Below are positions 1 to 64,000 of a DNA stretch of 64,000 bases, piece after piece. A program made the translations under genes and the position numbers. The first letter of the stretch is position 1. Each line of letters starts with the position of its first letter. This DNA is from Aquificaceae bacterium (GTDB lineage Bacteria; Aquificota; Aquificia; Aquificales; Aquificaceae): contig JALWVU010000055.1 in the NCBI GenBank assembly GCA_027079305.1, positions 124,001 through 188,000 of the forward strand, in the 5' to 3' direction. The notes under the pieces are model-generated. The model saw nothing but the letters and a program-made list of their open reading frames with translations. It was not told where the DNA came from and made no database searches.

Positions 1-849
1 TATCCTCTTTATCCTCTCGAGCCTCTTCAGAAGCGCCTCCTTCCTGCAGTCGTAGACGATAACTATGAACTCGTCCCCTCCGACCCTTCCCACCACGTCC
101 CCGCTCCTGAAGTTCTCCTGAAGAATGCGGGCGACCTCTCGCAGGACCATGTCTCCCTCACCGTGCCCGTAGAGGTCGTTTACCCTCTTGAAGTTGTCAA
201 GATCGAGATAGGCTATGCAGTATTCCCTGCTCCCGTCCCTTTCCACCATAGCTATAACCTTGACCAGCACATCGAAGACAAAGGCTCTGTTGTGAAGTCC
301 TGTAAGTGCATCCACAGTTGCCCGAACCTCGAGCTTCTTCATGAGGCTGTTCAGTATGAAGCTGTAGAAGGAGGATAGCATCAGAACCGCAAGGTAAGCT
401 CCCAAGGCCTGCCTGAGGCTGACCCAGCTATAGTAGAAGCTGATCACCCCCTTCTTCCCGAGCCAGAAGAAGAAAAGGAGAAGTAATACCAGTCCTCCGT
501 TCCAGGCCAGAGCCTCCTTTATGGGCCTCATGAAGAAGGCCAGAAGGGGAAAGGTGTATATCCAGTAGATCCCCGTTCCCTCCAGGCCTCCTGTGATGGC
601 GAGGAAGGAGAGAACCACAACCATGATAACCAGTATCACCTTTGAGGTGAGCGAGTAATCCTTAGTTCTGCGGTAATATAGAACGTTCACGAAAGCCACG
701 ACGCAGAGAAAGAGCTCAAAGAGTGCGGAGTAGTAGTTCCCGGCCCTCAGGTGCTGGAGGACTCCAAAGATCAAGGTTGAGCTTATTCCGACGAAGGAGA
801 AGGCGTAGATGAACCTGTCCCTGTAAAGGGGAATTTCGGGAAGAGTCAT
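1..849 (-). CDS. Membrane diguanylate cyclase (GGDEF), C-terminus cut by window edge
   Basis: The start is the ATG at 849 and the frame stays open to base 1, so about 283 residues are visible and the end is missing. The first ~175 residues form roughly five or six hydrophobic segments. They are followed by a GGDEF domain whose active-site GGDEF reads from about base 75 upward. An RSGD sequence lies five residues before it, which matches the RxxD inhibitory I-site that binds cyclic-di-GMP in this family. The family makes c-di-GMP from two GTP; with the I-site, product inhibition is likely. The N-terminal membrane part is probably a sensor, but its signal is not evident. No EAL domain is visible in the part present. 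Confidence 0.9.
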   Translation of the reverse strand, partial: MTLPEIPLYRDRFIYAFSFVGISSTLIFGVLQHLRAGNYYSALFELFLCVVAFVNVLYYRRTKDYSLTSKVILVIMVVVLSFLAITGGLEGTGIYWIYTFPLLAFFMRPIKEALAWNGGLVLLLLFFFWLGKKGVISFYYSWVSLRQALGAYLAVLMLSSFYSFILNSLMKKLEVRATVDALTGLHNRAFVFDVLVKVIAMVERDGSREYCIAYLDLDNFKRVNDLYGHGEGDMVLREVARILQENFRSGDVVGRVGGDEFIVIVYDCRKEALLKRLERIKRI

Positions 850-916
850 CTAAGGAGTATTTTGCCATAGGCTATACGCCAGTTGGCGGTTAACTTTCAC
901 TTCTCGTTTAGAAAGT

Positions 917-922
917 TATAAT
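917..922 (+). promoter_or_regulatory. -10 element TATAAT, 7 nt before the start codon
   Basis: TATAAT ends 7 nt before the ATG at 930 and no Shine-Dalgarno sequence is present, so transcription would begin at or next to the start codon. This is one of many such cases in the window. Confidence 0.5.
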
Positions 923-929
923 AAAAGCC

Positions 930-1256
930 ATGAAGATCTCCGAGCTTTCCGAGAAGCAGAAGGAGTTTCTCAAAAATGTCTTTGAGCTTGAGGAGCTCTC
1001 GGAAGAGAGCGAGCTTGAGGACTTTTTAAAAGAGAGAGGTTGTGAGCTATACGAGTGTATAGAGTGCGGTAAGCTCGTGTTTCACGATAATTACGAGTTC
1101 TGGAATCTGTCAGAGTGCTGTGATGACAACTCCAAGCTCACGGAGAGAGGACTCCTGTGTGAGGTCTGCTACTCCAAGAGCCCCGAGAACATGAAATACT
1201 GGATCGCCTTCAGGCCCAGCTGGTTCAATAACGTGGACTTCGATCCGGGAAGCTGA
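930..1256 (+). CDS. Hypothetical Cys-rich (possible zinc-binding) protein
   Basis: This is a 108-residue soluble protein that I do not recognise by family. The N-terminal half is acidic and helical. The middle carries CELYECIECGK, then SECC, then LLCEVCY, so two CxxC pairs and extra cysteines could hold a metal ion as in a zinc ribbon. It ends one base before the next ATG (TGATATG), so it is probably co-translated with the RNase H-like gene. The function is unknown. A regulatory or nucleic-acid-binding role would fit the Cys pairs but is only inference. Confidence 0.7.
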   Translation: MKISELSEKQKEFLKNVFELEELSEESELEDFLKERGCELYECIECGKLVFHDNYEFWNLSECCDDNSKLTERGLLCEVCYSKSPENMKYWIAFRPSWFNNVDFDPGS

Positions 1257-1257
1257 T

Positions 1258-1698
1258 ATGCCTCAGTTCGAAAGCATAGAGGAGGTGAGGGAGTTCATAA
1301 AAAACTCCTCCGAGGAGAGCGCCATATACGTGGGATGTGATTCAAGACAGATCAGAGACAACACTATCTTCGTCACGGTCGTGGTGGTGCATATAAACTC
1401 GAACCACGGCGCCAAGATCTTCTGGCAGGTGGACAAGGTAAGGAGGATAAACTCCATAAGGCAGAGGCTCCTGGAAGAGGTGAACAGGGCGGTCTACACA
1501 GCCCTCATGATAGCGGACGTGGTGGGAGAAAGGCCCTTCGAGGTCCATCTGGATATAAACCCTAATCCTGACCACAGGTCGAGCGTGATACTGAAGGAGG
1601 CGGTGGGATACGTTCTCGCCCAGGGACTCAAACCCGTTCTCAAACCGGACGCCATAGCGGCGACCGCGGTCGCTGACTTCTTCGCCGAAAAGTTTTGA
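1258..1698 (+). CDS. YkuK/DUF458-type RNase H-like protein
   Basis: The 146-residue protein matches the YkuK (DUF458) family, a predicted RNase H-fold nuclease. The acidic residues expected of the fold appear in IYVGCDS near residue 24-30, in HLDINPNPDH around residue 97-106, and in KPDAIAATAVAD near the C-terminus. Its start lies one base after the stop of the upstream Cys-rich gene, so the pair forms one transcription unit. The cellular substrate of the family is not established. The length is close to the usual size, so the gene looks intact. Confidence 0.8.
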   Translation: MPQFESIEEVREFIKNSSEESAIYVGCDSRQIRDNTIFVTVVVVHINSNHGAKIFWQVDKVRRINSIRQRLLEEVNRAVYTALMIADVVGERPFEVHLDINPNPDHRSSVILKEAVGYVLAQGLKPVLKPDAIAATAVADFFAEKF

Positions 1699-1724
1699 TC
1701 TAAGGCCGATAGAATATTTCCCCC

Positions 1725-2372
1725 ATGGGAAAGCTTACCCTCTTCTTAATACCGCTGGCCTTCCTGCTCTCCTGTGCTCCCGCCCCAAAGCAGGTGAAGA
1801 GCTTGAGCGCCCCCTGTCCGAAGACTACCTACATGGTTGTTCGATACTGTCCCACAAAGTTCGCCTACTCCGACAGGATACAGCACCTGAGCAGGATAAG
1901 GATCACGAGTCTTGAGACGGGAAAGAGCCTTACCATATCGGTTAGGCTCAACAGGAACGTGAAGGGACTCTGCATACCAAAGAAATACAGGCGCTTCATG
2001 AGCAGGAGAAGCTCTTTTAAAGCTAAGGTAGAAGTTCTGAGATGCGGGGAGAATGGTGTTAGGAAGTGCCCTCAGTTCATTAGAGGATACGCCTCCTGGT
2101 ATGGCCCCAAGTTCCACGGCAGGAAGACCGCTTCGGGAGCGAGGTTCAACATGCACGATTACATCGCCGCCCACAGGACTTTACCTTTGGGAACCATCCT
2201 TTTAGTGAAAAACCTCGAAAACGGCAGAACCGTAAAGGTTAAGGTGGTGGACAGGGGTCCATATGTGAGGGGCAGGCATCTTGATCTTTCCTATGCGGCG
2301 GCAAAAAGGTTAGGCATGCTCGGCAAGGGTGTAATACCCTTTGTCGCCAAGGTGATCAGGTGTGGAAGTTGA
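1725..2372 (+). CDS. rlpA: RlpA-like lipoprotein (septal lytic transglycosylase family)
   Basis: A lipoprotein signal with lipobox LLSC places the acylated Cys at residue 17. The C-terminal half (about residues 120-213) is a double-psi beta-barrel of the RlpA type: GYASWYGPKFHGRKTASG, then AHRTLPLGT, and the closing VVDRGPYVRGRHLDLSYAAA. The family cleaves naked glycan strands at the septum from the outer membrane side. No SPOR domain follows, so the protein is shorter than the enterobacterial form. A TAGAAT hexamer ends 9 nt before the ATG and there is no Shine-Dalgarno sequence. Confidence 0.88.
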   Translation: MGKLTLFLIPLAFLLSCAPAPKQVKSLSAPCPKTTYMVVRYCPTKFAYSDRIQHLSRIRITSLETGKSLTISVRLNRNVKGLCIPKKYRRFMSRRSSFKAKVEVLRCGENGVRKCPQFIRGYASWYGPKFHGRKTASGARFNMHDYIAAHRTLPLGTILLVKNLENGRTVKVKVVDRGPYVRGRHLDLSYAAAKRLGMLGKGVIPFVAKVIRCGS

Positions 2373-2374
2373 TA

Positions 2375-2380
2375 TATACT
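2375..2380 (+). promoter_or_regulatory. -10 element TATACT before purE
   Basis: TATACT ends 7 nt before the purE ATG at 2388 and begins 2 nt after the rlpA stop. No Shine-Dalgarno sequence is present, so purE may have its own leaderless transcript. Confidence 0.5.
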
Positions 2381-2387
2381 AAGTCCT

Positions 2388-2870
2388 ATGGAAAAACCAC
2401 TTGTGGGCATCATAATGGGAAGCATCTCCGACTGGGAGCATATGAAGGGGGCTTCTGAGATCCTGAAAGAGTTCGGCGTTCCCCACGAGAACAGGGTGGT
2501 CTCGGCTCACAGAACGCCCGAGCTAATGTTCGAATACGCCAAGAGTGCGGAGGAAAGAGGGATAGAAGTCATAATCGCTGGAGCAGGCGGAGCGGCTCAC
2601 CTTCCGGGAATGGTGGCTTCGCTCACAACGTTGCCAGTGATAGGCGTTCCGGTTCCCTCAAAACACCTCTCCGGAGTGGATTCCCTCTACTCTATAGTCC
2701 AGATGCCCGCGGGAGTCCCTGTGGCCACCGTGGCCATAGGGAACTCCACTAATGCCGGACTCTTAGCGGTGAGAATCCTTTCCATAAAGTATCCGGAACT
2801 TTCTCAAAAGCTCAAAGAATACCGGGAAAAGCTGAAAGAAAAGGTTTTGAACATGAGGATAGAAGGGTAA
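2388..2870 (+). CDS. purE: N5-carboxyaminoimidazole ribonucleotide mutase PurE
   Basis: At 160 residues this is the normal size of class I PurE. It carries the substrate-binding GSISDWEHM motif (residues ~11-19), the catalytic SAHRTPE (~40-46), and [15 protein letters not shown] (~65-79). The enzyme moves the carboxylate of N5-CAIR to C4 in purine synthesis. The usual partner purK is not in the window. It follows rlpA by only 15 bp. Confidence 0.95.
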
Positions 2871-2876
2871 AGTCAT

Positions 2877-2987
2877 ATGTTTGAAAAAGCTAAAGGTATA
2901 GCCAGGAAAGGAACTTACATGGTAGTAGAGGAAAATCACAAGGTAGATCCATGCACACAGAAGTCTTCTGAGATAATTAGAAGATGA
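2877..2987 (+). CDS. Small ORF (36 aa) overlapping the restriction-modification gene
   Basis: This frame begins at the ATG at 2877 and ends in an ATGA overlap with the restriction-modification gene at 2984. It encodes a basic 36-residue peptide that starts MFEKAKGIARKGTYM. It matches no family I recognise and is too short for a typical controller protein. It could be a leader peptide coupling translation of the large gene, or a decayed remnant at the edge of the island. Confidence 0.35.
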   Translation: MFEKAKGIARKGTYMVVEENHKVDPCTQKSSEIIRR

Positions 2988-5900
2988 GTTTTGAAAAATA
3001 CTTAAAGGAGCTTTATGAAACTTTCAACCAAAACCCGAGGGAAGAGAGCTTCTACCCCGCTCTCAAAAACCTGCTTGAGTCAAAGGGCGTAAGCGTCCTT
3101 ATCCTCCCATCCAAAACCTCCGCAGGTTTCCCCGACTTTAAGGTCTTCCAAAAAGATGGTTTTATCGTCGGCTACATTGAAGCCAAGAAACCGGACCAAA
3201 ACCTTGATGCGCTCTTGGAAACGGACCAGATCAAAAGATACAAAAAGCACTTCAGAAACTTCCTCCTTACCAACTTCATTGAGTTCATTCACTTCCTCGG
3301 CGGAAAGGAGGTGAAAAGGGCTAAGCTTATAGACCTTGATGACCTCAAAAGGGAAAACCTCTCAAAAGCCAACGAAAAAGACCTTGAAGAGCTTTTAAAG
3401 GACTTCCTCAGCTACCAAGAAAAGCCCATAAAAACACCCGACCAGCTTGCCAAAGCCCTATCTTGGAGAGTAGCCCTCCTCAAAGAGGAGATACTATCCG
3501 AACTAAAAAGTAACCCCTCCCTCAAAAACCTCTACAGCCTGATCAAGGAATACATCATCCACAACATAAGTGAGGAAGAGTTTGCGGACACCGTAGCCCA
3601 GTCCCTCGCTTACGCCCTATTGATCCTCAGAGTAAAGAGGGAGTTCATAAAAAAAGAAGAGGTCATCTTTCAAATCCCCCAAAGCCTGAGCATCATAAGG
3701 GACATATTCGTAGAAATCCTCAAGATAGAAGGGAAGGAAATAGAGTGGATAATCTCCGAGATAGAAAACACACTAAACCTCTTTGAACCCACCGCCCAAG
3801 AGCTTACCCCCGAAGAGCTTACCATCCACTTTTACGAGCCGTTTCTCAAGGAATACAACCCCAAGCTCAGGGAGGTAAGAGGCGTTTACTACACCCCCAA
3901 GGAGGTTGTAAGGTTCATCGTAAAGAGTGTGGAAGAGGTTCTGAAAGATCACTTTTCCTTCAACGGATACATGGAAGAGGGGCTAAAGCTCTTAGACCCT
4001 GCGGGAGGGACTTTAACCTTTATCTTGGAGGTTCTTGACAGGCTCAAAGAGAGAGTAAAAGAGACCCTCGGTGAAGGGACTATCAGGGAATACTTTGAAA
4101 GAGCTGTTCTTGAGAACTTCTTTGCCTTTGAGTTACTTCCTGCCCCCTACGTGATAGGACACCTTAAGGTGGGAAAGTTTCTGAGCGACATCGGGATAGA
4201 AGACAAAAAGTTCAAATTCTACCTGACCAACACCTTGGAGTTTAAGCACGAAGGTATACCGTATCTTTTCTCTCAGGAGTGGGCAAAGGAGATAAGGGAA
4301 GCGGACGAGATAAAGACAAAGGAGAGGATACTTGTGGTGATAGGCAACCCGCCCTACAGCGGTATTTCCGCCAACAACCGCAGGGAGATAAACGAGTTTC
4401 TGAAAAAGGACGTGGACGGATGCCAGAGCTACTACAAGGTGGACGGGAAGGATTTAAAGAGCTTTTTAGAGGAGCTTTCAAGGACTCAGAAGGTAAAGGT
4501 ATGGCTTCAAGACGACTACGTAAAGTTCATACGCTTCGCCCAGTGGAAGATCCAAAGAAGCGGTAGGGGAGTTGTGGGCTACATCACCAACCACGCCTAC
4601 ATAGACAACCCCACCTTTGCGGGAATGAGGCAGTCACTTTTAAAGACCTTTGACAGGATATATATCCTTGACCTGCACGGGAACAAGAGAAAAAGGGAAC
4701 CCGATGAGAACGTTTTTGACATCCAGCAGGGCGTAGCGATAGGGATTTTCATCAAAGACGGTTCAAAGGAAGGTGAGCACGGAGAGGTCTTTTACTACTC
4801 AACTCTTGAGGATGAGAAGCTACTTAGCAGGGAGGAAAAGCTGAGCTTTTTAGAAGAGAAAACGCTAAAGGACATAAACTGGCACAGAGTTGAGCCTAAG
4901 AGCCCCTTTTACTTTTTCAAACCCGTGGGGGTGGATGAGGAATACGAAAAGTCTCCGAGCGTGGCGGAGATCTTCAAGGAGTTTGTAAGCGGGATAGTAA
5001 CCGCAAGGGACAATCTGGTGATAGGCTTTACCCCAGAGGAGGTGGAAGAGAAGATCAGGATGTTTTTGGACGAAAGCGTAAGTGATGAGGAGATAAGGAG
5101 AAAGTTCAAAGTAGGAGACAACTATGCTTGGAGACTCTCAGAGGCAAGGAAAAAGTTAAGGAAGGAACTGGAAGGTAAAAACCTTTCAGACTTCATAAAA
5201 CCCATCCTATACAGACCCTATGATGTCAGGTATATCTTCTACCACCCTACGGTGGTTTTCAGAGTAAGGGATCTAATGACCCACATGCTCAAAGGCGAGA
5301 ACTTGGGGCTTGTGATGCCAAAACAGTCTAAGGATGATTGGGGCGTGTTTATAACAAGCCACATAATAGGACATAAGGCAGTGGCAAGGTTTGATATTAA
5401 CTACCTCTTCCCCCTCTATCTTTACAAAAACTCAGAAAAAGTCCCCAACTTCACGGAGGAATTCAAAAAGTTCATCAAAGAACTCTACAAGGAAGAACTC
5501 CCGCCCGAAGAGGTTCTATACTACATCTACGCGGTTCTCCACTCCCCCACCTACAGGGAAAAGTATAAAGAACAGCTCAAATATAACTTTCCCCGCATTC
5601 CCTTTGTTCCCGATTACGAAAAATTCAAGGAGGTTGCCCGCCTCGGCGAAAAGCTGGTAAAGCTCCACCTCTTGGAAGACGAAAGCCTAAAAACCCCCAG
5701 CGCCAAGTTCCACGGAAAGGGCAACAACGTGGTAGAAAAGGTAACCTACAAAGACGGGAAAGTTTTTATAAACAAAGAGCAGTATTTTGAACCCGTTTCC
5801 GAAGAAGTTTGGAACTTCAAGGTGGGCGGTTACCAAGTCCTCGAAAAGTGGCTCTCCGACCGTAGAGGTAGAAAACTCACCCTTGAGAATATAAAAACCT

Positions 5901-5989
5901 ACCTCAAGATAATCAAGGCGATCGAAGAGACGGTGCAAGTATCCGAAAGGATAGCGGTTCACCAGATCACAAAAGCCCGTATTGTTTAA
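2984..5989 (+). CDS. Type ISP/IIG restriction-modification enzyme (nuclease-methyltransferase fusion, no helicase)
   Basis: A single 1001-residue polypeptide combines several parts. An N-terminal PD-(D/E)xK nuclease shows P50-D51 and E66-A-K68. A helical linker follows. A gamma-class N6-adenine methyltransferase carries motif I LDPAGGT near 337-343 and motif IV NPPY at 455-458. A C-terminal specificity region contains the YIYAVLHSPTYREKY and FPRIPF signatures of type ISP enzymes. Classical type ISP proteins (about 1500 residues) have an SF2 helicase between nuclease and methyltransferase, and none is present here. It probably both methylates and cuts one asymmetric site, so no separate methyltransferase gene is needed. 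GATAAT lies 6 nt before the start. Confidence 0.9.
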   Translation: MSFEKYLKELYETFNQNPREESFYPALKNLLESKGVSVLILPSKTSAGFPDFKVFQKDGFIVGYIEAKKPDQNLDALLETDQIKRYKKHFRNFLLTNFIEFIHFLGGKEVKRAKLIDLDDLKRENLSKANEKDLEELLKDFLSYQEKPIKTPDQLAKALSWRVALLKEEILSELKSNPSLKNLYSLIKEYIIHNISEEEFADTVAQSLAYALLILRVKREFIKKEEVIFQIPQSLSIIRDIFVEILKIEGKEIEWIISEIENTLNLFEPTAQELTPEELTIHFYEPFLKEYNPKLREVRGVYYTPKEVVRFIVKSVEEVLKDHFSFNGYMEEGLKLLDPAGGTLTFILEVLDRLKERVKETLGEGTIREYFERAVLENFFAFELLPAPYVIGHLKVGKFLSDIGIEDKKFKFYLTNTLEFKHEGIPYLFSQEWAKEIREADEIKTKERILVVIGNPPYSGISANNRREINEFLKKDVDGCQSYYKVDGKDLKSFLEELSRTQKVKVWLQDDYVKFIRFAQWKIQRSGRGVVGYITNHAYIDNPTFAGMRQSLLKTFDRIYILDLHGNKRKREPDENVFDIQQGVAIGIFIKDGSKEGEHGEVFYYSTLEDEKLLSREEKLSFLEEKTLKDINWHRVEPKSPFYFFKPVGVDEEYEKSPSVAEIFKEFVSGIVTARDNLVIGFTPEEVEEKIRMFLDESVSDEEIRRKFKVGDNYAWRLSEARKKLRKELEGKNLSDFIKPILYRPYDVRYIFYHPTVVFRVRDLMTHMLKGENLGLVMPKQSKDDWGVFITSHIIGHKAVARFDINYLFPLYLYKNSEKVPNFTEEFKKFIKELYKEELPPEEVLYYIYAVLHSPTYREKYKEQLKYNFPRIPFVPDYEKFKEVARLGEKLVKLHLLEDESLKTPSAKFHGKGNNVVEKVTYKDGKVFINKEQYFEPVSEEVWNFKVGGYQVLEKWLSDRRGRKLTLENIKTYLKIIKAIEETVQVSERIAVHQITKARIV

Positions 5990-6478
5990 GTATCTTGGCA
6001 AGCTCCTTATCGGTATTTGCCCTCTCCCTGAGGGCGTTAAGAATCTGTCTGAACTTTTCGGGCTTTATCTCCCTTTCCATATCTTCAAATGTCTCCTCCT
6101 TAGCTTTCCTGATAATCGTTTTCCTGTCCCACCAGGCGAAACCTATAACCGCTACAACCAGGGCTACCTGCCCCGCGAACACACCCACCATTATGTTCAC
6201 AAGCCTGTCAAGTTCTCTATTGATCTGCTCAGATCTCTTGTCTATCTGGTCAAACCTTTTGTCTATCTGCCTGAATCTTTCGTTCATATCCTCTCTTAGT
6301 TCTTCAAACCTTTTATCTAATTGCTTAAATCTCTTGTCTACCTGTTCCATAAAAGTTCCGAACGTAGCCTTTATCTCCGCTATGTCTTTGAGCAGTTGCC
6401 TCTCCTCGGAAGGAGTGAGGGAAATCCCAAGCTCGTTGTGATAATCAGGGAAGCGATAATGAACCTAACCATCAACAT
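5967..6478 (-). pseudogene. Frameshifted secreted coiled-coil membrane protein
   Basis: An intact 127-residue frame runs from the ATG at 6350 to 5967. It has repeated QxDKRFxxL coiled-coil heptads, a membrane segment (LVNIMVGVFAGQVALVVAVIG) and a charged helical tail. Upstream of 6350 the same frame still reads like protein (ISLTPSEERQLLKDIAEIK) but has no start codon before a stop. A second frame from 6478 gives a clean signal peptide, MLMVRFIIASLIITTSLGFP. Joining the two needs a one-base shift near 6430-6440. Aquificales commonly carry proteins of the form signal peptide, 'LTPEE' segment, coiled coil, membrane helix. The 3' end overlaps the restriction-modification gene by 23 bp. Confidence 0.65.
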
Positions 6479-6528
6479 TTAAATATAACCCAAGCTTAAC
6501 AACTCGTATTAGAATAGTGAGGTAAAAG

Positions 6529-7881
6529 ATGAAGCACAAAGGAAGACCGACGGAGATCTTAGAAGTAGAGAACTTCCTTTCCATCAAAAAAGCCAAAATA
6601 GAGATCAAACCCATGACTATTCTGATAGGGGACAATGCGGTTGGAAAGAGCGTTATATCAAAGCTGGTTTATATGATGAGGGATGTTTTCTTTAAGGAGA
6701 GTTTGAGAGAAAGTATAAGAGATGCTATTTCCGAGGCCATCCTTATTAGGGATAGCGATGATATAGATAAAACATCTTTAAAATTAAATTGGCGTTTTTC
6801 CTTTGAAAATTACCTTAATGATGTTTTCCCTGCTCAGTATTATGGTGACGATAATTTTAAAATAGCTTATAAAATAGACAATTGGATTGTTGTAAGTATC
6901 ACAAAAACAAAAGGGAAAAGAGTAAGAATAAATTTTGGTAGAAGATTCTTTGAATGGGCATACGATACTATTTCAGAGCTTGTTCGTCAAGAATTGGAAT
7001 CCGTTCGCTTAGAAATAGAAGAAGATGATTATAAGGAAATATACAGGCGTGTTCCTTTGATTGCTTTTCGTGTCGAGGACAGGTTAAATGCAAAAATCTT
7101 TGGCATATCTGAATATGTGAGAAACTTATTTGTCCCACATGCAAGAACTATGTATCTGTATATAGACCTACTTGATATTGAAAAGAGATACGAACGCTTT
7201 GATGAACTGATGAAGTCCTTCCTAAGTATTACAGATGGTATAGCTACCTATATCAGAAGAAGAATGTCTCTTGTAGAGGATAACACTTTGAGAGATTACC
7301 TAAAATACGAAAGCAAAGTTATAAAAGGCAAACTGAGGATAGAGGATGACAATGTATACATTGTTATAGGAAATCAAGAATTTGACATTTACCATATATC
7401 CTCTGGTCAGCAAGAGCTTTTACCCCTGATACTGCTACTCAGGTATGGGCTTATACTAAGAAGATCTGGAGGTGTTCTCCGTTTATGCGTTGAAGAACCA
7501 GAAACACACCTATTCCCAACCACACAAAGGGATTTAGCCTATTTATTCGGCTTCATGCACAACCTGAATACTGAGTTTCTCATAACTACACACAGCCCGT
7601 ATATCCTGACCGCCCTCAATAACCTACTGCTCGCTAAGAGCCTGTATAAAGAGACCAAGAATAAGGAGATAAAAGAGAAGTATGAAAAGATATGGATAGA
7701 TAGCAGGGATATAGCGGTATATGAAGTTAAAGACGGTTACGTCAAAAACATAATTGATGAAGAAGGATTGATAGAAGCAAGGGCTATTGATGAAGTCTCG
7801 GATGAAATAGTAATGGAAACCGATGAAATGCTGGAGATAGCCTATGGGAAAGAGGAGAAAAAAGAGAATAGTTCTGAGTGA
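6529..7881 (+). CDS. SMC/OLD-like AAA ATPase, candidate defence ATPase
   Basis: The 450-residue protein has the split ABC-type ATPase layout of RecF/OLD/AAA_15-21 proteins. Walker A GDNAVGKS is at 34-41, a signature SSGQQ at 291-295, Walker B with the catalytic glutamates LCVEEPETH near 318-327, and the H-loop ITTHSPY at 352-358. The middle (60-270) is a long helical insertion of unknown type. GAGG lies about 8 nt before the ATG. The gene overlaps the small nuclease-like gene by 38 bp, so the two products are probably made and used together. The DNA is clearly more AT-rich than the flanks. Comparable ATPase-nuclease pairs (Septu, PARIS, Gabija) act against phage, but the partner here fits none of them. 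Confidence 0.85.
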   Translation: MKHKGRPTEILEVENFLSIKKAKIEIKPMTILIGDNAVGKSVISKLVYMMRDVFFKESLRESIRDAISEAILIRDSDDIDKTSLKLNWRFSFENYLNDVFPAQYYGDDNFKIAYKIDNWIVVSITKTKGKRVRINFGRRFFEWAYDTISELVRQELESVRLEIEEDDYKEIYRRVPLIAFRVEDRLNAKIFGISEYVRNLFVPHARTMYLYIDLLDIEKRYERFDELMKSFLSITDGIATYIRRRMSLVEDNTLRDYLKYESKVIKGKLRIEDDNVYIVIGNQEFDIYHISSGQQELLPLILLLRYGLILRRSGGVLRLCVEEPETHLFPTTQRDLAYLFGFMHNLNTEFLITTHSPYILTALNNLLLAKSLYKETKNKEIKEKYEKIWIDSRDIAVYEVKDGYVKNIIDEEGLIEARAIDEVSDEIVMETDEMLEIAYGKEEKKENSSE

Positions 7882-8269
7882 GAATAAAAGTGAGTTGATA
7901 ATTGAGTATGATTCGGATGTTGAGCTTGTCTACTTTAAACCAGAGGATAAATACCCATTTTTAAAAAAGCAGGAAAAATGTGATTATGTAGTGGAGCTCA
8001 ATAGCAAGGTGCTGTTTGTGGAGCTAAAAGGTGCAAAATTTGAGAAGGGGATAACACAGCTTGAAAATACAGTTAAACAATTGCAAAGCAACTACATTGA
8101 TCATAGAAAATGTTGTTTTTATATAGGCAGGCACATACCTTCTGCAAAAATCCTAAAACAAAAATATAAGAAAAACTTTAAAAGTCAAGGTATTGAGCTG
8201 ATAACCAAAACAAAAACCTGTATGATTAAAACATCATCAATTTTAAAATGTAAATGTGGGTGTGTATAG
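7844..8269 (+). CDS. Small PD-(D/E)xK nuclease-like partner of the ATPase
   Basis: This is a 141-residue basic protein. D47 followed by E60-L-K62 inside beta-strand-like sequence (CDYVVEL, then VLFVELKG) fits the PD-(D/E)xK nuclease core, and ITQLENTVKQL supplies the following helix with a Gln. The C-terminus ends KCKCGCV. The ATG at 7844 lies inside the end of the ATPase gene, giving a 38-bp overlap in another frame. Its stop directly abuts the convergent atpZ stop. Codon use is AT-rich like the ATPase. No HNH or TOPRIM motif is present, so it is neither PtuB nor AriB-like. Nuclease activity is inferred from motif only. Confidence 0.7.
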   Translation: MGKRRKKRIVLSENKSELIIEYDSDVELVYFKPEDKYPFLKKQEKCDYVVELNSKVLFVELKGAKFEKGITQLENTVKQLQSNYIDHRKCCFYIGRHIPSAKILKQKYKKNFKSQGIELITKTKTCMIKTSSILKCKCGCV

Positions 8270-8482
8270 CTACTCTTCGAGCCTCTTCATGTCCCTGTAG
8301 GCGTTCCTGAAGCCAGAGATTATTCCTATGAAGAAAAAGATCAGCAATCCCCAGGGGGAGGTCTTGTATCCGAACCAGTTTTCAGAGACCCAATCCACAA
8401 AATAGCCCACAAGAAGGCCTGCTATTATGCCTCCTAAGATGTTCAGGCCGACGGTCATTGCGGAAATGTCCTTGGGCCTCAT
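8270..8482 (-). CDS. AtpZ/AtpI-family small membrane protein
   Basis: The 70-residue protein has two membrane helices. The glycine-rich first one (GLNILGGIIAGLLVGYFVDW) and the FFFIGIISGFRNAYRDM segment are typical of the AtpZ/AtpI family linked to F1Fo ATP synthase assembly or ion supply. It overlaps the stop of the upstream exchanger gene by 4 bp, so the two are co-translated. No ATP synthase gene is in the window. Confidence 0.8.
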   Translation of the reverse strand: MRPKDISAMTVGLNILGGIIAGLLVGYFVDWVSENWFGYKTSPWGLLIFFFIGIISGFRNAYRDMKRLEE

Positions 8483-9453
8483 CTTGCAAACTCCGTATAC
8501 CAGGAGTATATCGCGTAGGCTAAGTATATGAGCAGGAATATCCCCGCCTCAAATCTGGAGACGGAGTGCCTCCTCCCGGTGTAGTTGGATATGAAGAGAA
8601 CGAGGGTGGCTACGAACAGAAGGGCGAGATCCTTGAAAACCCTCTCGGGCACGGGTATGGGATTTATGAGGGCACTTGCTCCGAGGACGAGGGAGACGTT
8701 GAATATGTTGGATCCCGCCACGTTCCCGAGGGCTATGTCCGGGTTGCCCCTGTAAGCGGCCACCGCGGAAGTGAGGAGCTCGGGGAGAGAAGTCCCTATC
8801 GCTATCATAAAGAGCCCCACCACCACCTGACTTACACCGAGGGAAAGGGCGAGGTTTACCCCACCGCTGACCGTCCAGTCCGCTCCCAAAATAAGCCCTG
8901 CGAGGCCTAAGATTATAAGAACGCTCCCTTTCAGGTAGCTCAGCCTCTGAAGGTTGTCGTCCACCGAGTCTCTCTCCAGAAAGGCGGCGAGAAAGTATAG
9001 GTATCCCACAAAGGTGGTTATCAGAACGAGGCCCTCCGACCTGGATACGAAAGCCTGCGGTGAGTGATCGAGAACCTTATCGCTCACCATAGCAAAGAGA
9101 ACGAGTATGGAAAGGAAGTTCAGGGGTATCTCCTTCTTGACGAATGTCCCGTGTATAGAAAGGGGCCTTATCAGACCCGCCACGCCCAGTATAAGGAGGA
9201 TGTTGGCTATGTTGGAACCTATCACGTTCCCTAAGGTTATCTCCGAAGCACCCTCGAGGCTGGCCTGAACGTTCACCGTAAGCTCGGGAAGTGAGGTCCC
9301 GAAGGCGACTAGGGTGAGGCCTATGACGAACTCGGGTATGCCCGCCCTCCTCGCAAGCCCCGAGGCTCCGGTTATAAGGAGGTCCGCCCCCTTGACGAGG
9401 ATGGCTATTCCCAGGACGAGCTTGATGAAATCTAAGACTATCCCCTTTTCCAT
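8479..9453 (-). CDS. Sodium/calcium exchanger family (CaCA) protein
   Basis: The 324-residue membrane protein has about ten helices in two homologous halves. Each half carries the alpha-repeat: GLTLVAFGTSLPELTVN near residue 41-57 with GNVIGSNIANI after it, and GLFMIAIGTSLPELLTS with GNVAGSNIFNV in the second half. These repeats form the cation site of bacterial YrbG-type exchangers. It exchanges Ca2+ for Na+ or H+ across the inner membrane. It sits between a DUF1122-like gene (16-bp overlap) and the AtpZ-like gene (4-bp overlap). Confidence 0.9.
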   Translation of the reverse strand: MEKGIVLDFIKLVLGIAILVKGADLLITGASGLARRAGIPEFVIGLTLVAFGTSLPELTVNVQASLEGASEITLGNVIGSNIANILLILGVAGLIRPLSIHGTFVKKEIPLNFLSILVLFAMVSDKVLDHSPQAFVSRSEGLVLITTFVGYLYFLAAFLERDSVDDNLQRLSYLKGSVLIILGLAGLILGADWTVSGGVNLALSLGVSQVVVGLFMIAIGTSLPELLTSAVAAYRGNPDIALGNVAGSNIFNVSLVLGASALINPIPVPERVFKDLALLFVATLVLFISNYTGRRHSVSRFEAGIFLLIYLAYAIYSWYTEFAR

Positions 9454-10022
9454 AGGCTCTCGAGTATTTTAAACCTTTCCAGAGCTTTCCTTTTAAGCTC
9501 CTCCTCCCCGCTCTTCTTCAAAAATTCTCCTAGGTCTTTCTCGAGCTCTTTAAACCTTTTCTCCTGAACCTCCTGGCTTTCGGTTTTCTCCCCCTGGAGC
9601 TTGTGTCCGCCCTCCATAAGTCCCTCGGGGATATACCAGTCCCTCACGTAGGTAAAGCCTCTCTTCGCGAGCTCAAAGCCGAGCCTCGAGAGGGCGGGAG
9701 GGATACCCTTCTTCAGCTCGTCCGCGGTCCTCAGGTCCTCGAAGTACTCTATGAATAGCCTCCCCGTGTGAGGAGAGAAAAGGTCGAGTATCTTTTCCTC
9801 CAGCTCGGTTCCGTATATGTCTTTGCTCAGGCCGAAGAGTTCTATCCAGTCCCTGTAGTGCTCCCTTCCCAGAAAGAGCTTCGCGTGTAGTAAAAGCCTA
9901 CCTTCAAGAAATAGATCCAAATTGAACTCCTGAGCGAACCTCCCGCCCTTGACCTCCGCTTTAAGGATCTTTCCGTTCTCTATCTCAACGCCCTTTTTGA
10001 GCTTCTCTATCAGCTCGATCAT
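9438..10022 (-). CDS. Hypothetical protein, probably DUF1122 family
   Basis: The 194-residue soluble protein has a central block (HTGRLFIEYFEDLRTADELK, then PPALSRLGFELAKRGFTYVRDWYIPEGLMEGGHKLQGEK) that resembles the DUF1122 family of Aquificales and archaea. It is followed by a charged helical tail of about 45 residues. The fold suggested by HAKLFLG and RLFIEYF segments may be acetyltransferase-like, but that is a guess. It lies 4 bp after the lipoate ligase gene, in the same operon. Confidence 0.6.
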   Translation of the reverse strand: MIELIEKLKKGVEIENGKILKAEVKGGRFAQEFNLDLFLEGRLLLHAKLFLGREHYRDWIELFGLSKDIYGTELEEKILDLFSPHTGRLFIEYFEDLRTADELKKGIPPALSRLGFELAKRGFTYVRDWYIPEGLMEGGHKLQGEKTESQEVQEKRFKELEKDLGEFLKKSGEEELKRKALERFKILESLWKRG

Positions 10023-10026
10023 GGGA

Positions 10027-11076
10027 TCAGCCCTCGTAAAGGAGCTTCATAAGATCCTCTACCTCAACTCCGGGAAACTCCACCTCTTCCCTGCTGAAGA
10101 ACTCTTCTATTTTCTTCCTTATAGGTTCTTTCTCAAAGGGAACTCCCTTAAGGCTCTCCTCAAGCACCCTCAGTGAGCTTCTGGGATAAAGTGTGAAGTC
10201 TCCGTATATCCTCACGTCCTCTATCACACCCTCCCAGATATGAACCTCCGCCCTCAGCAGTCCTCCCCTCGCCTTGTGGACTGCGGTCCTCACAAATACA
10301 CCTTCCTTTATCTTTATCGCCCTGTGCTTTCTCCCCGTGTCCTCCAGGAGGGCTTCCTCTGATGTGAACTCTTCTTTTAACTTGTCCGCCAGAGAGACCG
10401 CTGGAGGCGGTATTTCTCCAAAACCCTCGAAGTCTATGATCTTTGAGAACTCTTCCACGAGAAGGCTCTCCACCTCCTCGTAGCTCGGCATCTTGCCCGT
10501 TTCCTTCTCTACCCAGGAGATGTTCTCCTCGAGAGACTTGTAGAGCTTGTCCCTGAACTTCTCTTCTGGAACCCTGAAGATCTCGGACATCAGCTTCGTG
10601 TTGAACCTCAGGAGCAGACCGCCCACGAAGACAAAGGAGTCCCCTATGTCCGCCGCACCCTGACCGCTTATCTTCTTCTTGTTCTTTTTAACCACTATGT
10701 CGTTTATGGGTCTGTATTCGGTCTCCACCCCGAGCCTTCTGTAGGTCTCTATAACAGGGACAGAGAACTTCCTGTAAGCTTCCTCTATCTTGAATGGGAG
10801 CTTTCCCGAGCATCTTTTCAGTATGAGCTGGTAGAAGACCTGATCCCCGTCCAGGAGGACCGCTCCGCCACCTACTTCCCTCCTTATAACCGGAATTCCC
10901 TTCTCCATGCACTTCTTAAGATCGATTATCTCCTCTGTCTTATCGAAGTATCCTACGCTCACGTAGGTCTCCGTAGGAGAAGTGATTATCAGGCCCTCGT
11001 ATCCGAGCCTCGCCATGGCGTGGAAGAGGGTTATCGAGCGGAGATTGGGCTGTTTTCCCGCAAGGTAGATCTTCAT
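10027..11076 (-). CDS. lplA: Lipoate-protein ligase A family
   Basis: The 349-residue protein has the LplA catalytic domain with RREVGGGAVLLDGDQVFYQ near residue 65-83 and KISGQGAADIGD near 135-146, the lipoyl-AMP binding parts. A C-terminal accessory domain (about 240-349) is of the type that closes over the active site in bipartite ligases. It activates lipoate and attaches it to lysine of E2, GcvH or, in sulfur-oxidising Aquificales, lipoate-binding proteins of the sHdr pathway. Which protein it serves cannot be told from this window. It starts 3 bp after a 38-residue membrane peptide gene. Confidence 0.88.
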   Translation of the reverse strand: MKIYLAGKQPNLRSITLFHAMARLGYEGLIITSPTETYVSVGYFDKTEEIIDLKKCMEKGIPVIRREVGGGAVLLDGDQVFYQLILKRCSGKLPFKIEEAYRKFSVPVIETYRRLGVETEYRPINDIVVKKNKKKISGQGAADIGDSFVFVGGLLLRFNTKLMSEIFRVPEEKFRDKLYKSLEENISWVEKETGKMPSYEEVESLLVEEFSKIIDFEGFGEIPPPAVSLADKLKEEFTSEEALLEDTGRKHRAIKIKEGVFVRTAVHKARGGLLRAEVHIWEGVIEDVRIYGDFTLYPRSSLRVLEESLKGVPFEKEPIRKKIEEFFSREEVEFPGVEVEDLMKLLYEG

Positions 11077-11079
11077 GGT

Positions 11080-11196
11080 TCAGGAAGGTTTACCGTGCTC
11101 CTCAAGATTTCTTCCTATAAGTATTAGAGCCAGTGTTATGAGGAGAGCTGCACCTCCAAGCAAAAGGGCAAAGGTAGTGAAATCTATCTCATTCAT
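11080..11196 (-). CDS. Single-pass membrane micropeptide (38 aa)
   Basis: This frame is short. It starts MNEIDFTTFALLLGG and continues into a hydrophobic helix (AALLITLALILIG), then a short polar tail RNLEEHGKPS. Its ATG lies within the end of the 64-residue gene (8-bp overlap), and its stop is 3 bp before lplA, so it sits tightly inside the operon. The arrangement and clean helix favour a real gene. The function is unknown; it could be a small subunit of a membrane complex. Confidence 0.6.
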   Translation of the reverse strand: MNEIDFTTFALLLGGAALLITLALILIGRNLEEHGKPS

Positions 11197-11383
11197 CTCT
11201 TTTCCCTCCTATGAATATTAGGGTAGCTCCGAGGACAAGTAACAACAACCATATGAGAAAGCCTACTAGGGCGGTTTTCAAGGGTATGCTACCTTCCATA
11301 CCGAACTTTATGAGGACAAATGCTATTATCGCAAGACCTATGGACAGAAAATGTTTGCCCACCTCGTAAAATACCTTTCCCAT
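11189..11383 (-). CDS. Small two-helix membrane protein (64 aa)
   Basis: I chose the start at 11383 because it forms a TAATG overlap with the stop of the upstream gene; a longer frame upstream would only be a shadow of that gene. The 64 residues hold two membrane helices (FLSIGLAIIAFVLIKFG and ALVGFLIWLLLLVLGATLIFIG) and a basic end. Similar small proteins are widespread and unassigned. It is co-transcribed with the 38-residue peptide and lplA. Confidence 0.65.
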   Translation of the reverse strand: MGKVFYEVGKHFLSIGLAIIAFVLIKFGMEGSIPLKTALVGFLIWLLLLVLGATLIFIGGKRDE

Positions 11384-11718
11384 TAAACGCTTCCCTCGAG
11401 CTCCTTCAGATACACCTTCCACCTTGGGGGTGTCAGCTCCGTGGAGCATCCGAGGGAGGAGGTATCGTATATCTTGAAGGCTTTAGGGTTTTCTGGCTCG
11501 TGGACGAAGATAAAGACTGTTCCCTGTGTAAGAGTGGTCAGGCTCTCCTTCCAGTTTTTAACCTCATTTACTATGTCCTTGAGTTTTTCTTTCGCTTCCT
11601 CCGCACTGAGTAGCTCCCTCTTTTTATCCTTCACGTCTTCGAATATCCACTCTCCAGAGTTTATGCTGTCGAGTATCTCCAAGACCCTTCCTTCAGAAGG
11701 TATCCCATAGAACCTCAT
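11383..11718 (-). CDS. Hypothetical protein
   Basis: The protein has about 111 residues, starting MRFYGIPSEGRVLEIL. The frame is open to 11766, but TATAAT at 11725-11730 lies 6 nt before the ATG at 11718, which favours the shorter, leaderless form. It is charged and helical in the first half, and a compact beta segment (TVFIFVHEPENPKAFKIYD) follows. I recognise no family. It heads the minus-strand operon ending with AtpZ and is divergent from the MCE gene. Confidence 0.6.
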   Translation of the reverse strand: MRFYGIPSEGRVLEILDSINSGEWIFEDVKDKKRELLSAEEAKEKLKDIVNEVKNWKESLTTLTQGTVFIFVHEPENPKAFKIYDTSSLGCSTELTPPRWKVYLKELEGSV

Positions 11719-11724
11719 GACAAA

Positions 11725-11780
11725 ATTATAGTCGAAGGAGGACTGTCTGGACACTATCCGGTCCATACCGATCTTATACT
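11725..11780. promoter_or_regulatory. Divergent promoter pair, hypothetical gene / MCE gene
   Basis: On the minus strand TATAAT (11730-11725) is 6 nt before the ATG at 11718. On the plus strand TATACT (11775-11780) is 8 nt before the ATG at 11789. Neither gene has a clear Shine-Dalgarno sequence. Confidence 0.5.
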
Positions 11781-11788
11781 ATTAATCG

Positions 11789-13360
11789 ATGAGCATAACA
11801 ACAGAGGTGAAGCTGGGGGCCTTTGTTCTCGCAACCGCCTTTGCCTTTGCTTTCCTGATACTCACCTTCGGAGAGATCCCTCTTTTTAGGCCTGAGACAA
11901 AGAGCTATACCGTCTACTTCAAGGATGTGGGAGGGCTATCCAAGGGTGCGGAGGTTCGTGTAGCGGGAATAAGAGCAGGAAGAGTGGAGGAGATAACTCT
12001 GGAAGAGGGCAGGGTCAAGGTCCTCTTCAGCGTGGAGAAGAAGGTAAAACTCTTTAGGGACGCCTCCGCAACCATAGGAACCTTGGGTCTGATGGGAGAC
12101 AAGTATCTGGCTATAGATCCAGGATCTCCGGAGAGCGGTGAGCTTTCCGAGGGTAGCACACTGAAGGCTTCGGAAGGGGGTGCGGATACGGACAGGCTCA
12201 TAAGGGAGCTCACCAGAACCGCTGAGAGCTTCAGGGAAGTCGCTCTGAACCTCAACAGAATCTTAGAAGAGAACAGGAGGAACCTGAGAGAAACATTGAA
12301 GAATCTTAACGCTCTCACCGCTACACTCAAGCAGATAGCGGAGGAAAACCAGGAGAATCTGAGGATCACCCTCGCCCAGATGGCTCAGCTCACCGAGAAG
12401 CTCAACAGGACACTCCCCGAGGCCATAGCCTCCATAGATAGGCTTGCGGACGAGCTTAACGCTATAGCTTCCGAAAACAGGGAGGATATAAGGCTCCTCG
12501 TAGCCAATCTGAGGAGTATATCTCAGGACCTAAAGGGAGACTTACCTCGTCTTGTGGAAAACCTAAACACTCTGTCCGAGAACCTGAACGAGGTGGTAAA
12601 GGAAAACAGACGTGACATCAGGATAACCGTAAGGAACCTGACGGAGATAACGGAGAAACTCAAGGCGAGTTCTAGGAGGCTCGACAACATACTTTCCAAG
12701 ATAGAAAGCGGAGAGGGAACCATCGGAAAGCTCGTTACGGACGACGAGCTTTATGAAAGCGTGTCCAAGGGGGCAAAGCTCTTTGGTGAAGCGGGAGAGG
12801 TGATAACCAAGACCAAGATATTCGTGGGGTTCGGGGGTGAAGTCTATACCGGTGGGGACGCTAAGGGATACATGTCCCTGAGGATAGAGCCCGATAAGAA
12901 AACCTACTATCTTCTGGAAGTGGTGGGAGATTCCAGGGGGAGGGTTTACACGGAACAGATCGTAGGGGGAGACGAGATAGTAAAGAAGGAGTTCAAGCCC
13001 GAATTCACTCTCCAGATAGCCAAGAAGTTCTTCGTATCCGACGATAAGTACTTCACCATAAGGGCAGGCCTGAAGGAATCTACGGGAGGGATAGGATTCG
13101 ACTTCGTCCCTTCCGAGAGGATAAAGCTTTACTCGGACATATGGGATACGGGTAGAAAGGACAGACCCGGGGAGGATAACCTCAAACCTCTCCTTCAGGT
13201 GGGCCTCCAGCTGAGAATAAAAGGACCCCTCTACACCAGATTCGGCGGGGACGATCTGCTGAACGACAAACTCAGGGGAGCCTTCGTGGGTGCTGGACTT
13301 GAGTTTTCGGAAGAGTATCTTAAGTATCTCCTGGGTGGATTAGGTCTACCTTTTCCCTGA
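11789..13360 (+). CDS. MCE/MlaD-like lipid transport protein with C-terminal barrel-like domain
   Basis: The 523-residue protein starts with one membrane helix (about 9-29). An MCE domain follows at about 36-120, with VYFKDVGGLSKGAEVRVAGI and LGLMGDKYLAIDPG. Next comes a coiled coil of about 200 residues with a repeated EENRxNLRxTLxNL pattern. The last ~170 residues are alternating polar/hydrophobic strands (KTYYLLEVVGDSRG, YFTIRAGLKES, GGIGFDFVPSERIKLY) ending in ...GLPFP, like a small outer-membrane beta-barrel. MCE proteins ferry phospholipids between membranes. A long MlaD fused to a barrel is known from Veillonella as a transenvelope bridge. The partner permease and ATPase genes are not adjacent. 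Confidence 0.85.
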   Translation: MSITTEVKLGAFVLATAFAFAFLILTFGEIPLFRPETKSYTVYFKDVGGLSKGAEVRVAGIRAGRVEEITLEEGRVKVLFSVEKKVKLFRDASATIGTLGLMGDKYLAIDPGSPESGELSEGSTLKASEGGADTDRLIRELTRTAESFREVALNLNRILEENRRNLRETLKNLNALTATLKQIAEENQENLRITLAQMAQLTEKLNRTLPEAIASIDRLADELNAIASENREDIRLLVANLRSISQDLKGDLPRLVENLNTLSENLNEVVKENRRDIRITVRNLTEITEKLKASSRRLDNILSKIESGEGTIGKLVTDDELYESVSKGAKLFGEAGEVITKTKIFVGFGGEVYTGGDAKGYMSLRIEPDKKTYYLLEVVGDSRGRVYTEQIVGGDEIVKKEFKPEFTLQIAKKFFVSDDKYFTIRAGLKESTGGIGFDFVPSERIKLYSDIWDTGRKDRPGEDNLKPLLQVGLQLRIKGPLYTRFGGDDLLNDKLRGAFVGAGLEFSEEYLKYLLGGLGLPFP

Positions 13361-13364
13361 TTTG

Positions 13365-13370
13365 TATTTT
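13365..13370 (+). promoter_or_regulatory. -10 element TATTTT before the M29 peptidase gene
   Basis: TATTTT ends 7 nt before the ATG at 13378 and begins 5 nt after the MCE gene stop. No Shine-Dalgarno sequence is present. Confidence 0.4.
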
Positions 13371-13377
13371 AATTTAT

Positions 13378-14472
13378 ATGAGGAGCGCCATGTTTAAAGA
13401 GCAGATAAGGAATCTATACAAAGTAAACTTAAATCTGAGGGGAGAGGAGACCCTTTTAATCTTTACCGATGACGAAAAGGATTACCTGAAAGATCTCCTC
13501 CCCGAGTTTGTGGAGGTCGCCCACAGTATAACACCGAACGTTAAGAGCCTCGTGTATAAGTCTACAAAGGTTCATGGAACAGAACCTCCTGAGGAACTGT
13601 GGGAACTGACCTTCGGCAGGGAGGCGGTCTTGGCGCTTAAAGAGAAGGGACTATTAGAAAAGATACTGGGTAAGGAAAGCTACTCCCAGGAGGAAGCGGT
13701 CAGCATTCTGAAGGAGAAGGCGGAGGGTGTTCCGGATGTGGTCGTCGCATTCCCCTACTACTCGACCACCCACACCTTCTACAGAAAGGTTCTAACAGAC
13801 GTATTCGAGGCCAGATACGCCTCCATGCCCCTCTTCGATCCCTCCATGTTCCTCACATCCATGAACGTGGACTGGGAGTATGTGGCAAAGCTCAGCAGGG
13901 ATATAGCGGAGATTCTTACGGAGGCGGAATGGGCTCACGTCAAATCCGACTACGGGACGGACATAGAGTTTTCCGTAAGCGGAAGGAAGGGGATAGCGGA
14001 CACGGGGCTCTTCCACGAGCCGGGAGACTTCGGGAACCTGCCCGCCGGTGAGGCCTTCATAGCTCCGGTGGAAAAGGAGGCTTACGGAAGGCTCGTGATA
14101 CTCTACGCACCCGACAGGGAGCTGGAGAGACCCCTTACCTTGAAGTTCATAGACGGCGGTGTAGAGAGCATAGAGGGTTTCGAGGATTACAGATACTTCA
14201 TAGAGGATATATTTAAGAGGATGCCGGAGGCCAGATACATAGCGGAGTTCGGAGTGGGAACGAATCCGAAGGCATCGAGGCCCGACAACCTCCTGGAGGC
14301 GGAGAAGATACTGGGAACTGTCCACATAGCCATAGGAGACAACCACACCTTCGGGGGTCTGAACAAGGTGGGTTTCCACACCGATTACGTTGTTTTCGAG
14401 CCTACAGTTCTTATAGGAGGAAGAGGATGGGAAAAAGAGTTGCTACGGAAAGGAAAACTCCAGAGGATATAA
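13378..14472 (+). CDS. M29 family aminopeptidase-like protein
   Basis: The 364-residue protein carries the C-terminal signature of M29 thermophilic aminopeptidases: EFGVGTNPKA (near residue 283-292) and HIAIGDNHTFGGLNKVGFH (near 320-338). These supply metal-binding Glu, His and Asp residues. M29 enzymes remove N-terminal residues using a two-metal site. An in-frame ATG at 13390 is an alternative start. The gene overlaps the following Crp-type regulator by 46 bp. Confidence 0.8.
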   Translation: MRSAMFKEQIRNLYKVNLNLRGEETLLIFTDDEKDYLKDLLPEFVEVAHSITPNVKSLVYKSTKVHGTEPPEELWELTFGREAVLALKEKGLLEKILGKESYSQEEAVSILKEKAEGVPDVVVAFPYYSTTHTFYRKVLTDVFEARYASMPLFDPSMFLTSMNVDWEYVAKLSRDIAEILTEAEWAHVKSDYGTDIEFSVSGRKGIADTGLFHEPGDFGNLPAGEAFIAPVEKEAYGRLVILYAPDRELERPLTLKFIDGGVESIEGFEDYRYFIEDIFKRMPEARYIAEFGVGTNPKASRPDNLLEAEKILGTVHIAIGDNHTFGGLNKVGFHTDYVVFEPTVLIGGRGWEKELLRKGKLQRI

Positions 14473-15149
14473 AGCTCGATTTCATAGAGAAGGTCCACCT
14501 CTTCGAGGACCTGAGTCAGGACGAGCTTCGGGAAGCGGTCAGGTACATGACCATAAAGGACTACGACAAGGGAGACTACCTCTTTTTCGAGGAGGATGCG
14601 GAACCCGGCATATTCATCCTCGTGGACGGCCTCGTCAAACTTATAAAGGAAACTCAGGATGGTAAGACCATAATAGTGAGGCTCGTCTTCCCGGGGGACG
14701 TCTTCGGGTGGATAGAGTGGGGTAAGAAAGCACCCAAGAGCACCTACACCGCCATGGCGGTCTTAAAATCCAAGGTCCTCTACATATCCAACAAGGACTT
14801 CATAACCCTCGCCATAAAGTATCCCGCGGTTGCCATAAAGATGACCTGCGACGCTACCGCCAACCTCCTCCAGACCTACGAGATCCTAAAGAGCATAGCT
14901 TCGGGAAGAGTAGAGGAGAGGATAGCCAAGGTTCTCTTAGAGCTTGCGGACAGGATAGGGGTGAAAAAGGGTAATAGCGTGGTGATAAGGCTTCCCCTAA
15001 CCAGGCAGGACATAGCGGAGATGACGGGAACCACGGTGGAGACCGCCATCAGAGTCATGAGCAGGTGGAAGAAGCAGGGCATAATAAACACCGAGAGAGG
15101 ATACATAGAAATACTCGACCGCAAGGAGCTGGAGAAGCTTTTGGTGTAA
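14427..15149 (+). CDS. Crp/Fnr family transcriptional regulator
   Basis: The 240-residue protein has a cyclic-nucleotide-binding-type sensor domain (about 28-140; KGDYLFFEEDAEPGIFILVDG and LVFPGDVFGW). A dimer helix follows, then a Crp winged helix-turn-helix whose recognition region is TRQDIAEMTGTTVETAIRVM (about 190-209). No Fnr-type N-terminal cysteine cluster is seen, so a [4Fe-4S] oxygen sensor is unlikely. Arg/Ser residues of a classical cAMP pocket are not obvious, so the ligand is unknown. It overlaps the M29 gene by 46 bp. Confidence 0.9.
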   Translation: MGKRVATERKTPEDIKLDFIEKVHLFEDLSQDELREAVRYMTIKDYDKGDYLFFEEDAEPGIFILVDGLVKLIKETQDGKTIIVRLVFPGDVFGWIEWGKKAPKSTYTAMAVLKSKVLYISNKDFITLAIKYPAVAIKMTCDATANLLQTYEILKSIASGRVEERIAKVLLELADRIGVKKGNSVVIRLPLTRQDIAEMTGTTVETAIRVMSRWKKQGIINTERGYIEILDRKELEKLLV

Positions 15150-15152
15150 AAT
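15147..15152 (+). promoter_or_regulatory. -10 element TAAAAT overlapping the crp-like stop codon
   Basis: TAAAAT includes the TAA stop of the regulator gene and ends 8 nt before the ATG at 15161. This could give the secreted protein-ctpA-tsaD unit its own leaderless transcript. Confidence 0.4.
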
Positions 15153-15160
15153 AGGTCAGG

Positions 15161-15558
15161 ATGAAAAGGTTTCTTCCGCTGATCCTGATTACACCGCTTC
15201 TTGTAGGTATGTCCGAGCCTGCGAGCGTCCCTCCAGAGGTTAAGAATATTAAGGCTAAAGTTCTGGACAAGAAGGGCGTTGAACATCAGCTTAAGGAGTT
15301 CTCCTGCGGTGAGGGTGCGAGTCTGGAATTCAGGAAGGGAACTCTGGACTACACGATATCTCTTTCCTCCATAGAGAGGATCGAGGTTTTGGGAGAAAAC
15401 TCGGGGAATGTGAAGGTTAAAGTCAGACTAAGGAGCGGTAAGGAGGAGGTTTTCGATCTTCCTTCCTCCGTCAGATGCACAGCCTACTCCGAGGTGGGAA
15501 GCGTGAGCTTTTACATAAACGAGGTCAAAAGTATAGAGATCATAAAGGGAGAGGAGAG

Positions 15559-15562
<4 letters not shown>
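15161..15562 (+). CDS. Secreted hypothetical protein upstream of ctpA
   Basis: A signal peptide (MKRFLPLILITPLLVGMSEPA) precedes about 110 residues of beta-rich sequence (AKVLDKKGVEHQLKEFSCG, YTISLSSIERIEVLGE, VKVKVRLRSGKEEVFDLP, VSFYINEVKSIEI). I do not recognise the family. Two cysteines could form a disulfide. It overlaps ctpA by 4 bp (ATGA), so a periplasmic role alongside the protease is plausible but not shown. Confidence 0.65.
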
Positions 15563-18166
<2,604 letters not shown>

Positions 18167-18170
<4 letters not shown>

Positions 18171-19735
18171 GAGCCTATTATATCAACCAGATCCTTCGCC
18201 CCCCTGATCGTGTTCTCCGTTGCCCTGCCCATCAGCCTCGCCACCTCTAAGAGTTTCTCCTCCTCCGAGAGCTTCCTGACTCTTATGTAGGGTATATCTC
18301 CTATGAACTCCTTCTCAGTTATGAAGTTCACGTCCCCCGCGGCGCAGACCGGAGCGGAGTGGGTGATAACTATGAGCTGCATACTTTTGGAGAGCTTTTT
18401 GAGTAGCCTGGCGAGCTTTATGGAGCTCTCACCGCTCACGCCCACGTCCACCTCGTCGAACACGTAGGTTTCCGCGGGAGGGAGGACGAGGGAAAAGGCA
18501 AGAAAGAGCCTGGTCAGCTCACCTCCAGAGGCGGACTCCTCTAGGGGTTTGAGATCGGAGCGGTAAGAGGAGAAGAGGAAGCGTATCCTGTCGAGGCCGA
18601 ATCTGGAGGGATCTTCCCTCTTTAACTCTACCTTAAGCTTTGCTTTTTCGAGGTTGAGGTCCTTCAGAACTCCCTCTATCTCCCGCTCGAGCCTCGAGGC
18701 TGTCTTTTCACGTGCAGAGCTCAGCTCCTCGGACACCTTCATGAGCTCTTCCTTTGCCCTCTCAAGCTCCTCCTTTATCTCCTCTATCAGCTCTTCGTAA
18801 TTGTAGGAGACGGAGAGCTCCTCCTTTATCCTCTTTGCCTCCTCAAGTATCTCCGCGTAGGACTTCTTATACTTCTTCTCGAGCCTCTGGACCTTGAAGA
18901 GGGTCTCGTTGATCCTGTCTATCTCCTCCTGTGAGAGGTCGAGGTCCTTATCCCTCAGCTCCTCAGTTATCTCCAAAAGCCTGTCCTTTATCTGGGTAAG
19001 CTCCTCCAGTAGCGCGTCCACGGGAGTTCCCAGCTCCTTAGCCCTCCACAGGTTCCTAAGAGCCTCGCTCAACTTGGAGTAGGCGGAGTCCTCCGCGTCG
19101 TAGAGATCCTGAAGGGAGCTGCTGATCAGCCTCTTTATCTTTTCGAGGTTCCTGAGCCTTTCCGCTTTAACCTTCAGCTCCTCCACCTCTTCGGGGCTAA
19201 GAGAAATATCTTCTATCTCCCTCAGCCTGAATTCCAAGAAGTCCCTCTTCTGGATGAGCTCCTCCCTTTTGCTCAGAAGCTCCTCGTATCTTCTTCTCAG
19301 CTCCGCATACCTCTCGTAGGCCTCCTCCACTTTATCCCTCAGCTTTAAAAGCCCCCCGAATCTGTCGAGGAGGTTCCTCTGGAACTCGGGTCTCAGGAGC
19401 TTTATGAACTCGTTCTGGCCTTGGATGGAGATCTTTCCCTCGGTTATCTCCCTGATCACCTTCGCGGTTGTCCCTCTGCCGTTGAGGTAATACCTGCTCC
19501 TTCCGTTTTTAATCTCCCTCCTCAGAAGGTAGGTCTCCCCATCGGTATCGAGCTCGAGCTCGACAGCGGTCCCCTCAGGGAAGTCCCCCTGCTGGCCCAT
19601 CACGAAGCCGACAGCAGATATGGTCATGGACTTCCCCGTTCCCGTCTCCCCTGAGATGACGTTGAGGCCTTTCCCCAGCTCCAGCTCTAAGTCCTTGATA
19701 AGCAGGAAGTTTTCCACATAAACCCTTCTGAGCAT
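18167..19735 (-). CDS. recN: DNA repair protein RecN
   Basis: An SMC-like ATPase with Walker A ISGETGTGKS near the N-terminus, long charged coiled coils in the middle, signature SGGELTRLFLAF, Walker B TYVFDEVDVGVSG, and an H-loop ITHSAPV. RecN holds DNA ends during double-strand break repair. I chose the ATG at 19735 because TATTAT lies 5 nt upstream and the first residues then read MLRRVYVENF, as in the family; the frame is open to 19771. At 522 residues it is slightly shorter than usual, mainly in the coiled coil. Confidence 0.92.
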
Positions 19736-19814
19736 GGGTAATAATATCGGATCTTCCAGGGGTAGCTTCAACGCCCCAGGAACCCATTGGGGAGATTTTT
19801 ATCAAATCACCTAA

Positions 19815-22079
19815 TTACGGGAGAAGTAGTTTCCGAGCCAACTCTCTTTTTTTCATCCTGAGGGCTTCCGGACCGAGGTGGAAAACACCGAATGCTCTGA
19901 GGATTCTGTCATCCATAAGTATACCGCCCCTGTTGCCTTCGAGCCTTTTCAGAACCTGCTTTACCTCCCTGTTTATCTTCTGAAAGTCTTTTCCAAGCCT
20001 TTCGCGTTCGAGAATTTCCCTCAGCTTTTTCTCGAGATCTACCACACTTCCCAAGTAATCCAGGAAATCGTCTACGGACATACCAAGATCGGGAGGTTTC
20101 AACCCCTCTTCAACCATAATCCTCTTGAGGAGGTTCGCCCTTATGTGCCCTACACCTTTTATCCCGCCCAGAGCGGAAAACTCTTCGGTAAGTCCATACT
20201 TGACCGAGTGAGCTATCTTGAGTATCTCCTCGTTGCTCCAAGACACATCCCCGAAGCTCCTTATGTCCAGAAGGATCCTTATAAGGTGTAAGGCGTCCGT
20301 CCCCAAGTAGGAGAACTCCCCCGGGGGATGCTGAATATTCGGGTATTTGAAGGTAAGACCCTCTATGTAGAAAAGGAACTGGTGTGTATTGTCCGCAAAG
20401 CATTCCCCCCCACATGGGGCGAGCTTCTCCCTTATATAAAGGTCATCTTCTACGAAGCTTCTCCCTCTTTTTACAAACTCATACAGACCGTCGAAGCGCT
20501 TAACAAAGAGGAGAGGCCTTATAACTATTAACCTCTCAAGGCCGAGTAGCTTCCTTCTCAGGAACTCCTCATAATTGACAGGAGACATACCGGACCTTAT
20601 ACAGAAGAGAGCTTTGTCCGAAAGCTTACCTCTCTCTATGTAGCCGGTATCTTCGAGCCACTCGTATATGTCATCTATCAAAGGATCTTTCGAGAACTCC
20701 TTCAAGGAAAAGGTTCTTCTCAGAAACTTACGGAAGTTCTTTCCCTCATACAGGTAGCCTATAAGTATGAATAGGCTAAGTATTCTCTCAAGCTCCTCGC
20801 TCAGATCTCCCTCCCTGACCTTCTCCTTAAGGTAAGGCTCGAACTCACCCTCTATCTTCCTTCTCAATTCTTCCTCTATAGTGTCCGGTCTTGCTCCGTA
20901 GGGAAGTATGTAGGAGTATCCCTTTTCCTTTATTCCGAGCCTCCCCGCTCTACCTTCCATCTGAAGTATGTCAAGCTGTGAAGGGAAGATCTTCCACTTT
21001 CCCTCCCTCCTGTCGTAGAAAGCTCTTATACCTATGATCACCGTGTCCGCGGGAAGGTTCACTCCGTATGCGAGAGTGTGTGTTGCAACGAGAACGGGAA
21101 GTTCCCCCTTCCTGAAAGCTCTCTCTATCTCCTCCCTCTCCTCCCTCGGTATGTCCGCGTTGTGAAAGGCAAGCTCTACCTCTTCCCTCTCCTCCTTCTC
21201 GAAAGGTGTAGTCTCGTTCATAATACCTATCTTTTCCCGGTTGGCTATCTCCAGTATTTTCCAGCCCACATTCTTCTTGTGAACAAAGAGAATAACTTGA
21301 TCATCCTGCTTCTTCAGCTCGTAAAGGGCGGTCAGGAGCTTCGAAGCTATTCTCTCATCTTGGTCCTCAGGCTTTACGAAGTCCCTGAACTCGGTAAGCG
21401 GTATCACTTTTCTTTCCAGAGGAACCGGTCTCCACAGGGATTCTATAAAGAGATCCGCTCTTATCCACTTGGCAAGTTTTATACCTTCGGGGAGGGTTGC
21501 GGAAAGGCCAAGTATGTCCACACCGCTCTCCAGTAGATACGCTATCACCTCCTCCAGGACCCATCCCCTTGATCCTATCAGGTGATGAATTTCGTCTACA
21601 ACGACGCTTTCCGCCTCCAGGGCCCAAGGAACTTTGTTTCTTAAAGCCAGAGCGAGGTTCTCGTAGGTGGAAACTATCACGTCCGAGTGAGCGCTCTTAT
21701 AAAGCTCTATAACGTCCCCCGTTCTCATGTCAACCTTCTTGCCGAATAGCCTCTTCAGCTCCACCGCCTTTTCGTATACCAAAGACTTGGTGGGTGCTGT
21801 GTATACCTTCTTACCTCTCTTGCCTTTCATGAACATGAAAGCGATCAAGCTCTTTCCTGCAGAGGTGGGTGCGGATACGAGAGCACTTCCCTTTTTGTAT
21901 TTCCTGAAAAACAGAGTTTGGATTGGATTGAGGAGATCGTATGGAACACTTTCTCCAATCACTTTACCTTCAAGCAGGCCTTCTTCCCTGGGTCTTCCGG
22001 AAGGTGTTTTGTATACCAGCCTGCCTCCTGGTGGGTTCAGTTTAAACTCGGAGCTTTCGAGAACGAAGTAGTGTTTCAT
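19815..22079 (-). CDS. Ski2-like (Hel308-type) superfamily 2 helicase
   Basis: The 754-residue helicase has motif I SAPTSAGKS, DEIH box VVVDEIHH, motif III LSATLPE, motif IV-V ATHTLAYGVNLPADTV, and motif VI QMEGRAGR. The C-terminal third includes HhH-like sequence ALGGIKGVGHIRANLLKRI, as in Hel308. Ski2-type helicases unwind branched DNA or RNA and are typical of archaea and eukaryotes. The start overlaps the stop of the STT3 gene by 4 bp, so it is translated from the same mRNA. The N-terminal 55 residues before the Q-motif-like region are short and unassigned. Confidence 0.85.
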   Translation of the reverse strand: MKHYFVLESSEFKLNPPGGRLVYKTPSGRPREEGLLEGKVIGESVPYDLLNPIQTLFFRKYKKGSALVSAPTSAGKSLIAFMFMKGKRGKKVYTAPTKSLVYEKAVELKRLFGKKVDMRTGDVIELYKSAHSDVIVSTYENLALALRNKVPWALEAESVVVDEIHHLIGSRGWVLEEVIAYLLESGVDILGLSATLPEGIKLAKWIRADLFIESLWRPVPLERKVIPLTEFRDFVKPEDQDERIASKLLTALYELKKQDDQVILFVHKKNVGWKILEIANREKIGIMNETTPFEKEEREEVELAFHNADIPREEREEIERAFRKGELPVLVATHTLAYGVNLPADTVIIGIRAFYDRREGKWKIFPSQLDILQMEGRAGRLGIKEKGYSYILPYGARPDTIEEELRRKIEGEFEPYLKEKVREGDLSEELERILSLFILIGYLYEGKNFRKFLRRTFSLKEFSKDPLIDDIYEWLEDTGYIERGKLSDKALFCIRSGMSPVNYEEFLRRKLLGLERLIVIRPLLFVKRFDGLYEFVKRGRSFVEDDLYIREKLAPCGGECFADNTHQFLFYIEGLTFKYPNIQHPPGEFSYLGTDALHLIRILLDIRSFGDVSWSNEEILKIAHSVKYGLTEEFSALGGIKGVGHIRANLLKRIMVEEGLKPPDLGMSVDDFLDYLGSVVDLEKKLREILERERLGKDFQKINREVKQVLKRLEGNRGGILMDDRILRAFGVFHLGPEALRMKKRELARKLLLP

Positions 22080-23977
22080 TTAACTTTATATATAACAAAA
22101 GCAGGGAAGTTATCTTTGATCTTTTCAAAGTGTTTAAAATCTTCTACCCCCAGATACAGCTTGAACATCATAGAATTGAACAAAACCTCTGATACGTCCA
22201 TGTAAAACAGTTCTTCTTTGTGTTTAATGAGAAGTGCTATCCTTTCCTTTCCGTTTTTATTTGAATTCAGGATAGTTATCCTTTGGGAATCTTTATCTAC
22301 AAGCAGTATTCTCTTGTATGTCAGAATACGATCGACGATCTTCTTATCCCCATCAAAACTTATATCCTTAATATTAAATCTCAAGAGTAAACAGTTGTAA
22401 TTGATACGATCTTTTGACAAGCATTTAGTAAAAAACCATACAGGTGTTTCCTTTAAATCCTTCTTTCCTATATCGTAAATAACCCTCATTCTGGTCATTT
22501 CATTGGTTATAAGCACATAAATTTCTCTGTCAGGTTCTCCTTTATACTTCACAGCCTTTTCGTAGAGATTTTCCAAAGAACGCACATTTCTAAAATGATT
22601 CGTGTCTACAAAGCTGATAATTTTGTAAGCGGTGCTTTCCTCACTCGTCAACATACTTTTTGCAAATAGATAAAGCTTTTTAGGCTCAAAGTTTCCGTTA
22701 TCTACATATGTCCCCACACGAGAGGTATACTCTATCAGGTAGCCGTAATCCCACCAGGTCCAGAAGGAAGCTCTATATCGATCTTGCGGTTTTATATCTT
22801 TAAGGGCTTCATACAGTTCATCTGAGAACATAGGTTTTGGTATATAAAAGAAAACATTCGCGGGGATTAGGAATATGACAGTTATTAATCCGATTATAAG
22901 CTCACGAAGATTGGACCTGAAATTGATCTTTTCAAATATGTATGACAGCATGATATGCATTGCATAACCGAATCCAAGACCCAGGAACGGACTCAAATAG
23001 ATACTCATCCTGTTCCCTGCACCTGTAAAAACCGTCAGCCCGAGCAGTGCAAAGGGTAGAGCAATGGATAGATACCTGAAGTTTCTAAAAGTTAGAAGCA
23101 GAAATCCTATAGCGCTGATAACAAGCACAGGGAAGTTATCAGTAGTAAAATTGACAAGACCCTGCAAAGACAGAGGTTGGAGCTCAACTATATACTTGCT
23201 TACCGGCACCGTTTGCTGAACTGATGGAAACAACCTGACTATATATTGAGTCAGATCTGACTGTATAATGAAGTGGCTAACACCCATAGTAAAGAGCAAA
23301 GTCTTAAATAGGGTATCCTTGTAGTCTTCTCTTTTGAAATACTGATAGATTAGAAGTATAACAAGACCTGCTAAAAAAAATATAGATATAAAAGGTTTGT
23401 AATACCACCACATGAAAACGTAAAATGAAACAAGAGACAACCCTAAATACATCCATCCTCCGTAGGACTTTTTACTTATAGCAAGATCAAGAAGCAAGAT
23501 TATCAAAAATATAAAAAACAGTATCATAAAGTCCGTATCAAATCTTCCCACAGTAGCTCTTACATAGTAACCGTATCCGAAAGCCCCTAAGGTTATTCCT
23601 CCGAGAGCGACAGGTAAGGGAGCAAAGTTTCTTACCCACAGATAGAGTGGAATAGCGAATAGCAAGGACATTAGAGGTGGAAGGTATAGAAAAAGCGTTT
23701 TAATCTCGACTCCGAATATACCGCTTAGAACCGCAGGTATTACTGATATCAAAGGAGGAGGCTTAGGGTAAGGCATAAAGTCGGGTAGATTTCTCAGGAG
23801 ATCAATTCCACTATAGATACCTTCCTTTAATTCTTCCGTATATCTGGCATAAAGAAAACAATCCGCGCAGGTTAGTATGTTCTCCTTATCGAGTAAATAC
23901 TTTAGCGGTTTAAGTTTGATGTATACGAACAGAATAGAAAGTAGTAGGAAAAAAATCATCTTTATCTTACCGCGCAC
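22076..23977 (-). CDS. STT3/PglB-family oligosaccharyltransferase
   Basis: The 633-residue protein has about 12 N-terminal membrane helices and a C-terminal globular domain. The family's acidic motifs are all visible: ADCFLYARYTEE early (first loop Asp), ATVGRFDTDFM (second DxD-type motif), IVELQ in the large external loop, and WWDYGYLIEYTSRVGTYVDNG, the catalytic WWDYG. After it, KSMLTSEESTA resembles the M-x-x-I region. STT3 enzymes move a lipid-linked glycan to Asn in N-x-S/T sites on the outer face of the inner membrane. It overlaps the upstream pilin-like gene by 16 bp, and the neighbouring pilins carry several N-x-S/T sites, so they are the likely substrates. Glycan assembly genes are not in the window. 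Confidence 0.9.
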   Translation of the reverse strand: MRGKIKMIFFLLLSILFVYIKLKPLKYLLDKENILTCADCFLYARYTEELKEGIYSGIDLLRNLPDFMPYPKPPPLISVIPAVLSGIFGVEIKTLFLYLPPLMSLLFAIPLYLWVRNFAPLPVALGGITLGAFGYGYYVRATVGRFDTDFMILFFIFLIILLLDLAISKKSYGGWMYLGLSLVSFYVFMWWYYKPFISIFFLAGLVILLIYQYFKREDYKDTLFKTLLFTMGVSHFIIQSDLTQYIVRLFPSVQQTVPVSKYIVELQPLSLQGLVNFTTDNFPVLVISAIGFLLLTFRNFRYLSIALPFALLGLTVFTGAGNRMSIYLSPFLGLGFGYAMHIMLSYIFEKINFRSNLRELIIGLITVIFLIPANVFFYIPKPMFSDELYEALKDIKPQDRYRASFWTWWDYGYLIEYTSRVGTYVDNGNFEPKKLYLFAKSMLTSEESTAYKIISFVDTNHFRNVRSLENLYEKAVKYKGEPDREIYVLITNEMTRMRVIYDIGKKDLKETPVWFFTKCLSKDRINYNCLLLRFNIKDISFDGDKKIVDRILTYKRILLVDKDSQRITILNSNKNGKERIALLIKHKEELFYMDVSEVLFNSMMFKLYLGVEDFKHFEKIKDNFPAFVIYKVK

Positions 23978-24360
23978 TTTATACCCTCTCCGGAAGATGT
24001 GGTCAGTTCACATTCTGCATATCCAGAAACACCATTTAGAGAGGCTCTGACATTTGCCCGTTGTGGAAGTCCATTTGAACTACAACTGTCAGCATCTATA
24101 TGTAGGGAAACTATATAGTCCATTATGGTAGTATTTGAACATCCCCTAAGTTCGGTAACATTCACACTTCTGTTAGGGTTGTCGTTGCAGTATGAAATTA
24201 TGTCCATTAAGCAAAACCTCGCTACAGGTTCCGCATAGGAGCTGAGCTTAGCTTTATGTTGGTATTTTATATAAATTGGCAAGGATATAGACGCAAGAAT
24301 AGATACTACAGCTATAACTATTATAAGTTCTATGAGTGTAAACCCATAGTTAACTCGCAT
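23962..24360 (-). CDS. Type IV pilin-like protein
   Basis: The 132-residue prepilin has a very short leader, MRVNYG, then FTLIELIIVIAVVSILAS with Glu at +5. After it comes YIKYQHKAKLSSYAEPVARFCLMDIISYC, nearly the same as in the larger pilin next to it, so the two are paralogues. The C-terminal head differs and has three N-x-S/T sequons (NRS, NVT, NTT). CATTAT lies 6 nt before the ATG, directly after the terminator-like hairpin behind the first pilin gene. It overlaps the STT3 gene. Confidence 0.9.
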   Translation of the reverse strand: MRVNYGFTLIELIIVIAVVSILASISLPIYIKYQHKAKLSSYAEPVARFCLMDIISYCNDNPNRSVNVTELRGCSNTTIMDYIVSLHIDADSCSSNGLPQRANVRASLNGVSGYAECELTTSSGEGIKCAVR

Positions 24361-24400
24361 AAAAAAATAATGTAAAAAGGGGCCCAGGGGCCGAAAGCCC
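24361..24400 (-). terminator. GC-rich hairpin and T-tract after the major pilin gene
   Basis: Read on the minus strand, the TAA stop is followed by a GC-rich self-complementary stretch (GGCC-CCTG-GGCC inside AAGGG...CCCTT). Then come TTTTT and a second run of seven T just before the next ATG. This fits a Rho-independent terminator or attenuator that would keep pilin transcript far above that of the second pilin and STT3. Confidence 0.6.
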
Positions 24401-24859
24401 TTAGATACCCCTTACCGTGCACCTTATACCGTTGTTCTGGAATACGCAATAAGCTTCATAGTCACTAACACCTGACAAGTTTGCAGTAATGGATGTACCA
24501 TCGGAAAGAGCGTTTGTAGCGGAGTCGCAAGTAAAGTTCGCAGGTGCGTTCAAAGTAACCGTTCCCCCTGGGGTGGTTACGTTGGTAGTTGCACAGTTGG
24601 GAGCGGTTGTAGAGTTGATTGAATACGTACCTGGTGCAGCTTCATTACAGTATGAAACCAGATCCATAAGACATCCCCTAGCTACCGGCTCAGCGTAGGA
24701 GCTAACCTTAGCTTTACGCTGGTATTTTAGATACTGCGGAATTGCAAGGGATGCCAGTATGGCTATGATGGCTATGACGACCAGTAGCTCGATGAGGGTG
24801 AAACCCCTCTCCCTGTTGAGCTTCCTGCTGTCCTCAAAAGACTTGTAAAGTTCCCGCAT
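24401..24859 (-). CDS. Type IV major pilin candidate
   Basis: The 152-residue prepilin has a 19-residue leader ending RERG, then FTLIELLVVIAIIAILASLA with Glu at +5 of the mature form and PQYLKYQRKAKVSSYAEPVARGC. The head is rich in Thr, Asn and Ala with a Cys pair near the C-terminus (CVFQNNGIRC) and four N-x-S/T sequons (NST, NVT, NFT, NLS). A strong GGGAGGTAGG ribosome site, its own promoter and a following terminator-like hairpin suggest high expression, as for a major pilin. Confidence 0.92.
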   Translation of the reverse strand: MRELYKSFEDSRKLNRERGFTLIELLVVIAIIAILASLAIPQYLKYQRKAKVSSYAEPVARGCLMDLVSYCNEAAPGTYSINSTTAPNCATTNVTTPGGTVTLNAPANFTCDSATNALSDGTSITANLSGVSDYEAYCVFQNNGIRCTVRGI

Positions 24860-24892
24860 GGCACCTACCTCCCAAAGGTTTTGTTAATTTAA

Positions 24893-24924
24893 TTTATATC
24901 AACTTTTGTGAATAAAACGTGAAT
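24893..24924 (-). promoter_or_regulatory. Pilin promoter with direct-repeat (OmpR/PhoB-type) box
   Basis: On the minus strand ATTCACG (24924-24918), four bases, and ATTCACA (24913-24907) form a direct repeat with 11-bp period. A TATAAA -10 candidate follows 8 nt later at 24898-24893. The same arrangement, TTTCACG-N4-TTTCACG, precedes the minor pilin/PilY1 operon at 38189-38172. OmpR/PhoB-type regulators bind such repeats in place of a -35 element. Confidence 0.55.
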
Positions 24925-24927
24925 GAT

Positions 24928-26058
24928 TCACAACATAATATTTTGGGATAGATCTTCGAGAGCTTCGAAAAGTTTCTCCAGATCATTCTCTTTATACCTA
25001 AGGCTGACAGTTAACCTCAGCCTGGCCTTTCCCTTAGGGACAGTAGGATACCTTATGGCCTGAAGGAAGATACGTCTTTCCAAAAGTTTCTTAGACATGT
25101 CCAGAGTTCTCCCTTCGTCACCGATCACTATGGGAATTATAGGAGTGTGGTGGAACATGATCTCAAAGGGGAGCCCCTTAAGTCTACTGTAGACGATTTC
25201 CGTCAGCTCTCTCAATCTTTCTACCATTCTGGGATCTTCCTCAATTATCTTCAAACTCTCCAGCGCTCCCGCGCAGACAGGAGGAGGCAGGGAAGTAGTG
25301 AATATCAAACTTCTCGACCTGTTTACAAGAAGCTCTATAAGAGCTTCGCTTCCGCACACGAAAGCCCCGTAGCTTCCGAGAGCTTTCGAAAGAGTTCCCA
25401 TAATGACTACGTTTTCTCTCCACCCCAGTCCAAGTTCCTCAAGACTACCTTTTCCTTTACCTACCGTTCCAGTCCCGTGGGCGTCGTCCACGTAGAGGAT
25501 GCAGTCGAACCTCTCCGATATATCATAAAGCGCTCTCAGATCCGCCATGTCTCCGTCCATGCTGAATACTCCGTCCGTAACTATGAGGACTTTCCCGTAT
25601 CTGTGCCTCTCTCTTTTGAGAATTTCCTCCAGCTGTGTGTAGTCTCTGTGTCTGAAGACCTTTCTCTCCGCCTTTGAGAGCCTGCACCCGTCTATGAGGG
25701 AGGCATGATTCAGCTCATCGCTGAGGATGAGGTCTCCCTCCTCCGCGAGGACAGGTATGGTCCCCACGTTCGCCATGTATCCGGACCCGAAGAGAACACA
25801 GGAAGGTGTTCCTTTGAACTTGGCAAGCTCCTTCTCAAGCTGAGCATGAACCTCCGTGTAGCCCGAAACCAGCTGGGAAGCCCCGGAGCCGAGTCCGTAT
25901 TCCTCGAGAGCCTTTTTCGTGGCCTCTATGACCCGCGGATGATCCCGCAGGCCCAGGTAGTCGTTGGAGCAAAAGTCTTTCAATTCTTCCCTTAGTATCC
26001 TCTTTCTGTAGAGATTTTTATTTTCAAAGTCATACAAGATCTCCCTTACCCAGTCCAT
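24928..26058 (-). CDS. bioF: 8-amino-7-oxononanoate synthase BioF
   Basis: This 376-residue PLP enzyme of the alpha-oxoamine synthase family shows SNDYLGL near residue 30, SGYTEVHAQLE, SDELNHASLIDGC, DDAHGTG, and the PLP lysine in MGTLSKALGSYG. It joins pimeloyl-ACP or pimeloyl-CoA with alanine in biotin synthesis. Other bio genes are absent from the window. Its start codon is 11 bp from that of the divergent TPR gene. Confidence 0.92.
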   Translation of the reverse strand: MDWVREILYDFENKNLYRKRILREELKDFCSNDYLGLRDHPRVIEATKKALEEYGLGSGASQLVSGYTEVHAQLEKELAKFKGTPSCVLFGSGYMANVGTIPVLAEEGDLILSDELNHASLIDGCRLSKAERKVFRHRDYTQLEEILKRERHRYGKVLIVTDGVFSMDGDMADLRALYDISERFDCILYVDDAHGTGTVGKGKGSLEELGLGWRENVVIMGTLSKALGSYGAFVCGSEALIELLVNRSRSLIFTTSLPPPVCAGALESLKIIEEDPRMVERLRELTEIVYSRLKGLPFEIMFHHTPIIPIVIGDEGRTLDMSKKLLERRIFLQAIRYPTVPKGKARLRLTVSLRYKENDLEKLFEALEDLSQNIML

Positions 26059-26072
26059 ACTTATTAATTATG
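26056..26072. promoter_or_regulatory. Mirror-image divergent promoter in an 11-bp gap (bioF / TPR gene)
   Basis: The two ATGs are separated by 11 bp. On the plus strand CATACT (26056-26061) is 8 nt before ATG 26070 and contains the complement of the bioF ATG. On the minus strand CATAAT (26072-26067) is 8 nt before the bioF ATG and contains the complement of the other start. Each -10 candidate thus uses the start codon of the opposite gene. Confidence 0.5.
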
Positions 26073-26312
26073 CTCGGCAGGAACTACAGGGGTGTCTTCA
26101 GCAAGATGGGGGAAGGACTTCTGGAAAAGCTCATAGAGGATCTGAAGAAGGAGTTGGAGGAAAGGCCTGAAGATCCGGAGCTCCTCTTCAAGCTGGGGAT
26201 TGCCTACACAAGGATAGGAAAGGTGGACAGCGCGAGGGAAGTATACAAGAAGCTGAAGGAGATAGACCAAGAGAAGGCTAAGGAGCTTCTGGACGCTATA
26301 TACGATATTTAG
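26070..26312 (+). CDS. Small TPR protein
   Basis: In this 80-residue protein the last ~55 residues contain a tetratricopeptide pair: PEDPELLFKLGIAYTRIGKVDSAREVYKKLKEID. TPR repeats mediate protein contacts; no enzyme domain is present. It stands at the head of the rpsO-pnp-dut run but has its own predicted leaderless start. Confidence 0.75.
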   Translation: MLGRNYRGVFSKMGEGLLEKLIEDLKKELEERPEDPELLFKLGIAYTRIGKVDSAREVYKKLKEIDQEKAKELLDAIYDI

Positions 26313-26324
26313 CCACTTCGGTGT

Positions 26325-26356
26325 TATAATAAAGAATTGCACTTCGATAAGGAGGT
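26325..26356 (+). promoter_or_regulatory. rpsO promoter -10 and strong ribosome binding site
   Basis: TATAAT at 26325-26330 is followed by a leader of about 27 nt with AAGGAGGT at 26349-26356, 7 nt before the ATG at 26364. This leadered arrangement contrasts with the leaderless-type starts around it and decides the rpsO start. Confidence 0.7.
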
Positions 26357-26363
26357 CTGCATA

Positions 26364-26636
26364 ATGCCCCTTTCTAAGGAGAAGAAGTGGGAGCTGATAA
26401 AGAGCTTCCAAAGGCACGAAGGAGATACCGGCTCTCCTGAAGTCCAGATAGCGATACTGACGGAACGCATAAACCGCCTTACGGAACACATGAAAAAGCA
26501 CAAGAAGGACATCCACTCGAGGAGAGGCCTCATAGCTATGGTGAACAAGAGGAGAAAGCTCCTCGAGTATCTGAAGGACACGGATTACCAGAGGTATCTG
26601 GAGGTTTCAAAAAAACTGGGGCTACAGGTAAAGTAA
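26364..26636 (+). CDS. rpsO: 30S ribosomal protein S15
   Basis: The 90-residue protein has family hallmarks [25 protein letters not shown] and [21 protein letters not shown]15 binds the central domain of 16S rRNA. The start follows AAGGAGGT; an upstream in-frame ATG at 26337 would add nine unrelated residues. It precedes pnp by one base, the conserved rpsO-pnp arrangement. Confidence 0.97.
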
Positions 26637-26637
26637 G

Positions 26638-28959
26638 ATGGCCCAGGAGAGTGCGAGGATAGGGAACAGTAGAGAGCCGATAATTATAGAGACGGGAAAA
26701 TACGCCAAGCAGGCGGACGGTGCTGTGGTAGTCAGGCAGGGCGGGACCGCTGTCCTCGTTACCGCGGTTATGTCCGACGAACCCAACACGGAGATAGACT
26801 TCACCCCCCTCACCGTAGACTACAGGGAGAGGCCTTCAGCTTACGGGAAGATACCGGGAGGATTTATAAAGAGGGAAGGAAAACCCTCGGAGAGGGAAAT
26901 ACTCACCTCGCGGGTCATAGACAGACCCATAAGGCCCCTGTTTCCGGAGGGGTTCTTCCACGATGTTGTTGTAACCGCCCTCACCCTCTCCGCGGACGAC
27001 CAGTTCGATCCGGACGTTCTCGCAATAACGGGAGCCTCTGCAGCCCTCCACATATCGAGGATACCCTTCGAGGGTCCTATAGCCGGTGTGAGGATCTGCA
27101 GAATAGACGGTGAGTTCATCGCAAATCCCACATACGAAGAGAGAAAAGAGTCGGACCTCGAGATCGTTATGGCAGGAACAAAGGACGCCATAGTTATGGT
27201 AGAAGGCGGGGCCAAAGAGGTTCCTGAGGAGGTCATAACCGAAGCCCTCTTCTTCGGTCTGGAGGCTATAAAAGAGGCTATAGAAGCCCAGGAAAGGCTC
27301 AGGGAGAAGGTTGGAGTTCCCAAGGCGGAGTTCCAAGGTATAGAGCTCGACGAGTCCATAAAAGAGCTCCTCGAGAAGGAGTGTTCGGAAAGGATAATCT
27401 CCGCCTTTGCAATACAGGACAAGAAGGAAAGGAACAAGGCCCTGTCGAACATAGTGGAGGAGTTCATAGAGAAGCACGAGATCCCGGAGGATATCCACTT
27501 CAACGTCAAATACTTCTTCAAGAAGCTCGAAAGCAGGTTGATGAGGGAAAAGATCCTCAACGAAGGGATCAGGATAGACGGCAGGAGGCCCAGTGAGATA
27601 AGGCCCATAACCATAGAGGTCCATCCCTTTGAAAGACCCCACGGGAGCGCCATCTTTACGAGAGGCCAGACCCAGGCCTACGTTACCGTCACTCTCGGTG
27701 CTCCGGACGAGGCTCAGCTTATAGAGACCATAGCGGAAGGAGAGGTGTTCAAGAGGTTCATGCTTCATTACAACTTCCCTCCCTTCTCCGGAGGAGAGGC
27801 GCGTTCCTGGGGTCCGCCCAGAAGGAGGGAGATAGGTCACGGTGCCCTTGCGGAGAGAGCCTTGGAACCGGTAATTCCGGACGAGGAAGAGTTCCCCTAT
27901 ATAATACGTGTGGTCTCGGACATACTCGAGTCCAACGGCTCCACCTCCATGGCAACTGTCTGCGGAGGATCCTTGGCTCTGTTCGATGCGGGTGTTCCCG
28001 TTAAGGGAGGTAAACACGTCTCCGGTATAGCCATGGGTCTCATAAAGGAGGGCGACAGATACGTTATCCTCTCGGACATACTCGGGGATGAGGATCACCT
28101 CGGAGACATGGACTTTAAAGTGGCGGGGACCAAAGATGGCGTCACCTCCATACAGATGGACATAAAGATAAAGGGGATAACCAAAGAGATAATGATAGAG
28201 GCTCTGAAGCAGGCCAAAGAGGGAAGGCTATACATACTTGAAAAGATGTATGAGGCTATACCTGAGCCGAGGAAGGAGCTTTCTCCCCACGCTCCGAGGA
28301 TCGTCATACATAAGGTGCCCGAGGAGAAGGCTCCCCTCGTCATCGGTCCCGGCGGTGCCAACGTGAAGAAGATCTTTGAGGAAACTGAGGTCAAGGTATG
28401 GGTGGGCGAAGAGGGCAAGGTATACCTGACCGGATACTCGGACGAAGCTATAAAGAAAGCTATAGAGATGATAGATAACCTGGTCAAGGACCTCGAGGTA
28501 GGCGAGGTTTACGAGGGCAAGGTAACGAGAGTTGAGCCTTACGGCGTATTCATAGAGGTCCTTCCGGGCAAGATAGGACTGCTCCACGTTTCTAAGATGG
28601 CAATACCTGTAAAACACGCGGGAGAGAAATACAGCGTAGGAGACGTAGTTAAGGTTAAGGTTCTCGAACTCGACGAGCTCGGAAGGCCCAAGTTTACCAC
28701 GGTTGGAGTGAACGGGGAAACTCCAGCGGAGGAGAAAATAGAGGTAGGTAAGGTTTACGAGGGTAAAGTGACGAGGGTGGAACCTTACGGAGCCTTCGTG
28801 GAGATACTTCCCGGTAAGGTGGGACTCCTCCACGTGGACAACATGAAAAGGAGGGTCAGGGACGCGAGGAGCCTCTTCAAGGTAGGCCAGGTGGTAAAGG
28901 TCAAAGTTTTCGAGCTGGACGAGAAAGGAAGACCAAAGCTAACCGACAAGACAGAGTGA
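26638..28959 (+). CDS. pnp: Polyribonucleotide nucleotidyltransferase with two S1 domains
   Basis: The 773-residue PNPase has two RNase PH domains (the second with [15 protein letters not shown] and the phosphate-site [23 protein letters not shown]), a KH domain ([22 protein letters not shown]), and then two consecutive S1 domains. Both S1 copies begin with [15 protein letters not shown] (about residues 622-690 and 702-770). Usual PNPase has one S1 and about 700 residues. It degrades RNA 3' to 5' using phosphate. A short linker ([10 protein letters not shown]) separates the repeats. Confidence 0.96.
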
Positions 28960-28960
28960 T

Positions 28961-29407
28961 ATGGTCCGTGTGAAGGTAAAGCGACTTCCCCACGGGGAGG
29001 GTATAGAGCTTCCTTCCTACGCTACTGAGCACTCCGCTGGACTCGATCTAAGAGCGGCGGTGGAAGAGCCGGTGATTCTCAGGCCTATGGAGAGGGCGGT
29101 CATCCCTACCGGATTTGTATTCGAGATACCCGAAGGATACGAGGGACAGGTCCGCCCGAGGAGCGGTCTTGCCCTCAAGAAGGGTGTAACCGTTCTCAAC
29201 TCACCGGGAACTGTGGATGCGGACTACAGGGGGGAGGTGAAGGTTATACTGATAAACCTCGGAAGTGAAGAGGTTGTCATAAGAAGGGGAGACAGAATAG
29301 CTCAGATGATAATAGCACCCGTCAGCAGGGTTCAGCTGGTGGAGGTGGAAGAGGTAAGCCAGACCTCCCGGGGAGAGGGAGGTTTTGGAAGCACAGGTGT
29401 TAGATAA
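28961..29407 (+). CDS. dut: dUTP diphosphatase
   Basis: The 148-residue trimeric dUTPase has all five motifs: [36 protein letters not shown] and the C-terminal [10 protein letters not shown] arm. It cleaves dUTP to dUMP and keeps uracil out of DNA. It starts one base after pnp and overlaps the convergent small membrane protein gene by 8 bp. Confidence 0.96.
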
Positions 29408-29612
29408 CTTTGTAAGATCTTTTCCTGAGCCAGAAGAAGGCGCTAACCCCCATAAGGATTAGAGTTGCCACCGTGGCGGTAGGCACCGCGATACGTTCGT
29501 TCACCCTGACCATGGTATCCCACACGAAAAGGAAGAATAGGTAAAAACCATACAGGACAAAGATAAAGGAAATAAACTGCCAGATTTTCCTCAAAGCCTC
29601 CCTAAGTTGCAT
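29400..29612 (-). CDS. Small two-helix membrane protein (70 aa)
   Basis: The 70 residues hold an amphipathic start ([12 protein letters not shown]) and two membrane helices ([20 protein letters not shown] and [18 protein letters not shown]). I do not recognise it. It lies 19 bp downstream of no other minus-strand gene start and before cimA's end, so it may be transcribed separately. Real-gene status rests on the clean hydrophobic pattern and packing against dut. Confidence 0.5.
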
Positions 29613-29631
29613 GCAAGTATTCTAATACAGA

Positions 29632-31212
29632 TCAGACCCCCTCCTCTTCGTCCTTCATGAGCTTGTAAACGAAGGCGTCCCTAAGGGCTATCCAGGAGGC
29701 CTCTATAACGTTCTCGGAGACCCCCACGGTTCCCCACTTCCTCTTGGAGTCCGCGGACTCTATCAGGACTCTGACCTTAGCGGAGGTCCCCGCGGACTCG
29801 TTTATGATCCTCACCTTGTAGTCTACCAGCTGCATCTCCTTTAATGTGGGGTAGAACTCCTCAAGGGCCTTCCTGAGGGCTCTGTCCAAAGCACTCACGG
29901 GACCGTTCCCCAGGGCCGCGGTGTGCTCGTCCACACCCTCCACCGAGAGCCTTACCGTCGCTTCGGATGTGGGAAGGTCGTCGCTCCTCCTTTTTGCTAT
30001 CAGGACCCTGTAGGCGTCGAAGTTGAAGTAGTCCTTGACGAGGCCGAAGTGCCTCTTGCAGAGAAGCTCCAAGGAGGCCTCCGCTGCCTCGAAGTGGTAG
30101 CCCTCCTTCTCCAGCTCCTTTATCTTCTCCACGAGCCTCAGAAGCTCTGGGGACTTCTCGTCCACCTCTATGCCGAACTCCCTAAGCTTGTAGATGAGGT
30201 TGCTCCTGCCAGCCAGATCCGAGACCGTTATCTTCCTTCTGTTCCCGACCAGCTCGGGATCTATGTGTTCGTAGGTGATGGCCTTCTTCAGAACCGCGGA
30301 GGCGTGGACCCCTCCCTTGTGGGCGAAGGCGCTCTCACCAACGTAGGGCATGTTCCTGGGGAGGGGCATGTTGGAGAGCTCCGCCACGAACCTGGCCAGC
30401 TCGGTGAGCCTCTTCATGTTTTCGGGAGGGATCACCTCGTAGCCGAGCTTGAGCTGGAGGTTTGGGATTATGGAGCACAGGTTGGCGTTCCCCGTCCTCT
30501 CCCCTATCCCGTTTATCGTCCCGTGGACCTGGCGGGCTCCTGCGAGGACCGCCATCACGGAGTTGGCCACCGCGGTCTCCGAGTCGTTGTGGGCGTGGAT
30601 GCCTATCTTTGCCTCGGGAAACTTCTCCCTTACTTTTGCCGTTATCTCCTGGACCTCGTGGGGGAGGCTTCCCCCGTTGGTGTCGCATAAGACTATCCAG
30701 TCCGCTCCGCCCCTGAGGGCCGCATCTAATACCGCAAGAGCGTAGTCAGGATTGGCCTTAAAGCCGTCGAAGAAGTGCTCCGCGTCGAATATGACCTCGT
30801 CCACATACTTTTTCAAATGTTCCACGGACTCGTAGATCATCTCCAGGTTCTCTTCGAGCGTGGTCTTGAGGGCCTCGGTCACGTGGAGGTCCCAGCTCTT
30901 CCCGAATATGGTTATCACGGGAGTCTCCGCCTTTATCAGTGCCTCTATCTGCCTGTCCTCCTTCACGCTCTTTCCTGGCTTTCTCGTGGATCCGAAGGCC
31001 ACGGGCCTCGCGTGGGAGAACTTCATGGTCTTTATCTTTTGGAAGAAGAGGTTGTCCTTGGGATTGGCGTAGGGCCAGCCCCCCTCTATGTAGTCTATGC
31101 CGAACTCGTCCAGCTTCTGGGCAATTCTCAGCTTGTCCTCAAGGGAGAAGTTAACCCCCTCCGCCTGGGAGCCGTCTCTCAGCGTTGTGTCGTAAGCGTA
31201 GACCTTTTCCAT
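29632..31212 (-). CDS. cimA: (R)-citramalate synthase
   Basis: The 526-residue protein belongs to the isopropylmalate/citramalate synthase family. The HMGL-type barrel opens with [17 protein letters not shown], has CDTNGGSLP and the metal site [13 protein letters not shown], and [13 protein letters not shown]-terminal LeuA-type allosteric domain follows. The length and layout fit the CimA branch, which condenses pyruvate with acetyl-CoA for threonine-independent isoleucine synthesis. I chose the ATG at 31212; TATTAT lies 8 nt upstream. The frame extends to 31248. Confidence 0.87.
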
Positions 31213-31310
31213 AGATGATAATAATAAACTAATTCGAATCACTTTCAATCAGAGCTTCCAGAGCTCTCATAAGGAAAAGGTTCTGGAGAGTTGCAAAGCT
31301 TTAGATCGTT

Positions 31311-31772
31311 TTATTTAATGTAAAATGCCTCCACTCTTGCGTAAGTGTTCCTATCTCCGTAAGCCTCCGATATTATTCTGTATACCGCTCCCGCCTCCGC
31401 TGTCCCTGGCGTTCCCAAGTAAGCTGTCCCAGAAATGCCATAACCGGAGGCCTGACCTACATAGCATATGTATATCTTTGTGATGTATACATTCCCGGAA
31501 CTTGCTAACCTATATTGCATCTCTAATCCTTTGGTGCTACAGTCTTCTCCGGGTCTGCAACAGTAGTTGGGTGATACATCACCATTTATTATTCTAAGTA
31601 TAGCATGCTCCACGCCTCCCTTAGCAGCATCCCTAACACTCGAATAGATCTTTACTGTTTCTGAACTTTCAAATAAACGCTTTAGGAGTAGATACAAACC
31701 GCCGACCGCCAAAAAAGTCATAAGTGCTATAAATATAACGGATACAAGGGCTATACCTCTGTTACTCATCAT
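31311..31772 (-). CDS. PilX/GspK-like minor pilin
   Basis: The protein is about 153 residues with the ATG at 31772 in ATGA overlap with the upstream gene; a longer frame exists. The leader MMSNRG is followed by IALVSVIFIALMTFLAVGG, a pilin helix without the usual Glu at +5, as in GspK and some PilX proteins, which sit at the pilus tip. The head has a CC pair and more cysteines. It is the last gene of the pilY1 operon. Confidence 0.75.
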   Translation of the reverse strand: MMSNRGIALVSVIFIALMTFLAVGGLYLLLKRLFESSETVKIYSSVRDAAKGGVEHAILRIINGDVSPNYCCRPGEDCSTKGLEMQYRLASSGNVYITKIYICYVGQASGYGISGTAYLGTPGTAEAGAVYRIISEAYGDRNTYARVEAFYIK

Positions 31773-32818
31773 CCTGCGTTTCCTATGTTCCTTATAGGAA
31801 CATCTAACTCTATTACGTTCCATCTATACCACCTCCAGGAAGAGTCGGCGGAAGACAGAGCCCCCCCACAGTTTGCACTGAAAGAAGGTATTCCCCCATC
31901 CGTGCTGGTTCTGCCACCCACCTGAACTATAAGACAAACCCTCACGCCTCTAATGAGCTTAGAGTTATTGGTAGTTAGGGAGTCAACATAAGGCGGTGTC
32001 CCTGAGACAATATACCTGACGCGGAAAGCTGCCACGCAGGATATTACAGGTTGAGGTGTTTCAGGATATATCCTTTTGTATAGTGTATAGGTTCCGGGTG
32101 CACAGGAAGCGGGTTGATTCGGGTCGCTTCTAAGAAAGTAGGAAGTGGCAAAATCCGAAATGTAGGTATAACTACCCTTAAAGAAGACAAGTGCCCCAAG
32201 AGATAATGGAGAACACCGAACACCACCTTGAGCTGAACAGGCTGTATCTGCACTACAGCTAACGCTGTTAAGCAATCCTTTTGTGGCTGGATTCAAGACT
32301 ACCACGTTGGTTCCAGTAAGTGCGGAAGGATCACAGGGTGAACCAAGAAAGGTTAAACTCTGAATATTAAGGCATCCATCCTTGTCTATATATCCCCAGC
32401 AACCGCTGTTGCCGGAGCTTCTAACAGCAAGACTGAAAAAATAAAGCTCGTTCCTATCAGGATCGGTAGTTGATATAGCTATAAAACCGGAATCAACACT
32501 ATTCACATCTGTGGTAGCAAACGTGCTGAGGGAGCCGCTGGCTATAGTTCCATTTGTTCCATACGCCTTATCTATGGTTCCGTTAGCATTGGAAGGATTG
32601 CCATCACTATCAAGCACACCGAACCCTGCGCTCTTTATATCTGTTATAAGCTGGTGTATAAGAGACACGGATTCCTGTTCACTCTTGGCAACAAGAGCGG
32701 AGCCAACAGACCTTTCCACTATAAACTTGTAAGCTATAAATATTCCGCTACCTATTACAGACAAGATAGCAATGACAACGAGAAGCTCGACAAGTGTAAA
32801 AGCCCTATTCCTATCCAT
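31769..32818 (-). CDS. PilW-like minor pilin
   Basis: About 349 residues from the ATG at 32818; a GTG at 32830 is also possible. The leader MDRNRA is followed by FTLVELLVVIAILSVIGSGIF with Glu at +5, so the residue before the cleavage site is Ala instead of the usual Gly. The large head contains several cysteines and ends with a region like PilW proteins. It probably joins the tip complex that primes pilus assembly with PilV, PilX, FimT and PilY1. Confidence 0.78.
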   Translation of the reverse strand: MDRNRAFTLVELLVVIAILSVIGSGIFIAYKFIVERSVGSALVAKSEQESVSLIHQLITDIKSAGFGVLDSDGNPSNANGTIDKAYGTNGTIASGSLSTFATTDVNSVDSGFIAISTTDPDRNELYFFSLAVRSSGNSGCWGYIDKDGCLNIQSLTFLGSPCDPSALTGTNVVVLNPATKGLLNSVSCSADTACSAQGGVRCSPLSLGALVFFKGSYTYISDFATSYFLRSDPNQPASCAPGTYTLYKRIYPETPQPVISCVAAFRVRYIVSGTPPYVDSLTTNNSKLIRGVRVCLIVQVGGRTSTDGGIPSFSANCGGALSSADSSWRWYRWNVIELDVPIRNIGNAG

Positions 32819-32822
32819 ACCT

Positions 32823-33440
32823 CTACCCACCCCTTATAACAAGAGTTCTAAAATCTTTATACTTACCATTCCAGGGATCGAAGTACCATACAACTATGCC
32901 TACCGCTACTTTTTCAGGTGTAGTTCCAGTTGGTGGTGCTACTCTGGCTATGGTAAGAGCAAGGTATATGTCTCTCCCCTTGAATCTGTTAACGCATCTG
33001 ACTCCAGCAGGTATTGAGGAGGTAGTGTTGTTCCTTATAAGGCATCCTCCTCCGGATGGATAAACATATAGCCAACCTGCGGTATTTAACGGTGTAGTCT
33101 TAAAGCTATCGTTATTACCGTTATAAGGATCGTAGAAATCCGGGATCCCATCGCTATCACTGTCTCTATTTTCAAAAGCACATGAGGTTCCCGAACACGG
33201 AGCATTATTCCAATTCCCTATAAAGGCTGTAGGCCTGAAGAGTGGCGCATCCGGAGGCAAACTCTCTATGTAATTGGATATAGACTTTCCTATCTTCATG
33301 GCTTCATCTTTCATTTGTGCTCTAAGAGACAGAAGCGTATAATCCAAGATACCCTTTAGGAAGCCCACCATAATTATAAAGAGAAGAAGTATTGCAACCA
33401 AAAGCTCTACGAGTGTGAAACCGTCGTTATTCGACCTCAT
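32823..33440 (-). CDS. PilV-like minor pilin with calcium-loop motif
   Basis: The 205-residue prepilin has leader MRSNNDG then FTLVELLVAILLLFIIMVGFLKG. The head contains NRDSDSDGIPDFYDPYNG (bases about 33129-33170), which resembles the Asp-rich calcium loops of thrombospondin type 3 or dockerin repeats. N-x-S/T sequons (NDS, NNT, NTT) are present. It overlaps the FimT-like gene by 14 bp. Confidence 0.78.
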   Translation of the reverse strand: MRSNNDGFTLVELLVAILLLFIIMVGFLKGILDYTLLSLRAQMKDEAMKIGKSISNYIESLPPDAPLFRPTAFIGNWNNAPCSGTSCAFENRDSDSDGIPDFYDPYNGNNDSFKTTPLNTAGWLYVYPSGGGCLIRNNTTSSIPAGVRCVNRFKGRDIYLALTIARVAPPTGTTPEKVAVGIVVWYFDPWNGKYKDFRTLVIRGG

Positions 33441-33939
33441 ACCTTATTCTCCCGAAACTCGTTATGTATATAGATCTTCTTGAGCCGGTGACCGTACTTC
33501 TCAATGTTATAGTTACAGGACCAACACCGCAGCCGTCGTTTCTGGGGTAGCCTTTTCTGTCAAAAACAACACTTGAACCTGTATCTACAACCACACCCGG
33601 CGGAAGATCAACTCTCGATACCACATCAGCTGTTCCTGAGTAGTTGCAGCTGGCGTTTACAGTTCCAGTTATATTACAGCTCGCATCTCTGTCCTCAAAA
33701 ATAAGATAGCAGTTTTCACCCGGACTCAGATAAACTCCCCACATATATCTTCCAGAAACGGACATAGTTTTAGCCTTTGAAAGATCATTCATTAGCATAT
33801 CCGCAGCATTTTTTAACCTTTGGTTTGCTACAAGATTTATTATCCAGTTATAAGCAACGCCCATTATTATGGAAATGATTGCGATTATAATCAAAAGCTC
33901 AATTATACTGAAGCCTCTTTGCTTTACTTCTCTATCCAT
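33427..33939 (-). CDS. FimT/FimU-like minor pilin
   Basis: The 170-residue prepilin has leader MDREVKQRG then FSIIELLIIIAIISIIMGVAYN and a GspH/FimT-type continuation (NAADMLMNDLSKAKTMSVSG). It ends with SRRSIYITSFGRIRYE, typical of this group. Three sequons cluster in CNITGTVNASCNYSG. It overlaps the end of pilY1 by 16 bp. Confidence 0.82.
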   Translation of the reverse strand: MDREVKQRGFSIIELLIIIAIISIIMGVAYNWIINLVANQRLKNAADMLMNDLSKAKTMSVSGRYMWGVYLSPGENCYLIFEDRDASCNITGTVNASCNYSGTADVVSRVDLPPGVVVDTGSSVVFDRKGYPRNDGCGVGPVTITLRSTVTGSRRSIYITSFGRIRYEVE

Positions 33940-36900
33940 AGGATAATACCTCTCCTCCCGGTAGCTTGGTAAGGAATCCTTTCTATTTTCCCTGTCGATG
34001 TTTGTAGGTATATAGCTTTCTCCGTTATCTGTATGGGCTGACCTCCGGCGGGAATACCTGGACCAAGGTTGACAAACCCTCTTACCTGCACACGTCCACC
34101 ACCAGCGTCTTCTACCATGTCAGGTCTAAGGAGAGGAGGTCTCGGAGCATACGGTTTACCGGATGTATAGTGTAGAGCGTAGAGATTGCTTGTTCCTTCA
34201 AGGGCACATACATCACTTCCCGGAGACTTATATGTATTGAAATAAACTATGCTTCCAAAGACTGCAGGTTGAGAGTAGGCAGCTTCATAATCGCTGAGCT
34301 GAACAGACCATCCTTTTTTCGTCGTTGGACTTGGAGGTGTAGCCCTTGTTGCTACTATGACTTCTTTATTCTCACACACACCGTTATCACAAGTACATAT
34401 CTCCTTCTTCTCTGTAACTACAACTTCGTCGCTCAGCATATCCGCCTGAGTAAGGTTATCTATATCACATCCACTGATGAGATCACAATTGTATGTTGTC
34501 TGACAATGTCCATCCCAGCAGGGGTCCTTTATACCGAATAGATAGTTGGTGTAAGGCGGAGTTCTGTCATCCAGACTCAGGAACTTACCTGTTCCAAAGT
34601 ATACCCATAGTTGACCCTTATCATCACGAGAAAATGTAGGTGCTCCGAAAACGGGAGGTATGTGGTTATCGGTAGCGTAGTCTCCCAGATCTACAACCGC
34701 GGAGATGTCCGAGCTTGTGAGGCTGGTTATGGCTTTATAACCATTTGTATCCGTAAGACTTGTATCACTTACATCCCTTAACCTTAGTCTGAAGAAACCT
34801 CCCCAGGAATACCAGTCTCCTCCCACCTTGTGCTTACCATACATACCAAAGTAAAGGCTATCGTCCCTATAATCGTTGTCAAAATCTATCGGGTATATAT
34901 CTCCGACAGCAGCCTTTGTATCAGGAGGAAGGTCTATGCTTACCTCTACTATGTCCCCTGCGGTAAGGCCGTTCTTAATGGGGATGAAGTATATCTTGGG
35001 ATTTGTAGGATAGTCTTCCTCGTCCACACTGTTTTTAAGCTGTGTGGGTCCACTTCCGATAACCACATACCATGAGCCGTTTTCATTGGGATCCCCTGTT
35101 CTGATAACTGCAGGGAATGAAAGCGTAAGTGTATTGTCCGGTAACTTCGTCTCCCAGAGAAGTTTTATATCGTTTATACTGCCACCGTTCAACCACTTGG
35201 TAAGATCCAAGACGAAAACGGAAGATGCATATGTTTGATCGGTGGTGATCTTCTTCCCACCGAACCCCATAACACCTATAAGTATTGTGCTCCAGCACTT
35301 GTCCCCCTTCTTTACACAGCCCTGCAGGTTGGCAGAGACATCGAGTATGTTTATCCTGTAATCTACCGTGGGAACTCTGCAGTAATTATTATGTCCATAC
35401 CAGTATAGGTATGGAATAGCATTCTTGGGCATGAAAGCGAACTCTTCCACTCCGACCTTTGTGCTGGAGGAACTTCCGGGAGCATTTACAAGCTCTATAG
35501 GTTTGGCCGGGTTGAAGGTTTCTTTCAGATGTCCCATTCTGAATATGTGAAGCATGCCATCGTTTGCGCTTACAGCAACTATGCCGAATCTGCTTTGGTA
35601 TTCCGTAGAGGTCCAGTATTGATAGTAGGTTATATCTCCATACCTTGAATCGTAAATCCTTAGTTTTCTGTTCCCGGCTCCCACAGGTGTGGAGTAGACT
35701 ATATCTCCGAGTTTCCATGTTTTTTCTCCCGTTATACCTACGCTACCGCAGAAGTTGGTAACATCGAGAGTTCTTGTCCTCTTTACACTATCAAAGCTAC
35801 CGCAACCAGATGGGTTGTCGTTTCCGAGCAGGTATTCTATAACACAGGAGGCTTCCGAAGAGCTAATAGCTTGACAAACTCCTCCTGCTCCACAGTCCGC
35901 GTTACTGGAGCAGAGCTTGGTTGAATCATTACTGCAAACCTTCCATATGTTCCTGAAATATGTTGCTTCGGAAGGGGTAAGCTTTTTCAAAGCTCCATCC
36001 TTATTGAAGTATACATTCCTGTTATGAGGATCAGTATTGGCGAGAGTACATCCTGAGTTGAACACAGGTATAAGCTCCTGTATAGATTTAGTGGAATCCG
36101 CACTGCACACGTTGGGGTAGTCTTCATCAAGTATTACAGCCTTGGTAGAAGCATCCGCGGTATCGTAGAAGAACTGGAACACTCTGTCTATGGAAGTTCC
36201 CGATATGTTCAAAATCTTGCTCTCAACGGTATCTTCTCTGAGGTCCTGATTAGCGTCGACCCAGAAAGATCTCAGGAAGCCCAACCAGGATATCTGTGCT
36301 CCATCATCCCGAACGTAGGAGGGGTAGAAATATGGCTGGACTATGAGCGAGGATACCTGACTACGGGAGGCGAGTGTGGCTACCGTTGCTCCAGAGGAAG
36401 CTCTTCTGAGAATATCGAGTATTGCACTTAAGATAGCGTTTTTAATTTCCGCAGCATTAGAGGCATTGTAAAAAGTATCGGGCACACCATCTCCGTCTTT
36501 ATCCCAGTCAGGAGATGAAGGAGGCAGGTCCGTGCAACCACTACCTCTGCCGTAACCGCAGTCGTCCATGGAACAGGTATCTGTCGGATACCCGGAGAGG
36601 CCATCCGGCCAGGTCTTGGACCTATCAAAAGAACCATACATGGCAACATTTTTGACCGCCAGTTCTCCCGTGCCCCTCAACCATAGACCTATGCCGTATA
36701 CAGCTTCCACGTAGGAATCTATACCTGTGATTCTGTTCGTAAAACCTCTCTTATGAAGCCAATAAGCGGGAACTACAGGGTCTGCTGAGTGATCTTCGTA
36801 TCCATCATAGATACTACATGAAGATCCAACAGGATTCCCTCCACGGTTCCATTGCCCGTCAGTAAGTAGAATTACGAAGTTCTTTGCACAGGGGACAAGC

Positions 36901-37862
36901 TCAAATTCGTTACTTTCACACTGACCGTTTTCATTTTTATCTATGCACTGATACATAGGATTTCTCCATCTATCACCGGATCCTTGCTGTGGGATGAAAC
37001 CATTATATTGGGGATCTTCTTGAGCAAAGTAGTTATACGCATCCCAAAGGGCCGGTGCGGTGGGAGTGGCACCATCTGGATCCTCTACGTTTATCTGTGT
37101 AATCACGTTCTTATAAGGATTTAAAGCATCGTAGTCGTTGCTCCCTTTAAAATCGCCTATATAAACGAGTGCATCGTGCCTCACACTTCTACCGCTGAAG
37201 AACATAACACCAACACGGGGCTTCAGGGAAAGGTTCTTTAACTGAAAGAGAAGAGAACTGTGTATCCTTTCCCAAGGGACCTTTACCCTTATACCCCTGT
37301 AACCCTCCAGGATACAACCTGTGTCATCACATGAAGTTTGATCTCCGGGCATACCGTAAGCTTCAGGATTACATCTATTAAACGATGGATTATATACATT
37401 CACACCGGTAGAGCAGCTACTGAGCGTGCCCCCTGTCAGTGCCCATCTGACAAGATCTATTCTTGTCATGTAGAGGAAGTTAAGACAGCTTCCCCTGTAA
37501 GCGCGGTTTAGTCTTATATCCTGCCTGCGGTTCGGACAGCTGGAAGGCGTTGCATTGGTTTCTTCCCAATATCCTCCACTCCAGTTATACCTATATACCT
37601 TATCTGGTATAAAGTATCCTTCCTCTGTACCAGTATAGGTCCATCCACAACCGCTGGACCTGTAGCAACATCCACGTCCATTAGATCTGGGATTGTACGC
37701 ACACCTCGTCATAGAACCACTTGCGTCTATGACCAGTAAGATGTTGGGTGCGACCGCTTGACTTATGAAAGGAGGTGTGAAGCAATAGCTTTCCATAGAG
37801 GCTGAGTGTGCTGATTTAATAAGTAAGAAGCACATAAGGATCAAAAACATTACTGCTCTCAT
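33924..37862 (-). CDS. pilY1: PilY1-like type IV pilus tip protein
   Basis: The 1312-residue protein has a signal peptide (MRAVMFLILMCFLLIKSAHS). A von Willebrand A domain follows with MIDAS D46-A-S48-G-S50. A central Asp-rich loop DWDKDGDGVPD lies near base 36490. The C-terminal PilY1 beta-propeller includes the calcium-loop-like DFDNDYRDDSLYFG near base 34875 and RFGIVAVSANDGMLHIF. PilY1 works at the pilus tip in assembly, adhesion and surface sensing. It lies 2 bp after the small secreted gene and overlaps the minor pilins, forming one operon. Confidence 0.9.
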   Translation of the reverse strand: MRAVMFLILMCFLLIKSAHSASMESYCFTPPFISQAVAPNILLVIDASGSMTRCAYNPRSNGRGCCYRSSGCGWTYTGTEEGYFIPDKVYRYNWSGGYWEETNATPSSCPNRRQDIRLNRAYRGSCLNFLYMTRIDLVRWALTGGTLSSCSTGVNVYNPSFNRCNPEAYGMPGDQTSCDDTGCILEGYRGIRVKVPWERIHSSLLFQLKNLSLKPRVGVMFFSGRSVRHDALVYIGDFKGSNDYDALNPYKNVITQINVEDPDGATPTAPALWDAYNYFAQEDPQYNGFIPQQGSGDRWRNPMYQCIDKNENGQCESNEFELVPCAKNFVILLTDGQWNRGGNPVGSSCSIYDGYEDHSADPVVPAYWLHKRGFTNRITGIDSYVEAVYGIGLWLRGTGELAVKNVAMYGSFDRSKTWPDGLSGYPTDTCSMDDCGYGRGSGCTDLPPSSPDWDKDGDGVPDTFYNASNAAEIKNAILSAILDILRRASSGATVATLASRSQVSSLIVQPYFYPSYVRDDGAQISWLGFLRSFWVDANQDLREDTVESKILNISGTSIDRVFQFFYDTADASTKAVILDEDYPNVCSADSTKSIQELIPVFNSGCTLANTDPHNRNVYFNKDGALKKLTPSEATYFRNIWKVCSNDSTKLCSSNADCGAGGVCQAISSSEASCVIEYLLGNDNPSGCGSFDSVKRTRTLDVTNFCGSVGITGEKTWKLGDIVYSTPVGAGNRKLRIYDSRYGDITYYQYWTSTEYQSRFGIVAVSANDGMLHIFRMGHLKETFNPAKPIELVNAPGSSSSTKVGVEEFAFMPKNAIPYLYWYGHNNYCRVPTVDYRINILDVSANLQGCVKKGDKCWSTILIGVMGFGGKKITTDQTYASSVFVLDLTKWLNGGSINDIKLLWETKLPDNTLTLSFPAVIRTGDPNENGSWYVVIGSGPTQLKNSVDEEDYPTNPKIYFIPIKNGLTAGDIVEVSIDLPPDTKAAVGDIYPIDFDNDYRDDSLYFGMYGKHKVGGDWYSWGGFFRLRLRDVSDTSLTDTNGYKAITSLTSSDISAVVDLGDYATDNHIPPVFGAPTFSRDDKGQLWVYFGTGKFLSLDDRTPPYTNYLFGIKDPCWDGHCQTTYNCDLISGCDIDNLTQADMLSDEVVVTEKKEICTCDNGVCENKEVIVATRATPPSPTTKKGWSVQLSDYEAAYSQPAVFGSIVYFNTYKSPGSDVCALEGTSNLYALHYTSGKPYAPRPPLLRPDMVEDAGGGRVQVRGFVNLGPGIPAGGQPIQITEKAIYLQTSTGKIERIPYQATGRRGIILWIEK

Positions 37863-37864
37863 GG

Positions 37865-38149
37865 CTACTCCCTCTCAACACTTAAAACTTTGTAGGTTTT
37901 ACCTTCCTCGCAGGTTGAACTATTCAGAGTTACAAACACTTCCTTAGATATGAGATCTTCAGCAATAGGTTTGTCTATACCTGTTAGGTATATCTTGGCT
38001 CCGCGACATGCACCGCTGAGGCTTATAGCTCTAACCGTCCCGGACTCTGCATCATACCCCTCTATTCTGACCTTTATGTCAATTTCGTCTGCCCCGAACA
38101 CTAAGCTTATTACCGCTGTTATACTTAAGATTACTACCCTCTTCATCAT
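37865..38149 (-). CDS. Small secreted protein heading the pilY1 operon
   Basis: The 94-residue protein has a signal peptide (MKRVVILSITAVISLVFGADE) and a beta-rich body with two cysteines (SGACRG and SSTCEEG). Two ATGs in a row leave the start at 38149 or 38146. I do not recognise the family. The place as first gene before pilY1, with 2 bp between, suggests a periplasmic partner of the pilus tip complex. Confidence 0.65.
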   Translation of the reverse strand: MMKRVVILSITAVISLVFGADEIDIKVRIEGYDAESGTVRAISLSGACRGAKIYLTGIDKPIAEDLISKEVFVTLNSSTCEEGKTYKVLSVERE

Positions 38150-38156
38150 GGATATA

Positions 38157-38189
38157 TAGATACCAATAGACCGTGAAACTATCGTGAAA
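38157..38189 (-). promoter_or_regulatory. Minor pilin/PilY1 operon promoter with OmpR/PhoB-type box
   Basis: On the minus strand TTTCACG (38189-38183), ATAG, TTTCACG (38178-38172) is an exact 7-bp direct repeat with 11-bp period. A TATCTA -10 candidate (38162-38157) follows 9 nt later. The box starts right after the histidine kinase stop. The near-identical box at 24907-24924 precedes the major pilin gene. Confidence 0.6.
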
Positions 38190-39155
38190 TTACCTTCTAA
38201 ACTGCAGGATAGTGGTATACGTATCTCTCCTTATCCTTATCCTCATAACGCCTTTCATTCTTTCAACCATATACTTGGCTATCTGTGTTCCTACACCTCT
38301 CCCTTCGGAAACTTCACCTATATCGTTCCTTACAATTATGCAGATCATGCGTCTTCTTGTAAAGCTCTTTACGTGGACTAAGCCCCGGGCATACTTTATA
38401 GCATTCTCCACAACTATACTTACTATGTTCTCGAAGTAATCTGGATTTACGTTTATATACGTATCTTTAACACTCAGAATAAGCCTATCGGGTTTTCCGT
38501 AAACCTCAACCCATTCCTTTACGTTTTCCAAAATAACGGGTTTTACGTTTACCTTGCTTTTCTTACTATCCTCCCCCTTTTTGATCCTTTCCATGAAGAA
38601 CATTATGCGCTCAAAATCCTTCTTCATCCTATTAGTCTGAGCTGTAAGTCTTTCCACAGCCCTCTTATTCTCACAATCCTTAAGTATTTCCAGATTTATC
38701 TGCTGAACCGCGAGGAAGTTACCCAGCTTGTGGGTTATGGACAAGAGTAGCAAATTTAGAAATTCCTCTCTGGATTTCTCCCTTAGATAGAACCTTTTAA
38801 CTACCACGTAGGCTAATAAAAGTATTGATGTTACTGTTATGAACTCCCATGCTAACAGTGACAGGATAATTTTTTTCAATTTGTCCCAGAGATAACCTTT
38901 TTTAACGTATATAAAGTTATCATCCAAATATGCTTTAAATATGTAATTTGGGTTGTTTATAGGTTCGGAGGATACAATTATATGGTCAGGTGTGCTAAAT
39001 CCATTCTCTTTAAGGAGGATAGATGTTTCTATCTCCTTGAAAAGATTATACTCAACCTCTTTTTTCAACAGGGATATTGTATAGATGTTTATCGTTGAAA
39101 GTTCTATGAAGGTAAGTACAGCAAAACTTAAAAGTATCTTATGTTCAAATCTCAT
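38190..39155 (-). CDS. Membrane histidine kinase next to pilus operon
   Basis: The 321-residue protein has an N-terminal membrane helix, a periplasmic stretch of about 65 residues, a second helix (LLAWEFITVTSILLLAYVVVK), a dimerisation helix with SITHKLGNFLAVQQ, and an ATPase domain with N-box VVENAIKYA and G-box EGRGVGTQIAKYMVERM. The phospho-acceptor region lacks the usual HExxxP pattern. It overlaps the response regulator gene by 4 bp. The direct-repeat boxes nearby suggest that the pair controls the pilus genes. Confidence 0.85.
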   Translation of the reverse strand: MRFEHKILLSFAVLTFIELSTINIYTISLLKKEVEYNLFKEIETSILLKENGFSTPDHIIVSSEPINNPNYIFKAYLDDNFIYVKKGYLWDKLKKIILSLLAWEFITVTSILLLAYVVVKRFYLREKSREEFLNLLLLSITHKLGNFLAVQQINLEILKDCENKRAVERLTAQTNRMKKDFERIMFFMERIKKGEDSKKSKVNVKPVILENVKEWVEVYGKPDRLILSVKDTYINVNPDYFENIVSIVVENAIKYARGLVHVKSFTRRRMICIIVRNDIGEVSEGRGVGTQIAKYMVERMKGVMRIRIRRDTYTTILQFRR

Positions 39156-39793
39156 TTTAAACGATAGCCTATCCCTTTATGGGTCTCTATACTGCCCTTA
39201 GGAAGAACTTTCCTAAGCTCCTTTATATATGCTCTAACAACTTCGGATCCTACAGGCTTATCTTCCCATACTGAACTGAGTATAGTTTCTGTTCTAAGGA
39301 CCTTTCCCCTGTGCTTGATAAGTAGCAACAGAAGCTCCCATGCCTTTTTAGAAAGTTTATATTCTTTGCCTTCACGTTTTACAAGCATAGACTGAGTATC
39401 TACTATGGCACCGTTTATATCAATTATATGAGATGGCTGTTGTCTTCTCACCAAAGCTTTCAATCGTAAAAGAAGTTCCTTCGGATTAAAGGGTTTGGTA
39501 AGGTAATCGTCAGCCCCGAGTTCAAAGCAGATTTCCTTATCTTTTATACTACTCTTCGCGGTTAGTATTAGAACGGGTGTGGAAATTCCTCTATCCCTTA
39601 TCTCTTTCAGTATGTCCTCACCGCTACCGAACTTTAGCATCAGATCGAGGACTATAACGTCGAAGCTACCCAAAGCATCTACATCCACATATCTATCGTC
39701 AGATATCCACCTCACCTCAACGTCCTGGCTTTCCAAGTATTCTTTTAAGCTCTCCCCAAGTATAGTATCGTCTTCTATGAGTAGTATCCTCAT
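39152..39793 (-). CDS. OmpR/PhoB-family response regulator
   Basis: The 213-residue protein has a receiver domain with acidic pair ED-D at 7-9, phospho-acceptor D50 in VLDLML, and switch Lys in LTKPF. A winged-helix DNA-binding domain (about 125-213) follows, with AWELLLLLIKHRGKVLRTE and AYIKELRKVL, ending HKGIGYRLK. Regulators of this class bind 11-bp direct repeats, as seen before both pilus operons in this window. It is divergent from the diheme cytochrome gene. Confidence 0.92.
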   Translation of the reverse strand: MRILLIEDDTILGESLKEYLESQDVEVRWISDDRYVDVDALGSFDVIVLDLMLKFGSGEDILKEIRDRGISTPVLILTAKSSIKDKEICFELGADDYLTKPFNPKELLLRLKALVRRQQPSHIIDINGAIVDTQSMLVKREGKEYKLSKKAWELLLLLIKHRGKVLRTETILSSVWEDKPVGSEVVRAYIKELRKVLPKGSIETHKGIGYRLK

Positions 39794-39813
39794 GTATTTT
39801 TAAATTTTAACTC

Positions 39814-39849
39814 CACACGTGTGTTGTATAATCCTTCTAAAAAGGAGGT
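39814..39849 (+). promoter_or_regulatory. Cytochrome gene promoter, palindrome and ribosome site
   Basis: A perfect 10-bp palindrome CACACGTGTG (39814-39823) stands just before TATAAT (39827-39832). AAAGGAGGT at 39841-39849 precedes the ATG at 39855 and decides the start. The palindrome lies between the -35 and -10 positions, where a repressor could act. Confidence 0.5.
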
Positions 39850-39854
39850 TGACC

Positions 39855-40820
39855 ATGAAACTATTGGTCATCCTTTTAGTTACTGCGAGCGCTTTGTTCA
39901 GCAAACCCATTTTAGAAACTTTCGCGGAAGTTAAGAGATTTCCTTTCATAACATACAAGAAGGTCTGGACAGGGACCCCAGCACAGGCGGAGGAAGCTGC
40001 GGTTCCAAATGTGGTGATAACCTACGGTCCTAAGGAGAAAAAGAGTGTTGTGGCTTCCGCGGTTCAGATAGCTTACTTTCTCGGCCAGTGGACGGACGAT
40101 CTTGGGATAAATCCAAAGATGGTCAGGAAGGGATACACACCCTCTCTCGTGATGCCTCTGCCTAAAGCTCTAAAAACTAAGAAGAACCTGATACTTCTGG
40201 GAACAAACAATAGGGTAGTCAGGGAACTTGGTCTAAAATTCAGGGGACCTACGCTGAAGGTGGTGGAGTGGCATGGGAGAAAGGTCCTAATAGTTGGGGG
40301 AAGGAACACCAAAGAAGTTCTAAAGGCTTCGAGATTCTTAGCTAACAAGGTTCTGGCCTTCAAAGCGGGAGCCTACAAGACCTTCTTTAGCTTCGTAAAG
40401 CTCAGAGGACTTATAGAGCATGAGAACTATACCGCAGCGCTACACCTAATAGAAGATCCTCAGGGGTTGTCCGCATGCGGTAAGAACATGTCCATAGCTG
40501 CACCGATGATGGTTAAGTTTCCTCCGGATGTGAAAAAGGTGGTTAAAAAAAGGAACAGGATTATGTATGCGGAGCTGGTGAAAGCCCTCAGGGAAAAGGA
40601 CAAGAATAGAGCGGTGAAACTCTGGAGGGAGGCTATGTTCACCTGCTACCAATGCCATCAGGGGCTGGGAATAAAAAGGTTAAGAAGGTTTATTCCTAAC
40701 CCGGATATCCACTCCAAGCACCAGAGGATAGCGATGAGCTTCGGACTTGTGAAGAGAACCGATAAGGGCTTCGATTGCTCCGCCTGCCACACAGGAGGGA
40801 CCGAGATAAGGGGATATTGA
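39855..40820 (+). CDS. Secreted diheme c-type cytochrome with S-layer-like domain
   Basis: The 321-residue protein has a signal peptide (MKLLVILLVTASALFSKP). Residues about 45-185 alternate KSVVASAVQIAYFLG, NLILLGTNNRVVREL and VLIVGGRNTKEVLKASRFLAN, a pattern like archaeal S-layer domains that present a 'vvGG' core. The C-terminal part carries two heme-binding sites, CYQCH (C264, C267, H268) and CSACH (C308, C311, H312). It starts after a strong AAAGGAGGT. The role could be electron transfer in the periplasm or at the surface; the redox partner is unknown. Its 3' end overlaps aroK (TTGA). Confidence 0.75.
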   Translation: MKLLVILLVTASALFSKPILETFAEVKRFPFITYKKVWTGTPAQAEEAAVPNVVITYGPKEKKSVVASAVQIAYFLGQWTDDLGINPKMVRKGYTPSLVMPLPKALKTKKNLILLGTNNRVVRELGLKFRGPTLKVVEWHGRKVLIVGGRNTKEVLKASRFLANKVLAFKAGAYKTFFSFVKLRGLIEHENYTAALHLIEDPQGLSACGKNMSIAAPMMVKFPPDVKKVVKKRNRIMYAELVKALREKDKNRAVKLWREAMFTCYQCHQGLGIKRLRRFIPNPDIHSKHQRIAMSFGLVKRTDKGFDCSACHTGGTEIRGY

Positions 40821-41320
40821 AGACCAGAAGAGTTTTCCTCGTGGGCTTTATGTGCAGTGGAAAGACCACCGTTGGTAGGATACTTGCCAAGCATCTCGGC
40901 TGGGGCTTTCTCGACGTGGATGAGGAGATAGAAAGAAAGGAAAATATCACCATACCTGAGATCTTTGAGAAGAAGGGAGAGCCTTACTTCAGGAAGCTTG
41001 AGTTAATAACTCTCAAAGAGCTGTCGGGAAGAAATGATGTAGTGATTTCCACAGGCGGGGGTCTGGGTGCTAACCCTGAAGCCATGGATCTGATGAGAGA
41101 AAGAGGACTTGTGGTCTGGCTCAGTGTCTCCTACGAGGATTTTTTGAAGAGATGTGGAGGTGATACGGGCAGACCCCTTCTTAAGCTGGGAGAAGCGAAG
41201 CTGAAAGAGCTTTTGAGAGAAAGGGAAAAGGTTTACTCCAAAGCCCACCTGAGGATCGAAGGGAAGAAACCGGAGGAGGCGGTCCGAATGATAATGGACC
41301 ACCTCTATCAGTCCGCCTGA
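40817..41320 (+). CDS. aroK: Shikimate kinase
   Basis: I place the start at TTG 40817, overlapping the cytochrome stop by 4 bp (TTGA), with AAGGGG before it. The 167-residue protein then begins LKTRRVFLVGFMCSGKTTVGR with the Walker A at once, as in the family. It has the shikimate-binding DVDEEIE, the GGGLG motif and a lid Arg in TGRPLL. It phosphorylates shikimate in aromatic amino acid synthesis. The frame is open further upstream to 40775 but would read through cytochrome sequence. Confidence 0.93.
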   Translation: MKTRRVFLVGFMCSGKTTVGRILAKHLGWGFLDVDEEIERKENITIPEIFEKKGEPYFRKLELITLKELSGRNDVVISTGGGLGANPEAMDLMRERGLVVWLSVSYEDFLKRCGGDTGRPLLKLGEAKLKELLREREKVYSKAHLRIEGKKPEEAVRMIMDHLYQSA

Positions 41321-44300
41321 AGGTCCCTCTTTATCTCATCCGGTGTGGGGCATGCCTCGGGAGGTATTCCTTTCAGCTTGGAGGCGTAATACATGAGAGG
41401 TATTAGAACGAGGGTAAGCATTGTAGATCCTATTGTTCCAAAGATTAAGGATATGGCGAGCCCGTTGAATATGGGATCGAAGAGTATGACAAAGGCGCCT
41501 ATAACGACCGCTACCGCGGTGAGGAGTATAGGTCTTGTCCTTACCACACCGGCCTCCACAACAGCAAGGTGAACTGGAAGACCCTCCTTCAGTCTCTCCT
41601 CCGCGAAGTCTACAAGAAGGATAGAGTTCCTGACTATTATTCCCGCGAGGGCTATGAAACCTATCATGGAGGTGGCGGTAAAGAAGACTCCGCCCATCAG
41701 CTTATCCATCAGCCAGTGGCCTGGGATTATGCCTACCAATGTAAGAGGTATAGGAGCCATTATTATCCCGGGGACCTTGAAGCTCTTAAACCAGCCGAGA
41801 ATCAAGACATACATTACGAAGAGGGCCACACCGAAGGCGAGCCCGAGATCCCTGAAAACCTCCAAAGTTATGTGCATCTCGCCGTCCCACTTCACGTAGA
41901 CCTTGTCCTCTATAAGGGGTAGGGACATCCACAGCTCGCCTATGTTCCCGTAAGGATTCTCTATGTTCAGGACCTTATCACGGACCGCAAGGATTCCGTA
42001 GAAGGGGGCCTCTTCTCTTCCCGCCACGTCTCCTATTACGTATATAACCCGCCTGAGGTTCTTGTGATATATGGTCTTGGGTATCGTCTTTTCTTCAACC
42101 TCAACAAGCTCCGAGAGTGGAACCGCAACGCCTTTAGAGTTAACCAGCTTGAAGTGTTTTAATATCTCGGGAACCCTGTATTCCTCCGCAAGCCTTAGCT
42201 TTATGGGAACATGTTCCGTGTCCGTATTCTGGAGGACTCCCACCTGCATACCGCCTATCAAAGCCCTCATCGTGTAGACTATTTCCTCTTTAGAAAATCC
42301 TGCGAGTTTAGCTTTGTCCTCTTTGACAACGAAGTTGAGCATGGGAGCGGGGGATTCGAGATATATTCCCTCGTCGGTTATGTTCCTGGACTCCCTGAAG
42401 ATATCGAGGATTCTGTAAGCCACCTCTTCCTGAACCTCCCTGCTGGGGGCGTAGACCTCCGCCACGATGGGGGACAGGACCGGTGGGCCGGGCGGGACCT
42501 CAACGACCGCCACATACTTAGCTCCGTGTTTCTTGGCTATCTCGTGAACCTTGGGTCTTATCATCTTGGCGAACTGGTGGGACTGCTCCTTCCTGTCGTG
42601 CTTTCCTATGAGGTTTATCTGGATCTCCGCAAGGTTGGAGGCCTGTCTGAGGTAGTAGTGCCTGACGAGTCCGTTGAAGTTGAAGGGTGCAGCGGTCCCC
42701 ACGTATATCTGATAGTCTGTGACTATGCTCTGCTTAGCTATGTAGTTTCCTATCTCCTTTGCCACACGTAGGGTCTCCTCGAGAGTGGTTCCCTCTGGCA
42801 TGTCGAGGACTATCTCAAGCTCGGATTTGTTGTCGTAGGGGAGCATCTTCACCACAACCGCTTTTGTGTAGAAGAGGAAGAGAGAACCTCCCATCAGGGC
42901 GAGGACGAATCCGTAGAAGGCGTAGCGCTTGAGTTTGCTGGTGAGCATGGGCGTCATGATCTTGCAGTAGAGCTTCCAGAAGAGGGTCTTCCTGACGTCT
43001 ATCTCCTCGTGCTCCCTCTCCTTCTCGAGAAACTTGTAGGCGGCCCAGGGGGTTATTATGAAGGCTACCAGCAGGGAAAAGAACATGGCCACGGAGGCGT
43101 TTATCGGTATGGGCCTCATGTAGGGCCCCATGAGTCCTGTAACGAAGGCCATGGGCATGAGGGCCGCGATAACCGTGAAGGTAGCGAGTATCGTAGGGTT
43201 CCCCACCTCGTCCGTGGCACGGACTATGGCATCCCTGGGCGGGAGCTTCTGCATCTCAAACCATCTGTGGATGTTCTCAACCACCACTATGGCGTCGTCC
43301 ACGAGAATTCCTATCGCAAAGATGAGGGCGAAAAGGGTCACCCTGTTCAGGGTAAAGCCATACATCTCGCTGAGGAAGAGGGCTATGGAGAGGGTAACGG
43401 GAACCGCTATACCTACAACGAGGGCTTCCCTGACACCGAGGGCAACCGCTATCAGGAGTATCACAGAGCCCGTGGCTATCAGGAGGTGCTCGAGGAGCTC
43501 GTTAGCCTTTTCCTTAGCGGTTTCCCCGTAGTTCCTCGTTACGGTTATGTTCACATCCTTGGGGACGACGTGGCCCTTAGCGTATTCAACGAGCTTTAGA
43601 ACCTCCTCCGCCACGTCCACCGCGTTGGTTCCCTTCCTCTTGGATACAGCGAGCGTTACAGCGGGGAGTAGCTCTCCCGGCTCTTTGTCTATACCTTTGG
43701 CCTTTGCGGAGGGCCCAAAACCCATCAGAACGTAATCCTTTATCTCCGCGGGCCCGTCCACCACCTTAGCAACGTCTCTCAGATAGATAACCCTTCCTCC
43801 CCTAACACCTACCACGAGGTTTTCCACGTCTTCTTTGGATTTGAAGAAGTTACCTACCTTTATCAGATACTCCCTATTTCCCTTGTTCACCTTACCGCTG
43901 ACCGCCTGCGCGTTCGCTGCCTTCAGCAGTTTGGCTATGTATAGGGGGGAGATCCTGTATGCCTCGAGCTTCTGGGGGTCGAGGACTATCCTTATCTCCC
44001 TGGGAGTTCCCCCCACTATGAAGACGTCCGCCACGTTCTCAATCTTCTTTATCTCGTTCTGAAGGGTGGCGGCGAGCTTTCTGAGTGAATACCAGTCGTA
44101 GTTCTCACCCCAGAGAGTCAGCGTCAGTATGGGAACGTCATCTATGGACATGGGCTTTATGAGGGGTGGCAGAACTACACCGGGAGGTGCAAGGTCGAGG
44201 GCGGACATCATCTTGGAGTTCAGATCCACAAGGGCCTTGACCGGATCGGTCCCCACGTAGAAGCGGGCGGTAACTATGGCCATATCGTTCATGGAGGCGG

Positions 44301-44556
44301 AGTAGATATACTCTATGTCTTTTAGCTCCCAGAGTTTCTTTTCGAGAGGGATAACTACCCTGCTCTCCACCTCCTCCGGAGTTGCCCCCGGATAGGAGAT
44401 GTAGATGTCTATCATGGGGACGATTATCTGAGGCTCCTCTTCCTTGGGCGTTGTTATGACCGCAAAGAATCCGAGCGCGAGGGAAACGAGTATGAGTATG
44501 GGTGTAAGCTTTGAGTCTATGAAGTAGTGAGCCAGTCTCCCCGCCAGTCCGTACAT
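41308..44556 (-). CDS. RND efflux transporter permease
   Basis: The 1082-residue protein has twelve membrane helices and two large periplasmic domains. Helix 4 has the proton-relay pair IFAIGILVDDAIVVVENIHRW. FTLNRVTLFAL and MGFIALAGIIVRNSILLVDF are typical of the AcrB/HAE superfamily. The N-terminus reads ITTPKEEEPQI rather than the usual form, and DMAIVTARFYVGTDPVKALVDLNSKM follows the family. It works with the MFP and TolC-like genes just upstream. Substrate is unknown. The 3' end overlaps aroK by 13 bp. Confidence 0.92.
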   Translation of the reverse strand: MYGLAGRLAHYFIDSKLTPILILVSLALGFFAVITTPKEEEPQIIVPMIDIYISYPGATPEEVESRVVIPLEKKLWELKDIEYIYSASMNDMAIVTARFYVGTDPVKALVDLNSKMMSALDLAPPGVVLPPLIKPMSIDDVPILTLTLWGENYDWYSLRKLAATLQNEIKKIENVADVFIVGGTPREIRIVLDPQKLEAYRISPLYIAKLLKAANAQAVSGKVNKGNREYLIKVGNFFKSKEDVENLVVGVRGGRVIYLRDVAKVVDGPAEIKDYVLMGFGPSAKAKGIDKEPGELLPAVTLAVSKRKGTNAVDVAEEVLKLVEYAKGHVVPKDVNITVTRNYGETAKEKANELLEHLLIATGSVILLIAVALGVREALVVGIAVPVTLSIALFLSEMYGFTLNRVTLFALIFAIGILVDDAIVVVENIHRWFEMQKLPPRDAIVRATDEVGNPTILATFTVIAALMPMAFVTGLMGPYMRPIPINASVAMFFSLLVAFIITPWAAYKFLEKEREHEEIDVRKTLFWKLYCKIMTPMLTSKLKRYAFYGFVLALMGGSLFLFYTKAVVVKMLPYDNKSELEIVLDMPEGTTLEETLRVAKEIGNYIAKQSIVTDYQIYVGTAAPFNFNGLVRHYYLRQASNLAEIQINLIGKHDRKEQSHQFAKMIRPKVHEIAKKHGAKYVAVVEVPPGPPVLSPIVAEVYAPSREVQEEVAYRILDIFRESRNITDEGIYLESPAPMLNFVVKEDKAKLAGFSKEEIVYTMRALIGGMQVGVLQNTDTEHVPIKLRLAEEYRVPEILKHFKLVNSKGVAVPLSELVEVEEKTIPKTIYHKNLRRVIYVIGDVAGREEAPFYGILAVRDKVLNIENPYGNIGELWMSLPLIEDKVYVKWDGEMHITLEVFRDLGLAFGVALFVMYVLILGWFKSFKVPGIIMAPIPLTLVGIIPGHWLMDKLMGGVFFTATSMIGFIALAGIIVRNSILLVDFAEERLKEGLPVHLAVVEAGVVRTRPILLTAVAVVIGAFVILFDPIFNGLAISLIFGTIGSTMLTLVLIPLMYYASKLKGIPPEACPTPDEIKRDLQAD

Positions 44557-44559
44557 GCC

Positions 44560-45681
44560 TTAACCTCCGATCTTACAGCCCTCGCAGGCTTTCTCAAGTC
44601 CGCGGACAACTATTTTTTCTCCTTCAGACAGACCGGAGAGAACTTCCACCTTGTCCCCTATTTTCCTCCCAAGCCTGACGAATCTGAGTTCGAGGGTGTT
44701 GTCGGGCTTTACCACCCAGACGCCCGTAAAGTCCCATCTCTTGTATACAGCGCTTCTGGGTATGAGAAGTGTTTTCTTTGTGGGCTCTTCCACAAAAGCC
44801 CTCGCGAACATACCTCCTCTGAGATCTTTTCCTCTAACTTCAGCCTTTATCCTGAAGGTTCTGCTGGAAGGATCTACTGAAGGTTCTATCTCGATCACCT
44901 TCGCAGTGATCTTCCTCTTTACGGAGGGAATGTATACTTCGATCCGATCGCCCACCTTTATCCTTCCCAGGAACCTTTCAGGGAGGCTAACCTGAACCCT
45001 GTAGGGTGGCTTCTCCATTACCAGGAGCGGATAACCCGGTCTGGCGATATCTCCCAGATCCACCTCCTTCCTGACCACGTATCCATCGAAAGGTGCCCTG
45101 ACTTCCGTGTAGGACACGTTCGAGGAGACCGCCCTAAGTTTCTGGCGGGCCATCTCTATGGCGGATTTGGCCGCCTCCAGCTGGGCCTTTGCAGCTCTGA
45201 ACTTGGCCTCCACCATATCGAACTCGTGCTGGGTTATGGCTTTCTCTTCCAGGAGCTTTTTGTATCTCTCGTAGGTTTTTTTCACCGCTTCAAAGTTGGC
45301 CAGAGCCGCTTTGTAGTTTTTCTGGGCCTGAATAACACCCTGACGAGCGGCCTCCACCTGTGCCTTTGTGTCTCTCGGATCTATCCTCAGAAGTAGCTCT
45401 CCCTTCTTGACAAACTGGCCTTCCCTCACACCCACATAGCTGACAAAGCCCATCACCCTCGTAGATATCTCCGCCCTGTCCGAAGGAACGAGGGTTCCCG
45501 CAAAGCTCAGCTTAGTCCTGCTCAGGACCTGAACCTCTCCTATCTCCAGACCCTTTACGACCTTTCTCTCGGTTTCTATCTCCTTGGCGGATATCTTGGG
45601 ATGGAAGGCTCCCGCAAGCCACAGGATAACGACCGCTATGGGGAGGACAAGGAACACAAGGTATTTGAAAGCTGTTCTCAT
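44560..45681 (-). CDS. RND periplasmic adaptor (membrane fusion protein)
   Basis: The 373-residue protein has an N-terminal membrane anchor (FLVLPIAVVILWLAG). A barrel-sandwich half VSYVGVREGQFVKKGELLLRID is followed by a coiled-coil hairpin (about 105-180), second half VSYTEVRAPFDGYVVRKEVDLGD, and a beta-barrel with VQVSLPERFLGRIKVGDRIEVYI. It bridges the RND pump and the TolC-like channel. It overlaps the TolC gene by 4 bp. Confidence 0.93.
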   Translation of the reverse strand: MRTAFKYLVFLVLPIAVVILWLAGAFHPKISAKEIETERKVVKGLEIGEVQVLSRTKLSFAGTLVPSDRAEISTRVMGFVSYVGVREGQFVKKGELLLRIDPRDTKAQVEAARQGVIQAQKNYKAALANFEAVKKTYERYKKLLEEKAITQHEFDMVEAKFRAAKAQLEAAKSAIEMARQKLRAVSSNVSYTEVRAPFDGYVVRKEVDLGDIARPGYPLLVMEKPPYRVQVSLPERFLGRIKVGDRIEVYIPSVKRKITAKVIEIEPSVDPSSRTFRIKAEVRGKDLRGGMFARAFVEEPTKKTLLIPRSAVYKRWDFTGVWVVKPDNTLELRFVRLGRKIGDKVEVLSGLSEGEKIVVRGLEKACEGCKIGG

Positions 45682-46988
45682 CTCAGCACCTCCTTTGCGA
45701 GGCCCGCTTCGAGAAGGGCCTTACCGTAATTCAGGTTGCACTCGTAGAGGGCCTTTATGTAGTCGAACCTTGCGTTTTCAAGCTGGGTTTGAGCGTCCAA
45801 GAGATCTACCATTCTGGCCAAGCCGTTTTTGTATCTCGTTCTTATTATCCTCACCATCTCCTCCGCCTCCTTTAATCTTGCCTGAGCTGAATTTAGCTTT
45901 TTGAGCGACACCTCATAGTCCGAGAAGACCTTTTCGAGGCTGAGGAGTATGGCCTTTTCCATAAATCTCCTCCTGGTCTGGAGCGCCCTCTCCTTCTCTT
46001 TGAAACTCTGGGCCTTCTTTATGGAATAGAGTCCTGTGTTGAAGCTTATGGAAAAGCTCAGCCCGAACATGTATCCACTTCCGTCGCTCCCGAAGGGTGT
46101 GTTCCTATCAAAGAGACTATAGGAGGCAAAGGCTACCAGATGAGGAAGGTTGTCTCCTACGGAGGCTCTGTAGCCCTCCTTTGTCAGCTCTATAAAATCC
46201 GCTATGGCTTTCAGATCCTCTCTGTTATCAAGGGCCTTTGAGAAGAGTTCTTCTCTGTTAAGCTCCCCACACACCTTAAGCTCCGGAATGTCGTAAGAGG
46301 TGTAGTCGGTGTTCGCTATCAGGGAGAGGGACTTTTTAGCTATCCTGTAGTTGCTCTCAGCCTCGAACAGCTTTTCCTGAGCCTTTTTCAGAAAGACCCT
46401 CGCCCTGAGAACATCCGATAGAAGAGCCATGCCTATCTCATAGAGCCTCTCAGCTATTCTGAGGTGTTCCCTTGCATCCTCCACGTTCTTCTTGGCCACC
46501 TCTACCGCGGACCTGGACAGGGAGGCTCCCAGGTAGGCTTTGTATGCGTCGAAGATTATCGTTTCCTCCTTTCTGTCGAGCTCTTTCCTTTGGGCTTCCC
46601 TTTTTATCCGGGCCATATTCTTGAAAGCTCTGAGCTTCCCTCCCATCCAGATGGGTACCTCTAAGGAGAGCTTTGTCTCAAAGTTGCTGACCGCATCCGG
46701 GTCGTTCAGGTTGGAGGGTGTGAAGTCGTTCGGTGTTATTCTCTCCTGGTTCAGCTTCGTGAAGAGCACATATGCGGGAATGTCGGTTCTTGTGAAGGTC
46801 TCCTCCAGCTTCAGGGTGGGAAAAAGCATACCTTTTGCGGAGCTTTCCTCTCTCTCAAGGGCCTTCAGTTCGTGCCTGAGGGCCTTCAGTTCAAGGTTAT
46901 TGGAAAGGACGTCCTCCTTCACCTTCTTAAAGGTAAGCTCCTGAGCCAGAAGGCTTCCCGAAATCAGCAGTATCAGAAGCCAAGCCAT
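45678..46988 (-). CDS. TolC-family outer membrane channel
   Basis: The 436-residue protein has a signal peptide (MAWLLILLISGSLLAQ). Two repeats of the outer membrane efflux fold follow, each with long helices (SAKGMLFPTLKLEETFTR, and RTRYKNGLARMVDLLDAQTQLENARF near the end). It forms the outer part of the tripartite pump. GGAGGG lies 5 nt before the ATG, and a palindrome overlaps the promoter. Confidence 0.9.
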   Translation of the reverse strand: MAWLLILLISGSLLAQELTFKKVKEDVLSNNLELKALRHELKALEREESSAKGMLFPTLKLEETFTRTDIPAYVLFTKLNQERITPNDFTPSNLNDPDAVSNFETKLSLEVPIWMGGKLRAFKNMARIKREAQRKELDRKEETIIFDAYKAYLGASLSRSAVEVAKKNVEDAREHLRIAERLYEIGMALLSDVLRARVFLKKAQEKLFEAESNYRIAKKSLSLIANTDYTSYDIPELKVCGELNREELFSKALDNREDLKAIADFIELTKEGYRASVGDNLPHLVAFASYSLFDRNTPFGSDGSGYMFGLSFSISFNTGLYSIKKAQSFKEKERALQTRRRFMEKAILLSLEKVFSDYEVSLKKLNSAQARLKEAEEMVRIIRTRYKNGLARMVDLLDAQTQLENARFDYIKALYECNLNYGKALLEAGLAKEVLR

Positions 46989-46993
46989 CTTAT

Positions 46994-47041
46994 CCCTCCG
47001 AATTCAGGATATTAGAATATTCTAATATTCTTAAAAGTCAA
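46994..47041 (-). promoter_or_regulatory. RND operon promoter with 20-bp perfect palindrome
   Basis: On the minus strand TTGACT (47041-47036), a 16-bp spacer, and TATTCT (47019-47014) form a good promoter. A perfect 20-bp palindrome, 47009-47028 (ATATTAGAAT and its complement), covers the -10. GGAGGG at 46999-46994 is the ribosome site. A dimeric repressor such as a TetR, MarR or ArsR protein would fit; none is encoded next door. Confidence 0.65.
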
Positions 47042-47109
47042 GCCCCTCCTTTATGATACGGATTATAAAGCTCCCAGCGGTAGGCCCTTGTAGACAGGAC
47101 TCCCATCAC

Positions 47110-47115
47110 TATAAT
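47110..47115 (+). promoter_or_regulatory. -10 element TATAAT before the DUF815 gene
   Basis: TATAAT ends 8 nt before ATG 47124 with no Shine-Dalgarno sequence, a clear leaderless-type start. Confidence 0.5.
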
Positions 47116-47123
47116 CTTATCCC

Positions 47124-47930
47124 ATGACTCTGGAAGATCTTCTGAGCATATTAGAAGGCAGGCTCGATCCAGGCAGATACGGGGAAGACTTCTTCAGTAA
47201 ATACCTTGCCTTCAGGTTCAGAAGGGGTGAGATAGAGCCAATTCCACACCCTTCCGTCCCCGATCCTGAAGACATACTGGGAGTGGACTCCCAGAAAGAG
47301 ATCCTCTTCAGGAACACCGCCCAGTTCGTGAAGGGCCTACCCGCCAACGATGTTCTGCTCTGGGGAGACAGGGGGACGGGGAAGTCCTCTCTGGTGAGAT
47401 CTCTCCTCAAGCCCTTTGCGGAGGAGGGTCTAAGGATAATCCAGCTCCACAAGTGGGAAATACCCTCCCTTTCGGATCTCTACAAGGTCCTCAGGGGAAA
47501 GCTCCAGAGGTTTATCCTCTTCTTCGACGATCTCTCTTTCGAGCCGAGCGAAGAGGTCTTCAAGCTTCTGAAGTCCCTCCTCGACGGGGACATAGAGGAG
47601 AGGCCCTCCAACGTCCTTGTCTACGCCACCTCCAACAGGAGGCACATGGTTTCGGAAAGGGAGGAAGAGGGAAAGTTCCCCACCGACAGCTTCCACGAAA
47701 AGATCTCTCTGATAGAGAGGTTCGGTATAAGGCTCGCCTTCTATCCCTTTGACAAGGACACATATCTCAGGATAGTGGAACACTATGCAGAGAATAGGGA
47801 GCTAAACATTTCAAAAGAGAAGCTCAGAGAGGAAGCTCTCAGGTGGGCCACCGAGAGGGGGAACTTCTCCGGCAGAACCGCCTACCAGTTTATAAAGGAT
47901 CTCGAGGGAAGGCTCAGTCTCTCTTCCTGA
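47124..47930 (+). CDS. DUF815-family AAA ATPase
   Basis: The 268-residue protein has Walker A WGDRGTGKSSLVRS and Walker B RFILFFDDLSFE. The DUF815 signature YATSNRRHMVSER precedes sensor-like IERFGIRLAFYPFDKDTYLRIVEHY. The family is a small, widespread AAA group related to DnaA/Cdc6 folds; its role is not established. The C-terminus overlaps the convergent ferritin-like gene by 17 bp. Confidence 0.85.
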   Translation: MTLEDLLSILEGRLDPGRYGEDFFSKYLAFRFRRGEIEPIPHPSVPDPEDILGVDSQKEILFRNTAQFVKGLPANDVLLWGDRGTGKSSLVRSLLKPFAEEGLRIIQLHKWEIPSLSDLYKVLRGKLQRFILFFDDLSFEPSEEVFKLLKSLLDGDIEERPSNVLVYATSNRRHMVSEREEEGKFPTDSFHEKISLIERFGIRLAFYPFDKDTYLRIVEHYAENRELNISKEKLREEALRWATERGNFSGRTAYQFIKDLEGRLSLSS

Positions 47931-48780
47931 GGTCTCCCACGCTCAGTTTCCGCATTCTTCTCAGAAACTCCAGAAGCCTCTGTTTGTGGTAGTCCTCCTG
48001 CTTCTCTATCCACTCTAAAAGGTTCTTTATCTTGGTGTCTGAAACTTCCTTGGCTCTCTTTATGTATTCCTCCTTGGAGCTCTCCTCGTAGAGTATATGG
48101 GACTCGACGTCCTTCGTTCTCTTTAGCTCGGGCATGGAGAGGTCCGGCACGCCTCCCATCTCTCCTATCTTCTCCCCCAGCTCTCCCATGTGGACCATGC
48201 TCTCTACCGCAAGGTCGAGCATTATGTCCTTGTATTCACAGTCCTTTGAGTGGAAGAAGTTGTGGAGATAGTCGAGGATTATCCTGTATTCCTCATGGAG
48301 GAGTTTGTTCAGAAGCTCCACCGTCTTTCTGTCCGCTTCCCTCTTTTCGTCCTCGCTTGGCTCCATGCTTTTGACCTGCTCTAAGAGCTCCGAGAACTCG
48401 TGCTTGTGCTGTGACTCATCGTTTATAACTCTCTCTAAGAGCTTCTTCACCGAGTCGTCTTTGACCTCCTCCAGCTGTCTTGTGTAGGTCTCTATGGCGA
48501 ACTGTTCCGCGTTCACGTCGCTCTCAAGCATACTCGCCCAGTCGGGACCTCCTACCTTTATCTCCTCCTCTATTCTCCTCAGCTCCACCTGGCCTCCAAG
48601 CTGGACGATCCTCTGGGCGAACCACTTCATGTGCCTCATCTCCTGACGGGCTATCTTCTCTATCTCCTCCGTTATCTCAGGGTTTCTTATCAGGAATATG
48701 TGGTGGAGATACTGGACTATAGCGGAGTGTTCAAGGGCGACGTTGTAGAGGAGCAGGGATATAAGCTCGGACTTTTTCAT
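47914..48780 (-). CDS. Tandem ferritin-like domain protein
   Basis: I chose the ATG at 48780, one base after the upstream stop; the frame extends to 48879 but the extra reads through the neighbour. The 288 residues hold two ferritin-like four-helix units. The first has E17 and E47-M-R-H50, then FAIETYTRQLE and NDESQHKHEF. The second repeats the plan with LLHEEYRIILDYLHNFF, ESMVHMGELG, SSKEEYIKRA and EKQEDYHKQRL. The Glu/His sites suggest a di-iron centre in each half. The function (iron handling, peroxide protection) is inferred. Confidence 0.8.
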   Translation of the reverse strand: MKKSELISLLLYNVALEHSAIVQYLHHIFLIRNPEITEEIEKIARQEMRHMKWFAQRIVQLGGQVELRRIEEEIKVGGPDWASMLESDVNAEQFAIETYTRQLEEVKDDSVKKLLERVINDESQHKHEFSELLEQVKSMEPSEDEKREADRKTVELLNKLLHEEYRIILDYLHNFFHSKDCEYKDIMLDLAVESMVHMGELGEKIGEMGGVPDLSMPELKRTKDVESHILYEESSKEEYIKRAKEVSDTKIKNLLEWIEKQEDYHKQRLLEFLRRMRKLSVGDLRKRD

Positions 48781-48781
48781 A

Positions 48782-49144
48782 CTACACCTCCCTGATATCG
48801 TCCTTGATAAACCTCTTATACCATCCTTCAAACTGCTCGGGCGTGGCGAAGTGAACCTCGAAAGGAGCGTATGGATCACCTATAGCGTTCAGGAATTCCG
48901 TTACGATCTCGCTTTTCCTGTGAACCTTCCTGGGAATTTTTTTTGAAACAACGAGCACGTCTATATCGCTCTTACCCACAATGTAATCCCCCTTTACCGC
49001 CGAACCGAATAGGAAAACCTTTACATCATCGCCGAGCTCTTTCCTCAGGATGTCCTTGAGAACTTTGAGGTAGCTTTCCGGATTCTCGAAGTACTTTTTC
49101 TCTGCCTCAGCTCTCTTCTTAAGGAGTTCGATAAAGGCACTCAT
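48782..49144 (-). CDS. MNT-type nucleotidyltransferase
   Basis: The 120-residue protein has the nucleotidyltransferase motif FLFGSAVKGDYIVGKSDIDVLVV (GS-x10-DxD) in its middle. With the HEPN gene before it (26-bp overlap), it forms the two-gene HEPN/MNT unit common in thermophiles. In such units MNT proteins can add AMP to the HEPN partner and neutralise it. Whether this pair is an active toxin-antitoxin system is not clear. Confidence 0.85.
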   Translation of the reverse strand: MSAFIELLKKRAEAEKKYFENPESYLKVLKDILRKELGDDVKVFLFGSAVKGDYIVGKSDIDVLVVSKKIPRKVHRKSEIVTEFLNAIGDPYAPFEVHFATPEQFEGWYKRFIKDDIREV

Positions 49145-49499
49145 TCACTATCTCCCTCACCTTTAAAGCAAGCTGAAGCATCTGTCTTACTTCGCTCTCC
49201 GTGTATTCGGTCGGAAAGTATCTTGCCCCTATGTAAGCGAACTCCATATCTCCTATAAGGGGTGTGTTTTCCTCGAAAAGTTTAAAAAGCTCGGGGCAGA
49301 GGCTTCCCGCATCACGAAAGAGCTTTTTCAAGGAGTGGGTCTTGGGAAAATCGCCCAGCTTAGAACCTATTAGGTACTTGAGATACAGCTGGACAGCCTG
49401 CTCGCTGTTGAAAGCAACGAGCTTGAACTCACCGTCCTCAAGCAGTTTCTCCGCATTCCTCAGGAAAGCGTCTGCGTTATCTCTCAAAAACTCCATCAC
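49119..49499 (-). CDS. HEPN-domain protein
   Basis: The 126-residue helical protein has NADAFLRNAEKLLEDGEFKLVAFNSEQAVQLYLKYLIG, the HEPN N-terminal helices. The GTG start at 49499 overlaps the ychF stop; ATG 49496 is an alternative. The usual RNase motif R-x4-6-H near the C-terminus is not seen (VREIVNECLYRTP has no His), so it may lack nuclease activity. It is paired with the MNT gene. Confidence 0.78.
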   Translation of the reverse strand: MMEFLRDNADAFLRNAEKLLEDGEFKLVAFNSEQAVQLYLKYLIGSKLGDFPKTHSLKKLFRDAGSLCPELFKLFEENTPLIGDMEFAYIGARYFPTEYTESEVRQMLQLALKVREIVNECLYRTP

Positions 49500-50608
49500 A
49501 CATTGAACCTGAAGTAGACTATGTCCCCGTCCTGGATCTCGTAGTCCTTTCCTTCCAAACGGACGAGGCCCATCTCCTTGGCCTTTGTCATGGATCCAGC
49601 CCTTACGTAGTCCTCGTAATTTATCACCTCCGCGGCGATGAAGCCCCTTTCCATGTCCGAGTGGATCTTCCCCGCCGCCTGGGGGGCCTTGGTTCCCTTT
49701 ACTACGGTCCAGGCCCTTGTTTCCTTTTCTCCAGCAGTGAAGAAGGTGATCAGGTTAAGGAGTCTGTAGCCCTCCCTTATAACTTTGTTCAGACCCGGCT
49801 CAGAGAGTCCGTAGGCCTCCAGTAGCTCTTTCCTCTCCTCATCTTCCAGACCAGCGAGCTGGGCTTCTATCTCCGCACAGACCACTACCACTGGAGCTCC
49901 TTCCTTTTCCGCCCGCTCTTTAACCCTCCGGACATGGGGGTTGTTCTCACCCTCGGGAAGGTCCTCCTCTCCTATGTTGGCTATATACATGACGGGCTTT
50001 GTGGTGAGGAGGAAGAGTTCCTTTGTCGCGAACTCCCAGGCTTCCTTAGGGAGCTCATCTTTATGCCTTCTGAGGGGTTCGAGGTTCTCGAGGATCTCCT
50101 TTATGATTTTCAGGTGTTCGAGCTCCTCCTTTGCCTTCTTATCACCGCCCTTGGCGGTCTTTTCGGCCTTCTCAAGCCTCTTGTTTACGGTTTCCAGATC
50201 TTTGGCTATGAGCTCTATGTCTATTATGTCCGCGTCCCTAACGGGATCAACGCTCCCCTCCACGTGGACCACGTCGGGGTTCTCGAAGCACCTGAGGACC
50301 ATGGCTATCGCGTCCACCTCCCTTATGTGAGAGAGGAACTGGTTTCCAAGACCTTCTCCCTTGCTCGCTCCCTTCACGAGGCCCGCTATGTCCACGAACT
50401 CTATGAAGGTGGGAGTGATCTTCTTGGACTTTTCGAGCTCAGCTATCCTGTAAAGCCTCTCGTCTGGAACCTCCACCACGCCCACGTTGGGCTCTATGGT
50501 GCAGAAGGGGTAATTGGCCGCCTGGGCCTTTGAGGTCTGGGTGAGGGCGTTGAAGAGGGTGGACTTTCCCACGTTGGGGAGACCTACTATGCCAAGGTTA
50601 AAGCCCAT
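49496..50608 (-). CDS. ychF: Ribosome-binding ATPase YchF
   Basis: The 370-residue Obg-family protein starts MGFNLGIVGLPNVGKSTLFNALT with the G1 motif. It has DIAGLVKGASKGEGLGNQFL (G3) and ends with a TGS domain (GKIHSDMERGFIAAEVINYED). The G4 motif reads MYIANIGE, as in the ATP-specific YchF group. It binds ribosomes and responds to oxidative stress. TATATT is 8 nt before the ATG with no Shine-Dalgarno sequence. Confidence 0.96.
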   Translation of the reverse strand: MGFNLGIVGLPNVGKSTLFNALTQTSKAQAANYPFCTIEPNVGVVEVPDERLYRIAELEKSKKITPTFIEFVDIAGLVKGASKGEGLGNQFLSHIREVDAIAMVLRCFENPDVVHVEGSVDPVRDADIIDIELIAKDLETVNKRLEKAEKTAKGGDKKAKEELEHLKIIKEILENLEPLRRHKDELPKEAWEFATKELFLLTTKPVMYIANIGEEDLPEGENNPHVRRVKERAEKEGAPVVVVCAEIEAQLAGLEDEERKELLEAYGLSEPGLNKVIREGYRLLNLITFFTAGEKETRAWTVVKGTKAPQAAGKIHSDMERGFIAAEVINYEDYVRAGSMTKAKEMGLVRLEGKDYEIQDGDIVYFRFNV

Positions 50609-50626
50609 AGCAGAGTAATATAAAGC

Positions 50627-51061
50627 TTAGGTGGGTATATTTCCACTCAGGACTTCCTGGCGGAGTTTCTGGAGCTCCTCGAACATCTCCTTGGTGTGGA
50701 ACCTGGTCTGGTATGTGTCCAGCATGAGTTTCCAGTCCCAGTAGTTGTTCTTAGCCTCAAGGAATGAAACCTTCTCAAGCTTATTGTTAACGAAAACAGC
50801 GAGGAAGGTGGAAGCTACCGGGTCCTGCTGTCTCTGGTGTTGCCAGATAAGGACTCCCATGACAAAGCATTCCTTCCCGTTCCTCTCACCAAAACCCACC
50901 ATCCCGAGGATATCCTCCACCTGGGTGGGGTAGAGCCTCTTGAGGCCATCCCTGAAAGGTTCTAAGAGGGCGATAAACTCCTCCTTGGAGAGCCTTCTGG
51001 CTCCCTCTTCCCTTTCCTCTTCCCCTCCGCCTGAGGGGAACTTCACTATCTTCCCCATCAC
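50627..51061 (-). CDS. Hypothetical protein
   Basis: The 144-residue protein overlaps the cupin stop by 4 bp (GTGA) with ATG at 51058 as an alternative start. The N-terminus is polar and disordered-looking (FPSGGGEEEREEGARR). The rest is compact (FVMGVLIWQHQRQQDPVASTFLAVFVNNKLEKVSFLEAKNNYWDWKLMLDTYQTRFH). I recognise no family. It is probably cotranscribed with the cupin gene. Confidence 0.55.
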   Translation of the reverse strand: MMGKIVKFPSGGGEEEREEGARRLSKEEFIALLEPFRDGLKRLYPTQVEDILGMVGFGERNGKECFVMGVLIWQHQRQQDPVASTFLAVFVNNKLEKVSFLEAKNNYWDWKLMLDTYQTRFHTKEMFEELQKLRQEVLSGNIPT

Positions 51062-51348
51062 TTGGACCCGCAGACGTATCTAACACCCTTTTCGGTCCTG
51101 GCCCAGTGGGGCGTTTCCGGATCAAGTTCTATCATATCCCCCTCTCTTAAAACTATCTCCTTTCCCTCCGCACCTATGACCACCTCTCCCTCGATCACCC
51201 ACCTGACCTCCCTGTCCGGATGGGTGTGGGTGGGATAGTAGGTTCCGGGAGCGTCCGACCAGGTGTATACCGAATAACCTCTTTCTCTCAGGATCTCCTT
51301 AACCTTGCTTTCATCCTTTATTCCGGTGGACTCGAACCTGACCCCCAT
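51058..51348 (-). CDS. Cupin-domain protein
   Basis: I chose the ATG at 51348 because TATAAT lies 9 nt upstream; the frame extends to 51399. The 96 residues form a single cupin barrel with metal-site motif THTHPDREVRWVIEGEV and second motif ELDPETPHWARTEKGV. The substrate is unknown. It overlaps the next gene by 4 bp and is divergent from epmA with 22 bp between starts. Confidence 0.75.
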   Translation of the reverse strand: MGVRFESTGIKDESKVKEILRERGYSVYTWSDAPGTYYPTHTHPDREVRWVIEGEVVIGAEGKEIVLREGDMIELDPETPHWARTEKGVRYVCGSK

Positions 51349-51373
51349 CGAATTAAAATTATACGCTCCCATG
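51346..51373. promoter_or_regulatory. Compact divergent promoter (cupin / epmA)
   Basis: Within a 22-bp gap, the minus strand has TATAAT (51363-51358) 9 nt before the cupin ATG. The plus strand has TTATAC (51359-51364) 6 nt before the epmA ATG. The two -10 candidates overlap. Confidence 0.45.
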
Positions 51374-52261
51374 CTGTTGGAAAAGTGGGACGAGTTCATA
51401 AACAGGATCAGAAGCTTTTTCCGAAGGAGAGGTTACCTTGAGGTATCCACACCTGTGCTCTTGAACTTCCCCAACTTAGATTCCAACGTGGAATCCATTC
51501 CCGTTAAGGTTAGGCTGAAAGGGGATGAGAAAACCTTCTGGCTCCAGACATCCCCCGAGTATTCGATGAAGAAGCTCCTCTCGAGGTACAAGAGAGACAT
51601 ATTCCAAATAGCGAAAGTTTTTAGGGACGGCGAGCTTGGAAGACTTCACAGGATAGAGTTCCATATGCTCGAGTGGTATCGGGTGGGAGCGGATTACACG
51701 TCCCTGATAGAAGAGATAAAGGAGCTCCTGAGAGAGCTCTTCGGATTCGGAGACTTTGAGGAGATCGGTGTGGAGGAGGCCTTTAAAAAGTATCTTGGGG
51801 CCGAACTTCCCCCTGAGGAAGAAGAATTTAAAAGGGTCCTTAAGGACAGAGGCATCCATTACGAGGAGGACGAAGACTGGGAAACACTCTTTTACAGGGC
51901 CTTTATAGAAGTGGAGAGAAAGCTCGGCTTTGGAAGGCCCACATTTTTAAAGGATTTTCCGGAAAGGCTCTCCGCCCTCGCAAAGGTGAAAGGTAGCACG
52001 GCAGAGAGGTTCGAGCTTTTCATAAGAGGTGTGGAGCTCGCCAACGGCTGGACGGAGGAGACGGATCCGAAGGAGGTAAGGAGAAGGCTGGAAGCGGAGG
52101 CAAGGAAGAGAAACCTTCCGGTAGACGAGGAGTTCATAAGAGCACACGAGGAGATGCCCCCCTGCGCGGGATGCTCCATAGGTGTGGACAGGCTCTTTAT
52201 GCTCTGGCTGGGAAAGGATAGCCTCGAGGATGTAGAATTATTTAACTATGAACACCTTTGA
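51371..52261 (+). CDS. epmA: Elongation factor P lysine ligase EpmA (LysRS-like)
   Basis: The 296-residue class II synthetase catalytic core has no anticodon-binding domain. Motif 2 reads KVFRDGELGRLHRIEFHMLEWYR, motif 3 CAGCSIGVDRLFMLWLG, and LQTSPEYSMKKLL is the EpmA substrate loop. It attaches beta-lysine or lysine to a conserved Lys of EF-P. EpmB is not in the window. I took the ATG at 51371; the frame extends to 51305. The 3' end overlaps the next gene by 14 bp. Confidence 0.88.
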   Translation: MLLEKWDEFINRIRSFFRRRGYLEVSTPVLLNFPNLDSNVESIPVKVRLKGDEKTFWLQTSPEYSMKKLLSRYKRDIFQIAKVFRDGELGRLHRIEFHMLEWYRVGADYTSLIEEIKELLRELFGFGDFEEIGVEEAFKKYLGAELPPEEEEFKRVLKDRGIHYEEDEDWETLFYRAFIEVERKLGFGRPTFLKDFPERLSALAKVKGSTAERFELFIRGVELANGWTEETDPKEVRRRLEAEARKRNLPVDEEFIRAHEEMPPCAGCSIGVDRLFMLWLGKDSLEDVELFNYEHL

Positions 52262-52583
52262 GGTCTTCCTAGAGATTGTCCTGAAGTTCTCCGATCTGAA
52301 GTGGTCCGAGTTCAGGGACGACCTGATCGTCAAGTGCATGAAGGCTTTAAGGAAGTTCAGGGACGGAAAAAGCCTGGAGGAGGTCCTGTCGGACAGGAAG
52401 ATCTCTTCGGAGATAGAGGGAGTTCTCGAGCTTCTGAAGAGTTTTGCAGATTCTAATCCCGCTGAGGAGGTGAACAGACTGATAGAAGCCCTCGGTATGT
52501 TCACAAAGGCTCCCGCACCCTGTAAGACAAAGATAATAGCCCTCGTGGAGACGCTCACCGGCAGAGGAAAGGTCAGGAGTTAG
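52248..52583 (+). CDS. Hypothetical helical protein
   Basis: This 111-residue, helix-rich, soluble protein (starts MNTFEVFLEIVLKFSDLKW) has a short conserved-looking end APAPCKTKIIALVETLTG. TAGAAT lies 9 nt before the ATG, inside the end of epmA. I do not recognise it. The 3' end overlaps the convergent secreted gene by 11 bp. Confidence 0.55.
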   Translation: MNTFEVFLEIVLKFSDLKWSEFRDDLIVKCMKALRKFRDGKSLEEVLSDRKISSEIEGVLELLKSFADSNPAEEVNRLIEALGMFTKAPAPCKTKIIALVETLTGRGKVRS

Positions 52584-53136
52584 GTATCCTGATCTCAAGA
52601 AATTCCGTATCACCCTTTTCGTCCTTTATCCTTACCCTGAAAATAAGGTCCTCCTCAAGTCCGAGTTCCCTCAGGGCTTCCCTGTGCGTGTAGTTTATCC
52701 AGATCAGAGAGTTGCTCGTGCAGGCTACCTCTAAGGGCTTGTTCCAGAAGTCTATCTCCTTAAGTTCGCTGTCCGAGAAACAGGGACATATCCTCAAAGG
52801 GAGCAGGTAAAATCCACCCCTTTTGGGCAGAAGCTTGGTCTCAACAGCCCAGGCATCGTCCCCGACCTTAATCAGCCCAGATATGTTCTTACTCTCATCT
52901 TCGTAGTAGACAAGGCCGTAGCAGGGAACAGCGTAAACGTATCTGAATATCCTGTGAAGACCCTGGGGGTCCAGGTTAGGGCCTGCCCTCTTTCCCTTTG
53001 GAGGGTTTAGAACCTCGAGGGTTATACGGTCTGCGTCCTTTATGTATACCAAAACGTCACCCTCCCTCACCTCTACCTTCCCAACTTCCAAGCTGAAAAC
53101 CGATCCCAAAAGGATAAGAAGTAAACTAATCCACAT
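52573..53136 (-). CDS. Secreted hypothetical protein
   Basis: A signal peptide (MWISLLLILLGSVFSLEVG) precedes about 170 residues of beta-rich sequence with a Cys pair (PLRICPCF) and other cysteines (PCYG, VACTS). It starts 11 bp inside the end of the larger secreted gene, so the two form an operon. No family is recognised. They may form a periplasmic or surface pair. Confidence 0.6.
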   Translation of the reverse strand: MWISLLLILLGSVFSLEVGKVEVREGDVLVYIKDADRITLEVLNPPKGKRAGPNLDPQGLHRIFRYVYAVPCYGLVYYEDESKNISGLIKVGDDAWAVETKLLPKRGGFYLLPLRICPCFSDSELKEIDFWNKPLEVACTSNSLIWINYTHREALRELGLEEDLIFRVRIKDEKGDTEFLEIRIPNS

Positions 53137-54751
53137 CTATCCTGAACACCTCCACACAGACCTTACGATGATCAGAGTAGATCACGTAGAACCTGTCCCT
53201 GTTAAAAACTACATCCCGAGGAGGCAAACCTTCACACTCTACTTTTCTGTAATCTACCATCCTGCCACTTTCCGCTTCCAGGACCACTATCCTGTCTTTG
53301 AGAACGAAGTTCCTGAAGACATGGTCCGGGTATGGAACCGCAGAGGTCCTTCCGAGAACCTTCCACGTTTCTAGCTCTCTCAGCTCAGCTTCAGTCTTGC
53401 TGTATAGACAGAAGACTGTTCCGGAGTGCACCCTTGCTCTGCATCCTTTGGGCATCTTTTTAAAACTCCCGTCCTTGAATAGAATAAAAACCTCATCCCC
53501 GTCGAAGAACACCTTTACATCCTCACCCCTCTGCCTATCTGAAAAACCACCGAAATCGAGAGGCTTAATTTTTAGGTCTTCGTCCACAAAGACACACCTT
53601 TCTCTGCAGAATACGAAGGCACCGTCCATAGGGTAGACCTCTGATCTTTCAGGCAGATCTATAGATTTCAGAACGTTGCCCTTTAAGTCCACCACGGAAG
53701 CCTTGCCCTTGTAATGCCTTTCAATAGCACACCCACCCTGCCAGGTCGGACTGATACATACACTGTAGGGAGGTAGGATAACTATGTATCCCTTTTCTCC
53801 TAAGGGAATGAAAAGGTAGCGTTGATATATGTTTTCTATTGTGTAGGAGAGAAGCCTCTCGAAGGATCCTGACTCAGGATCAAGTCTGTATAGGTGGCTC
53901 CTCATATCGTATGTTTCAAGGGTTATGTATAGCTTTCCATCTGAGAGGACGATGAGTCTGACATCTCCTTCAAGGTTCATCTGCGCCCTAAGGCTTAGAT
54001 TATCGTCCATAACTATCATCTTCTTGGTGGACGCTTCCCCAATCTGACACATGAGGATCACAAAACCTCTGAAGAAGCTTGCGGAGAAGCTCCCGGTAAC
54101 TGTGGCTACCTTTTTAATTAGCCTCTTTGCAGGCCTGAATGCAATCCTTTCCCCATTCTTTCTGAGATCGACCACCTTCCCGAGGATACACACGAACCTT
54201 TTGCCCCTCTTCTTCACTACGCGTCCTTCCCCGCTAACGAAGAGATTCCAGCCCTCTGCCCACGTCCAGTAGATATCTCCGCACGGAACCATACCTCTTG
54301 CCTTCGGATAAACCCAGTGCTTGGGGAAGGGATCCCTTACCTTGATTACCCTGCCCTCGTGGACTATCTCTACCCTTTTGTCCTTACCTATCCTCGCAAC
54401 AGCGGGGAGCTTTTCCAGAACCCTCTCCTCCATGGTTGTAAGGTCGAGTTCTAAAAACCTACCCCATCTGACCAAGAGTAGCCTGTTATCCTTCAGGTAA
54501 GTGGGATACCCTTCAAAGCAGGTGTTTTTCGAAAGCAGGCAGGTGTATACCCTGCCAAATTTGTAAGGATCAACCGATAACAGGGCTTTAAAGACGACAA
54601 CTTCGCCCTCTCTCGAAAGGAGTTTTACCTCGGGGAAGCCCTGCTCCGCGAGGAGCCTGTTCATGTCCTGTGGTGCGGAGCGGTTGGGCTTGGAGTGTGC
54701 AAGTAGGAGTATGCAGAGGAAGATCAGAACAGCTACACCTGTTGTGCGCAT
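53126..54751 (-). CDS. Secreted hypothetical protein, propeller-like
   Basis: The 541-residue protein has a signal peptide (MRTTGVAVLIFLCILLLAHS). It shows repeated strands and short turns (KDNRLLLVRWGRFLELDL, GKLYITLETYDMRSHLYRLDPESG, DGDEVFILFKDGSFKKM) like beta-propeller blades, plus many cysteines (about a dozen), unusual for this genome. I recognise no family. CATACT lies 5 nt before the ATG. Confidence 0.6.
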   Translation of the reverse strand: MRTTGVAVLIFLCILLLAHSKPNRSAPQDMNRLLAEQGFPEVKLLSREGEVVVFKALLSVDPYKFGRVYTCLLSKNTCFEGYPTYLKDNRLLLVRWGRFLELDLTTMEERVLEKLPAVARIGKDKRVEIVHEGRVIKVRDPFPKHWVYPKARGMVPCGDIYWTWAEGWNLFVSGEGRVVKKRGKRFVCILGKVVDLRKNGERIAFRPAKRLIKKVATVTGSFSASFFRGFVILMCQIGEASTKKMIVMDDNLSLRAQMNLEGDVRLIVLSDGKLYITLETYDMRSHLYRLDPESGSFERLLSYTIENIYQRYLFIPLGEKGYIVILPPYSVCISPTWQGGCAIERHYKGKASVVDLKGNVLKSIDLPERSEVYPMDGAFVFCRERCVFVDEDLKIKPLDFGGFSDRQRGEDVKVFFDGDEVFILFKDGSFKKMPKGCRARVHSGTVFCLYSKTEAELRELETWKVLGRTSAVPYPDHVFRNFVLKDRIVVLEAESGRMVDYRKVECEGLPPRDVVFNRDRFYVIYSDHRKVCVEVFRIDVD

Positions 54752-54794
54752 CGCATAGTATGATATAAACTCTCTATTTCAGAGGTGCAAGGCT

Positions 54795-55691
54795 TTGAAG
54801 ATAGGTGAGATTCTGAAGAAGGGGATCTTTTCGGTATCCTTTGAGTTCTTCCCCCCCAAAACGCCCGAGGGAGAGAGACAGCTCTTCGAGACCATTCGAG
54901 AGCTTAAGGATCTCAAACCCACCTTCGTCTCCGTGACTTACGGGGCGGGAGGCTCCACGAGGGACAGGACGAGGAACGTGGTAAAGAGGATCCACGAGGA
55001 GGTTGGCCTGACGGTGATGGCCCACCTCACCTGCATAGCCCACACGAGGGAAGAGCTCGTGGAGATACTCGAAGACTACAGGAGGATAGGGGTAGAAAAC
55101 ATACTCGCTCTCAGGGGAGACGTCCCGAGGGATCAGCCGGACTTCAGACCTCCCGAGGGAGCCTGCAGGTATGCGAGGGAGCTTGTGGAGCTCATAAGGG
55201 AAAACTTCAAGGACCACTTCTCGGTCGGTGTGGCGAGCTATCCGGAGGGGCATCCGGAGTCTCCCAACATGGAGTGGGAGATCAGGTTCTTTAAGGAGAA
55301 GGTTCAGGCAGGTGCGGACTTTTCCATAACCCAGATGTTCTTCGAAAACAGATACTACTACGAATTTGTTGAGCTATGTGAAAAGGCGGGGATAGATATC
55401 CCCATAATTCCTGGGATAATGCCGATCACCAACTTCAAACAGATAAAGAAGTTTGCCAGCATGTGCGGTGCCACCATACCCCAGTCTTTAATAGAGAGGA
55501 TGGAGCCGGTGGAGGATAAGCCCGAGGAAGTAGCCAAGGTAGGTGTGGAGTTCGCGGTAAGGCAGTGTGAGGATCTTCTCAGGAACGGAGTTCCGGGCCT
55601 TCACTTTTACACCCTGAACAAGTCCAGGGCAACCCTTGAGATCTACAGGGCCATAAAGGATCTGGTCCCGGTCAGGGACCTATATGCCTGA
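54795..55691 (+). CDS. metF: 5,10-methylenetetrahydrofolate reductase MetF
   Basis: The 298-residue FAD-dependent TIM-barrel starts at TTG with AGAGGTG before it. It has [13 protein letters not shown] (catalytic Glu), [13 protein letters not shown], and LALRGDVP, and [12 protein letters not shown] in the substrate region. It reduces methylene-THF to methyl-THF for methionine synthesis or C1 metabolism. The 3' end overlaps the CsbD-repeat gene by 20 bp. Confidence 0.94.
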
Positions 55692-57099
55692 CAAAGGAGG
55701 GAACCTCCTCGCTTCTGAGCCAGCCCGCGTCCTCCAGTCTGTCGTCCACAAAGTTCTTGTCTTTTCCGAGTTTCTCAGCCAGATACTCCACGAAGCCCGC
55801 CCTGTTGCCCTTGAACTTCTCTATCTCCTCCTCGCTCACCTCGGGGAACCTTGAGATAACCCTTCTCTTAACCTCCTCCCAGGCCGCTTTGTTATCGTAG
55901 AGGAGGAACTTCTTGTCCCTGACGCCGGTCTTGGTGACGAGATCCTTGAGCCTCTGAACCACCTCGGGATCGTATGTGAGTATGGCCTCCGCCATAACAG
56001 GGTCGAGGGTGTAGTAAATTCCGAAGAGCTTACCCAACAGCCTCCTCTTGGTTCTTATGAAGAGGTTGAGCTTGTCCTTAACCTCCTCGAGCCTCTCGTA
56101 TAGAAGCTCCCAGTAGTTGAGCATCTCAAGCTCGAGACCTCCGAGATGTCTTATGTGGGCGGTCAGCTCGCTTATGCTGAAGCCCCTGAGCTCCTCACGG
56201 ATTTCCTCCTTCTGCTCCTTTTTAACCTCACGGTCTCCGTAATCCGCGTAGGCGTCCGTATGGACCGGGGGTATTATGTGGTAGCTCTCAGACTCCCACC
56301 CCGCCTTCCTGAGGATCTGCTCCGCACCGTGCTCGTCCAGGTTGTATCTCTCCATAAGGAGCTTCTTAAGTCCCTCCCTGTCTTTCCTGAATTTGTCCAG
56401 CTCCTCATCAGGTATGTCCACTTCCACGTAGACGAGCTTCTCCTCACTGTTATCTCCCTTAAGGATTATGTTCTTCCTTCCGTTTATGTTCCGCTTTATA
56501 AACTCCCAGTCTTCATCCGTCATGATGGGTTCCGGATGCCAGCGGGAGTCCATCTCACTCTCAAGCTCCAGGTAGGGAACGGTCTCATACCACGTAGCCT
56601 TGGTCAGCTTCTCCTCTATAAGCTCCTCCGGCTCCCCCAACCTGTCCCTGACATAATCTATAAACTCCTTCCTTCTGAACTTGAACCTGTCTATCTCGTC
56701 GAAGGTGAGCTGTGGGAAGAATATCTTTAGCTTGTATCTTATGTAGTCCCAGTTACCGAAGAGGTTCTGAGGTTCTAAAACCTCTTCAAAGTAGGGGTGC
56801 TTCTTCATGAAGTCGAAGTAGTAGGAGATATACTGCCTAACTCTCGGATCGGTGTTTATCAGAGCCTCCATGAACTTGGGATCGAACTCCCTTATCATGG
56901 AAAGGAGCCTTGCTATGTTCACCTTCTTTATGTTGTGAAGATGACAGAGCTCGACAGCGTAGCTTTTAGGTATTCTGTCGTTTATCTTGCAGTATTCGTT
57001 CATAACGTCCATCTCTCTCTTCAAAAGCTCCCTTAAGAGAACGAGCTTTTCGATCTTAGAAAGCTCTTCTTTCAGAACAAGTGTTTCAAACACCCCCAT
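55672..57099 (-). CDS. CsbD-repeat protein with ferritin-like helical segments
   Basis: The 475-residue soluble protein contains three CsbD-like repeats of the form W-x2-hK...hDphdphph...Gh...-[21 protein letters not shown] (about 116-169), WEFIKRN...[11 protein letters not shown] (about 197-267) and [20 protein letters not shown] (about 406-461). Helical segments between them ([15 protein letters not shown], and [20 protein letters not shown]) resemble ferritin-like helices. CsbD proteins are small stress proteins of unknown mechanism. AAAGGAGG precedes the ATG, so this gene has a normal ribosome site. Confidence 0.65.
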
Positions 57100-57164
57100 G
57101 GTCCTACCCTCCTTTGTATATTAAGATAGGCTCTCCAAAGGCTACCTACCTGATCTACGCCAGT

Positions 57165-57656
57165 TCAAGGAACCATCTCTTCCCTTATCTCTATCCTCCC
57201 GTGCTCCCTATCAACTGCCAGGACTATGTCTCCCACGAAGGGGATCATGGTTTTCTCATCTTCCAGAATGAGCATGTCGTAAACTCCGAAGTCCTCAACT
57301 CTCTTTACCTTTCCGAGCCTCCTACCTTTATCAGTCCAGACCTCCATCCCCACGAGCTCGTAAGCGTAGAACTCCTCCTCCCCCCTCTCGGGAAGCTCCT
57401 CCTCTGGAAGAAAGAGGTGGGCGCCCCTGAACTGCTCCACATCGCTCAGGGAGTCGTAGCCCTCGAGCTTCACCAGAAAGAAGTCCCCGTGTCCCCTGAC
57501 ACCTTCCACCCTGAAGGGAACGTATCCCCCTCCGCTTCTTTTGAAGTAAACTTTCCCGAGATTCTCAAAGACCTCCTCCGGAGCAAGGGGCAAAACCTTC
57601 AGCTCTCCCCTGACGCCGAAGGTGTCCACCACCTTACCTATCACCACGTAGTCCAT
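57165..57656 (-). CDS. rimM: Ribosome maturation factor RimM
   Basis: I chose the start at 57656, where the protein begins MDYVVIGKVVDTFGVRGELKVLPL as in the family; the open frame to 57959 is only shadow. The 163 residues comprise the RimM N-domain and the PRC-barrel (YAYELVGMEVWTDKGRRLGKV). RimM assists 30S maturation near S19. TrmD and rpsP are not next to it. TATAAG/GATAAT lies before the start. Confidence 0.93.
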   Translation of the reverse strand: MDYVVIGKVVDTFGVRGELKVLPLAPEEVFENLGKVYFKRSGGGYVPFRVEGVRGHGDFFLVKLEGYDSLSDVEQFRGAHLFLPEEELPERGEEEFYAYELVGMEVWTDKGRRLGKVKRVEDFGVYDMLILEDEKTMIPFVGDIVLAVDREHGRIEIREEMVP

Positions 57657-57678
57657 CTTCTTATAATTATCCTCCGTG
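57654..57678. promoter_or_regulatory. Compact divergent promoter (rimM / UDG)
   Basis: In a 19-bp gap, TATAAT (57662-57667) is 8 nt before the UDG GTG. On the other strand GATAAT (57671-57666) is 9 nt before the rimM ATG. The two hexamers overlap. Confidence 0.5.
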
Positions 57679-58368
57679 AAAGAGCTGGCGGATCTTAAGG
57701 AGGAGATAGTAAACTGCAGGAGGTGCCCCCGCCTTTCTGAATACATAAGGGAGGTGGCGAGGAGAAAGATAAAGAGGTTTTGTAAAGAGGAATACTGGGG
57801 CAGGCCCCTGCCAGGGTTCGGGGATCCGAGGGCTGAGCTTCTGATAGTGGGTCTCGCCCCCGCGGCCCACGGAGGGAACAGAACGGGGAGGATGTTCACG
57901 GGAGACAGCTCTGGAAACTGGCTCGCGAGGGCCCTATACGAGACGGGATTTGCCAACAAACCTGAGTCCGTTCACAGGAACGACGGCCTCGAGCTTAAAG
58001 GAGCATACATAACCGCGGTGGTCAGATGTGCCCCTCCCGAGAACAAGCCCACGAGGGAGGAGATGGAGAACTGCAATCCCTTCCTGGTCAGGGAGCTGGA
58101 GGTTCTGAAGGAGGTCAAGGTTGTCCTGTGTCTCGGGAGCATAGCTCTGAAGGGGACGATCATGGCCCTCAGAAGGCTGTATCCTGAGGCTGAACTCAAG
58201 GGACTCAGGTTCGGACACAATCTCCTATACAAGCCCGAAGGGCTTCCTTACACGCTTATAACCTCCTACCATCCCAGCAGGCAGAATACGCAGACGGGAA
58301 GGCTAAGATGGGAGGACTGGATCAGCGTCTTTGAGAGGGTAAGGTCCCTCCTCGAGGAGGGGAAGTAG
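57676..58368 (+). CDS. Family 5 uracil-DNA glycosylase (UdgB-like)
   Basis: The 230-residue protein has motif A GLAPAAHGGNRTGRMFTGD and motif HPSRQNTQTG, as in family 5 UDG (which lacks the catalytic Asp of family 4 at this place). CRRCPRL near residue 14 and a CFCKE-like stretch (RFCKEEYWG) plus RCAPPENKP and CNP supply cysteines for the [4Fe-4S] cluster. It removes uracil and deaminated bases, useful at high temperature. The start is GTG. The 3' end overlaps the HAD gene by 66 bp. Confidence 0.9.
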   Translation: MKELADLKEEIVNCRRCPRLSEYIREVARRKIKRFCKEEYWGRPLPGFGDPRAELLIVGLAPAAHGGNRTGRMFTGDSSGNWLARALYETGFANKPESVHRNDGLELKGAYITAVVRCAPPENKPTREEMENCNPFLVRELEVLKEVKVVLCLGSIALKGTIMALRRLYPEAELKGLRFGHNLLYKPEGLPYTLITSYHPSRQNTQTGRLRWEDWISVFERVRSLLEEGK

Positions 58369-58989
58369 CTCTTCCGTAGTCAGGCTTCTGATCGTTCTGA
58401 CGGAGGGATCCACGGATCTGAAGCTCTCTTCGGGGAAGCTCCTGAGTAGGGCTATAAAATCTATCCCGCTGGAGCGAGCCAGCTTAAGGTCGTTGGGGCT
58501 GTCCCCCACCATGAGGAAGCTTTCTCTGGGAAGGGATGTCGCCTCCTCGAGGAACCTCACGTGGGGCTCCCCCTTCTTGAACTCTTTACCGTCCCATCCG
58601 AGGACGAAGTGGGGTCTGACCTCCCATCCCTTTACGCTCTCCTCCACATACCTCTGAAGGTTGTTGGAGGATACTGCTATCAGGAAGCCCCTATCTCTCA
58701 GCTCCCTCAGAAGGGGCTCCACCTCGGGAAAGGGCTTCAACCTGTGGAGGACCTCCTCCTTCCAGCTTTCGAAGATCTCCGCGACCTTACTATTCCTTCT
58801 GTCCCCAGGGAAGAGGATCCCCAGCTGTTCCGCGAAGGGAAGGCCCGAGGTCTTGAGGTATAGCTTCTTCGCCTCCTCTTTACCAAGACCGTAGTGCTCG
58901 CTGATCAGCTCCCCAGCCTTCTGAGCGTATATTCCCATGCTGTCGACGAGGGTCCCGTCGAAGTCAAAGATGAGGAGCCTCTTTCTCAT
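58303..58989 (-). CDS. HAD-superfamily phosphatase
   Basis: The 228-residue protein has HAD motif I DFDGTLVDS, motif II SSN, Lys in FKKGEPH, and motif IV MVGDSPNDLKLA. The cap is helical (PGP/phosphatase type). It is the last gene of the inositol-phosphate cluster and starts inside the cytidylyltransferase gene (26-bp overlap). It could remove the terminal phosphate of di-myo-inositol-phosphate phosphate, but it could also be a phosphoglycolate phosphatase. Confidence 0.8.
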   Translation of the reverse strand: MRKRLLIFDFDGTLVDSMGIYAQKAGELISEHYGLGKEEAKKLYLKTSGLPFAEQLGILFPGDRRNSKVAEIFESWKEEVLHRLKPFPEVEPLLRELRDRGFLIAVSSNNLQRYVEESVKGWEVRPHFVLGWDGKEFKKGEPHVRFLEEATSLPRESFLMVGDSPNDLKLARSSGIDFIALLRSFPEESFRSVDPSVRTIRSLTTEELLPLLEEGPYPLKDADPVLPS

Positions 58990-59674
58990 ACCAGGTCCTC
59001 CTCAGGTCCGAGACCGTGTCCACCTCGTAGAACTTAACATCGTCTATCCAGACCACCTTGACCTCCCCCAATCTCGCCAGCTCGTTGAACACGTCCTCCA
59101 CCTTCCCCTCACCTTTCAATCTATTGAAGACCTCTTTTGCGGTCCTCCAGAACCTCTCCACCGAGTCCCCTCCCACGTAGGCGAGGCCTGTGTAGGCCCC
59201 CTCGTAGTCCTCGAGCTTTTTGTCCATGTATATCAGCTTCCCTCCGCTGACTCGCACCTTCATCTCGTCCTCGAGTATCTCCCGAGTTCTCCTCCTGTGG
59301 CAGGCCACCTGGACTCCCCCTCTGCCCTCGGGGAAGAACTCCCACACCTCCGCAGGGAATATGTGGTCCGCGTTCGCCACAACGAAGTCTCCCCTGAGCA
59401 GGTCCCTGGCGTTCAGGAGGGTGTAGAGGTTCCCAGGGAAGAGGTTCTTGATCTTGAGTATCTTCACCTCGGGGTATCTCTCTCCCACATACCTTTCCAG
59501 AAGCTCGTGCATGTATCCCGCCACCAGGATTATCTCCTCGCAGGCCTCCGAGAGGTAGGAGATGACGTGGTCTATTATCCTCTTCCCTCCCACCGGGAGG
59601 AGGGGTTTGGGTATGTATGAGGTTATGGGCCTGAGCCTGCTTCCCTTCCCTGCGGAGAGGATCACTCCCCTCAT
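58964..59674 (-). CDS. Sugar/inositol-phosphate nucleotidyltransferase
   Basis: The 236-residue protein has the NTP-transferase start LSAGKGSRLRPITSYIPKPLLPVGG and NADHIFP (metal-site Asp). The next gene is a CDP-alcohol transferase, so the pair matches the CTP:inositol-1-phosphate cytidylyltransferase/DIPP synthase pair that makes di-myo-inositol phosphate in hyperthermophiles. A glucose-1-phosphate or other substrate cannot be excluded from the motif alone. Confidence 0.7.
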   Translation of the reverse strand: MRGVILSAGKGSRLRPITSYIPKPLLPVGGKRIIDHVISYLSEACEEIILVAGYMHELLERYVGERYPEVKILKIKNLFPGNLYTLLNARDLLRGDFVVANADHIFPAEVWEFFPEGRGGVQVACHRRRTREILEDEMKVRVSGGKLIYMDKKLEDYEGAYTGLAYVGGDSVERFWRTAKEVFNRLKGEGKVEDVFNELARLGEVKVVWIDDVKFYEVDTVSDLRRTWYEKEAPHL

Positions 59675-59677
59675 CTC

Positions 59678-60235
59678 TCAGCTCCTCAGCGCATGGAAGA
59701 GCCTGTGCAGGGCGGAGAGGTTTGAGACGATCGCCAGCGTATATAAGGTAAAGCAGGGAGCGCTCAGGATCAAGCCCAGGAACATTATCAGGTTCCTCAC
59801 GTCCCTCGAGCCGAAGGTGGCTGTAGAGCTCTTGCCCTCCGCCTCCGCCTTGGCCCTTATGTAGGGAACGAGGGAGGAGCCTATCATGGCGAAGACTCCC
59901 GCCAGGAGACAGCTCTCCTCGTAGAGGAGCAGGGCGCCTATGAGCAGGAGGTCCGTATACCTGTCGAGGACCGCGTCCAGGATCGCTCCCTCCCTCGAGC
60001 TAATCCCCCTCTCCCTCGCCAGATCTCCGTCGAGGGAGTCCAAAAGGGCCCCCGCGTATACGAGGAGTCCACCTAAGGGGAGGAGTCCCTTTACTATCGC
60101 GAGGGGGGCCAGGATCCCCGAGAGGAGGAAGGAAAAGAGGGTTATCCTGTTTGGGGTTATCCACTCCACGTCCCTGAGCCTCTTGGCGAGGGGAACGGTG
60201 ATCTTTTTATTGAGCGTCTCCACCATACCTCTCAT
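59678..60235 (-). CDS. CDP-alcohol phosphatidyltransferase family protein
   Basis: The 185-residue membrane protein has the full family signature D-x2-DG-x2-AR-x8-G-x3-D-x3-D in LDSLDGDLARERGISSREGAILDAVLDRYTD, with about five helices. Next to a cytidylyltransferase it is a good candidate for DIPP synthase, joining CDP-inositol with inositol-phosphate. Phospholipid synthesis is the alternative. ATG 60226 is another start. It overlaps the GDPD gene by 29 bp. Confidence 0.78.
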   Translation of the reverse strand: MRGMVETLNKKITVPLAKRLRDVEWITPNRITLFSFLLSGILAPLAIVKGLLPLGGLLVYAGALLDSLDGDLARERGISSREGAILDAVLDRYTDLLLIGALLLYEESCLLAGVFAMIGSSLVPYIRAKAEAEGKSSTATFGSRDVRNLIMFLGLILSAPCFTLYTLAIVSNLSALHRLFHALRS

Positions 60236-60914
60236 CGATCATCCTCCTCACCAGGGGAGGGTCGTTGGTGCAGATACCGTAAAGGGGCAGTTCCAGAAGC
60301 CCCTCCAGAACCTCCTCCCTCTCCTCGTGCCAGCTTATCACCTCCACTCCCCTGTTTTTTAAATATTCTATCCACTCTCCGCTGAGGAGTCTGTCGGGGT
60401 AGGGATGGCGGGCCTCCCAGGCGGGAAGGAGGAACCGGGCGCCGATCTCCCTGCAGAGATCCAGAGCGCTCTCCGCGCTCACCACGCTCCCCAGCAAAAG
60501 GCAGGTCCTCACATCGGGGCTCAGCCTGTTGAACTCCTTCAGAAAGACCGCGTCGAAGGAGCCCACCATGAAGCGGTCCCTCTCCGCACCTTTTAGCTTT
60601 CGGGAGAGAACCTCCGTCAGCCTCCTGTCCTTTACCTCGAATAGGAAGCTCTTCCCTTCCTCTAAAAGCTCCAGGACCTCGTCGAGGGTCGGGTTTTCGG
60701 GGGCCCTGGCCTTGAGCTCCTTCAGGGTCTGCTCCGCTATGCGAACTCCTCCCAGGTAGTAGTCGTGGAAGATGAAGACCTCTCCCTCCCTCGTCATCTG
60801 GAGATCCACCTCGCACATGTCCGCCCCAGACTTGAACGCCTCTTTTATGGAGGTGAGGGTGTTGTCCCCGAACCTGGCGCTGTATCCCCTGTGGGCTATT
60901 ACGAGCGGTCTCAT
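60207..60914 (-). CDS. Glycerophosphodiester phosphodiesterase family protein
   Basis: I chose the ATG at 60914 from the ATGA overlap with the gene before; longer upstream frame is shadow. The 235 residues begin MRPLVIAHRGYSARFGDNTLTS with the catalytic HRG, then CEVDLQMTREGEVFIFHD with Glu/Asp metal ligands and second His. It hydrolyses glycerophosphodiesters. In this cluster it could recycle glycero-phospho-inositol-type solutes. Confidence 0.86.
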   Translation of the reverse strand: MRPLVIAHRGYSARFGDNTLTSIKEAFKSGADMCEVDLQMTREGEVFIFHDYYLGGVRIAEQTLKELKARAPENPTLDEVLELLEEGKSFLFEVKDRRLTEVLSRKLKGAERDRFMVGSFDAVFLKEFNRLSPDVRTCLLLGSVVSAESALDLCREIGARFLLPAWEARHPYPDRLLSGEWIEYLKNRGVEVISWHEEREEVLEGLLELPLYGICTNDPPLVRRMIDERYGGDAQ

Positions 60915-62605
60915 CTTCCAGACCTCCTCGAGAGGATTATCCTGTCCAGTTCGGAGACGTTTATGAGTCTCCTTCCCACGTCGAGGATGAGGGAGAAGAT
61001 GACAAGGACTCTGAGGAGGGGCAGGAACTCTCCCTCCTTCAGAAGGGAGGAGACCATCTCGTTGCTGTATCTGAGCCATCCCCAGAGGAGGAAGGAGGCT
61101 ATCAGGATCGAGAGGGCTGTGGTGGTGAGGAAGTGGAGGAGGCTCTCCCTGAGGCGGAACTTGATGAAGAGCCAGAGAAGGTAGAGGGAGAGAACGAGGA
61201 TAGTTGAGTAAAGGTCCACCTTGTGGTCCCTCTCGGGGAGGATCAGGGCCTTTAGGAAGTCCTCGCTCAGGAATACTCCCAGCATCAGGAAGGTGGCGAT
61301 CACGAGGGAGATCAGGTCCCTGACGGTGAGGCTCTCGCTCAGCTTCTCCGCGAGCCTGTATCCTCTGTGTGCCTTTGCCAGGAAGTTCAAAAGCCTCTCC
61401 CCCACACCGTCCCTGTGGCCTGGGAGGAGGGGAGGGATCTCCGCGGGAAAGGAGAAGAGATCTTTCAGCTCCTCGTATCCCTCGCGGGCCAGCCTGTAGG
61501 GGTTCGTCCTGACCGATCTCAGCCACTCCCCGAGGGCTATCCCCGCTATGAGCATCTCGTTGTAGAGGTGCCCCTCCTTTGAGAGCCATCTTCCCTTCAT
61601 ATCCGTAAGGGCCTTGAGGGATCTAAGAACTCTTTTATCGAGGGGATCCTCGGCAAGAAGCAGAATAGCCCTCAGGTGCATGGCCCTCAGGCTGACCGTC
61701 CTGAGGCTGTAGGGGTCTATGTCTTCGAGGAATCTTATCGCCCTCTCGAGGGATCTCTCCACCTCTGTCCTGAGGGCTGGTTCGAGGAAATCCTGGGAAG
61801 CCTTCAGGGCCCTCACCGCGTTGAAGGTGTTGTCCACGTTGGGATTTCCCTCGGGGGAGTCGGACCAGCCCCCCTCCTTCTGCCTCCTCAGAAGCCACCT
61901 CACCGCACCGTTTATCAGCTCCCTGTCCTCCTCCCTCCCCAGAAGGCAGAGGGAGTAAAGGGCCAGAGAGGTGGCTCCGCCTATGCAGGAATCGGTGCCC
62001 TTCAGCTCTTCGGGCGGGAGGTCCGTGTGCCAGGCGGTCTCGTCTTTCCCAGAGCAAGCCCTCGAGAGGATAAACCTCCTCATGCTTTCTATGGCTTCCT
62101 GGTAGGTCTTTCCGTCGAACCTGTAGAGGATGTGAAGGAACCTTGCGGTGGTCCCCACCTCCAAAAGGGCGCCTTCTATCGGCCCGGGTGAGGCGAGGCC
62201 CCCTTCCCGCAGGGATCCTATCAAAAACTCCACCGCCTTTCTGACCTTCGGATTTTCCTCTGCACCGAGCAAGAGGGAAAGCTCCACAGCCCTGTAAGTA
62301 GCTCCCGAGTTGGGGACGATCCCGTCCACGGAGAAGCTCCCGTCCTCCCTCTGGAGGGAGAGAACGTAGCCAAGGAGGCACGCCAAGGGAACGGGAACTC
62401 CCCTCCTGAACCAGGTCTCAAGGATCCTCAGATCTATCCAGGCCTCCACGGGGATGCGGTATTCGATCAGGAGGTCCCTCCTGCTCAGGCTGACCTCGGG
62501 ATCGGGGACATCGGAGCGGTAGAGGTCGTAGAGCATGCTGTAAACTCTCCTCCAGGTGCCCGAACTCTGGGAGATGTGGTACAGGGTGAGGGGGAGAGCT
62601 CCCAT
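60911..62605 (-). CDS. Alpha-toroid (terpene cyclase-like) protein with C-terminal membrane helices
   Basis: The 564-residue protein has two regions. The first ~390 residues carry repeats of the alpha/alpha toroid with QW-type motifs (QREDGSFSVDG and RQKEGGWSDSPEGNPNVDNTFNAVRAL), as in squalene-hopene cyclase and prenyltransferase beta families. The last ~170 residues have four membrane helices (LISLVIATFLMLGVFLS, TILVLSLYLLWLFIKF, LSILIASFLLWGWL, VLVIFSLILDV). The DxDD catalytic motif is not visible, so enzyme activity is uncertain. It heads the minus-strand inositol-phosphate cluster. Confidence 0.7.
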   Translation of the reverse strand: MGALPLTLYHISQSSGTWRRVYSMLYDLYRSDVPDPEVSLSRRDLLIEYRIPVEAWIDLRILETWFRRGVPVPLACLLGYVLSLQREDGSFSVDGIVPNSGATYRAVELSLLLGAEENPKVRKAVEFLIGSLREGGLASPGPIEGALLEVGTTARFLHILYRFDGKTYQEAIESMRRFILSRACSGKDETAWHTDLPPEELKGTDSCIGGATSLALYSLCLLGREEDRELINGAVRWLLRRQKEGGWSDSPEGNPNVDNTFNAVRALKASQDFLEPALRTEVERSLERAIRFLEDIDPYSLRTVSLRAMHLRAILLLAEDPLDKRVLRSLKALTDMKGRWLSKEGHLYNEMLIAGIALGEWLRSVRTNPYRLAREGYEELKDLFSFPAEIPPLLPGHRDGVGERLLNFLAKAHRGYRLAEKLSESLTVRDLISLVIATFLMLGVFLSEDFLKALILPERDHKVDLYSTILVLSLYLLWLFIKFRLRESLLHFLTTTALSILIASFLLWGWLRYSNEMVSSLLKEGEFLPLLRVLVIFSLILDVGRRLINVSELDRIILSRRSGR

Positions 62606-62629
62606 GGGTTATAGTATTTTATCCCCATG
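62603..62629. promoter_or_regulatory. Compact divergent promoter (toroid gene / nadC)
   Basis: In a 21-bp gap, the plus strand has TATAGT/TATTTT, the latter 6 nt before nadC ATG. The minus strand has AATACT about 7 nt before the toroid gene ATG. No Shine-Dalgarno sequence is seen for either. Confidence 0.4.
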
Positions 62630-63404
62630 AACAGGCTCTTCGTCCGATCCCAGCTCCAGCGTTTTCTGGAGGAGGACCTCGGGACGGGAGATCTAACTAC
62701 GGAGCTGATAGTCTCGGAAGAGACCGCTCGGGCGGTGGTGAGGGCGAAAGAGAGGGGGATACTCGCGGGTCTCCCCTTCGTCCAGGAGCTATTTCTGATG
62801 CTGGGGGGTGTATACGTGAAGCCCCTCGTGAGCGAGGGCTCCGAGTTCAGGGAAGGCGATACCATACTCGAGCTCGAGGGAAGGGCTGAGATAATCCTGA
62901 GCGGGGAGAGGGTAGCTCTGAACATCCTCCAGAGCCTCTCGGGGATAGCGACCAGGACGAGGGAGTTCGTGAAGGCGCTCGAGGGGACAGGGATAAGGAT
63001 CCTGGACACGAGGAAGACCACTCCAGGATACAGGTTCTTCGAGAAGTACGCGGTTAGAGTTGGAGGGGGCTCAAACCACAGGTTCGCCCTCTACGACATG
63101 GTGCTGATCAAAGACAACCACAAGAGGGTGGCGGGAGGTCTCGAGCCTGCGGTCAGGCGCGTGAGGGAGAGAGTCAGCCCCGCCTACAGGATCGAGGTGG
63201 AGGTGGAAAATCTCGAGGAGCTCGAAAAGGCCCTTGAGCTCGGTGTGGACATGGTGATGCTCGACAACTTCTCCCCCGAGGAGGTAAGGGAGGCGGTAAA
63301 GGTGGTCAGGGGAAGGGCTGAGGTGGAGGTCTCTGGCGGTATCACGCTCGAGAACATCGGGGACTATGCTATAGAGGGGGTGGACTACATCTCCTCTGGG
63401 TCCA

Positions 63405-64000
<596 letters not shown>

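Follow-up and report, generated by a model that had tools for sequence, protein, structure and literature searches.

A direct-repeat box shared by the major pilin and PilY1 tip-operon promoters of an Aquificaceae bacterium: a candidate operator of an OmpR-type response regulator

INTRODUCTION

Two response regulators of type IV pili serve here as points of comparison: AlgR, which has a LytTR DNA-binding domain, and PilR, which is a sigma-54 activator. In Pseudomonas aeruginosa, the FimS(AlgZ)-AlgR two-component system positively regulates the fimU-pilVWXY1E operon, and the kinase receives feedback from the tip proteins (PMC5979040); in the same organism, the promoter of pilA, the major pilin gene, is controlled by the two-component system PilS-PilR (PMC6058289). 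For the OmpR/PhoB family, the direct PhoP box is found about 12 nt before the −10 hexamer and overlaps the −35 region, which is the class II layout, and in Salmonella PhoP also acts from reversed boxes placed 27, 37, and 48 nt from the −10 (PMC3335776). Our search of the literature, which was not exhaustive, found no type IV pilus regulon in the deep-branching Aquificota and nothing direct on the control of pilA by an OmpR-type regulator.

RESULTS

The features described below were found in a 64-kb window, that is, the whole stretch of DNA analyzed, and are on its minus strand except where stated. The gene for the major type IV pilin, pilA (24401..24859, with its ATG at 24859; N_methyl match), is followed after a gap of 40 nt by pilA2 (23962..24360; N_methyl match), coding for a second pilin that is 50% identical to the first, and pilA2 overlaps by 16 nt the gene for an STT3/PglB-type oligosaccharyltransferase (22076..23977). 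Judged by this spacing, pilA, pilA2, and STT3 probably form one transcription unit; STT3 also adjoins pilA in several relatives, in agreement with the link between the two genes proposed when the DNA was read from its sequence only. A GC-rich hairpin with a T-run is present between pilA and pilA2 (24345–24420), possibly an attenuator limiting downstream expression, and its folding energy is no better than that of shuffled sequences (z −0.81). A simple scan for sigma-70 promoters and terminators around pilA likewise returned nothing above shuffles.

The second locus, the tip operon, starts with a gene for a 94-residue secreted-type protein (37865..38149), which has a counterpart of similar size 5′ of pilY1 in relatives. 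Next come the gene for the PilY1-type tip protein (33924..37862; PF05567, 4.8e-10) and, within 31311..33939, four genes for minor pilins or pilus-like proteins (33427–33939, 32823–33440, 31769–32830, and 31311–31823) whose order is conserved. Three of the latter code for prepilins (N_methyl) and one for a small membrane-type protein; the last gene of the region (31311–31823) has no family match. With PilY1 and several minor pilins of the prepilin type encoded together in a conserved order, this is a type IV pilus minor-pilin/PilY1 operon. Upstream of it are genes for a compact membrane histidine kinase (38190..39155) and for an OmpR/PhoB-type response regulator of 213 residues (39152..39793; PF00072, 3.3e-21; PF00486, 2.3e-17), which we propose to be the protein that binds the boxes described below. 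The kinase has an H-box, an N box, and a GxGxG motif, with weak PhoR-like matches and no match to a Pfam kinase domain in 38190–39155; the residues that define a sensor histidine kinase (H142, N251, and G287/G289) are invariant in 35 homologues. Its H-box, H(K/R)xGN, is unusual and invariant as well.

Read from 24924 to 24893, the DNA upstream of pilA consists of ATTCACG, TTTT, ATTCACA, the 8 nt AAAGTTGA, and TATAAA. The direct-repeat box ATTCACG-N4-ATTCACA (24907..24924, with ATTCACG at 24924–24918 and ATTCACA at 24913–24907) is in the forward orientation relative to pilA and is conserved in the g1 relatives; the −10-like hexamer TATAAA (24893..24898) follows 8 nt past the box, exactly as the sequence-only reading had it, or 9 nt from the core. 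No −35 match was found at the standard spacing upstream of this hexamer. An extra, inverted half-site ATTCACA (24926..24932, plus strand) abuts the box just upstream. The second box, TTCACG-N5-TTCACG (TTCACGATAGTTTCACG, that is, TTCACG ATAGT TTCACG; 38172..38188), starts 1 nt past the end of the histidine kinase gene and its stop codon, a position conserved in relatives, with the 94-residue protein/pilY1/minor-pilin operon downstream. Both boxes have a period of 11 bp, and the earlier claim that they match in half-sites and spacing, with TTCACR in common, is borne out. That reading had also placed the pilA box 13 kb from the regulator; the figure is right for the distance to the other box (13.3 kb), whereas the regulator gene is about 14.2 kb away. 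At the tip operon, the sequence and the offset profile point to a weak −10-like hexamer, TATCTA (38157..38162), from which transcription would start nearly without a leader. Since this hexamer is only 7 nt from the ATG of the gene for the 94-residue protein, and since no ribosome site is visible in front of that gene (38149–38162) where most relatives have GGAGG, its mRNA may be leaderless here.

The genome was scanned with consensus patterns, allowing mismatches, and with a reversed-pattern control. The pattern TTCACR-N5-TTCACR (TTCACRNNNNNTTCACR) has 2 matches in the 2.01-Mb genome, the pilA box and the tip-operon box, and the reversed control has none in the whole genome, so that the motif is not one that is common at random. 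Within the window, 2 exact matches are present where dinucleotide shuffles predict 0.02 per 64 kb; scaled up, however, these shuffles give about 0.6 exact matches per genome, and two matches in 2 Mb are therefore unremarkable alone. This expectation is what speaks for a chance origin of the likeness between the boxes, or for its origin by drift of sequence in AT-rich promoters. Rarity by itself carries little weight; what counts is the location of the matches, in front of the operons for the type IV pilin and for the tip, and their recurrence there in relatives. A relaxed pattern (TTCACGNNNNNTTCAY) has four matches in the genome, the same two, one that is intragenic, and one that has no predicted gene immediately downstream. 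There are 26 matches with one mismatch, as compared with 10 for the control; they are mostly intragenic, and none is at another recognizable pilus gene of this genome. Among the intergenic ones are matches that precede a TonB-receptor-like gene (L019) and a gene for a 125-residue protein (L004). The former site (G000:C55:351698–351714) reads TTTACGTTAATTTCACG and is accompanied by further TTTAAC-type repeats, which are perhaps the box of another regulator.

Recurrence was examined in 60 relatives, with regulator orthologues defined by an E value below 1e-55; in a search of genome contigs, a single relative was clear, an Aquificaceae MAG. The regulator orthologue is common in this set, and the order regulator, kinase, gene for a protein of about 95 residues, PilY1, and minor pilins is conserved in part of two families. 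In the linked loci of relatives, TTCACGATTTTTTCAY or a close form of it comes directly past the kinase stop codon, and the box still precedes the 94-residue protein/pilY1 operon in genomes with an unlinked regulator. At pilA, many genomes have exact boxes in a constant position. Within the window's genus, eight genomes, this one included, have the box 61–73 nt upstream of the gene, and a ninth (G014) has a forward box, TTCACATTCCTTTCAC, on a contig that appears to overlap the pilA contig at its end. The letters of the TTCAC core are nearly invariant at all three classes of site, while the spacer varies.

In tests of presence and absence that treat genomes as independent and ignore shared ancestry, the regulator and PilY1 co-occur (p 8e-6), and a pilin-promoter box that keeps 9 or more of the 10 core letters is found in 23/34 genomes with the regulator and in 2/10 without it (p 0.011; G033 and G057 were added to this count by inspection). 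A further 30 genomes were held out, with the rule set beforehand and search windows 10–20 nt wider at either end than in the first run; on the same assumption of independence, the pilA box was recovered in 9/16 regulator-positive and 1/9 regulator-negative genomes (p 0.04), and the pilY1 box in 6/9 and 0/4, respectively (p 0.07). Among the held-out genomes, two of the more distant family f4 carry TTCACGATTTTTTCAC (G066) and TTCCCGATTTTTTCAC (G067) past the kinase gene. Recurrence of the box in corresponding positions across many genera, the invariance of the TTCAC cores, and the recovery in held-out genomes already contradict chance resemblance, to which we give hardly any credence. Thus, the proposal that the two boxes mark a common regulon linking the major pilin, STT3, and the tip proteins gains support from the presence of the box at both promoters in relatives, from its tracking of the regulator orthologue, and from the held-out genomes.

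The pilA half of the putative regulon is not universal, because several f3 genera and f4 have no box at pilA, while their tip-operon box is retained or degenerate; some regulator-positive genomes have a box at neither promoter. In the upstream regions of pilA in g13 (L139 and L143), there is no TTCAC box, and TGACA/TGTCA inverted repeats are found instead, perhaps a replacement operator.

The domains of the regulator, a receiver and a Trans_reg_C winged helix, place it in the OmpR/PhoB family, although its score against the PhoB equivalog of NCBIfam (127.1 bits) is below the cut-off of 296.2. Pfam detects no LytTR domain of the AlgR type and, in this 213-residue protein, gives the receiver and Trans_reg_C alone, with no sigma-54 activation (AAA+) domain of the PilR type. 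Tandem direct repeats with a period of about 11 bp near a core promoter are what an operator of the OmpR/PhoB family looks like, and the boxes have this form; their pairing with this particular regulator is a prediction, and the recognition helix bears on it. The helix, VVRAYIKELRK, is kept with small changes in the regulator orthologues. Paralogous response regulators of f3 (L227–L232), with a similar helix, VRANIKLLRK, have TTCAC-N6-TTCAC about 25–40 nt upstream of their own genes, which suggests that this sister regulator may autoregulate through the box. Helix type and box go together, and binding by the regulator at 39152–39793 is therefore supported, though unproven. The same paralogues, however, are a reason to consider that a different transcription factor, OmpR-type or unrelated, binds the boxes and that their linkage to the kinase/regulator pair is incidental: as they, too, apparently act through this box, the binder may differ in some genomes. 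Moreover, two genomes (G010 and G083) keep the pilA box with no regulator orthologue detected; PilY1 is absent from them too, by assembly gaps or by loss. Against another binder, only four OmpR-type DNA-binding domains are encoded in this genome, and the VRAYIKELR helix belongs to the regulator at 39152–39793 alone, the others having, for example, VDVHIKHLR; in most genomes, too, the box and the regulator orthologue occur together. We consider a different binder improbable.

The geometry of the promoters bears on the direction of control. At forward sites, −10-like hexamers that start 8–10 nt past the second TTCAC are commoner than in shuffles, within a window that was picked after inspecting the sequences, and no single offset is sharp for the forward pilA boxes. 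This geometry, an 11-bp direct repeat with no −35 and a −10 at 8–10 nt, fits class II activation as by PhoB and PhoP. Many other genera have the pilA box in reverse (GTGAA-N6-GTGAA; L138, L142, L144, L148, L151, L152, L156, and L165), with a TTGACA-like −35 about 5 nt downstream of it and then a −10; at offset 5, the match to TTGACA averages 3.4, whereas shuffles reach 2.9 at most. Mechanistically, such an operator is plausible, since Salmonella PhoP works from reversed boxes. The same regulator could also repress one or both operons by blocking polymerase: the −35 region, overlapped by the box, is also a place where repressors bind, and in its reversed form the box adjoins a fairly good −35/−10. 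Yet the promoter of the window's genus has no −35 and should be weak without an activator, and its spacing to the −10 matches that of the class II activator sites of PhoP (PMC3335776). Because the forward sites show this layout, activation is the favored direction, and repression, if somewhat less improbable than a different binder, is unlikely.

DISCUSSION

From the box itself, its rarity, its conservation at both promoters, the geometry of the promoters, and the association with the regulator, all of which are observed, we infer with a probability of roughly 0.8 that the box at 24907–24924 is an operator of the response regulator encoded at 39152–39793, which would bind as a tandem dimer and co-activate pilA(-pilA2-STT3) and the tip operon. 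The adjacent kinase would phosphorylate the regulator in response to an envelope or surface signal; sensing of the surface or of the tip by the kinase is suggested by analogy with FimS-AlgR only. The phosphorylated regulator would then bind the 11-bp direct repeat and, in the window's genus, the box would take the place of the −35 element in class II activation of pilA(-pilA2-STT3). At the second box, the regulator would activate the operon for the 94-residue protein, PilY1, and the minor pilins, so that fiber and tip are made together.

A broader proposal is possible, if doubtful: that one two-component system encoded with the tip genes co-activates fiber and tip across the Aquificota, senses the tip complex or the 94-residue protein, and feeds back, and that the pilA operator was turned round between genera with a switch from a TTGACA-containing to a −35-less promoter, the regulon being conserved through promoter re-architecture. 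The reversed pilA operator of other genera would be a natural experiment on how far regulators tolerate a change of operator orientation. If our main reading is correct, one OmpR-type system couples the supply of fiber, probable pilin glycosylation, and the supply of the tip, for which P. aeruginosa uses separate systems, and its short operator, TTCAC-N6-TTCAC, would be open to experiment.

Like FimS-AlgR, the system described here is a two-component system at a minor-pilin/PilY1 operon, its control being predicted here from sequence. It differs from FimS-AlgR in that the regulator has an OmpR/PhoB winged helix and is encoded, in many genomes, within the tip gene cluster, in that the box stands at pilA too, and in that feedback, documented for the P. 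aeruginosa system, applies here by analogy at most. Like PilS-PilR, it is a candidate for two-component control at the major pilin promoter; unlike PilS-PilR, it has no sigma-54 activator domain, and a single regulator seems to act on fiber and tip alike. The operator resembles the Salmonella PhoP box (PMC3335776) and the Pho box of PhoB in being a direct repeat of the 11-bp type, near the −10 and over the −35, but its core is TTCAC-N6-TTCAC, its regulon would be that of type IV pili, and its orientation at the same gene differs between genera. The system would thus work like FimS-AlgR and PilS-PilR yet through a regulator of another family, and the regulon itself would be new.
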